A stretch of DNA of 30,703 nucleotides from a virus: positions 1 through 30,703 of the IMG/VR virus record IMGVR_UViG_3300044302_002162; one strand, given 5' to 3'. The notes below the pieces were generated by a model. The model searched no databases. It had not been told where the DNA came from and saw only the letters and a list, made by a program, of their open reading frames with translations. Positions 1-30,703 of the stretch are shown piece by piece. The position numbers and the translations under genes were made by a program. Within the stretch, counting starts at the first letter, position 1. Each line of letters begins with the position of its first letter.

Positions 1-1
1 G

Positions 2-70
2 GGCGACACCACGGTCTCTCTAAAGGCTTGCTATCTCTCCGCAATCGTTCTTCAAAGCACTCTCGTATAG
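2..70 (+). CDS. 3' end of an upstream gene (partial)
   Basis: The frame beginning at base 2 is open for 22 codons and ends in TAG at 68-70. The visible C-terminus ends ...SAIVLQSTLV. The TAG forms the first half of TAGGAG, the SD of the next gene, the same stop/SD fusion seen at 823, 1579 and 16073, which is why I prefer this frame. The frame starting at base 1 is also open but runs into the next gene. No function can be assigned from 22 residues. By position it should be another late structural gene. Confidence 0.55.
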   Translation, partial: GDTTVSLKACYLSAIVLQSTLV

Positions 71-78
71 GAGTCCAA

Positions 79-825
79 ATGGCTGACGTAACAATTCCAA
101 CGATTCCAGCCGGAATCGCAAATCCAGTTACCGTAGAGCGGAACTTCTATCGTCCTACGGGAGCAGGAACGACTTCCTGCGAAATCATCAACGGGCATCT
201 CGACAACGCAAATCGAAACCCCGCGTGGACAGTAGATCGATCTCACATCCAGCGTGGAGTCCTCTCTAAGGGGGAAACCGAAGGGGGAACTCTCGGGTTG
301 GACTATTTTGGAGACCTTTTCCCAAGCTGGAACATCACAGAAGACGCACAAAATCATGCCAATCGACTTCGAATGGATGAGCTTTACCAAGTGATTCCAG
401 GAGCCGCGATTTCCTTTTATATTCCCTATCCAGTGTCGTTCGTGGCCTTGTCCTGGCACATCCAGGCTTCTGCGGATCAACGAGATAAAGTCGACGTCTC
501 ACCCTCTCATCCCCCCAACTACGTCCCGGCTCGGATCCGACTCTTCTATGATGGAGAGCGAATTCCTCGAAAGCTCTTAGACGTTCCAGCAAAAAACTGG
601 CGTAATAATGATATGTTAGGAGAGTGGGACAGAGCGTGGCTCGGACACCATGTAGTAACTACAGGAAGCCGACTCGCTAAGGGATGGCACTCTGCCAGCC
701 TTCGAATCGCTGTTGACCCTGGATATAATGCTGCGTCTGGGACTGATCTCTACTTTCCCAACGAATCTTGTCACACCCATTGTCGTGTTCGAGTTCGATC
801 AATGGATTATGTCTTGTTTCATTAG
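79..825 (+). CDS. Putative virion structural protein (248 aa)
   Basis: Start chosen at ATG 79 because TAGGAG lies 6 bases upstream; the frame is open further upstream, but without an SD. The 248-residue product begins MADVTIPTIPAG. It has no signal peptide, membrane segment or recognisable catalytic motif, and reads as a soluble, probably beta-rich protein with many Tyr, Trp and Pro residues. A Cys/His-rich stretch (NESCHTHCRV) lies about 15 residues before the C-terminus. It is the first complete gene of the rightward late operon and its TAG stop overlaps the SD of the 248-residue gene that follows. Position beside the putative ejection proteins suggests a connector or tail component, but this is context only. 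Family not recognised. Confidence 0.5.
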   Translation: MADVTIPTIPAGIANPVTVERNFYRPTGAGTTSCEIINGHLDNANRNPAWTVDRSHIQRGVLSKGETEGGTLGLDYFGDLFPSWNITEDAQNHANRLRMDELYQVIPGAAISFYIPYPVSFVALSWHIQASADQRDKVDVSPSHPPNYVPARIRLFYDGERIPRKLLDVPAKNWRNNDMLGEWDRAWLGHHVVTTGSRLAKGWHSASLRIAVDPGYNAASGTDLYFPNESCHTHCRVRVRSMDYVLFH

Positions 826-834
826 GAGATAAAA

Positions 835-1581
835 ATGAGCGTAGGAGAAAAAGTAGGGGATGCCCTCAATTGGGTGTCGGATCACGTTGTCGGATCCGGA
901 ATCCGCTCAAAAGGAGCCTACAACAGGGCTATTCGAGAAGACACCAAGGCAATGCAAGAGGGCAAACTTGGTTACACTCAAGGTAAAAAAGACTACCTGA
1001 AGACGGGAGCAACCGATGAGGCTCAAAGAAACGTCAAGGCTGCTTTAGATGATGCTTCAGAAACAGGAAAACTCGATTCGGGCACCGCGATTGAGGCAGC
1101 GAAAGCAGCGGCAGGAGAGGCTGCGAAGACATTCAAAGATGTCGAGATTATGAGTTCTATCGAGGCAGAGAATAGGCGAAAAGAAACTATGAATGCCCTC
1201 AACCAGAAGCGCCAAGAATGGAATAATGCCCTCAGTACGGTCGTGGGAGCGGGGGGAGAGGCTATGGCAGCGCAAGGAGCGGCAGCAGGAGGAACGGCGT
1301 CGCAAGCAGCCATATCAGCGGCCATGATGGCTTTCTGCTGGGTAGCGAGAGAGGTTTATCCCGAACACTGGCGAGATTGCAGAACTTATGTTCTTTTTGG
1401 AGCCCCAAAGTGGTTTCGAAACTGGTATGGGAAGAATGGAGAGCAGACTGCTGAGTGGCTTCGCGCTCACCCCTGGGCAAAAGTTCCCCTCAAGCCTGTA
1501 TTTAGATACTTTGCTTGGAGAGGAAAAGAGATGGCTCGTCGAGATCCTTCTCTCATCAGCGCACAAGCAGGTTTACTTTAG
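835..1581 (+). CDS. Small internal virion protein candidate (248 aa)
   Basis: ATG 835 follows TAGGAG (823-828) at 6 bases. Residues about 35-160 are Ala/Lys/Glu-rich and predicted helical, with a low-complexity Ala/Gly segment near 138-165 (GAGGEAMAAQGAAAGG). The last third (about 166-235) is different: aromatic and basic, starting FCWVAREVYPEHW and continuing through GAPKWFRNWYGKNGEQ and LRAHPWAKVPLK. I recall similar Cys-Trp-Val-Ala-Arg segments at the C-termini of other phage virion proteins, without an assigned function. Gene order (about 250, then 1,029, then 2,042 residues) resembles the T7 gp14-gp15-gp16 internal core series, so this could be the smallest ejection protein. That role is inferred from size and position, not homology. 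Confidence 0.55.
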   Translation: MSVGEKVGDALNWVSDHVVGSGIRSKGAYNRAIREDTKAMQEGKLGYTQGKKDYLKTGATDEAQRNVKAALDDASETGKLDSGTAIEAAKAAAGEAAKTFKDVEIMSSIEAENRRKETMNALNQKRQEWNNALSTVVGAGGEAMAAQGAAAGGTASQAAISAAMMAFCWVAREVYPEHWRDCRTYVLFGAPKWFRNWYGKNGEQTAEWLRAHPWAKVPLKPVFRYFAWRGKEMARRDPSLISAQAGLL

Positions 1582-1589
1582 GAGTTGTC

Positions 1590-4500
1590 GTGTCACGGAT
1601 TGGAGAATGGAACGAAGAGAGAAAGGCGCGTAGGGCTCGACGAAATCAGAACCTTCTGGCTCAAGAGAGTCTAAGGGAAAGACATCCCGAGTTTGCAGAA
1701 CTCTTGGATGAAAGGGCAGAAGATCAGGAACAACTCCTGGCTAAGAGAGCCGCAGACTATTGGGGCGTAGATGGGGTCGAGCTTATCGCTCCTCCTGACA
1801 TGACAGAGAGATACGACAAAGCTCTCGCCTTCTTGGCGAAAGCCGCAGAAGCCCAGGATGATTTGGTAAAAGCCACGGCTCCTAAACCTCATCCTCTTTT
1901 TGCAGAGTTGTTTAGCCTCTATCGTACAGAAGCGACCGCATTGTCTGGGGTTCAGGGAAAGAAGGCCACGGAATACGGAGACCTTCTGGATGCCCAGATG
2001 ACGAATCTCTCGGACATTCGTACAAAAGTACGAGCACGACTCCCCTCTTCTGGATCCGCGACCCGAAACAAATTGATTGAAATGAAGTCCCAGAACTTCA
2101 ACGAGGCTGGTGGCTGGGCCTCGGACCCCACTCGTACTGGAAACTGGGGATTTGATGTTTTAGAAATTATGCGAGACATCCCAGATCCAGAGGAGCAGTC
2201 TGCGGCTTTTGCATGGCTTTCGATGGAAACCGGAGTTTCTGTCGAAGACATGATGTCCGCAGCAGAGTCTAACCTGGGAGCAGGAAACCTCGATGCCCAG
2301 GATATGAGAACTCATTTGGCTCAGATGAGGAGAGTTCAAGAAGGACTGGGAGGAGAATATGACGAGGGAGTCGCTGCGGTAAACGGAGCATACAGTGATC
2401 TCCAGGGCGTCTACGGTGGACTATCTCGTCGAGGTCGAGAACTTGGAGACGCAGTTCTGCAAGCTCTAATCTCAGGAGACCCAGAACAAGTATCTGTAGC
2501 TCTCGGACTTTCTCGAAACCAGGATCTCCCCGAGGGTGCAGCTACAGCCCAGGGTCGACGTGTCATCGATGAGATGCTCAAGCTCGATGAGGATGTCGAT
2601 TACTGGATGCAAGACTCGGAGCATATCGAGAGGATTCTAAACTCTCCTTATTTTCGAGAAGCAGCACAAGAATACGGTTTTGAGGGATGGGAAGATCAAG
2701 CTACCTCTATGGATATCTTGGACCGATTCGAGAACTATCATGGAAGAGAGCAAGCTTCTACGACTGAGAGGAACAAGCTCAATGAGGCTTATCGAATTCT
2801 TGAAGGGCTTCAGGATAGCAATGCGTGGGAATACCTGAAGGCTCGTGTCTACGCAGGATCCCGTCGCAAGCTCTATGATGACTATGTGGCAGAGATGAAA
2901 GGGATTTCACCTCAACAAGCTGCCAGAGAGATTGAAGAAGTAGATGTCGAAGAGGAAGTCGCCACTCGACAGGCTCCCTCTGCTTTCGGTATAGATCTTC
3001 CTACTGGCCCTAATGGAGAACCTCTTTCCTTAGAAGAGTTTACTCGCCTCCTCCCTTCTCTCGCGAGATCTCTCCCTCGGGAAGCCATGGCGGAACTGAG
3101 AGCACAGGGAATCTCAAGTCCAGCGGAAGCCTACGAGTGGTACAAAGGAAGGTTTGCTCAAGAAACCCCCGCCGAGGAAACCTCTACCGAGGAAACTCCC
3201 GAAGAGGACGGACCCGGAACCATGCGCGAAGGGACAACGGTGATAGGAGGTCCGACGAGGATGAGGCCCGCAGGACCTCTTCTCCGTTCTGGAAGTCGAG
3301 GCCCCGCAGTAGCGGCCATCCAAAAAGAACTCAAACGTCTTGGGTATGACTTAGGAACTTCGGGTCCGAATGGAGATGGAATTGACGGACAGTTCGGTCC
3401 TGCAACCACCCGGGCCGTAAGAGCTTTCCAGGAAGCCCAAGGGATTGGAGTGGATGGAACAATAGGCACGGATACATGGGGAAAACTTGCTGAAGTGGGC
3501 GATCCCTCACCGAGTGCGGAAGCTGCTCCGGCTGAGCCTCCCCCACACATTCGAGTTCCTGATGCGGGAACGATTCGAGCCATGCAAAGGCTGGCCGATA
3601 GCCAAGGACGAACTCTTCCTCTGGGATCGAGTGGATTGTACTTAGAGCCCCAAGGTGAAGGTCAGCTATACCAAATTGAAGGCTTCAAAGAGTCCGGACC
3701 TCTTGTTCCTTATTCTCCTTCACAGCCCGCAGAGACTCCGGTAGAAACTCCAGCCGTGGACGAACCAGAACTGGTCGGAGGAGACACTGGACAAGTTCGA
3801 ACGGGAACAGACGGAGCCTACGACTACACTCTTGATTCCGATGGAACAATTCGATTTACTGTTCCTGGAGAAGATCGAGAACGAAAGATCACTCCACGAA
3901 ACCCCGGAGCCTACTACGCTGTCATGGAGGATGCTTTCGGGGAAACGGTTCCCCAGAATATGCAAGCCGTTGTCACAAATGCGCGTAATCGCTGGGCTAA
4001 TCGAAATCAGCCCGCAGATGACGACGAGATCAATGTTGATGATATCGAATTTGAGGTTTCTACATCAGACGATGAGGAAGTCCCAGAGGAAGTCTCAGAG
4101 GAAGTCTCAGAGGAAGAGGACGAGATCAATGTTGATGATATCGAATTTGAGGTTTCCACGGGGGATGAGGAGGAAGAAGGACAGATTGACGAACTCGACG
4201 TCTCGGCTCTCGGATCTCCTGCGGTTTCCACCGGAACTATGAGCGAAGGCTCAACGATGGTAGCAGGTCCGGACTCCGTGAGGCGTAGCCCTTCTCGAAG
4301 GCAGAAGATCAACGCATGGCTTCTCAATCAGGGAGTGAGCCAAACGGATGTGAATACGCTCAATCAGGCTGCGGATGAAGCCATGGGAGCCGCAGCGCCC
4401 GTAACTGGACAAGCCGCTGCCTCGCAAGCCGCTACTCCTACAAACTTTGAGGCCCAAACGAAGGGGCTTACGAACATGCCACCGAGCACTTCCGCTTCTG

Positions 4501-4679
4501 TAGCTTCTCCTGTTGGACTGGGACAAGCGAGCGAAACGGTTTCCGGAGGAGGAGGCAGCGGTAGATCAGCCGTAGCTCAACAGAACATTCAGGCAGTTCT
4601 GGATAGCGCGAAAAAGAAGAGATCAGATAGACCTCAACCTTCGGCGGCTGCCCCCGCGCCAGGACAGATGGCGGAGTAA
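1590..4679 (+). CDS. Large virion protein with peptidoglycan-binding domain (1029 aa)
   Basis: I place the start at GTG 1590, 5 bases after the GGAG of TTTAGGAG (the TAG is the previous stop). An earlier in-frame ATG at 1515 lies inside the previous gene. The first 500 residues are charged and helical, with an Arg/Lys-rich N-terminus. A PG_binding_1-type domain occupies about 564-636: LRSGSRGPAVAAIQKELKRLGY, then GIDGQFGPATTRAVRAFQ, then DGTIGTDTWGKL. A nearly identical motif flanks it on both sides (TMREGTTVIGGP at 544, TMSEGSTMVAGP at 883). Acidic repeats occupy about 811-870, and the C-terminus is Ala/Gly/Ser-rich. No lytic catalytic motif is seen. It is probably a structural or ejection protein that contacts cell wall during DNA entry; an alternative is a tail-associated wall-binding protein. 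Confidence 0.72.
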   Translation: MSRIGEWNEERKARRARRNQNLLAQESLRERHPEFAELLDERAEDQEQLLAKRAADYWGVDGVELIAPPDMTERYDKALAFLAKAAEAQDDLVKATAPKPHPLFAELFSLYRTEATALSGVQGKKATEYGDLLDAQMTNLSDIRTKVRARLPSSGSATRNKLIEMKSQNFNEAGGWASDPTRTGNWGFDVLEIMRDIPDPEEQSAAFAWLSMETGVSVEDMMSAAESNLGAGNLDAQDMRTHLAQMRRVQEGLGGEYDEGVAAVNGAYSDLQGVYGGLSRRGRELGDAVLQALISGDPEQVSVALGLSRNQDLPEGAATAQGRRVIDEMLKLDEDVDYWMQDSEHIERILNSPYFREAAQEYGFEGWEDQATSMDILDRFENYHGREQASTTERNKLNEAYRILEGLQDSNAWEYLKARVYAGSRRKLYDDYVAEMKGISPQQAAREIEEVDVEEEVATRQAPSAFGIDLPTGPNGEPLSLEEFTRLLPSLARSLPREAMAELRAQGISSPAEAYEWYKGRFAQETPAEETSTEETPEEDGPGTMREGTTVIGGPTRMRPAGPLLRSGSRGPAVAAIQKELKRLGYDLGTSGPNGDGIDGQFGPATTRAVRAFQEAQGIGVDGTIGTDTWGKLAEVGDPSPSAEAAPAEPPPHIRVPDAGTIRAMQRLADSQGRTLPLGSSGLYLEPQGEGQLYQIEGFKESGPLVPYSPSQPAETPVETPAVDEPELVGGDTGQVRTGTDGAYDYTLDSDGTIRFTVPGEDRERKITPRNPGAYYAVMEDAFGETVPQNMQAVVTNARNRWANRNQPADDDEINVDDIEFEVSTSDDEEVPEEVSEEVSEEEDEINVDDIEFEVSTGDEEEEGQIDELDVSALGSPAVSTGTMSEGSTMVAGPDSVRRSPSRRQKINAWLLNQGVSQTDVNTLNQAADEAMGAAAPVTGQAAASQAATPTNFEAQTKGLTNMPPSTSASVASPVGLGQASETVSGGGGSGRSAVAQQNIQAVLDSAKKKRSDRPQPSAAAPAPGQMAE
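4023..4156 (+). repeat. Internal 38-bp direct repeat with 12-bp acidic repeats between
   Basis: A 38-bp sequence starting GACGAGATCAATGTTGATG occurs at 4023-4060 and again, identical, at 4119-4156, a 96-bp (32-codon) period. Between the copies are tandem 12-bp units of the form GAGGAAGTCYCA at 4074, 4086 and 4098, with a decayed fourth at 4110. The encoded peptide is DEINVDDIEFEVST, then EEVPEEVSEEVSEEE, then DEINVDDIEFEVST. The perfect nucleotide identity indicates a recent in-frame duplication inside the 1029-residue virion protein. Confidence 0.93.
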
Positions 4680-4681
4680 CG

Positions 4682-7600
4682 ATGTCGACCACAGAGGACA
4701 CCTTTTCTCAGGAGATAGTCGAAGGCTATGAGCCTCCAGAAAAGACAGAAGAGCAAAAGAAACGAGAGCAGGCGATTCGAGATACTGCTGCTCGTTTCCA
4801 GGAACGGATGCAGGAGTCTCTGACTCCTCCCCGCTCTCGCCCAAGTGCTCCTTCTCCTCAACCCTCTCTTGTCGCTCCTTCTATCCGTCCTCAAACTTCT
4901 CAATGGGATTTCCAGACTCCCGGAGAAGAGTTCGTTGAGAGGGAGAAGAAAACATTCTATCCAGGCTTGCATGAAGCCACGTCTCCCAACCCCGCTCTCT
5001 TAGACACACCCCGGGCAACAGAAGAAGATGAGCGTCGAGAGTCTCCGCTCAACTTCCTTCAATCCGAAAAGCCTCCAGAAGGTTGGCAGCCAACTCCCCA
5101 AGACATCTCTCGTCTAATGGACGAGGGTCTGCTGCATAAGGATGATGTCAATAAGCCAGAATGGGTTTGGATGGCCGGAAGAGCTTCGGCTGAAAGAAGT
5201 AGAGCCCCAGGTGGTTGGTTCCAGAAAGCATCGGGAGATGCTCTCGTAGAAGAAGTCCGGTCTGGAGAGAGTGCCATCCAGAAAGCCATCTGGGGTACGG
5301 TCCCGATGAACTCCCGAGTTGTTCGGGGAGACATCGTGATCAATACCGCTAAGATGTATCGAGATACCCATCAGATTCATCGAACTAAGCTTCTTCGAGA
5401 ACTCGCAGAAGACCGGGGAATGAGTTTCCAACAACTTTCTCCGGAAGAACAACAAGAAATCGAGGAGAAAGCTCGAAGGAGAACTCAGCTCTCGGTGGCG
5501 GTATTCATGAACTCCGGAACTCGGATGTTCTATACCGATCGCTTTGATCGAGACATCACCCAAGAAATCAAAAACTCCTCGGGTCTCACTCGAATCTGGA
5601 AACTCCTTACTTCCCCGACGCAATACGGCGCGGTGGGCGCGAGTTTCCCAGACACTCAAGAGGGAGACATCGCCAGAATGCAGGCGACCCTCTCCCCCGG
5701 GCAGTTGAAAACCGAAAGTTTTATGAGCAAGTTCGGACGCATGTCCCTTTCAACTCTTTGGTCTCCGATGGTTTTCGGGGGGCATGAGTGGATGTCGGAA
5801 GACTACATCGACGCCGTCCGGGCCGGAGACGAGCTTATTCTCCACATCGGAGATATCGCAGAAAGAATTGATGGAGTAGGGCCAGGAGAGGAGACTTCCA
5901 CAGCAGCCAAGTGGACATCGGGGGTGGGTGTAGGTGCCATCATTATCGGTGAGCCTGACATTCTTTCTCTGGCTCTTCTCCCTTTCGGTCTTGCGGCAAA
6001 AGGACTTCGTGTCGCAAAGGCCGCTTCGATTGCAGGGAAAGCAAGACGATCTGCTGAGACTCTCAGAAGGCTTCGGCAGGCAGTCGAAAATGGAGAAGAG
6101 CTTCCAGAAGTAGCCAAGAGACTCGGGGCATACGATGAAGCCGTGAAGCAAGCTGTCCAGCTTCGAGCCCTCTCTGAATGGAACCTCAATGAGGTGACTC
6201 GGGTAAGAGGAACGGGTGGTGTAGAAGAAGCTGAAAGGCTTTACCAACAAGCAGACGCTGCCGCTAAAAAAGCAGATGACCTCAGAGACGAACTCGCTAC
6301 GATGTCTCCTGAACTGCTGGGAGCAGAAACCGAAGCTCGAAGAGCACTCTTGGAGTTCCAAGCTGCGGAAGAGGAGCTTTTCGTCGCCTATGCTCGTCGA
6401 GAGATGTCAGAAGTCCAGAAGAACGAGTTCCTTCAACTCTTTGGACTCTCTCCAGAAGAGGCTGCTCGAATTCAGTACCGGAAAGACGTTCCTTCTTTCG
6501 AGCAAGGGGCGAGAAATGCTGAAAAGGCGGCTAAGGAGATTCGTAAAAGGGCAAGAGCACTTCGAAAAGTAAAGGCGAATAAGGCTCTCCTGGATACCTA
6601 CGACAGAAAAGCCCGAGAGTTGGGGAGCCTCCTCCGTACAATGGAAGAAGGATTCTACGGGGTCGAGGAAGCCACGACCAAAGGAGGCAAAAAACTCCGA
6701 GCCGGATGGGAAGTCCTCACGGGAGAAGCCCTCCCCCTGGGCAAAATCTCTCGAACAGGAGAGCCCTTCCGGATTCCTGTCTATGGACAACAGATTCGAA
6801 TCCCCACAGAGCGAGGAGGAACTGCTCTTCGAGTCGTTGAGGGAATTGAGATTCGAGGTCCAAAGACAAAGAAACTCTCTGATGGGCCAGACAATCGAAT
6901 CATTCTCAAGGTGAGAGGACCCTCCGGAGAGATTGAGGAGTTTGTCCATCCGTTTAGAATCAAGAAGCAGGCTGCGGAGAACCTCCGTACTAAGATCCTG
7001 GAATTCGAAGAAACCCATAAGATTCTAACCGCTGATGGCGGTCTGATGGATGAGTTGACTACCCTGGATAGGCTTGCCGCCCAGGCTGACGAGTACGCGG
7101 CTTCTCTGCGAATTGATGGTCCTGCCGGGTTGAAACTTCAAGAGTTCGAAGACACATCCCAAGCTCTTATTGATGCCTCAAAGAGATACAAAAAAGCAGC
7201 CAAGGACGCCAAGCTTCCGGAGAAGAATCTCGAAAAACTCACGAAAGATCACACAGGAAAGGGAAAAGCCCTTGTTCGTGCAGAACTGGAAGCACTCGAA
7301 AAGGGCAACATGCGTAGGGTCTACGCAGACGCCCTGGAGGACACAGCGAGAGGCTTAGACAACTTCATCGATACGGGTCTCAAGAACATCGGAATCATGG
7401 GATTCAAAGGACCCAAGCAGATTGCCCAGAGTATCAAGGGCCTGGTCAAGATGAGCGGAGACGATCTCAAGACCTTCGGAATGAAGGTTAGTGATCGAAA
7501 AGTCGAGGAAGGCTACCGCGAGATCCTGAAAAAGAACTCTACCTTCAAGGCTCAAGAGAAGGGTAGGAAAGAAGCGGTTGTTGAGTTTGACGCAGATGGA

Positions 7601-10600
7601 ATCATTCGAGATCTAATCCCTCGAATGGGTGGAGCAGAAAACTTATACAAGTTCGTTCAAACTCCAGAAGGAGCCGGACTGTTAGACCTTTTCGAAGCAG
7701 GAGTTCGAAGGAAGACCACGACGGTCGGACTTCGAGGAGAAACTGCCTCTAAAGTTCAGCAGTCTATTCGAGAAGCAGTTCGTCACGGAGAAGCAAGGAA
7801 ACTCTTCACAGACGATGTTGTTTGGGGACGAGCAATCCATGAAGCCTGGAGAGATCTCGGCTTGGAGAATAGGTCTACTCGCCTAAATCGACTCAAGAAC
7901 ATGGCGAGCTATTTCCCTCTGGTAGGGAAGAAGTTCCGAGGATCTTTCAAGAATGTAGGATTTCGAGTAGGAGAATACTCGAAAGATGTAGAAGAAGCCT
8001 TCATGGCTACCGAGCGACTTCTCAATCGTGGTCGGATGGAACTTCTCGAAATCGGACGGCTGGAGGAGTTTGGAGATACTCCCTATGAGAGACTCTCCAA
8101 TTGGCTCGACTACCAGGGAGAAGTCCGTCTTAGAGAAGGAACAAGTCAGTGGTCTGTGGCTACTGGCCTTGGAACTCCCTATGAAAAAGGAGCCCTCGCG
8201 ATTCTCGCAGATCGAAGAATCGATCCAAGGACACGAGAGATAGGAGCAGCAGAACTTTCTCAGAGAGCACGGACACATCGAAGAACTCTTGAAAACCTCC
8301 TAAGAAAAAGCCTGGGCAAGACTCTCGATGACGGAACCGAGATCACACAAGACTTCATCGATGAAGCAGTTGAGGCAGCAGGAGAGATCACAGAAGATCT
8401 CATGGCCCTTACTCCAGACGGAGGAGTAAGTGGAGCCCCACTTAGCCTGACTGCTGTTTCTCGTATGTGGCTTCCTCGGGGAGAAGGCATCGATGTCACC
8501 CCCGAGCAGGGACGTCTCCTCATGGGGCTTGCCCGAAAGTTTCTTCAGAGTTCAAACACTTTCGGTCCCGCAAAGAATGCCCTCGGTGAAGTGGTCGATG
8601 CTGGATTTTCAGAGAAAATGCGAAAAGCAACCTTCGCCATCCTGGGCAGAACAGAGAGCAGCTTTGCTCGGGCAAATGCTTTCGCAGCCGGAGGCTTTCA
8701 AGCAGCCGCCACGATGGGAACCCTGAGCCATCGACTCGGAAGAGCGTCAGGTCTTCGAATCTCTGCGGAGCAAGCGACAGACATCAATCGAATCATGATG
8801 GGAGATGTCGAAAACGTAAAAGACATGCCCGCCGCGATGGATGCGCTCAACCGAATGGGCATGCCGTTTACTCAGAAGTCCGTAGATCGAGGAGTAGGAA
8901 GCAAGATCTCCGGGTCCGGAGGCGGAGTTGACCTAAAAACTCTCGTCGAGGTCGGATCGGATCCAAGCACAGCTTCCTTTGTTCCGCTCAACCTTCTGAA
9001 AGAATTGGAAAGAAAGGCAGGAAGGCTCTCAAAAGAACTTGAATCTTTCTCCCCGTCACCCCGAGATGCTTCTCAGCTTTTCTACAATAGAGCAGTCCAG
9101 GGATACCTGAGTTTGTGGAGGGGGTCTGCGGTTACAGGACTCTGGGTTCCCAACCCTCGATACTGGACAAACAATATGATGGGCGACTTTTCCCAAATGT
9201 GGGAAGAGGTCGGATTCGCTCGTGCAGCCCAGAGAAGTTTTATCAATGCCCCGACAAACCTTCCTTTTGTGGGACGGTGGCTTCAGACTAAAACGCTCTA
9301 CATGGCAGAGAAGGTAGCGGGAAAATCAGGTCGAGGCCAAGCCCTCCCGGGCATCATCGACACCTGGACAAATCCTTGGTTGGGTCGAGTATTCAAAGGA
9401 GAAAAGGGCCAATTCGTAACCAAGAACGGGGACATCGTAACCTACGATCAAGCTCGAACATGGGCGATTGAGGATGGTATTTCCGAAGCCTTCGTTCGCG
9501 AAGAGCTTATGGATATGTACAGCCGCACTGCGGGCGACTTTGATGCCATGGGCACAGAGATGGGCAAGTGGTGGAAGAACGATGGCATCTATTACCATGC
9601 TGCTCAAACACAGGAACGGCAACGAGTGGCTCTATACCTGGACATGATCCAGCGAGGAGCCACCAGAAAAGAAGCGGCAGAAGCGACGAAGCGGGCTCTC
9701 TATGACTGGTCTCATGGAATCGCAGAATGGGAAGCGAGAACGATTGCTCGCATCGTTCCCTTCTGGAGATTCTGGAGACTTCGTTTGAAGCAGACTGAAC
9801 AGTCTTTCATCGAACCTTTCGTTCGTCCGGCAGATGAGTACGCGAAGAAGGCTCTTCGAGGAAACACTCGACTCGCTCGACTGCGACAGCAGACCGTAAT
9901 CTTTCCTTCTCTTCCGGATTTCGTCTACCAAGACAACCCTCATGCCGGAATGACGGAGAACGAGAAAGTAGACATGCTTGCTCGCCAACTCTACCCCACC
10001 TGGGCTGACACCAAACCTAAGTTGGGGATTGTCCCTTGGAGCCCAATTCGGAGGATGAAATACCTGGAGAGAACCGGAAAAGAGATGACCCATGGAATGA
10101 TTACTCTTCCTATGGGATCCTCTCTTGATGGATTCGATATGGCAACCGCCCTCTACACGGGCATGTTCATGGTCGCAAACGAGACCGCTAAGACACTAAA
10201 ACTTCCTCACGCGGAGTTTCAGGCTCCCGGGGATGTTGCTGCTCGATTCTTTGAACCGATCCTGGGGGGCATGATGCCTCTCCCGGAGTCTGCTATTCGT
10301 GCTTTGATGTCTGATATGAACGTAGACTTGGACTTCCAGATTCGAGGAGCAGACCGATATCTGTCTCCCGAGGAAGAACAAACTTGGAAGAAGTTCCCAG
10401 ATTGGATGCCTGTCTTGGGAGCAGAGATGCAATTCGATCACGAAGCAGGTCGATACAAAGTCCCACAAGAAACCTACTGGGCGTGGAGAGCACTTCCCTT
10501 CACAACAACTCAAATCCAACCTTGGATTGGAGCGTTTTCTTCTCCCGAGTGGGACGAGGGACTCAAGCAGGGCCTTTGGGCAGCCACAAAACGCTTGACG

Positions 10601-10810
10601 GGAATCGGTCGAGAGATTCCTTTCAACGTAAACAAGGAAATCGATGGCAGACGGCGTGATATGCAGGAGCAGTTCAAACGATTCGTGAAAACGCAATCCG
10701 CTACCATGCAGCCATACCGAGGTCGGAGACGAGAAGGACTGCCTGACTTGGAGCAAAGATGGGTAGATGAAGAGGGGAGGAGAACTCGAAGAATCGAGGG
10801 AGAAGATTAG
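4682..10810 (+). CDS. Giant virion protein (2042 aa), probable DNA-ejection protein
   Basis: ATG 4682 lies 2 bases after the previous TAA, with GGAG (in GGCGGAGTAACG) upstream. At 2042 residues it is the largest gene here. The N-terminus is Pro/Ser/Gln-rich and disordered-looking. A hydrophobic stretch at about 412-441 (SGVGVGAIIIGEP then LALLPFGLAAKG) could insert in a membrane. Residues about 450-1250 are charged and largely helical. Near 1490 is NPRYWTNNMMGDFSQMWEE and near 1690 is ARIVPFWRFWRLRLKQ. This pairing resembles the C-terminal region of very large phage proteins (large polyvalent protein families, LPD38-like), a resemblance I recall rather than searched. I see no lysozyme or RNA polymerase motif. 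Size and position match a gp16-type ejection protein. A large polyvalent protein acting on host defence is the alternative. Confidence 0.65.
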   Translation: MSTTEDTFSQEIVEGYEPPEKTEEQKKREQAIRDTAARFQERMQESLTPPRSRPSAPSPQPSLVAPSIRPQTSQWDFQTPGEEFVEREKKTFYPGLHEATSPNPALLDTPRATEEDERRESPLNFLQSEKPPEGWQPTPQDISRLMDEGLLHKDDVNKPEWVWMAGRASAERSRAPGGWFQKASGDALVEEVRSGESAIQKAIWGTVPMNSRVVRGDIVINTAKMYRDTHQIHRTKLLRELAEDRGMSFQQLSPEEQQEIEEKARRRTQLSVAVFMNSGTRMFYTDRFDRDITQEIKNSSGLTRIWKLLTSPTQYGAVGASFPDTQEGDIARMQATLSPGQLKTESFMSKFGRMSLSTLWSPMVFGGHEWMSEDYIDAVRAGDELILHIGDIAERIDGVGPGEETSTAAKWTSGVGVGAIIIGEPDILSLALLPFGLAAKGLRVAKAASIAGKARRSAETLRRLRQAVENGEELPEVAKRLGAYDEAVKQAVQLRALSEWNLNEVTRVRGTGGVEEAERLYQQADAAAKKADDLRDELATMSPELLGAETEARRALLEFQAAEEELFVAYARREMSEVQKNEFLQLFGLSPEEAARIQYRKDVPSFEQGARNAEKAAKEIRKRARALRKVKANKALLDTYDRKARELGSLLRTMEEGFYGVEEATTKGGKKLRAGWEVLTGEALPLGKISRTGEPFRIPVYGQQIRIPTERGGTALRVVEGIEIRGPKTKKLSDGPDNRIILKVRGPSGEIEEFVHPFRIKKQAAENLRTKILEFEETHKILTADGGLMDELTTLDRLAAQADEYAASLRIDGPAGLKLQEFEDTSQALIDASKRYKKAAKDAKLPEKNLEKLTKDHTGKGKALVRAELEALEKGNMRRVYADALEDTARGLDNFIDTGLKNIGIMGFKGPKQIAQSIKGLVKMSGDDLKTFGMKVSDRKVEEGYREILKKNSTFKAQEKGRKEAVVEFDADGIIRDLIPRMGGAENLYKFVQTPEGAGLLDLFEAGVRRKTTTVGLRGETASKVQQSIREAVRHGEARKLFTDDVVWGRAIHEAWRDLGLENRSTRLNRLKNMASYFPLVGKKFRGSFKNVGFRVGEYSKDVEEAFMATERLLNRGRMELLEIGRLEEFGDTPYERLSNWLDYQGEVRLREGTSQWSVATGLGTPYEKGALAILADRRIDPRTREIGAAELSQRARTHRRTLENLLRKSLGKTLDDGTEITQDFIDEAVEAAGEITEDLMALTPDGGVSGAPLSLTAVSRMWLPRGEGIDVTPEQGRLLMGLARKFLQSSNTFGPAKNALGEVVDAGFSEKMRKATFAILGRTESSFARANAFAAGGFQAAATMGTLSHRLGRASGLRISAEQATDINRIMMGDVENVKDMPAAMDALNRMGMPFTQKSVDRGVGSKISGSGGGVDLKTLVEVGSDPSTASFVPLNLLKELERKAGRLSKELESFSPSPRDASQLFYNRAVQGYLSLWRGSAVTGLWVPNPRYWTNNMMGDFSQMWEEVGFARAAQRSFINAPTNLPFVGRWLQTKTLYMAEKVAGKSGRGQALPGIIDTWTNPWLGRVFKGEKGQFVTKNGDIVTYDQARTWAIEDGISEAFVREELMDMYSRTAGDFDAMGTEMGKWWKNDGIYYHAAQTQERQRVALYLDMIQRGATRKEAAEATKRALYDWSHGIAEWEARTIARIVPFWRFWRLRLKQTEQSFIEPFVRPADEYAKKALRGNTRLARLRQQTVIFPSLPDFVYQDNPHAGMTENEKVDMLARQLYPTWADTKPKLGIVPWSPIRRMKYLERTGKEMTHGMITLPMGSSLDGFDMATALYTGMFMVANETAKTLKLPHAEFQAPGDVAARFFEPILGGMMPLPESAIRALMSDMNVDLDFQIRGADRYLSPEEEQTWKKFPDWMPVLGAEMQFDHEAGRYKVPQETYWAWRALPFTTTQIQPWIGAFSSPEWDEGLKQGLWAATKRLTGIGREIPFNVNKEIDGRRRDMQEQFKRFVKTQSATMQPYRGRRREGLPDLEQRWVDEEGRRTRRIEGED

Positions 10811-10815
10811 AATCC

Positions 10816-10844
10816 TCGACAAAAGAACTCGCACACAGTAAGAT
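10816..10844 (+). promoter_or_regulatory. Putative sigma70-type promoter for the decoration/tail genes
   Basis: TCGACA at 10816-10821 matches TTGACA at five of six bases. TAAGAT at 10839-10844 matches TATAAT at four of six. The spacer is exactly 17 bases. It sits in the only gap above 100 bases in the rightward block before 17.8 kb and would start transcription near 10851, just before the hairpin at 10853. Sequence match and placement only. Confidence 0.45.
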
Positions 10845-10852
10845 TCTAATAA

Positions 10853-10871
10853 CTTCCGCGAAGAGCGGGAG
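10853..10871 (+). promoter_or_regulatory. 5'-leader hairpin upstream of the decoration-like gene
   Basis: CTTCCGC (10853-10859) pairs with GCGGGAG (10865-10871), seven pairs including one G-U, around a GAAGA loop. No T-run follows, so it is not a typical terminator. If the promoter at 10816-10844 is used, the hairpin would lie at the very 5' end of the mRNA, a position that often protects transcripts of highly expressed virion genes. Confidence 0.45.
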
Positions 10872-10917
10872 TCCTCACTGAAGATAGTTAGAGAAGACTC
10901 TAAATAGGAGAGTAGAA

Positions 10918-11382
10918 ATGCCCGTCATGAAGCAGAAGTCCCTTCAGCCCGCGACCAATGTCCCTTATGCAGAGGGAATCATGGTGTTGAATAATACCGC
11001 CAATGATATCCCCGCAGGTCGAATGGTGACTTTTCAACGAGGAGCAAACACTGCCACGTCAGGTGCTGTCCTTACGGTTGAACTCGCAGATGCCTCGTCT
11101 GCTGCTCGGTCGAACCAGCCTCTTCTCATTGCTAAGCACATGATTCCTGTTGGGCGTCGAGGTGTTTGTCTGCCCTGGATGATGCTGACGGGACTCGACA
11201 CGTCCGCGCTTGCTCTTGGAGCTTCTGTTTATCTGGCTGCTACTGCTGGCGTGACTGCGGGACAGCCGAGAATCGCTGCTGGTGCGCCAGCCAACACTCG
11301 ATTTGTCGGGCTCGTGTTTGAAGTTTCCGCGACGACGGGACGTATCTTTCTCTGCCCCACGATGATGGCTGCTCAGAACTAA
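10918..11382 (+). CDS. Capsid decoration-like virion protein (154 aa)
   Basis: ATG 10918 follows AGGAG in AATAGGAGAGTAGAAATG. The 154-residue product is rich in Ala, Gly, Thr and Val, with short alternating hydrophobic stretches typical of small beta-barrel virion proteins. Segments such as GIMVLNNTANDIPAGRMVTF, LDTSALALGASVYLAATAG and RFVGLVFEVSATTGRIFL resemble the repeating pattern of phage head decoration or fibre-base proteins (DUF2190-like). That is a pattern match from memory, not a search. It is the first gene after a probable promoter and leader hairpin, consistent with high expression. The next gene follows after 12 bases. Confidence 0.5.
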   Translation: MPVMKQKSLQPATNVPYAEGIMVLNNTANDIPAGRMVTFQRGANTATSGAVLTVELADASSAARSNQPLLIAKHMIPVGRRGVCLPWMMLTGLDTSALALGASVYLAATAGVTAGQPRIAAGAPANTRFVGLVFEVSATTGRIFLCPTMMAAQN

Positions 11383-11394
11383 TAGGGGGCCTGA

Positions 11395-11748
11395 ATGGCT
11401 GGTGCAGTAAGCAGGAAAACCTGGGTACGAATCTCAGGCTCTCGGACTGGGAACGGCGAGATTTCTCTCGCCAATGTTCCTATTCGAGGATGGCTACGTC
11501 GTGTTCGATGCAGCGCGGCTGGCGGTGGTAATGTCACAGTTAGTCTCGATGAAGCCCAAGTTCCGGGCACATTTGGTGTGGTGTTGGCCTATGGAACCAC
11601 CGCAACTCCCCTCGATCAAGAAGAGGATCCGGGAGTGTTTTACCAAATCAACCCAACGGTAGTGGCAGGTAGTGTGGGAACACTGTTCTGTGAAGTTACC
11701 GGAGCCGGAGTTATCAGCGTCCAACTCGATATTGAGCCCGCCAATTAG
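11395..11748 (+). CDS. Small beta-rich virion protein (117 aa)
   Basis: ATG 11395 follows TAATAGGGGGCCTGA, a G-rich SD. The product is 117 residues, Gly/Val/Thr-rich and without charged clusters, signal or catalytic motif. Stretches such as GGGNVTVSLDEAQV and GAGVISVQLDIEPAN look like beta strands ending in an immunoglobulin- or jelly-roll-like fold. It sits 12 bases after the decoration-like gene and 8 bases before the next, so it is cotranscribed. Possibly a second decoration protein or a tail collar component. Family not recognised. Confidence 0.5.
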   Translation: MAGAVSRKTWVRISGSRTGNGEISLANVPIRGWLRRVRCSAAGGGNVTVSLDEAQVPGTFGVVLAYGTTATPLDQEEDPGVFYQINPTVVAGSVGTLFCEVTGAGVISVQLDIEPAN

Positions 11749-11756
11749 GGGGGCTC

Positions 11757-13358
11757 ATGGCAGAGGTCGGAGAGTTAGAGTGGTGGCAAAAGGAAGAAAA
11801 TAGAAAGTCGTTAGACGATCTCGGTCTTCCCCAACACCCTTTTATTTCAGAGCGAGCCCTCTACGATTTGGCTTCGATCTGGCAATTTCAGAATGAGTTT
11901 GGAGCGGAGGCTTTCTCTTCTCTTCCTGCGGATCCCGCAGAGAAGATGGAGATCATTCGATCCTATGGTCCGATGCGGATCGATTATGCTTTCCCAAACT
12001 ACTTGGAAATCAATCGAGAGGATGTCCAAGCTCTCCAAAGAGGAGAAGACCCTTTTCGAGGGGTTCCAGAACGAAAGCATGTCATAGATACGGAGTGGTT
12101 CAGCGAGGACAGAAAAGCTGAGGCCAGAGAGAGGATCGAGAGCACTGGAAGAGGATCATATAAAGACTTCGCAGCTTTGGGATTTACCCTCAACGATCTC
12201 GAAGACTTCAATGAAGAGACTGAAACCTTTCGCCTCAATCCGAACCCTCCTCCTACAGAAGAAGAGTATCGAGCGCCCCGACCTCTCTCTTTCGGATCGT
12301 GGGCAGACGAGACCGAAGACGAGAAGCAGCTTCGAGAAATGAGAGACCAGACTGAGGGATCTCTTCTCATGGACATGGCAGCCCAGAGCAGCATGCCCTG
12401 GGGGATAACTGCCGGTCTTCTCAGTGGCGCTTTCAGGAAGAGAAGAGGACAACAACTCCAAGCAAGAGAAGACAATCTGGCTGAGTTGAGAGGAGACCCC
12501 TACTATGATGTAGCAGCCGGACTCGCTAAAAAAGGTGTTCGAGAAGCCATGCGAAACATGGAGCCCCAAGCACTCCGGGCCGTCCTCGCTGCGGAAGATC
12601 CTGAGTCAGCAATGACTGAGAGATTTGGAGGGGGAAGCGGATCCGCAGGTGAAGCCGCGAGGATCGGAGAGCTACTCACTCCGAGTTATTTCCAAGTGCC
12701 AAACCTGTCAGAATACCGAAAAGAGCCAGGAGGATCCTTCGCAGAGTATCGAGACCTGACTGCAATGACCCTGGGCAGTGCTATAACTTACCCCTTTTCC
12801 TGGGCTCCAGGAGTTGGGATCTTGTCAGAAGAGGAAGATCTTCTTGAGCGGGGTGATCGAGAAGAGAGACGGAAGCTCATTCAAGCTCTTGCGGCAGCCG
12901 AGGCAAAACAGCAGTGGCTATATGAGGTTCAACGCAAACAGAACCGAATCAATCGAACTGCTCGCATGAGGGCAGCCGGGTTGATTACTGACGAAGAGAT
13001 GCACGAGAGAAATCTGCGAGACTTATATGGAATCTCCGCGACGACTTCCACAGAATCAGAAGCTCCCGCAGGAGTTGAAACTCCTTCGACAGCACCCGAA
13101 ACTCCAGCTTCGGCCCCGACTCCCACTCCGGCCCCGACTCCCGCTGTTGTTCCTGCAACACCTGCCGCTCCAGTAGCTCGACCTCCTGTTCAGGGAACAG
13201 AACCGACTACTCCCACAGTAACTCCCGAACAAAGAGACCCCTTCTCGAACGACTGGCTTCCCCAAGGAGTTTCTGCTCCAAAAGAAGAGCCCTTCCGCCC
13301 AAGATACCGTGACCGTTACACAGGAGAATGGATCTACCAGGAGAGTTCTGATGAGTAA
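11757..13358 (+). CDS. Virion-associated protein with Pro/Ala-rich C-terminal linker (533 aa)
   Basis: ATG 11757 follows TAGGGGGGCTC, where the previous TAG stop merges with the SD. Residues 1-420 are charged and helical with many Glu and Arg residues and a short Gly/Ala segment (PWGITAGLLSGAF). Residues about 425-505 are a low-complexity linker of Pro, Ala, Thr and Glu, including tandem APTPTP units. The C-terminus (RPRYRDRYTGEWIYQ) is aromatic and may be a docking peptide. No enzyme motif is visible. It overlaps the next gene in ATGAGTAA (8 bases), implying translational coupling. A scaffold, tail or internal virion role is possible; the family is not recognised. Confidence 0.5.
   Translation: MAEVGELEWWQKEENRKSLDDLGLPQHPFISERALYDLASIWQFQNEFGAEAFSSLPADPAEKMEIIRSYGPMRIDYAFPNYLEINREDVQALQRGEDPFRGVPERKHVIDTEWFSEDRKAEARERIESTGRGSYKDFAALGFTLNDLEDFNEETETFRLNPNPPPTEEEYRAPRPLSFGSWADETEDEKQLREMRDQTEGSLLMDMAAQSSMPWGITAGLLSGAFRKRRGQQLQAREDNLAELRGDPYYDVAAGLAKKGVREAMRNMEPQALRAVLAAEDPESAMTERFGGGSGSAGEAARIGELLTPSYFQVPNLSEYRKEPGGSFAEYRDLTAMTLGSAITYPFSWAPGVGILSEEEDLLERGDREERRKLIQALAAAEAKQQWLYEVQRKQNRINRTARMRAAGLITDEEMHERNLRDLYGISATTSTESEAPAGVETPSTAPETPASAPTPTPAPTPAVVPATPAAPVARPPVQGTEPTTPTVTPEQRDPFSNDWLPQGVSAPKEEPFRPRYRDRYTGEWIYQESSDE
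13111..13142 (+). repeat. 18-bp tandem repeat encoding a Pro/Ala/Thr linker
   Basis: CGGCCCCGACTCCC occurs at 13111-13124 and 13129-13142, giving an 18-base period within the Pro-rich tail of the 533-residue protein. It encodes APTPTPAPTP. The repeat is in frame, so copy-number changes would alter linker length without breaking the gene. Confidence 0.85.
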
Positions 13359-13689
13359 GAAAGGCAAAGACGACTCTTGCCCGAGCCATAACGGCTCGAA
13401 GAAACGAGACTACAAATGCGAGTACGAGGCAAATCACAAGTCGAAAGAAGCCAAAGAAAAGAGGAAAGAACGAAACGCTAATCGTCGAAAAGCAGAGAAA
13501 GAAGGAAAAGTCCACAAGGGAGATGGTAAGCACCTCCACTCCCCCTCCGGGCACAAGACGAAAGGAGCGAAAGTCGTCGTTCAAGAGGCAAAAGAAAACA
13601 ACAACTACTGGGATGACGGTCGGTCTGATATAAATACAATCAAGAAGAAGATCTCTGAGTCCCTGAAGGCCCACTGGAGAAAAGCATAA
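13351..13689 (+). CDS. Lysine-rich basic protein (112 aa)
   Basis: I chose ATG 13351 because CAGGAGAG precedes it and it overlaps the previous stop as ATGAGTAA; an upstream in-frame start would lie deep in the previous gene. The 112-residue product is strongly basic: about a quarter of residues are Lys, with the cluster KSKEAKEKRKERNANRRKAE and many His. Two Cys (SCPSH and YKCEY) near the N-terminus could bind metal together with nearby His. Such proteins often bind nucleic acid or sit inside capsids. It overlaps the next start by one base (TAATG). Function unknown. Confidence 0.6.
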   Translation: MSKKGKDDSCPSHNGSKKRDYKCEYEANHKSKEAKEKRKERNANRRKAEKEGKVHKGDGKHLHSPSGHKTKGAKVVVQEAKENNNYWDDGRSDINTIKKKISESLKAHWRKA

Positions 13690-13898
13690 TGGCAAGAACA
13701 GTACCAGCAACAGCCTCGACTCGCACGAAACCCACTGCTCCAGCGACAGGCGGTGGAGGCGGGGGAGAGGGAGACACTTCAGGCGTCACGATCTTTCAGA
13801 TTGAAGACTGGATCAGCGAGAATCTCGTAACCGCCGTAAACTTTGCTCCGGCTCCTGGCGCATTTCCTATTCTAAATTTCCACGCAAGCACAGGATAA
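13689..13898 (+). CDS. Small virion linker protein (69 aa)
   Basis: ATG 13689 shares its A with the preceding TAA, so translation is probably coupled. The 69-residue product has a Pro/Thr/Ala-rich N-terminus, a run of six glycines, and a conserved-looking C-terminal half (IFQIEDWISENLVTAVNFAP). It looks like a disordered tether followed by a short folded or docking segment. It is 3 bases upstream of the 363-residue putative fibre gene, so it may help attach or assemble that protein. Not recognised. Confidence 0.5.
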   Translation: MARTVPATASTRTKPTAPATGGGGGGEGDTSGVTIFQIEDWISENLVTAVNFAPAPGAFPILNFHASTG

Positions 13899-13901
13899 AT
13901 C

Positions 13902-14993
13902 ATGCCTCTTCCTACCCTCACTTGGTCAATGACCTCCAACACCGCTGTCGGAACTCCCGGCGATCCCGCGTCTCACATGACGGCAGTCAAAGATACAATC
14001 GGCAAGTGCTCGCACTGGGAAGTAGACGAGAGTCTGGTTTCAATTGCAGACCAACTCGCCCAGCGTGTCCTTGAAGTAAAGCCCACGGCGGCTACGGCAG
14101 GAGTCACGCACCAAAGGATTGCGATCTTTCACGCCAATAATGGCAATGGATCGACGCAAGGATCATCCCAGGACACCCTCAATCAAAGCTCAACGGGAGC
14201 GAAGAACAACGCTACCTCGGGCAACATGAAGCGCCGCATGGCTGTCAACTATAGCTTCGATGCCGGAGAGGCTTTCAATATCGCAGCGGGAGCAGGAAAG
14301 GCGAACTGGAAAAATCCATGGATGAATGGAAACGCTGCGGCAGACAACGCATATTTCAAAACTGAAGGATCAAACGCCGCCTCGGTGACGGGCTACTATG
14401 TCGCAGGGCGGGATTATAACAGTGCTCAAGTCACTCATATGATGTGCATCGAGTCTGCTGAAGTCCTCGCTCTCTTTATGTGGGTCGACGCTTCTACGGT
14501 TTATGTTGGATTTATTGCTGGGGCGATGGGAGTTACGCCAGACGGGAACACCCGGATTTATGGTCTTATGACCAGCGGAGACTCTAATATCAACAGCCAG
14601 ATGCACGCAGGAGGACAGCGATTTACAACCAGCGCGACACAGGGTGGTCCGAGCTATGCTCAGTTTGTTTGCTTTGATCCCTACCTGTCGAATGATCGAG
14701 TAATCCAAGCCTGGAGACAAGAGTCGAGCACCGTCGCCTCTCCAAACTACACAACTCCGTCGAATACTCGAGTCCACTTGCCGATTAGTTATAAGCGACT
14801 GAACTCCGCAGACGGAGCGGCTGACGTCACTGATGCTTTTTTCGGTTCCTTGCGGCAAATCCGAATCGGAGAAGATGCAATCAATCGAACCATCATTCGA
14901 ACTGAAGGAGCAAGCGGAGCCATCAAATCTTACTACTTCTGCCCCAGTAATGGTGCCGGAACCGCTGACGCCCTCGCTTTTGACCAAGGATAG
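13902..14993 (+). CDS. Putative tail/fibre-type virion protein (363 aa)
   Basis: ATG 13902 lies 3 bases after the previous TAA, with AGGA in ACAGGATAAATC. The 363-residue product is rich in Gly, Ser, Ala, Asn, Thr and aromatic residues, the usual composition of receptor-binding and fibre proteins. Features include GSTQGSSQDTLNQSS, a hydrophobic core AEVLALFMWVDASTVYVGFIAGAM and a C-terminal GSLRQIRIGEDAINR segment. No enzymatic motif is visible. It is the last large structural gene before the lysis cassette, the usual place for fibre or spike genes in podovirus-like layouts. Assignment rests on composition and position. Confidence 0.5.
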   Translation: MPLPTLTWSMTSNTAVGTPGDPASHMTAVKDTIGKCSHWEVDESLVSIADQLAQRVLEVKPTAATAGVTHQRIAIFHANNGNGSTQGSSQDTLNQSSTGAKNNATSGNMKRRMAVNYSFDAGEAFNIAAGAGKANWKNPWMNGNAAADNAYFKTEGSNAASVTGYYVAGRDYNSAQVTHMMCIESAEVLALFMWVDASTVYVGFIAGAMGVTPDGNTRIYGLMTSGDSNINSQMHAGGQRFTTSATQGGPSYAQFVCFDPYLSNDRVIQAWRQESSTVASPNYTTPSNTRVHLPISYKRLNSADGAADVTDAFFGSLRQIRIGEDAINRTIIRTEGASGAIKSYYFCPSNGAGTADALAFDQG

Positions 14994-14996
14994 AAA

Positions 14997-15185
14997 ATGG
15001 CCTCTTATGGAACACAACAAAGAGACACTCTTACTCGAACGCACCACAAGGCCAACATTCGAGAGGCGGTAGCCTACATGGATGTTATTGAAGTTCTTGA
15101 AGAACTTATCGATGATGCTTGGAACCCGAAAGAACTAAAGAAAGTAATCGAAAAAGAGAAGTTCTCGAAATCGAGAAGCGAATAG
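14997..15185 (+). CDS. Small acidic/helical protein (62 aa)
   Basis: ATG 14997 follows GGATAGAAA, only 3 bases after the previous stop, so it is probably coupled. The 62-residue product has a Thr/His/Arg-rich first third and a helical body (VIEVLEELIDDAWNPKELKKVIEKEKF). No membrane segment or Cys is present. It immediately precedes the two small membrane proteins of the lysis cassette. Function unknown. Confidence 0.55.
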   Translation: MASYGTQQRDTLTRTHHKANIREAVAYMDVIEVLEELIDDAWNPKELKKVIEKEKFSKSRSE

Positions 15186-15195
15186 TGGGGGGTAA

Positions 15196-15387
15196 ATGGA
15201 ACAGCGTGTTCGAAAACTTGAAACAGACGTAGCCGTCCTGGGCCAACGAACGGACACGGTAGAGGGAGAAGTGTCCTCAATTCGCCAGGACATCCAAGGG
15301 ATCAAGAAAGAGATTCACAAAGCCCAGGGGTTGATCCTCGCAACTGTAGTCATCATGCAGTGCATTGCGATCTTCATGGAGGGGTGA
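15196..15387 (+). CDS. XhlA-like coiled-coil/transmembrane protein, lysis cassette (63 aa)
   Basis: ATG 15196 follows a G-run (GTGGGGGGTAA). Residues 1-42 form a heptad coiled coil (VRKLETDVAVLGQRTDTVEGEV), and residues about 44-61 form one hydrophobic segment (GLILATVVIMQCIAIFM). This arrangement, an N-terminal coiled coil with a single C-terminal membrane helix in about 60-90 residues, is that of haemolysin XhlA-family proteins, which sit next to phage holins and assist lysis. It ends in TGA directly abutting the ATG of the next membrane protein. Holin accessory is the likely role; it could itself be the holin. Confidence 0.6.
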   Translation: MEQRVRKLETDVAVLGQRTDTVEGEVSSIRQDIQGIKKEIHKAQGLILATVVIMQCIAIFMEG

Positions 15388-15546
15388 ATGGAATCGGAGT
15401 TCGTCGCGCACCTCTTAGACCTGGGCATGACTGGTATGTTCGTCGGGTATCTCATCTACCAGAATAAAAAGATGGGACTCCAACTCACTGCCATGACAAA
15501 GAAATATGAAGAGCTTTTCGAACGTGTACTGAAGGCGGTCGAATAA
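15388..15546 (+). CDS. Tiny N-terminal-anchored membrane protein, holin candidate (52 aa)
   Basis: ATG 15388 directly follows the TGA of the XhlA-like gene, with GGAGGGG just before it (SD inside the previous gene). The frame runs 52 codons to TAA 15544-15546. Residues about 5-24 (FVAHLLDLGMTGMFVGYLIY) are a membrane segment, and residues 25-52 are charged and helical (TKKYEELFERVLKAVE). The topology is the mirror of its neighbour: membrane helix first, amphipathic tail second, as in BhlA/UviB-like small holin or bacteriocin-release proteins. Function inferred from size, topology and position. Confidence 0.6.
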   Translation: MESEFVAHLLDLGMTGMFVGYLIYQNKKMGLQLTAMTKKYEELFERVLKAVE

Positions 15547-15586
15547 ATAATCGCATCCCAACTATAGCGATTTCCAAGGAACAGGC

Positions 15587-16075
15587 ATGGCACACTTCTC
15601 TCTCGACGAGTTTGTTGGAGCAATCCAAGAAGCCGTCGTCAAATCAACAGATATAGCAGAGCAGCACGAACTCAATCATATTCAGCAGGAAGAATACTGG
15701 ATTGATACAGGAGAGAAAGACAAAGACGGAGAGCCTATCTTCCGTCCTCGAATGGTGACAGTTCGTCTCCCTATTTGGGACGAGGGCAAACAAGTCCAGA
15801 AGGACATCCAAGTTCCAATGCAAACCCTCGTCACCGGGCAATCTCTCGCCATCGAAGAACTAACAGTTCAGATGGATGTCGAGCTTCAAGGAATGGAAGA
15901 TGGAGCAGATTTAGGATGTACCCATAGGAAACTGAAGATAAATCCTTCGATTGGGGGAAATGGGTGGTTCGCTAAAAAGAGAAATACTGCTAAGATTTCA
16001 ATCACTTTCAAGGGGCAAGACCCCCCAGAAGGTTATGCAAGGATTGACAACCAACTCATCAAACTACTTCCGTAG
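15587..16075 (+). CDS. DUF2589-like protein, copy 1 (162 aa)
   Basis: ATG 15587 follows CAAGGAACAGGC. The 162-residue product starts with a helical segment (LDEFVGAIQEAVVKSTDIAEQHE) followed by a beta-rich part with VQKDIQVPMQTLVTGQSLAIEELTVQ and VELQ. The phrase 'v-vPl-sLv---sL-i-e--v-f' is characteristic of DUF2589, a bacterial and phage family with no known function. The C-terminal part (NTAKISITFKGQDPPEGYARI) matches the family's closing strands. It is followed at 9 bases by a second member, with TAGGAG as stop/SD fusion. Family assignment is from remembered pattern. No membrane segment or catalytic residue is visible. Confidence 0.62.
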   Translation: MAHFSLDEFVGAIQEAVVKSTDIAEQHELNHIQQEEYWIDTGEKDKDGEPIFRPRMVTVRLPIWDEGKQVQKDIQVPMQTLVTGQSLAIEELTVQMDVELQGMEDGADLGCTHRKLKINPSIGGNGWFAKKRNTAKISITFKGQDPPEGYARIDNQLIKLLP

Positions 16076-16084
16076 GAGAGAACA

Positions 16085-16732
16085 ATGCCTGATGGCCTCG
16101 TAAAAATGTCCGACCAGTTCGGCGGTTTGCCCATGGATCAACTGATCGGTGGTCCCCTCAAAGCAGCTTGTGACTCTCAAGTCCAGCTTGCGAAGGCTAC
16201 CGCTGACTTCATCCAGAATGTGGGTCTTGAGACCGACGCGAATGGAACGATAAAAGCTCGAACGGTAGATTTCACTTACACGAAGCCCGTCAATGATGGG
16301 AATGGTGGCTATACCGAGGTCACAAATCAACTCGATGTTCCGATCCTTGCGATCCTGAACACTCCATCACTTCAAGTCAAAGAGGTTGAAGTCGACTTCA
16401 CCATGGAAGTGAAGTCCAGTACCTCTGAGAAGAGCAGTCGGGACTACGAAGCCACTCTTGATACAGAAATCAAAGCAGGCTGGGGTCCAGTCAGTGTTGA
16501 TGTGAAGATCCACGGTTCTGTCTCCTCGAAGAGCGAGAACACCCGGTCTTCTGACAACTCCGCGAAGTACAACGTCAAAGTCATCGCTCGGGATGACGGT
16601 ATGCCAGAAGGTCTGAAGCGTTGTTTGGACATCGTTCAACAGGCGATTGCAGAAAAGCCCCAAGCTGGGCCTCCTGTGAACCAGCCTGTAAATCCTCCCG
16701 CGAATCGCGCGAATCCTCCGGGCAATGGGTGA
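16085..16732 (+). CDS. DUF2589 family protein, copy 2 (215 aa)
   Basis: ATG 16085 follows TAGGAGAGAACA. The N-terminal LPMDQLIGGPLKAACDSQVQLAKATADFI is the clearest DUF2589 signature in the window. It is followed by LDVPILAILNTPSLQVKEVEVDFTMEV, the family's core strands, and by a Lys/Ser-rich beta segment (KIHGSVSSKSENTRSSDNS). The last 25 residues are Pro/Asn-rich and disordered (PPVNQPVNPPANRANPPG). It lies between copy 1 and the 75-residue gene inside the lysis cassette. DUF2589 has no established function. Tandem paralogues may form a hetero-oligomer, which is inference. Confidence 0.75.
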   Translation: MPDGLVKMSDQFGGLPMDQLIGGPLKAACDSQVQLAKATADFIQNVGLETDANGTIKARTVDFTYTKPVNDGNGGYTEVTNQLDVPILAILNTPSLQVKEVEVDFTMEVKSSTSEKSSRDYEATLDTEIKAGWGPVSVDVKIHGSVSSKSENTRSSDNSAKYNVKVIARDDGMPEGLKRCLDIVQQAIAEKPQAGPPVNQPVNPPANRANPPGNG

Positions 16733-16738
16733 TAAGTC

Positions 16739-16966
16739 ATGAAGAATAGAGGAAAAATCCTACAACAAGCAATCATCATGGCCGAAGATCTCTTCCCTGG
16801 GCCGAAGAAAGGGAAAGAGAAACGAGCTTGGGTGATCAAGTTCATAAACGAGCATGTCAACTTCCCAATCCTCAATGAGAGGCAAGAGGCAAAAATCATT
16901 GGATTCGCTGTTGATGTTCTATGCGACCTCATGTTCCAAAAAGTCCAGGAGATCAAGCAACAATGA
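16739..16966 (+). CDS. Small helical protein (75 aa)
   Basis: ATG 16739 lies 6 bases after the previous stop, with only a weak purine-rich GTGATAAGTC upstream, so coupling is likely. The product is 75 residues, helical, with a basic motif GPKKGKEKRAWVIKFINEH and an amphipathic C-terminal helix (EAKIIGFAVDVLCDLMFQ). It resembles the soluble part of some small phage holin-family proteins, but no clear membrane span is present. Its TGA overlaps the next start as ATGA. It may act with the DUF2589 proteins or with the lysin. Unrecognised. Confidence 0.55.
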   Translation: MKNRGKILQQAIIMAEDLFPGPKKGKEKRAWVIKFINEHVNFPILNERQEAKIIGFAVDVLCDLMFQKVQEIKQQ

Positions 16967-17556
16967 TCCCTGCGCTACTCCAACACGTTCAGTCTCTCGG
17001 CCACAAGGTTTTCGATGGTGGCCATGCTTACAATCTGAACATTATTGGTATCCGAAACAAAGAACAGGGAAACTCTTTCAACGATTTCCTCTGTTGCGCC
17101 TACCGAGAAGAAGAAAACGGTCCCTGGATCGTGAAGTATTGGGAGGCAACGACTGACCCGGGCAAGTTCTGTCTTGAGAATCCGGAAGTCTATGGAACGT
17201 CCGCAGGAACAGCCATCATAGTCCCTGGGCAGTACCGAGGTGTCTACAAACTCGATCTGCACCGAGGGAAGTATGAGGCTTTGTGCCAACGAAACGGAAA
17301 GATCAAAGTCTACCGAGACGGAAACCGAGATGATGTCGTAGATATGGATCCCGATACTATCCAAGAGGGATATTTCGGATGCAACATCCATAAAGCTGGC
17401 ACAAACTCGACCAGAGTAGATAAGTGGTCCGCAGGGTGCCAGGTTTTTGCCCGGAGTAAAGATTTCGAGGAGCTAATCGCCTTGTGCCATAAGCAAATCG
17501 AACATCACCCCAACTGGGCAGAAACCTTCACATACACCCTCATCACGGAGTGGTAA
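16963..17556 (+). CDS. YkuD-like cell-wall hydrolase candidate, putative endolysin (197 aa)
   Basis: I chose ATG 16963 because it overlaps the previous stop as ATGA; the in-frame ATG at 16921 would sit inside the previous gene. The 197-residue product has no signal peptide. Near the C-terminus NIHKAG (His143) is followed by VDKWSAGCQVF (Ser156-x-Gly158-Cys159). This His...Ser-x-Gly-Cys arrangement matches the active site of L,D-transpeptidase (YkuD) fold enzymes. The upstream IIVPGQYRGVYKLDLHRGKYEALCQ reads like the preceding strands of that fold. Position between small membrane proteins and a spanin-like protein supports a lytic role. Substrate and bond cleaved cannot be told; a wall-modifying rather than lytic enzyme is the alternative. 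Confidence 0.6.
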   Translation: MIPALLQHVQSLGHKVFDGGHAYNLNIIGIRNKEQGNSFNDFLCCAYREEENGPWIVKYWEATTDPGKFCLENPEVYGTSAGTAIIVPGQYRGVYKLDLHRGKYEALCQRNGKIKVYRDGNRDDVVDMDPDTIQEGYFGCNIHKAGTNSTRVDKWSAGCQVFARSKDFEELIALCHKQIEHHPNWAETFTYTLITEW

Positions 17557-17558
17557 AA

Positions 17559-17783
17559 ATGGAAAAGATCAAAGCCCTACTGAAGAAACACGGTGTGACA
17601 GTCTCCCTTGCGGGAGCCAGTCTCATAATCGGAACCGCTTATGGTTCTTGTGTTCTTTCTCCTGAAGCACCTTCTACCCCAGAAGTAGTAGAAGCAGCAG
17701 AAGAGCCAAAACCAGAAGAAGCTCCCACTGAGGAAGCTTCGGAAGAAGCTCCCCCGGAGGAAGCTCCAGAGGTCGAAGAATAG
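17559..17783 (+). CDS. Small exported Pro/Glu-rich protein, spanin-like (74 aa)
   Basis: ATG 17559 follows CGGAGTGGTAAAA; an in-frame GTG at 17550 overlaps the previous gene and is the alternative start. The product has a basic N-terminus, a hydrophobic segment at about 12-28 (VTVSLAGASLIIGTAYG) and Cys at residue 29, so YGSC may be a weak lipobox (Tyr at -3 is unusual). The rest is a Pro/Glu/Ala-rich tail (EEAPTEEASEEAPPEEAPE). Small proline-rich lipoproteins at the end of lysis cassettes are typical outer-membrane spanins. The tail is far more acidic than usual, so the role is tentative. Confidence 0.5.
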   Translation: MEKIKALLKKHGVTVSLAGASLIIGTAYGSCVLSPEAPSTPEVVEAAEEPKPEEAPTEEASEEAPPEEAPEVEE

Positions 17784-17795
17784 TAGAGAAAAAGC

Positions 17796-17877
17796 GTGAT
17801 GGGGGAGGCCGCAGCGTTGGGCTAAAGGCAAAGGAAGTGTGCCTGTTTTTTACTTCCTCTCCCCCATCACTTTTCTT
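17796..17877 (+). terminator. Strong structured terminator at the end of the late block
   Basis: GTGATGGGGGAG (17796-17807) pairs perfectly with CTCCCCCATCAC (17859-17870), twelve pairs, followed on the + strand by TTTTCTT. A second stem lies inside: AGGAAGT (17832-17838) with ACTTCCT (17852-17858), around a loop containing six Ts. The remaining interior (17809-17831) carries GTTGGGCTAAA at 17816-17826, a motif repeated upstream of the polymerase at 22561. On the minus strand the outer stem is followed by GCTTTTTCTC, so it could stop transcription both ways. The SD of the next small gene (AGGAG at 17878) follows immediately. Confidence 0.75.
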
Positions 17878-17889
17878 AGGAGTACAGAC

Positions 17890-18024
17890 ATGCCTTTCGA
17901 GAAAGTCGGTAAGAACAAGAACAAGTCTTCTTCAGGCAAGTTGTATACGGACAAACAGAAAGCGTTGTACTACGCAACTAAAGGCTTTCAAGAGAAGGCC
18001 AAGAAAAAGAAGAAGTCTAAGTGA
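17890..18024 (+). CDS. Very basic 44-aa protein
   Basis: ATG 17890 follows AGGAG (17878-17882) at 7 bases, a better start than the in-frame ATG at 17839 inside the terminator structure. The 44-residue product has about 15 Lys residues, ending EKAKKKKKSK, with a helical middle (TDKQKALYYATKGFQE). It resembles a tiny DNA- or RNA-binding or capsid-packed protein and is compositionally similar to the 112-residue Lys-rich gene at 13351. It lies beyond the late terminator and overlaps the convergent ATPase gene by 8 bases. It may be expressed by read-through. Confidence 0.55.
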   Translation: MPFEKVGKNKNKSSSGKLYTDKQKALYYATKGFQEKAKKKKKSK

Positions 18025-19339
18025 CGTCTAAAGGATGTCCCGGGGTCCGGGAAATCTCGACGTAAGTCCAGTTAGCTCTTTTTCTCCCCTTGGGCCGAAG
18101 GGTTGTCATTAGGACAACCTGGGAGTCTGCTTTCTCCAACACGCCCATGGTCTTGGAGAGGGTATCAGCATCCCACATTCTATCATCTACGACGATGAGA
18201 CTGTCTTTGTTACCCAGGGTAGCGGCAATCGCAGCGAGTACCCGAGCTTCTGTGCTTCCCGAGAGAGCGGTGTGAACCTCATTCTCTCGCTCCAGGCCGA
18301 TTCGAAGTTGAAGGTCTGCTCCTACCTCGAACACGAACCTCTCTCCCTTGGGCAGGAACTTCCCAACAGCCTCTGCGAAGTTTCGAGCAGCAGCGTCGAG
18401 CATCTCGAACATTATGTCCAACAGAGCTTCTTTTAGAGCTTTCAAGGAGTCCTGAAGACTCCGCGCTTTCTTCTCACCATTCCGGGCAGCATTCGCAGCA
18501 CGAGAAAGTCGTGTAGAAAGAAGGACTTCTGCATACTCAGCCTGAACATCAGGAGTAGGAGGAATCCGCTTGATGGCTTCATCTCCTCCCATGTAGTTCA
18601 CGAGGTGACGAAGTACATGGCTGGCTTGGATGGTAGGATCTGCTCGATAATCGATGTAGAGCATCCGGATTAGGTCTCGGAGGAAGGCTCGTGATAGCCC
18701 CCTTCCTACCCCTTCGAGTTCTTCTCCACTGACAGACTGAAAAGAACCCAAAGACTCCAGGGCAATCTGTCCTGCTTTGATTACGCTGGACTGTTCCCGT
18801 TGGAACTTACCCAAACGCGCCAGAGCGTCTGGAATACTCACCGCTCCACTATGAAGAGGACTTACAAGAACGAGGGCCTCGTGAAGTTCCTCATCAACGA
18901 GAGAAAGGAGGTCTCCGATTGGGACAGGAGAACAAATCTTGTTCCAGAAGAACTTTCCTTTGGTCTCATTGTTTCCCGCCATTACTGCGTGCAACTCTGC
19001 TACGGAGAGAGACCCGCCTTCTGGTCCACCCCTCTTGGGCCGCTTGCCTCTTTCCAGTTCCCAGAAACAACACTCTCCATCATCCAACTCTGCGGTAACG
19101 ATTGCAGAGTTTGATACTTCTGGAATCAGCGCAGAAAGAAGAGACCCATCTTTGATAGGCTTATCCCTATAGAGAAGACCAAAGGCACTCCCCGTCCGGG
19201 CAAGTTGAATCGACTCCGCGATTGCGCTCTTACCCGCCTCATTCGGGCCGATTAGAACTGTGTTCTTTCCCAGAGGGACTTCGTAGGGAGTCCCGTCCGG
19301 GCTCTTTACGTTCGAAATAACCTTTACTGCATGACTCAT
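18017..19339 (-). CDS. SMC/RecF-like P-loop ATPase (440 aa)
   Basis: The start ATG at 19339 shares its A with the upstream TAA stop (TAATG). Walker A is GPNEAGKS at residues 31-38. An ABC-type signature is LSGSTEAR at about 359-366. Walker B is SLIVVDD at 380-386, with Asp where the catalytic Glu normally stands. A helical region between them (about 150-320, SRAANAARNGEKKARSLQDSL) could form a short coiled coil. This head-coil-head layout is that of RecF/SMC/AAA_23 ATPases, which act on DNA ends, repair or defence. At 440 residues it is a small member. It is the last gene of the leftward operon. Role in phage recombination or head-to-DNA processing is inferred. Confidence 0.75.
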   Translation of the reverse strand: MSHAVKVISNVKSPDGTPYEVPLGKNTVLIGPNEAGKSAIAESIQLARTGSAFGLLYRDKPIKDGSLLSALIPEVSNSAIVTAELDDGECCFWELERGKRPKRGGPEGGSLSVAELHAVMAGNNETKGKFFWNKICSPVPIGDLLSLVDEELHEALVLVSPLHSGAVSIPDALARLGKFQREQSSVIKAGQIALESLGSFQSVSGEELEGVGRGLSRAFLRDLIRMLYIDYRADPTIQASHVLRHLVNYMGGDEAIKRIPPTPDVQAEYAEVLLSTRLSRAANAARNGEKKARSLQDSLKALKEALLDIMFEMLDAAARNFAEAVGKFLPKGERFVFEVGADLQLRIGLERENEVHTALSGSTEARVLAAIAATLGNKDSLIVVDDRMWDADTLSKTMGVLEKADSQVVLMTTLRPKGRKRANWTYVEISRTPGHPLDVT

Positions 19340-19593
19340 TATTCCTCTCCTTTCTCAAAGAGTGATTCGTAGGTTCGGAGCAACGCCGCTCCATGGGCTC
19401 GGGTTGGGATGGAAGTTCCCTTCTTCCACCGAGCAATGCTTTGGACACTGGGATTCATTCCAGAGAGATGCTCCCCACACTTCACTGCAATCAGTTCATA
19501 GGACATCCCTTTCTCAAGCATGTGCTCTATGAAGGGGCCGCAGTTCGTGCGGAGGTTAGCAAGCTTCTCTATATCAAGAGGTTTTTTCGGCAT
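19339..19593 (-). CDS. Small HTH protein (84 aa)
   Basis: I chose ATG 19593 because AAGGAGA lies 6 bases upstream on the minus strand; the frame extends further upstream but into the previous gene. Residues about 31-62 (YELIAVKCGEHLSGMNPSV then QSIARWKKGTSIP) fit a Cro/cI-type helix-turn-helix, with the 'rWkkG-s-P' ending typical of XRE regulators. The C-terminus is helical. It overlaps the 3' end of the upstream Rossmann-like gene by 20 bases and its stop overlaps the ATPase start. It may regulate the operon or bind the palindromes at its head. It is too small and isolated to imply a lysogeny switch. Confidence 0.6.
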   Translation of the reverse strand: MPKKPLDIEKLANLRTNCGPFIEHMLEKGMSYELIAVKCGEHLSGMNPSVQSIARWKKGTSIPTRAHGAALLRTYESLFEKGEE

Positions 19594-20047
19594 TAGAAGT
19601 CTCCTTATGTCCGAGTGGAAGTTCGAGTTGTTGAGGCTCACATCGAAATCCGCCCTGCCAATCCTCTACGTCGAAAGGATAGACTTGGGTGATTCGTTCG
19701 AGCTTCTCCTCGGAGAGCAAAAAGACAGGGCGGCCTGCCCGAACTGCCAGATCAACAATCTGAGCAGTCGCCCTGCCTACGGTGGTGCCGGGGACTACGA
19801 TGAAATCGTAGTAAGGCTTTCGAGTGATAGCGTGCTCTCTTTTCACGACACTCTTGGCCCAGACGTTCCAGTCTCCTCGACAGTTGATCCGAAAGTCGTC
19901 CCTTCCCGAGATGACCGACACTTTCAGATCCTTACCCGCACGCTCTCCCTTGGCACGGATAAACTCTCTTATTCTAATACTCGTCTGGGCGATAGTTTTC
20001 TCATCCTCGCCTGACGGGTGTGCGTAAAATACTCTAATGTTTTTCAT
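19574..20047 (-). CDS. Rossmann-like protein of unknown function (157 aa)
   Basis: ATG at 20047 overlaps the polymerase stop as ATGA. The 157-residue product starts with a strand-turn NIRVFYAHPSGEDE, has a second strand LKVSVISGRDDFR, and a central YYDFIVVPGTTVGRATAQI followed by VDLAVRAGRPVFLLSEE. The 'D-iVv-gtsvG-a-qi--A---grPvf-l' pattern resembles nucleoside 2-deoxyribosyltransferase-like and SLOG or DUF4406 proteins that bind nucleotides. The catalytic Glu expected in deoxyribosyltransferases appears to be Gln (TAQIVD), so that activity is doubtful. A nucleotide-sensing or nucleotide-modifying role is possible. Confidence 0.6.
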   Translation of the reverse strand: MKNIRVFYAHPSGEDEKTIAQTSIRIREFIRAKGERAGKDLKVSVISGRDDFRINCRGDWNVWAKSVVKREHAITRKPYYDFIVVPGTTVGRATAQIVDLAVRAGRPVFLLSEEKLERITQVYPFDVEDWQGGFRCEPQQLELPLGHKETSNAEKTS

Positions 20048-22557
20048 ACTTCACTCCAACGGTTTCCAATGTCTGCTCCAGCGGTGTAATCGAGGAGAGG
20101 GTTCACTTTCCTGCGTCGGTTCATGGCCTGTTCCAGAACTTCCGCAGCAAACTCTGCTTCCCCCTCGGGCACCTCTAAGTAGAGAGCATCGTGGCCGTGA
20201 TTGATGAGCCACTCCACAGGGAGAGTTTCTTTCGGGGGATTGATTGCTTCTGTCGCGAACCAATCTTGAACCCCGTAAATAAGTTCGAGCATTGCTTCAT
20301 TCACAATCACTACCCCTCCTGACTGGATGGGGTGATTTACAAGCTCGTTGATTTTGTCTTCATTTCTGAAGTAGCGGCGACGATCCCAAAGGGAGTCACC
20401 GATGAATCCTTCTTTCCGGTAGCGAGTTTCAATCATTCGCCACCACTTCGGGATCTCGGGATCTGCTCTCTTCAGTCCTTCGACGACTTGACGGACGTCC
20501 TCAACCGTAAGGTGAGAGTAGAGGAGGTTTCCTTCGTCGTCTTCGACTGAAACGATTTGCTCGTGGATTCGCTTAGTAGAAGCGGCATACTGCCAAGCGT
20601 ACCGGGTGTTTTTTGTGATGTCTCGGGTTGCTTTGAAGGTCGCCTTGCCCTTCTCCTTACGATCACTGGGAGCCCCGTCGAGTTTCCAGATTCCTTTGCC
20701 ATATACGATCTCCATTGTTTCGTTGTGTGGGTCAAGTCCCTCTCGAATAACTCGAAGGGAATGCTTTGCTCGGGCTTCCTCTGCAATAAGCCGCAGTTCA
20801 AGCTGGTCCATGTCTGCGCCAATGAGCACACACCCCTTCCGGGCAACAAAGATGTCCCGCAAACTATAGGGGATGTTCTGAGCATTCGGGTTGCTTGAAG
20901 AGTATCTTCCCGTAGCGGGGAGCCTGTTGTAGCTGGGATGAATCCGAGTGATTTGCTTCTCAATCAAAGGTCGGATGTATGTGCCCAAGAGTTTGGTGAC
21001 TTTCCGATAAGTTCGAACCGACCGAAGAAACGCGACTCGGTGCTCCTCCAATCCGTAATGAACAATCATCGTGCGGAGAGTTTCGTCATCCGTGGAAGGG
21101 TCTCCGGTCTTCTCAGAGTAATGATGAGGAGCAAGGCCCCACTCAGAGAAGAGAAGATTCGCCATCTGTCGGGTGCTTTGGGGATTGAATCCCTCGCCTA
21201 CGATGTCTTGGCAGCGTCGGAGATGAATCTTTGCTTCCGTATCCAACCTGACCAAATGTTCAGTAGCCTTCCCGAGGTCAACTCCCATGCCTACACTTTC
21301 CATCGTAGCGCCCAGGGATTGAAGCATGTGCTCCCGAGGAAGGAGATGTTGCTGGCTTCGCTTCTTCACATCCCGGGCAAGAGGCTTCGTGATTCGAGCC
21401 GTGACGCATACATCCTTTCCGCAGTAGATATGCAGTTCTTCGTCTGTCTTAGCCTGGACTGCCGTGTGGTCTGCCTTCCACGCTTCTGGGTTGTCTGTGT
21501 AGAAAGAACCGACAAACCCCAGGTTATGGGGAAGTTCATTGTCTGCGAGAAGATGGAGAAGAATCGTATCGCAGGTGAGATTGGGGGTGATCCCCAGCCA
21601 GGACTCTACGCAAAGACGATCATATTGTCCTGCATTATGTCCGATAAGAGGAATCTGTGGATCCAGAAAGAACTTCTTTAGGGAGTTTTCGAGTTTCTCA
21701 ATCTCACCCAAACTGGCTAAGTAACTCCCATCGATAGATCGAATCTCGACAACGACTGCTTCTTCCTCCGTTCCCAGACCTACACATCTGACGTTCGCGG
21801 TCATGGGGTCGATGCCATCTGTCTCCAAGTCATAGGCAACTGGAGACTTGTTTGCCCTCCACCGGGCAACGAAGTTCTCCAGAACTTCCACATCGGCTGT
21901 GCGAGTAATCTTAGGCTCGGGCCAGTCCAGCGTTCCTGAGAAGAAACGAAATGCTTTTCGCAGGTCATGACGAAACACTTCTCGATAGGCTGCTTGTCTA
22001 AGAACCCAAGCTGGGTGCATCGTATATCCAACCTCCAAGATCACATCTGGATCCCAAGGGGCTATCACGAGTTCGCACCCTCCTCGGATGTTCATGATGG
22101 AGACATCTCCCCCTCGGATTGCTCTCGCTGCTGTCTTGCCCAAGCAAATGATGCGTTTGATTCCGGTGGCTTTCAGTTCCTCGTAGAGGAGAGTCTTGCA
22201 GGCATCCAGCGGACGCAGGAGCTTTACAGCTTCTTCTCCCTTCTCCCGGGCCTTCTTCTCTCTTCTCCGATTGATTCGAGAAACCTGAATGTTGACCGCT
22301 TCCAGGTCATTCTTGGGAGGACGACATCGAACAGTGTTCACGATGTAGCACTTATCCCGAGGAATGTTTAGGGCATTGAGGGCAGCTTGGAGTTCTAAGC
22401 CACTCGGACCAACGAAAGGTCTCCCCTCAACAGTCTCGTGCATTCCGGGTGATTCTCCCAGAATGATCACACGATCATCATCGTGCGTTTCAGATAGCAC
22501 TGGGGTAGCGGCACCGCCCTGATTTAGGGCGCAGTTTTTACAGATTGGGTAGAGCAT
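20044..22557 (-). CDS. Uracil-DNA glycosylase / 3'-5' exonuclease / family A DNA polymerase fusion (837 aa)
   Basis: Replicative polymerase with three parts. Residues 1-210 are a family 4 (Fe-S) uracil-DNA glycosylase: Cys6, Cys9, Cys120 and Cys138 as cluster ligands, GESPG at 34-38, GRPFVGPSG at 45-53, NTVRCRPP, and the HPAWVLR loop at 181. Residues 230-400 are a DEDDy proofreading exonuclease: D243/E245, N308/D313 and Y378-x3-D382. Residues 410-837 are the polymerase: TGRYSSSNPNAQNIP, motif A ADMDQLELR (D582), motif B R645-K649-Y653-Y657, motif C HDA (D790). Tyr653 corresponds to E. coli Phe762, the T7-like state. Ala replaces the Gly after motif B Tyr and the Glu of HDE. The start is fixed by an in-frame TAG four codons upstream, yet no SD precedes it. 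Confidence 0.93.
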   Translation of the reverse strand: MLYPICKNCALNQGGAATPVLSETHDDDRVIILGESPGMHETVEGRPFVGPSGLELQAALNALNIPRDKCYIVNTVRCRPPKNDLEAVNIQVSRINRRREKKAREKGEEAVKLLRPLDACKTLLYEELKATGIKRIICLGKTAARAIRGGDVSIMNIRGGCELVIAPWDPDVILEVGYTMHPAWVLRQAAYREVFRHDLRKAFRFFSGTLDWPEPKITRTADVEVLENFVARWRANKSPVAYDLETDGIDPMTANVRCVGLGTEEEAVVVEIRSIDGSYLASLGEIEKLENSLKKFFLDPQIPLIGHNAGQYDRLCVESWLGITPNLTCDTILLHLLADNELPHNLGFVGSFYTDNPEAWKADHTAVQAKTDEELHIYCGKDVCVTARITKPLARDVKKRSQQHLLPREHMLQSLGATMESVGMGVDLGKATEHLVRLDTEAKIHLRRCQDIVGEGFNPQSTRQMANLLFSEWGLAPHHYSEKTGDPSTDDETLRTMIVHYGLEEHRVAFLRSVRTYRKVTKLLGTYIRPLIEKQITRIHPSYNRLPATGRYSSSNPNAQNIPYSLRDIFVARKGCVLIGADMDQLELRLIAEEARAKHSLRVIREGLDPHNETMEIVYGKGIWKLDGAPSDRKEKGKATFKATRDITKNTRYAWQYAASTKRIHEQIVSVEDDEGNLLYSHLTVEDVRQVVEGLKRADPEIPKWWRMIETRYRKEGFIGDSLWDRRRYFRNEDKINELVNHPIQSGGVVIVNEAMLELIYGVQDWFATEAINPPKETLPVEWLINHGHDALYLEVPEGEAEFAAEVLEQAMNRRRKVNPLLDYTAGADIGNRWSEV

Positions 22558-22574
22558 AGTGTTGGGCTAAAAGG

Positions 22575-22649
22575 TGGAGGTGGTGGGGGCCTGGTACACG
22601 AAACCTGCGGGCGGACGCCCATAATAGTTAGTGAATCCCACCACCTCCG
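22575..22649 (-). promoter_or_regulatory. Strong hairpin immediately upstream of the polymerase start
   Basis: GGAGGTGGTGGG (22576-22587) and CCCACCACCTCC (22637-22648) are perfect complements, with one more T-G pair outside. The 49-base loop contains a small GGGC/GCCC stem (22609-22612 with 22617-22620). On the minus strand it ends 25 bases before the polymerase ATG at 22557. Between lies TTTAGCCCAAC, the reverse complement of GTTGGGCTAAA at 22561-22571. The left arm on the minus strand contains GGAGGTGG, an ideal anti-SD match, but paired and about 90 bases away. A translational or processing control is likely. Confidence 0.7.
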
Positions 22650-22662
22650 GGAAAGGGAGAGC

Positions 22663-22716
22663 CACCGTTCATATTTTCTGAACACCCCATCATGATTCGT
22701 GAATGGGCGAACGGTG
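22663..22716 (-). promoter_or_regulatory. Second hairpin between tRNA-Asn and polymerase
   Basis: CACCGTTC (22663-22670) pairs with GAACGGTG (22709-22716), eight pairs, with inner alternatives GTTCA/TGAAC and ATTC/GAAT. It sits between the tRNA 3' end (22728) and the pre-polymerase hairpin. It could mark the tRNA 3' processing site, a replication-related structure, or an mRNA 5' cap structure after tRNA excision. Confidence 0.5.
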
Positions 22717-22727
22717 ACTCATAAGAA

Positions 22728-22800
22728 CTGGGGCAGCGGGACTCGAACCTGCAACTTCCTGATTAACAGTCAGGCGTTCTTCCAGTTGAACTACACCCCA
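22728..22800 (-). tRNA. tRNA-Asn (anticodon GTT)
   Basis: A full cloverleaf folds on the minus strand. The acceptor TGGGGTG pairs with TGCCCCA (two G-T pairs) and the discriminator is G. The D stem is GTTC/GAAC with GG in the loop. The anticodon stem is CCTGA/TCAGG with loop CTGTTAA, so the anticodon is GTT (+ strand 22765-22767). The variable loop is 5 bases, and the T arm is GCAGG-TTCGAGT-CCCGC with one A-C mismatch. It is 73 bases long and CCA is not encoded. It lies within the replication operon between the SSB-like and polymerase genes. Confidence 0.93.
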
Positions 22801-22805
22801 AGGGT

Positions 22806-22835
22806 AAGGCATCTATTTGACCACGGACATGCCTT
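22806..22835 (-). promoter_or_regulatory. Hairpin in the 5' leader of the tRNA
   Basis: AAGGCAT (22806-22812) pairs with ATGCCTT (22829-22835), seven pairs with a 16-base loop. It ends 5 bases before the tRNA 5' end on the minus strand, so it may shape RNase P processing of the tRNA from the operon transcript. Confidence 0.45.
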
Positions 22836-22850
22836 CCTGCTCCGCCGTTT

Positions 22851-22889
22851 CCATAAAAGGAGAAACATGGGTTAGAAAAAGTTTCTCCT
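22851..22889 (-). terminator. Rho-independent terminator after the SSB-like gene
   Basis: On the minus strand AGGAGAAAC (from 22889) pairs perfectly with GTTTCTCCT (to 22858), nine pairs with a 14-base loop, followed by TTTATGG. It lies 11 bases after the SSB-like stop. The T-run is short, so it is probably a partial terminator or processing stem, letting some transcripts continue into the tRNA and polymerase. Confidence 0.65.
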
Positions 22890-22899
22890 CTCATGCAAG

Positions 22900-23430
22900 T
22901 CAGTCCATAAGAAACTCGAACTCATCAGAAGATGAAGTCGTAGCTACCGGGGCAGAAGCCCCGTTGGTGACGGGAGCTACTTCCTGTTCTTCTACTTGAA
23001 AGTCAGCAGGAGCAGGAGCAGCGATAGCCTTCTTCATTTGATTGAAGTAGTTCTCATTGACATAACGATAGTCGGGGTAACTCCCTTCTACTGGACGGCC
23101 ATTAGCACCCATAGTGGGAGCAGTGTAGTTGAAGTGAACAGTCTTCCCTGCAAGTTTGTCGAAGGGGAACTTAGTCTTCCCTTTCAACTTACCCTCGGGC
23201 ACACCAGCAGAAACCAAGAAGCCCATAAGAAAAGGCATAGCCTTTGGGTTCAAGGAGAAGCTGTCCTTGTGACGAATCCCGTTCGTCATCATGTAGACGA
23301 GCAAACGGTTGGAATCCTCGTAGTGACGAAACTCCAGGATTTGGGCAGAGTGAAGCCCGGTTTCAAGATAGCCGATACCGGCTCCCGCAGGAGAGTGTCC
23401 GGTAAAGTCGAGTTCAATAGTTACAGACAT
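22900..23430 (-). CDS. Phage single-stranded DNA-binding protein (SSB-like, 176 aa)
   Basis: ATG at 23430 follows AGGAG (CTTAGGAGTCACAA on the minus strand). The 176-residue product has a beta-rich N-terminal 120 residues (MSVTIELDFTG, LHSAQILEFRHYEDSNRLLV, KLAGKTVHFNY) with helices between (MPFLMGFLVSAGVPEGKL). A disordered Ala/Pro/Thr linker follows, then the acidic tail SSSDEFEFLMD. An acidic C-terminal tip ending in hydrophobic residues is the hallmark of SSBs that recruit partners. The 'k--f--l--aGvpe---------d-L-Gk-v' layout resembles DUF669-type phage SSBs. It lies next to the recombination ATPase, as expected of a replication-recombination set. Confidence 0.7.
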   Translation of the reverse strand: MSVTIELDFTGHSPAGAGIGYLETGLHSAQILEFRHYEDSNRLLVYMMTNGIRHKDSFSLNPKAMPFLMGFLVSAGVPEGKLKGKTKFPFDKLAGKTVHFNYTAPTMGANGRPVEGSYPDYRYVNENYFNQMKKAIAAPAPADFQVEEQEVAPVTNGASAPVATTSSSDEFEFLMD

Positions 23431-23491
23431 TTGTGACTCCTAAGTCAGTCTGGGGTGAAAACCCACAACACACACGCGAGTGGGAAGGATG

Positions 23492-23549
23492 GGACCGAAA
23501 GCAGGCAACTCGGGGGACAAAGGAAAAACCCAAAACCCGCTCTCGGTCC
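23492..23549 (-). promoter_or_regulatory. Stem-loop in the 5' leader of the SSB-like gene
   Basis: GGACCGA (23492-23498) pairs with TCGGTCC (23543-23549). The 44-base loop reads on the minus strand as T-rich and G-rich runs (GGGTTTTGGGTTTTTCC). Closer to the start, GGGT and ACCC form a small hairpin, and GACT...AGTC can enclose the SD AGGAG. The 120-base gap to the upstream gene is otherwise empty. A leader regulating SSB translation is plausible. Confidence 0.5.
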
Positions 23550-23550
23550 A

Positions 23551-24507
23551 CTAAAGGAATAAGCCCTCTTCTTCCTCGACGGGTCGAGAGAATAGCTCAA
23601 GAGCTTCTACGGTTTCGTAATGCTTGATGGTCGCTCGGTGCAATCCATCCTGAAGAGCCCAACGAATGTGAGGGAGTTCTTTCTTGCCTTTGAGATTCTC
23701 AACGGCCTTCCGAAGAACATCCGACCAGTTTTCAATACCGGCCTTCAAGATTTCATCACACACACCCTGGGCAACTTTATCAATCCATTCCAATCCTTTA
23801 GGATAAGGAATCTGATACCCAGCGGCTCTAAGCCCTTCTGCGATATTCATTGGAGCCATGCCGGGAAAGACAGAAAGCCTGTCTCCGGAGACGTAATCTG
23901 GTTGAGGCTCAAAGCAGAGTTGGTACTTCCAAGGGGCAGCGGTAGGCTCGAACATTGCTCGGCCAATCACGTCGACCATGCCGCTAAACTTTTCTGGGAG
24001 CTGACCGGGTAGTGAAGGACCACCGCGAACGAACTTACCGCTGCTTGTTCGAGGGGGTTGTTCGTGGCAGTTGAAGATGACAATCATCCCCAGGGCAGTA
24101 GCTGCGCGAGCAGCATCTCGGCAGGCGAGCACGTCTCTCGTCAAGGCCGACCACATTCCTCCTCTTCCCTTAGAAGTTTCGTACTCGTTGATAGTAGACT
24201 CCACCATCAGGGAGAAGTCATCAATAACAATAGAGGGAACTTTCGTTCCTTTAGAAACGGCAGCTTCAATGGCTGCTGTCGCTTCGGGAACAATCCGGGC
24301 AGAGACGGCGTTCAACTTATTGAGTCCCAGAAACCTCTGGGCAGAAAGAAGTCCTGCGGGATCCCCTATGAAGATTCCTGTCGCTCCTGCTGCGGCAGAC
24401 GCGATTGTTTTTCCGGCTTTACTTGGTCCGTAGAGGCAGATGAATACGCCCCCAACAGGCGAACTGCTTCGACCATTGGATCCATTGGATCCATTCTTAG
24501 TAGACAT
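23551..24507 (-). CDS. RecA-fold recombination ATPase, Sak4/AAA_24-like (318 aa)
   Basis: I chose ATG 24507 because GGAG precedes it at 7 bases on the minus strand; a start 6 codons upstream lacks an SD. A low-complexity NGSNGSNG N-terminus is followed by Walker A GPSKAGKT (27-34), then Walker B SIVIDDFSL (92-100), and a sensor-like strand ALGMIVIFNCHEQPP. The C-terminal half is basic and ends in acidic EEEEGLFL. The single RecA core of about 300 residues beside an SSB and a RecB-like nuclease matches the phage Sak4/AAA_24 recombinases that anneal or exchange single strands. It could instead act in replication loading. Four related neighbours in the operon strengthen the recombination reading. 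Confidence 0.75.
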   Translation of the reverse strand: MSTKNGSNGSNGRSSSPVGGVFICLYGPSKAGKTIASAAAGATGIFIGDPAGLLSAQRFLGLNKLNAVSARIVPEATAAIEAAVSKGTKVPSIVIDDFSLMVESTINEYETSKGRGGMWSALTRDVLACRDAARAATALGMIVIFNCHEQPPRTSSGKFVRGGPSLPGQLPEKFSGMVDVIGRAMFEPTAAPWKYQLCFEPQPDYVSGDRLSVFPGMAPMNIAEGLRAAGYQIPYPKGLEWIDKVAQGVCDEILKAGIENWSDVLRKAVENLKGKKELPHIRWALQDGLHRATIKHYETVEALELFSRPVEEEEGLFL

Positions 24508-24544
24508 CGATTTCTCCAAACACACACTTGTTGGTTTATGAAAG

Positions 24545-24730
24545 CTAACACACTGGTTTTTGATCGGTCAACTGGATCACGTCAATGATCTGGTCGAGGG
24601 TAACGATCTTTTCGAGGGTAGGGTCTTGTTCGTCTCCACTCTGTAGACGGCGCTGGAGTTCAGAGCCAAAGAAGTGGAGAGCTTCAAGAACAACGGGTTT
24701 TTCTTTTTCGGTAATCTTGAGGAGAATCAC
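24545..24730 (-). CDS. Small helical protein (61 aa)
   Basis: I chose GTG 24730, which overlaps the upstream stop as GTGA and has AGGAG 8 bases upstream on the minus strand; GTGs three and nine bases further upstream are possible. The 61-residue product starts as a strand (ILLKITEKEKPVVLEAL) and continues as amphipathic helix (HFFGSELQRRL, then LEKIVTLDQIIDVIQ). It has no Zn or membrane motif. It lies between the zinc-ribbon gene and the recombination ATPase and may be a partner subunit. Function unknown. Confidence 0.55.
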   Translation of the reverse strand: MILLKITEKEKPVVLEALHFFGSELQRRLQSGDEQDPTLEKIVTLDQIIDVIQLTDQKPVC

Positions 24731-24900
24731 CACGCACACTCCTCACACACCTTGGGGGTGTAGTCGATCGTCGTATCATTCACAGGGATCAGTTCGTCCT
24801 CTGGCACCATGGCATCACACTCCTCACACTCGACGAGGCAATCAGCATCATCTTCCGGAGAGGCGAGTTTCCAGTTGTCGTATCCAATAGGGAGTTCCAT
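24727..24900 (-). CDS. Zinc-ribbon-like 57-aa protein
   Basis: The minus-strand frame from ATG 24900 to TGA 24727 encodes 57 residues. ATG overlaps the stop of the upstream nuclease (TAATG) and the end overlaps the next gene (GTGA), so this tiny gene fits the operon exactly. Two Cys pairs, C25-x2-C28 (VECEECDAMV) and C52-x2-C55 (VCEECAW), form a plausible zinc ribbon separated by 23 residues. The rest is acidic. Perhaps a cofactor or inhibitor of the neighbouring enzymes. No family recognised. Confidence 0.7.
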   Translation of the reverse strand: MELPIGYDNWKLASPEDDADCLVECEECDAMVPEDELIPVNDTTIDYTPKVCEECAW

Positions 24901-25712
24901 TATTCATCTCCAAAGCGACACAAGTCATACGCATCGCACTGTCCGTACTTCCCAAAGCACGTTTGATTATTCAAAGCCATCGGCCAGTCCAGAACATCTT
25001 TTCCCTCAAATAGGGCTATCTTTCTCTCTCCTTCTTCAATGACTTGGACGAAGTGTTTGAGAGCATTGGGTGCTGGCTCAAGCGGACGACGGTCAAAGTC
25101 ATGAGGTGCGGAGAGTTTGATTCGATTGACCAGAACTCCTGCAAACCTTTCTTTGTATCGAGCTTTACCGAAGAGTTGGTATCCAATGAACTGTCCATCA
25201 AGAATGTGCTGTCGGAGAGTTTTCGAGTTCAAGCGGTAGGCCGACTTGTGGTCAACAATCCACACTCGCTCATTGGCGTCCTCGATGATGAGGTCTGCTC
25301 GTTGAGTGTAGAGGTGCTTCTTTGCTCCGAGGTGAGCTTTGAGTTGGTGCTCGACGTCGAGAACTTTCCACTCTTCAAAGTGCCAGTTGTGCCGATAGGC
25401 AAAGTAGGCGTCTTGTATCTGAGGGATAGCGGCCATCCATAAGGGAGACTCATCTTCATTCTTCTCCGCGAGGGCGACGATTGCATCTTCTGGTAGAAGC
25501 CAATCATCTGGATTCCCTCCTGTTTGTTTCTCTTTTAGTCTCTGGTAATGATGCGCCAGGGCAACATGGATCAGCGATCCATTTACTAAGGGAGCAGACA
25601 CCTTGAATCCCTTTCCTGCAATCTCTCTCCACGCGAATAAACGTGGACAGCGGATCACATTCTGTATTCGGTGCCACCCTCTCTCGGAGGGGCCAGCGTC
25701 TAATAGTTTCAT
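24900..25712 (-). CDS. RecB/Cas4-like PD-(D/E)XK nuclease with probable Fe-S cluster (270 aa)
   Basis: I chose ATG 25712 because AAGGA precedes it at 8 bases; a TTG at 25769 overlapping the upstream stop as TTGA is the alternative. The nuclease core is D140 (YTQRADLIIED), then VWIVDHKSA with D154-x-K156, and downstream QFIGYQLFG. His49 in GSLIHVALAHHY matches the RecB-family helix. Four cysteines (C22 and C252-x6-C259-x5-C265) occupy the positions of the Fe-S staple of Cas4/AddB/AdnB nucleases. It probably resects or processes DNA ends for the Sak4-like ATPase and SSB. No CRISPR array or cas gene is nearby, so a Cas4 adaptation role is unlikely. Confidence 0.82.
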   Translation of the reverse strand: MKLLDAGPSERGWHRIQNVIRCPRLFAWREIAGKGFKVSAPLVNGSLIHVALAHHYQRLKEKQTGGNPDDWLLPEDAIVALAEKNEDESPLWMAAIPQIQDAYFAYRHNWHFEEWKVLDVEHQLKAHLGAKKHLYTQRADLIIEDANERVWIVDHKSAYRLNSKTLRQHILDGQFIGYQLFGKARYKERFAGVLVNRIKLSAPHDFDRRPLEPAPNALKHFVQVIEEGERKIALFEGKDVLDWPMALNNQTCFGKYGQCDAYDLCRFGDE

Positions 25713-25765
25713 TGCCTGTTCCTTTTTAGTATAGTCAAGTGAGCGTCGAATGCAAGACTCAAATG

Positions 25766-27409
25766 TCAAGAGGATGTCAACTGAGCCACTCTTTGGAGAA
25801 GACGTTCGCCTGCGCCCTCGGAGTTGTCGACGCCACCCAGGGCATTCTCAATCTCCTCAGCCGCTACATCTTCTCCTACCTCTCCGACGTGAGGAAGTTT
25901 GTCTAAGAGGAGGTCAGCTACATCCTCGTCTGCTGTGGTTCGTGCAATCACATACGAAACGAGAACTGCTCTCTTCTGTCCAAGACGAGAGAAACGTCCT
26001 TCCCATTGGATCACCTTGTCTGGAGTCCAGGGCAGCATAGCGATGAGAGCGAGGTCGGTGTCCTGCAAGTCTACGCTTTCTCCCCAAGCATCTCCTGTTC
26101 CGACAAGAAGACACGGACCAGGGTGAGACATATACTCGTGGCGAATCTCATCTCGGTCAGAGGGATCTGTCCCACCGTGCGCCCACCACATGCTGCATCC
26201 CGAAATCTTGTCTGCGACTTTCTTCAATCTCGCTGCGAGACGTTCACAGTCTAATCGTCTTCCAGAAAAGACAGTCACCTTCTGACCACACTTCAGGGCA
26301 GACAGCACCCGGTCCTCTACATAGGAGTGTTTGCGAGAAGCAGCTTCCATTAGCAGGGTCTCGAAGAAACTCTCTCGTCCTTCTTCTCCTCCTGCCTTTG
26401 CCATCTTCTGGGCCTTAGCGAGTTCTCGCTTCATCGCAGAGGGCTTGTCTTGTTCTGATACTTCTAATCGAACAACCTCTCTCCTCTTCTTGGGCAGATG
26501 CTTGTTCACCTCGTCTCGGGTGACTCGAACCTTTACTTCCCGAAGGCGATCCCGGAGTTCCTCGACGTTGCTCTTTCCGAGGTACTCATAGCCATAACCA
26601 TTGTGTTGACCCGCGCAGTACCGAATGCCGAACTGATGGAAACTACCCCACTGCCAGGGCTCAATGATGTCTAACTGAGTCCACAAGTCTCTAACCCTCC
26701 CGGGCACAGGAGTAGCCGTTAGGGCAAGACGTCTTTCTGTAACCGCAGCAATCCTCCGGGCAGAGTCCAGACTGTTCCCGAGTCCATCAAATCGAATCGA
26801 CCCGTCAGGCATAACTGTCGCCTTGGTATGTTTGGGTCGTCGTAGCCAGTGAATCTCATCCCACACAGCTACGTTGGGTCGAGCAAGAACAATCTCGTCT
26901 ACCCAGTATTTGATTGTCTCCCATGCAGTAATGTACAACTTGGTAGGGTCGAGCGGTATTTCTCTTGCCTTCTGCCCTTTTAGCAACACGGGCTCAAGAA
27001 CTGTGTAGCGTTCACACTGCTCCGCCCATGTCCCCCGAGCCGCAGCTTTGGTGATGACGAGCTTGATTCCCATCGGCGCGATTCCGATTGCATAGACCAG
27101 TCCGACTAAGGTCTTGCCCGCTCCAGGAGGAGCCCACCCATGTGACCCCGGCATCGCGAAAGCCTTGCGAAGCATTCGACGCTGATGCTCTTTCGCGAAT
27201 CCATTGAGGTCTTGTCTCAGTAGAGGGTTGGATAAGAACCCAGAAACTACCTCGTCGGGAACTTCTCGAATACCCGGTGAGGGCCATCCAATAACTGAAT
27301 GGGCGTTCAGTGGAACTCGATAGGATCCATTCTTGTTTGTCCAGATGCCAGGGATATTCTCCGCACCATCGGGCACACTTCTGCTAAAGACGAACGGCCT
27401 GTTTTCCAT
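25766..27409 (-). CDS. SF2 helicase, SNF2-like (547 aa)
   Basis: ATG 27409 follows AAGGAGA on the minus strand. The helicase motifs are in order: Q/I region to APPGAGKT (Walker A, 93-100), motif Ia LVITKAAARGTW, motif II DEIH (184-187), motif III LTATP (230-234), motif V GTGDAWGESVDLQDTDL near 437-454, and motif VI QWEGRFSRLGQKR (468-480). The WEGRFSRLGQKR form is that of SNF2/DEAD-like phage helicases. Length (547) is normal for a two-domain SF2 enzyme without accessory domains. Likely roles are fork remodelling, origin opening or recombination. It lies between the primase-helicase and the nuclease, and the nuclease start may overlap its stop. Confidence 0.85.
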   Translation of the reverse strand: MENRPFVFSRSVPDGAENIPGIWTNKNGSYRVPLNAHSVIGWPSPGIREVPDEVVSGFLSNPLLRQDLNGFAKEHQRRMLRKAFAMPGSHGWAPPGAGKTLVGLVYAIGIAPMGIKLVITKAAARGTWAEQCERYTVLEPVLLKGQKAREIPLDPTKLYITAWETIKYWVDEIVLARPNVAVWDEIHWLRRPKHTKATVMPDGSIRFDGLGNSLDSARRIAAVTERRLALTATPVPGRVRDLWTQLDIIEPWQWGSFHQFGIRYCAGQHNGYGYEYLGKSNVEELRDRLREVKVRVTRDEVNKHLPKKRREVVRLEVSEQDKPSAMKRELAKAQKMAKAGGEEGRESFFETLLMEAASRKHSYVEDRVLSALKCGQKVTVFSGRRLDCERLAARLKKVADKISGCSMWWAHGGTDPSDRDEIRHEYMSHPGPCLLVGTGDAWGESVDLQDTDLALIAMLPWTPDKVIQWEGRFSRLGQKRAVLVSYVIARTTADEDVADLLLDKLPHVGEVGEDVAAEEIENALGGVDNSEGAGERLLQRVAQLTSS

Positions 27410-27429
27410 CGTCTCTTCTCCTTTGTTTT

Positions 27430-29706
27430 TTATGAAAGACCTGAGTCAACCCCGGGCATTGCTACTACTGTTTCTTCCTTGCGTTCAGGGAGATTCAAGT
27501 AGGCTTGGAACTTCTTACCTCCGAGTTGAATCCATTGAACTCGAACGTCATCAACTCCAATGAATGCGAGACGAAGAGTAGACTCGGGTCGAATGTCTCG
27601 ACGTCCGTTCCTCTCACACCACGTTCGATAGGAACCGTAGATTAGTTCGCAGGGAAGAACTCCCCGTCCTGTCACCACGTCGTTGTGGGAAATACCGATG
27701 TACTCCGGACCAGGAGGATAGTCAGCAATCGCATCGGCAGCGCCGACTTCTGCTACGAGATCCACGAAATGGTCCACGCTTCCTCGGGATGCTTCCTGGA
27801 GAAGCTTGCGAGCCTTAGCAGCATAGGGACGGGAGATGAGTCCGTAGTCTACTTCCATCGCATGGAGATGATGAGCGAAGGCTCTAACTTCCAGCGCGAA
27901 AGAACGAGAATACTTTCCAGTCTTAGGATTGAAGCAACCGGAGAGCATCCGCCTATAATCCCAATCACAACCACCGGGCACAAGAACAGTGAAGCGGCGG
28001 TCATCCTTCTCAATGATGAGAGGTCGACGGTCATTAGAAGTGAGCCACCATGTCATGCGGTTCTCAACCTCCGTCCGGGCAGCATAGGGAGCACGACACG
28101 GAACTCGGTCGTCTGTAATGTATGCCTTCAACGCAGGGATAACAGCATCCTTATCTCGGGAACCAGCAACCGTTACCTCGTCTGCGAGCACCAGAAGCTT
28201 GGTGACATAGCTGGCATTGAAGGAGTCCCGAAGGGCTTGGTTGGAGACGATAGCGGAATTCCGCTCTCCCACAGCAGCAGATAGGATTCGACCGAACATC
28301 GACTTTCCTACTCCTTGCTGCGGAGACATACAAAGAACTGCCACCATGGAACGACGCTCAGGATGCTGAACAACAGAAGCACTCCAGTGCATCAACCACT
28401 CAATCGCTTTCTCGTCTCCGTCGCAGAGGACACTGATGAGTTTCTGCACTCGCTCAAAGTCCCCTTCCAACGGGCGAATCTCTGGACGTGCGTAAAGATT
28501 GAGCATCGCTCCGAGACCATCTTCATAGACGGTAGGACCACGAGAAGAATCACAGGAGAATCCATAAACTTGTCGAGAGAGAATGTGATCAATCATGGCG
28601 TTGACGTGATGTCCGTCGAGACCGTCGGAGAGTTTTCCAATGAGGTGATTGAAGATGCCATCTTTTCGTAGCGGCGAGCCTACCTGCCAAGCTCCTTGTT
28701 GTCTGCGATAGAACACATTCTGGGGAGCGTTGAACACGATGTTCGAATCAATATAGAAGCGGAGCTTTTCTGGAATCTCTTCGAGTAGTTCCTTTCTCTT
28801 TGTCACCGAGTGAGCAACAGACCCGCGCTTCTTTCCTTTCTTCTTCTTTCCTCCGGCATCTTTCAACCAGAACTGTTTCTTCTCGTGCGTGTGTCTCTCA
28901 CTGGTACACATCAAGAAGGCGCGACCATCATTCATCACCCGCAGGAATGCAGAGCCGTAAGATGCGTCTTCTTGAAAGGGGCACGCGCACTTATGCTTAC
29001 CCTTACCCAGGGCAACAAGGTCTCCGACAGGAGCCATGTCTTTTCCATCCTCAGAAAGGATGAGAGAAGTAGAGGCAGTTAGGAGCAGTCCAGAGGCTCC
29101 CGAGTCGCCACTCGTTTCTTTGGTATCAGACATCAATGAATCCACACACAAGGGATTAGATGATACCTCTAAGAAACTCTGAAAGGAAGAACCAGTTCTA
29201 CGAACCGGAATCGCGTAGAGCCTCGCGATATCACTGCACCCGGTATCTACTCCTTCTGTGTATCCGATTAGAGCCAGTGCTTCCTCTCGAACCTTCGTAA
29301 ACTCTTTGGGGCTGACTGGGCGGGAAAGGAAAACAACGACGCGGTAACGTGGTTCTTCATCTGTATGCGACCAAGTAGTGTAGACACAATGAGCAAGGGC
29401 GAGGTCAGATAAATGCTCTGCCATCCGCTCCGCACTCCAACCAGGATGGTCGTAGTCGAAAACAATCGCGGAGATTTTTAGTACGTTGTCGTTGGCGCGT
29501 TTACTCTTTGGTCCGCTCTCGGGAAACAGTGCGGGGCTCCAGCAGTGAAGCTTGTTCTTCGGGAACTCCGTTTGTCTCCAAGGGGGATCAGTGAAGAACT
29601 TCTCCAGTTGACTGGACTGCTTGACAAGAATACTGGACGGACGTACAGTAGTGAAGCCACCTCGGAATAGACTCATGTTCCATGGTAGCCATTCAATGTT
29701 ATTCAT
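27430..29706 (-). CDS. Primase-helicase: AEP-like primase fused to SF3-type helicase (758 aa)
   Basis: ATG 29706 follows AGGAG on the minus strand. The N-terminal part fits an archaeo-eukaryotic primase: D84/D86 in AIVFDYDHP, S113-H114 and R120 in TTWSHTDEEPRYRVVVFL, and D159 in SDIARLYAIP. A small Cys/His cluster follows (C240, C242, C267, H272) and then a Lys-rich linker. The helicase half has Walker A SPQQGVGKS (461-469), Walker B LLVLADE (504-510), the sensor TSNDRRP (N558) and DDRRF. This order is that of phage primases with a DUF5906-type SF3 helicase. It is the first recognised enzyme of the leftward operon and probably initiates replication together with the SF2 helicase. Confidence 0.85.
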   Translation of the reverse strand: MNNIEWLPWNMSLFRGGFTTVRPSSILVKQSSQLEKFFTDPPWRQTEFPKNKLHCWSPALFPESGPKSKRANDNVLKISAIVFDYDHPGWSAERMAEHLSDLALAHCVYTTWSHTDEEPRYRVVVFLSRPVSPKEFTKVREEALALIGYTEGVDTGCSDIARLYAIPVRRTGSSFQSFLEVSSNPLCVDSLMSDTKETSGDSGASGLLLTASTSLILSEDGKDMAPVGDLVALGKGKHKCACPFQEDASYGSAFLRVMNDGRAFLMCTSERHTHEKKQFWLKDAGGKKKKGKKRGSVAHSVTKRKELLEEIPEKLRFYIDSNIVFNAPQNVFYRRQQGAWQVGSPLRKDGIFNHLIGKLSDGLDGHHVNAMIDHILSRQVYGFSCDSSRGPTVYEDGLGAMLNLYARPEIRPLEGDFERVQKLISVLCDGDEKAIEWLMHWSASVVQHPERRSMVAVLCMSPQQGVGKSMFGRILSAAVGERNSAIVSNQALRDSFNASYVTKLLVLADEVTVAGSRDKDAVIPALKAYITDDRVPCRAPYAARTEVENRMTWWLTSNDRRPLIIEKDDRRFTVLVPGGCDWDYRRMLSGCFNPKTGKYSRSFALEVRAFAHHLHAMEVDYGLISRPYAAKARKLLQEASRGSVDHFVDLVAEVGAADAIADYPPGPEYIGISHNDVVTGRGVLPCELIYGSYRTWCERNGRRDIRPESTLRLAFIGVDDVRVQWIQLGGKKFQAYLNLPERKEETVVAMPGVDSGLS

Positions 29707-29720
29707 GCTCGACTCCTGAG

Positions 29721-29763
29721 AACCTCGTCCCTCGATGCTTTGACTCCAGCGGGGGGCGAGGTT
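29721..29763. promoter_or_regulatory. Inverted repeat upstream of the primase-helicase gene
   Basis: AACCTCG (29721-29727) is complementary to CGAGGTT (29757-29763). A G-run (GGGGGG) lies in the loop next to the right arm. The arms flank the 70-base gap between the 169-residue gene and the primase-helicase and lie just upstream of the latter's SD. On the + strand TTTTCTTAT follows, on the minus strand none, so a leftward terminator is not indicated. Function unknown. Confidence 0.4.
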
Positions 29764-29776
29764 TTCTTATAAGGGA

Positions 29777-30286
29777 TTAGGTAGAGATACCGCAGCGATC
29801 TGGATGAAACCAGAGCAAAGGTCGTTTTCCATGCTGACGAACTTGCTTCTGGAAGAAGCCATATTGTCTCAGTAAGCGGGAAAGTTGATTCTTATAGGCT
29901 TTAGGTCGGACAACTATATCAGGACCCGCAGCTTCGATGAGCATATCAAGTGTAAATCCATAGTCTCCGAGATCCTTAGCTACCTTACAAATCGTAGCGG
30001 CACTCGGATATTCAGAAAACCCGATGACGTCTTTCTTCACATCCTCCGGGCAGATAGAACCCATGAGTAGCGGCCAGTCTTTGATTCCCTGTGTCGCGAA
30101 TCGCAAAGCAATGACGGACGCTTCCAGTCTGGAAGTTCCCAGTGCCTTTCCAAGTCTTGAAGCGAGAGAGAAGAGTTCTTCTTTCTGAGAACCCCGGGCA
30201 ACATCCTGCTCGATTCCGGATTGGATTCGTTCATGTTCTCTCTGGTCGTGTTCTGTGAAAATCTCTTCTGTGGTTTTACTCGACAT
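29777..30286 (-). CDS. Unknown protein, first gene of the leftward operon (169 aa)
   Basis: ATG 30286 follows GGAGAAGAAA on the minus strand. The 169-residue product has a charged N-terminus (EIFTEHDQREHERIQ), a helical middle, and a C-terminal segment RLLRQYGFFQKQVRQHGKRPLLWFHPDRC. That segment has the basic-aromatic look of a winged-helix DNA-binding domain (RQYGFFQKQVRQHGKRPLLWF), the pattern of wHTH proteins appended to phage primase or DNA-replication genes. It precedes the primase-helicase by 70 bases. An origin-binding or regulatory role is possible, unproven. Family not recognised. Confidence 0.55.
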   Translation of the reverse strand: MSSKTTEEIFTEHDQREHERIQSGIEQDVARGSQKEELFSLASRLGKALGTSRLEASVIALRFATQGIKDWPLLMGSICPEDVKKDVIGFSEYPSAATICKVAKDLGDYGFTLDMLIEAAGPDIVVRPKAYKNQLSRLLRQYGFFQKQVRQHGKRPLLWFHPDRCGIST

Positions 30287-30312
30287 TTTCTTCTCCAGGT
30301 GGGGGTGATTGG

Positions 30313-30400
30313 TGGACGTCCAACATCACGCTGGACAGTTCCAAAACTTAGAGGAGGAAAAAACACCATCTATCTTGAGATAGATAGATTGATTCGAATC
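30313..30400. promoter_or_regulatory. Cluster of four palindromes at the head of the leftward operon
   Basis: Perfect or near-perfect inverted repeats: TGGACGTCCA (30313-30322), TGGACAGTTCCA (30332-30343, arms TGGA/TCCA), ATCTATCT-TG-AGATAGAT (30368-30385, eight pairs) and GATTCGAATC (30391-30400). All lie between the putative promoter (30403-30431) and the first start (30286). The first two share TGGAC and look like related operators. They could bind a regulator such as the 84-residue HTH protein, or mark a replication origin. Confidence 0.55.
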
Positions 30401-30402
30401 CT

Positions 30403-30431
30403 CTAATAGTTTATTCTTCTTCTATTCTAAA
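30403..30431 (-). promoter_or_regulatory. Putative promoter of the leftward replication operon
   Basis: On the minus strand, TTTAGA (30431-30426) matches TTGACA at four of six bases and TATTAG (30408-30403) matches TATAAT at four of six. The spacer is exactly 17 bases and A-rich. It lies in the only long AT-rich gap upstream of the leftward genes and would start transcription near the GATTCGAATC palindrome. A weak match supported mostly by placement. Confidence 0.4.
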
Positions 30432-30703
30432 GTTAGTAGACAGAAGAAAGAATGAAATGAAGGGATTGTAGGTAGTTAGGTATGTCATGGCAACTAAGTG
30501 TACTGCCCCACCGGAGTAGGATCTGGGGGGTATACCTCTTTGAACCTTGGCTTCCGTGTCCATACAACTACATCTTATCAAAGGATATGAGTCAGTGCAA
30601 CCCGGAAATCAACTATATTTGCCAAGTCCCTGTGACTCTCGTGACATGCTTTTCTGGGACCCCTCGTTTCGTAGCGGCGTAGCGGCAAGAAATGGGGCTT
30701 TCC
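30432..30703. other. Gene-free right end of the window
   Basis: I find no convincing coding region on either strand here. A 66-codon + strand frame from 30482 has no clear SD and an implausible composition. The left part is AT- and purine-rich (AGAAGAAAGAATGAAATG). The right end holds two tandem copies of GTAGCGGC (30671-30686). The segment may be a divergent promoter region, origin or genome end. Confidence 0.5.
30671..30686 (+). repeat. Tandem GTAGCGGC repeat
   Basis: GTAGCGGC occurs twice in direct tandem (30671-30678, 30679-30686) in noncoding sequence. The same octamer occurs at 28668, 29994 and 30067 nearby, and at 3309, 18219, 20371 and 22505 elsewhere, always on the + strand. The tandem copies are directly visible; any binding role is inference. 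Confidence 0.6.

What the first reader, a model, noticed from the sequence alone, without database searches (positions are those of the whole stretch)
15587..16732. Tandem DUF2589 genes embedded in a lysis cassette
Two adjacent, diverged DUF2589-type proteins (162 and 215 residues), with the first stop fused to the second SD, lie between the tiny membrane proteins and the wall-hydrolase candidate. DUF2589 has no established function. Guilt by association with holin-like, YkuD-like and spanin-like genes suggests a role at the envelope or in virion assembly. The divergence and coupling suggest a hetero-oligomer. The 75-residue helical gene that follows, overlapping the hydrolase start, may belong to the same unit.
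Basis: partly seen in the sequence, partly recalled or inferred. Interest (0 to 1): 0.62.

Follow-up and report, generated by a model that had tools for sequence, protein, structure and literature searches.

The report
Paired DUF2589 proteins beside wall-cutting enzymes
Two sister proteins of unknown function are always encoded as a pair and, in several unrelated phages and in ordinary bacterial chromosomes, sit beside enzymes that cut the bacterial cell wall, which suggests that they help those enzymes burst the cell, possibly by punching holes in a membrane.

Summary
Both genes are DUF2589 (PF11655; 66 and 149 bits, cut-off 23). The pair is not a local curiosity: all 80 viral loci and all 18 comparable bacterial loci carry one short (S) and one long (L) copy, although gene order varies. 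In 17 of 25 sequence-distinct pairs a peptidoglycan hydrolase lies within about 2 kb (16 within 1 kb), drawn from seven families (GH108, GH19, GH24, N-acetylmuramidase, Amidase_3, Pesticin-type, YkuD-like). Many are bacterial operons with no virion genes recognised nearby. Across ten genomes, 6 of 18 GH108/GH19/GH24 copies sit beside a pair (0.025 expected). In one phage group a peptidoglycan-binding domain is inserted inside S. L, but not S, carries a serine/threonine-rich amphipathic beta-hairpin with a glycine/aromatic tip, as in aerolysin-type pore formers. Neither window protein, nor the 12 hydrolases checked, has a clear transmembrane segment or signal peptide. Best reading: a two-component accessory of hydrolase-driven lysis; the pore step is inferred, not shown. 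The 75-residue gene travels with the hydrolase, not with DUF2589. Exceptions exist (L034, L036, L075, subtype II). Structure models were poor.

The parts
15587..16075 (+). DUF2589 short (S) gene, 162 aa; long N-terminal helix plus beta core, no TM or signal peptide
16074..16080 (+). Shine-Dalgarno AGGAGAG of the L gene, overlapping the stop codon of S
   Evidence: sequence
16085..16732 (+). DUF2589 long (L) gene, 215 aa
16415..16555 (+). Codes for the S/T-rich amphipathic beta-hairpin of L (residues 111-157), candidate membrane-inserting hairpin; tip AGWGPV at residues 131-136 (16475-16492)
   Evidence: function inferred
16739..16966 (+). 75-aa helical protein, weak holin-family match (E 0.025); travels with the hydrolase, not with DUF2589
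16963..17556 (+). Peptidoglycan hydrolase candidate (PHROG 3000 / endolysin PHROG 33083; H...SxGC motif), 231 bp after L
15196..15387 (+). 63-aa coiled coil plus C-terminal TM, XhlA-like (weak)
15388..15546 (+). 52-aa protein with borderline N-terminal hydrophobic segment, holin-like by position only
17550..17783 (+).

Best explanation
The two genes are the S and L subunits of a conserved two-component module that works together with a peptidoglycan hydrolase to open the cell. Shown: obligate pairing of S and L, recurrent adjacency to hydrolases of seven families in phages and bacteria, no clear TM or signal peptide in the window's S and L or in the 12 hydrolases checked. Inferred: S and L fold on a common alpha+beta core and co-assemble in the cytoplasm; L carries a long S/T-rich amphipathic beta-hairpin with a glycine/aromatic tip that inserts into a membrane as part of an oligomeric beta-barrel, letting the signal-less hydrolase reach the wall; S, which in one phage group carries an inserted peptidoglycan-binding domain, would direct or cap the assembly. 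In bacteria, where LuxR-type regulators often lie nearby, the same module would drive regulated self-lysis or release. Confidence in the hydrolase-partner part is about 0.8; in the membrane-hairpin mechanism about 0.35-0.4.
For: S+L pairing in 80/80 viral loci and 18/18 subtype-I bacterial loci, with order S-L, L-S or L-85aa-S, so pairing survives rearrangement. Adjacent hydrolases: GH108 (L103, L106, L107, L145), GH19 (L138, L142, L054, L067), GH24 (L111, L139, L073), PF11860 (L109), Amidase_3 (L140), Pesticin-type (L143), PHROG 3000 (window group, L032, L073). Genome-wide: every GH108 copy in G001 and G002 lies beside a pair, at both pairs in G002; the only GH19 in G166 and in G173; 6 of 18 copies against 0.025 expected. 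PG_binding_1 inserted within S of L053 (same arrangement in L038, alignment). L hairpin: S/T 31% against 12% in the rest of L and 11% in the matching S region; 17 of 32 distinct L pass an S/T plus beta-amphipathy filter, 0 of 30 S, 2 of 241 background proteins. Aerolysin-family insertion regions are S/T-rich (23-44%), amphipathic, with aromatic residues (PMC4823867, PMC4179158). The 12 hydrolases checked lack signal peptides by hydropathy.
Against: No profile link to any pore-forming family even at E up to 10; no solved relative; AlphaFold models are weak (pLDDT 64 and 52) and the hairpin region scores below 50. Amphipathic strands also occur in ordinary beta-sandwiches. Several phages with a pair also carry small TM proteins that look like holins, so a second pore is not obviously needed. 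Some pairs have no adjacent hydrolase (L034, L036, L075, L108, L110, L112, L137, L148, subtype II). Archaeoglobus, which lacks peptidoglycan (own knowledge), has four DUF2589-related genes (PMC3949148), so the core function cannot be wall-specific.
Confidence: 0.45

Rival explanations
1. S and L are soluble partners of the hydrolase: a chaperone, inhibitor or activator complex that keeps the enzyme quiet or concentrates it on peptidoglycan, without touching membranes.
For: Tight hydrolase linkage; no TM segments; PG_binding_1 inserted in S.
Against: One pair type would have to serve enzymes of unrelated families; does not explain the S/T hairpin conserved in L only; some pairs have no adjacent hydrolase.
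Confidence: 0.22
2. S and L are virion components (decoration, internal or tail-tip proteins) that sit near lysis genes because both are late genes.
For: The pair lies in the late strand among small putative virion proteins; next to portal in L036 and directly after the Gp23 major capsid gene in L075.
Against: Bacterial operons pair them with hydrolases and regulators with no virion genes recognised among the listed neighbours; L034 has them among recombination genes.
Confidence: 0.15
3. S and L act on the outer membrane as a spanin or disruptin substitute, the last step of lysis in diderm hosts.
For: Hydrolase linkage; bacterial hosts reached here are mostly Pseudomonadota; membrane-type hairpin.
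Against: No signal peptide or lipobox in S or L; a DUF2589 gene on a Streptomyces plasmid (monoderm) and in Archaeoglobus.
Confidence: 0.12
4. The linkage is a by-product: phage-derived cargo islands in which DUF2589 and hydrolases hitch-hike with no joint function.
For: Patchy spread: 9 of 398 Pseudomonadota genomes, plasmid copies.
Against: Different hydrolase families next to related pairs, and both pairs of G002 each beside its own GH108; 6 of 18 against 0.025 expected.
Confidence: 0.06

Closest known systems
Pfam DUF2589 (PF11655)
   Same: Both window proteins match over the full model well above cut-off
   Different: The family has no assigned function; the S/L division, pairing and hydrolase linkage are not part of it as far as seen here, and only one paper in the held library mentions it
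Holin-endolysin-spanin lysis cassettes and the type 10 secretion system
   Same: Signal-less hydrolase encoded beside small proteins that would have to let it out; used by bacteria for lytic release of cytoplasmic proteins (PMC10847048)
   Different: S and L have no transmembrane helices; bacterial DUF2589 operons show no recognised holin, and include an unrelated conserved ~85-aa protein
Aerolysin-type beta-pore-forming proteins
   Same: S/T-rich, alternating hairpin with aromatic tip inside a beta-rich soluble protein (PMC4823867, PMC4179158)
   Different: No sequence or profile similarity; made without signal peptide; two obligate paralogous subunits

Membership tests
DUF2589 (PF11655) | Profile score above the curated cut-off, full-length match | tested here: met
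   67.6 and 149.5 bits, cut-off 23; profile 2-153 and 1-153 of 154
Holin | One or more transmembrane segments | tested here: not met
   Window p1 max 19-residue KD 0.70, p2 0.86; only 5 of 76 L and 0 of 71 S exceed 1.6
Holin | Timed membrane hole formation releasing endolysin | not testable with these tools
   Needs experiment
Aerolysin-type beta-pore-forming protein | S/T-rich amphipathic insertion hairpin | tested here: met
   L only; 17 of 32 distinct L against 2 of 241 background proteins; the window's own L shows it, at 30-31% S/T
Aerolysin-type beta-pore-forming protein | Sequence or profile similarity to the family | tested here: not met
   No such hit at E up to 10 for ten L proteins
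Aerolysin-type beta-pore-forming protein | Pore-forming-module fold | tested here: inconclusive
   AlphaFold models pLDDT 64 and 52; no PDB match with E under 0.001 for the S model; the second structural aligner was closed
Lysis cassette / T10SS | Peptidoglycan hydrolase in the same cluster | tested here: met
   231 bp downstream in the window; 17 of 25 distinct pairs within about 2 kb
Lysis cassette / T10SS | Holin and spanin in the same cluster | tested here: inconclusive
   Small TM proteins near many phage pairs, no confident holin profile; none recognised in bacterial operons

The most novel reading that the evidence does not exclude
DUF2589 S+L form a beta-barrel pore assembled from the cytoplasmic side, a protein-made exit for peptidoglycan hydrolases that does the job of a holin without transmembrane helices, shared by phages and by bacterial self-lysis operons.
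Probability: 0.28. Interest if true: 0.85.

Novelty: new variant of a known kind. Interest (0 to 1): 0.62.

Why it matters
DUF2589 is an old orphan family. A robust link to interchangeable peptidoglycan hydrolases gives it a testable role in lysis, in phages and in bacterial operons that do not look like prophages. If the membrane hairpin is real, it would be a holin-like exit built from beta-strands, and the bacterial operons would be an undescribed kind of regulated lysis module.

Tried and rejected
Solved relatives by sequence: none. PDB and viral fold searches: only poor models to search with; PDB nothing significant; the S model found one BFVD viral protein at E 1.6e-7 and another at 7e-3, neither named, and the L model found nothing. 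Defence-system library: no hit for S or L; the hits of neighbouring LuxR-type proteins to CARF models cover only their C-terminal part (probably the HTH) and were discounted. Named phages: one unannotated record matches L, none matches S. The 75-aa gene as part of the unit: rejected. My first reading that lake phages lack the hydrolase link was wrong: GH19, GH24 and PHROG 3000 enzymes were found beside several of them.

Full report
Observation. Both proteins are full-length DUF2589, PF11655. The window is a 30.7-kb virus record.

Pairing. Relatives were fetched from viral contigs with each protein. An iterated profile found exactly two DUF2589 genes in every one of 80 viral loci. Two types separate cleanly by profile score: short (S, like the first gene) and long (L, like the second). 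The window group has S then L; the freshwater phage group has L then S. In Pseudomonadota, 9 of 398 genomes carry the family; with loci from genomes and plasmids, all 18 subtype-I bacterial loci hold one S and one L, some with a conserved ~85-aa gene between them. Pairing that outlives changes of gene order points to two parts of one machine. S-L spacing in viruses is often 8-9 bp but reaches 1 kb in some, so strict translational coupling is not universal.

Hydrolase link. In the window group the pair is followed by a PHROG 3000 endolysin-like enzyme whose invariant residues form a YkuD-type H...SxGC motif. Other phages have GH19 (L054, L067) or GH24 plus PHROG 3000 (L073) beside the pair. Bacterial pairs lie beside GH108, GH19, GH24, PF11860 muramidase, Amidase_3 or Pesticin-type enzymes. 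Several of these families share the lysozyme-like fold (own knowledge), so seven families means at least three folds: lysozyme-like, zinc amidase, YkuD-like. After clustering L at 80% identity there are 30 groups; leaving out five subtype-II groups, 17 of 25 have a hydrolase within about 2 kb and 16 within 1 kb. That scan looked only for the families already noticed, so it is a lower bound and is partly post hoc. Genome-wide counts give an independent check: in ten genomes there are 18 GH108, GH19 and GH24 copies, and 6 lie beside a pair, against 0.025 expected at random. The three families were chosen after seeing neighbours, so the P value (about 4e-13) is indicative only. The gene lists of the bacterial loci show housekeeping and regulatory genes, often LuxR-type response regulators, and no virion genes that I recognised; I did not run a prophage finder.

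Domains and hairpin. In L053 and its kin the S protein carries a PG_binding_1 domain between its last two conserved strands. At the corresponding place L has a stretch of about 47 residues, 31% S/T, strongly beta-amphipathic (mean z 2.95), with a tip such as GWGPV, GFWGM or NYGIF. A combined filter is passed by 17 of 32 distinct L, 0 of 30 S and 2 of 241 background proteins, and both background hits look like low-complexity linkers. Published aerolysin-family structures have insertion regions that are amphipathic and 23-44% S/T (PMC4823867), with aromatic residues near the hairpin (PMC4179158). This is resemblance, not homology: no pore-former profile was hit, and the structure models are too weak to decide. 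Foldseek found one BFVD viral protein at E 1.6e-7 for S, probably a family member. By hydropathy the window's S and L and the 12 hydrolases examined have no signal peptide-like or clear TM segment; 5 of 76 L proteins elsewhere just exceed the usual cut-off. If the enzymes act on the wall, something must let them out.

Tree. The window L group is one clade (100/99), sister to L035/L036 (99/99), within a set that also holds bacterial sequences; the freshwater group forms its own clade with one gammaproteobacterial sequence (L108) beside it (99/95). The pair has therefore probably moved between viruses and bacteria at least twice; the direction is not resolved.

Exceptions and limits. L034 has the pair among recombination genes, L036 next to a portal, L075 next to the major capsid gene. 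Subtype-II bacterial loci (L141, L144, L146, L147, L149) have L plus a different 225-270-aa protein and no confirmed hydrolase. Archaea and Bacteroidota genomes could not be surveyed; Archaeoglobus has a run of four DUF2589-related genes (PMC3949148).

Verdict. Observation confirmed. A two-component lysis accessory is likely; a membrane-inserting beta-hairpin is the most economical mechanism I can offer, at moderate confidence.

Noticed in passing
window 20044-22557 (-): Family A DNA polymerase with an N-terminal uracil-DNA glycosylase superfamily domain fused to the exonuclease and polymerase domains.
   Followed up: no
window 1515-4679 (+): 1054-aa protein, probably virion-associated, with a PG_binding_1 domain at residues 595-658.
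   Followed up: no
window 4682-10810 (+): 2042-aa protein with no Pfam match, probably a large internal virion protein.
   Followed up: no
L042 9195-9398; L043 9485-9691; L052 7712-7915; L054 7764-7967; L067 7002-7205; L073 6199-6402; L075 7717-7920: A 67-aa Cys4 zinc-ribbon-like protein lies beside the DUF2589 pair in the freshwater phages examined; no confident family.
   Followed up: partly
L138 9317-9583; L139 6997-7263; L140 8458-8712; L103 8685-9083; L109 7948-8211: A conserved ~85-aa protein is part of most subtype-I bacterial DUF2589 operons, absent from the viral loci, and has no Pfam match.
   Followed up: partly
L107 8962-9468: A third, very divergent DUF2589-like protein seems to follow the pair in Luteibacter; no Pfam hit.
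   Followed up: no
L141 8577-9275; L144 7354-8028; L146 7424-8242; L147 1776-2498: Subtype-II loci: L next to a 225-270-aa protein whose N-terminus resembles DUF2589 but which the profile misses.
   Followed up: no
L034 5425-8648: A 100-kb phage has the pair directly after SbcC/SbcD-like recombination genes.
   Followed up: no
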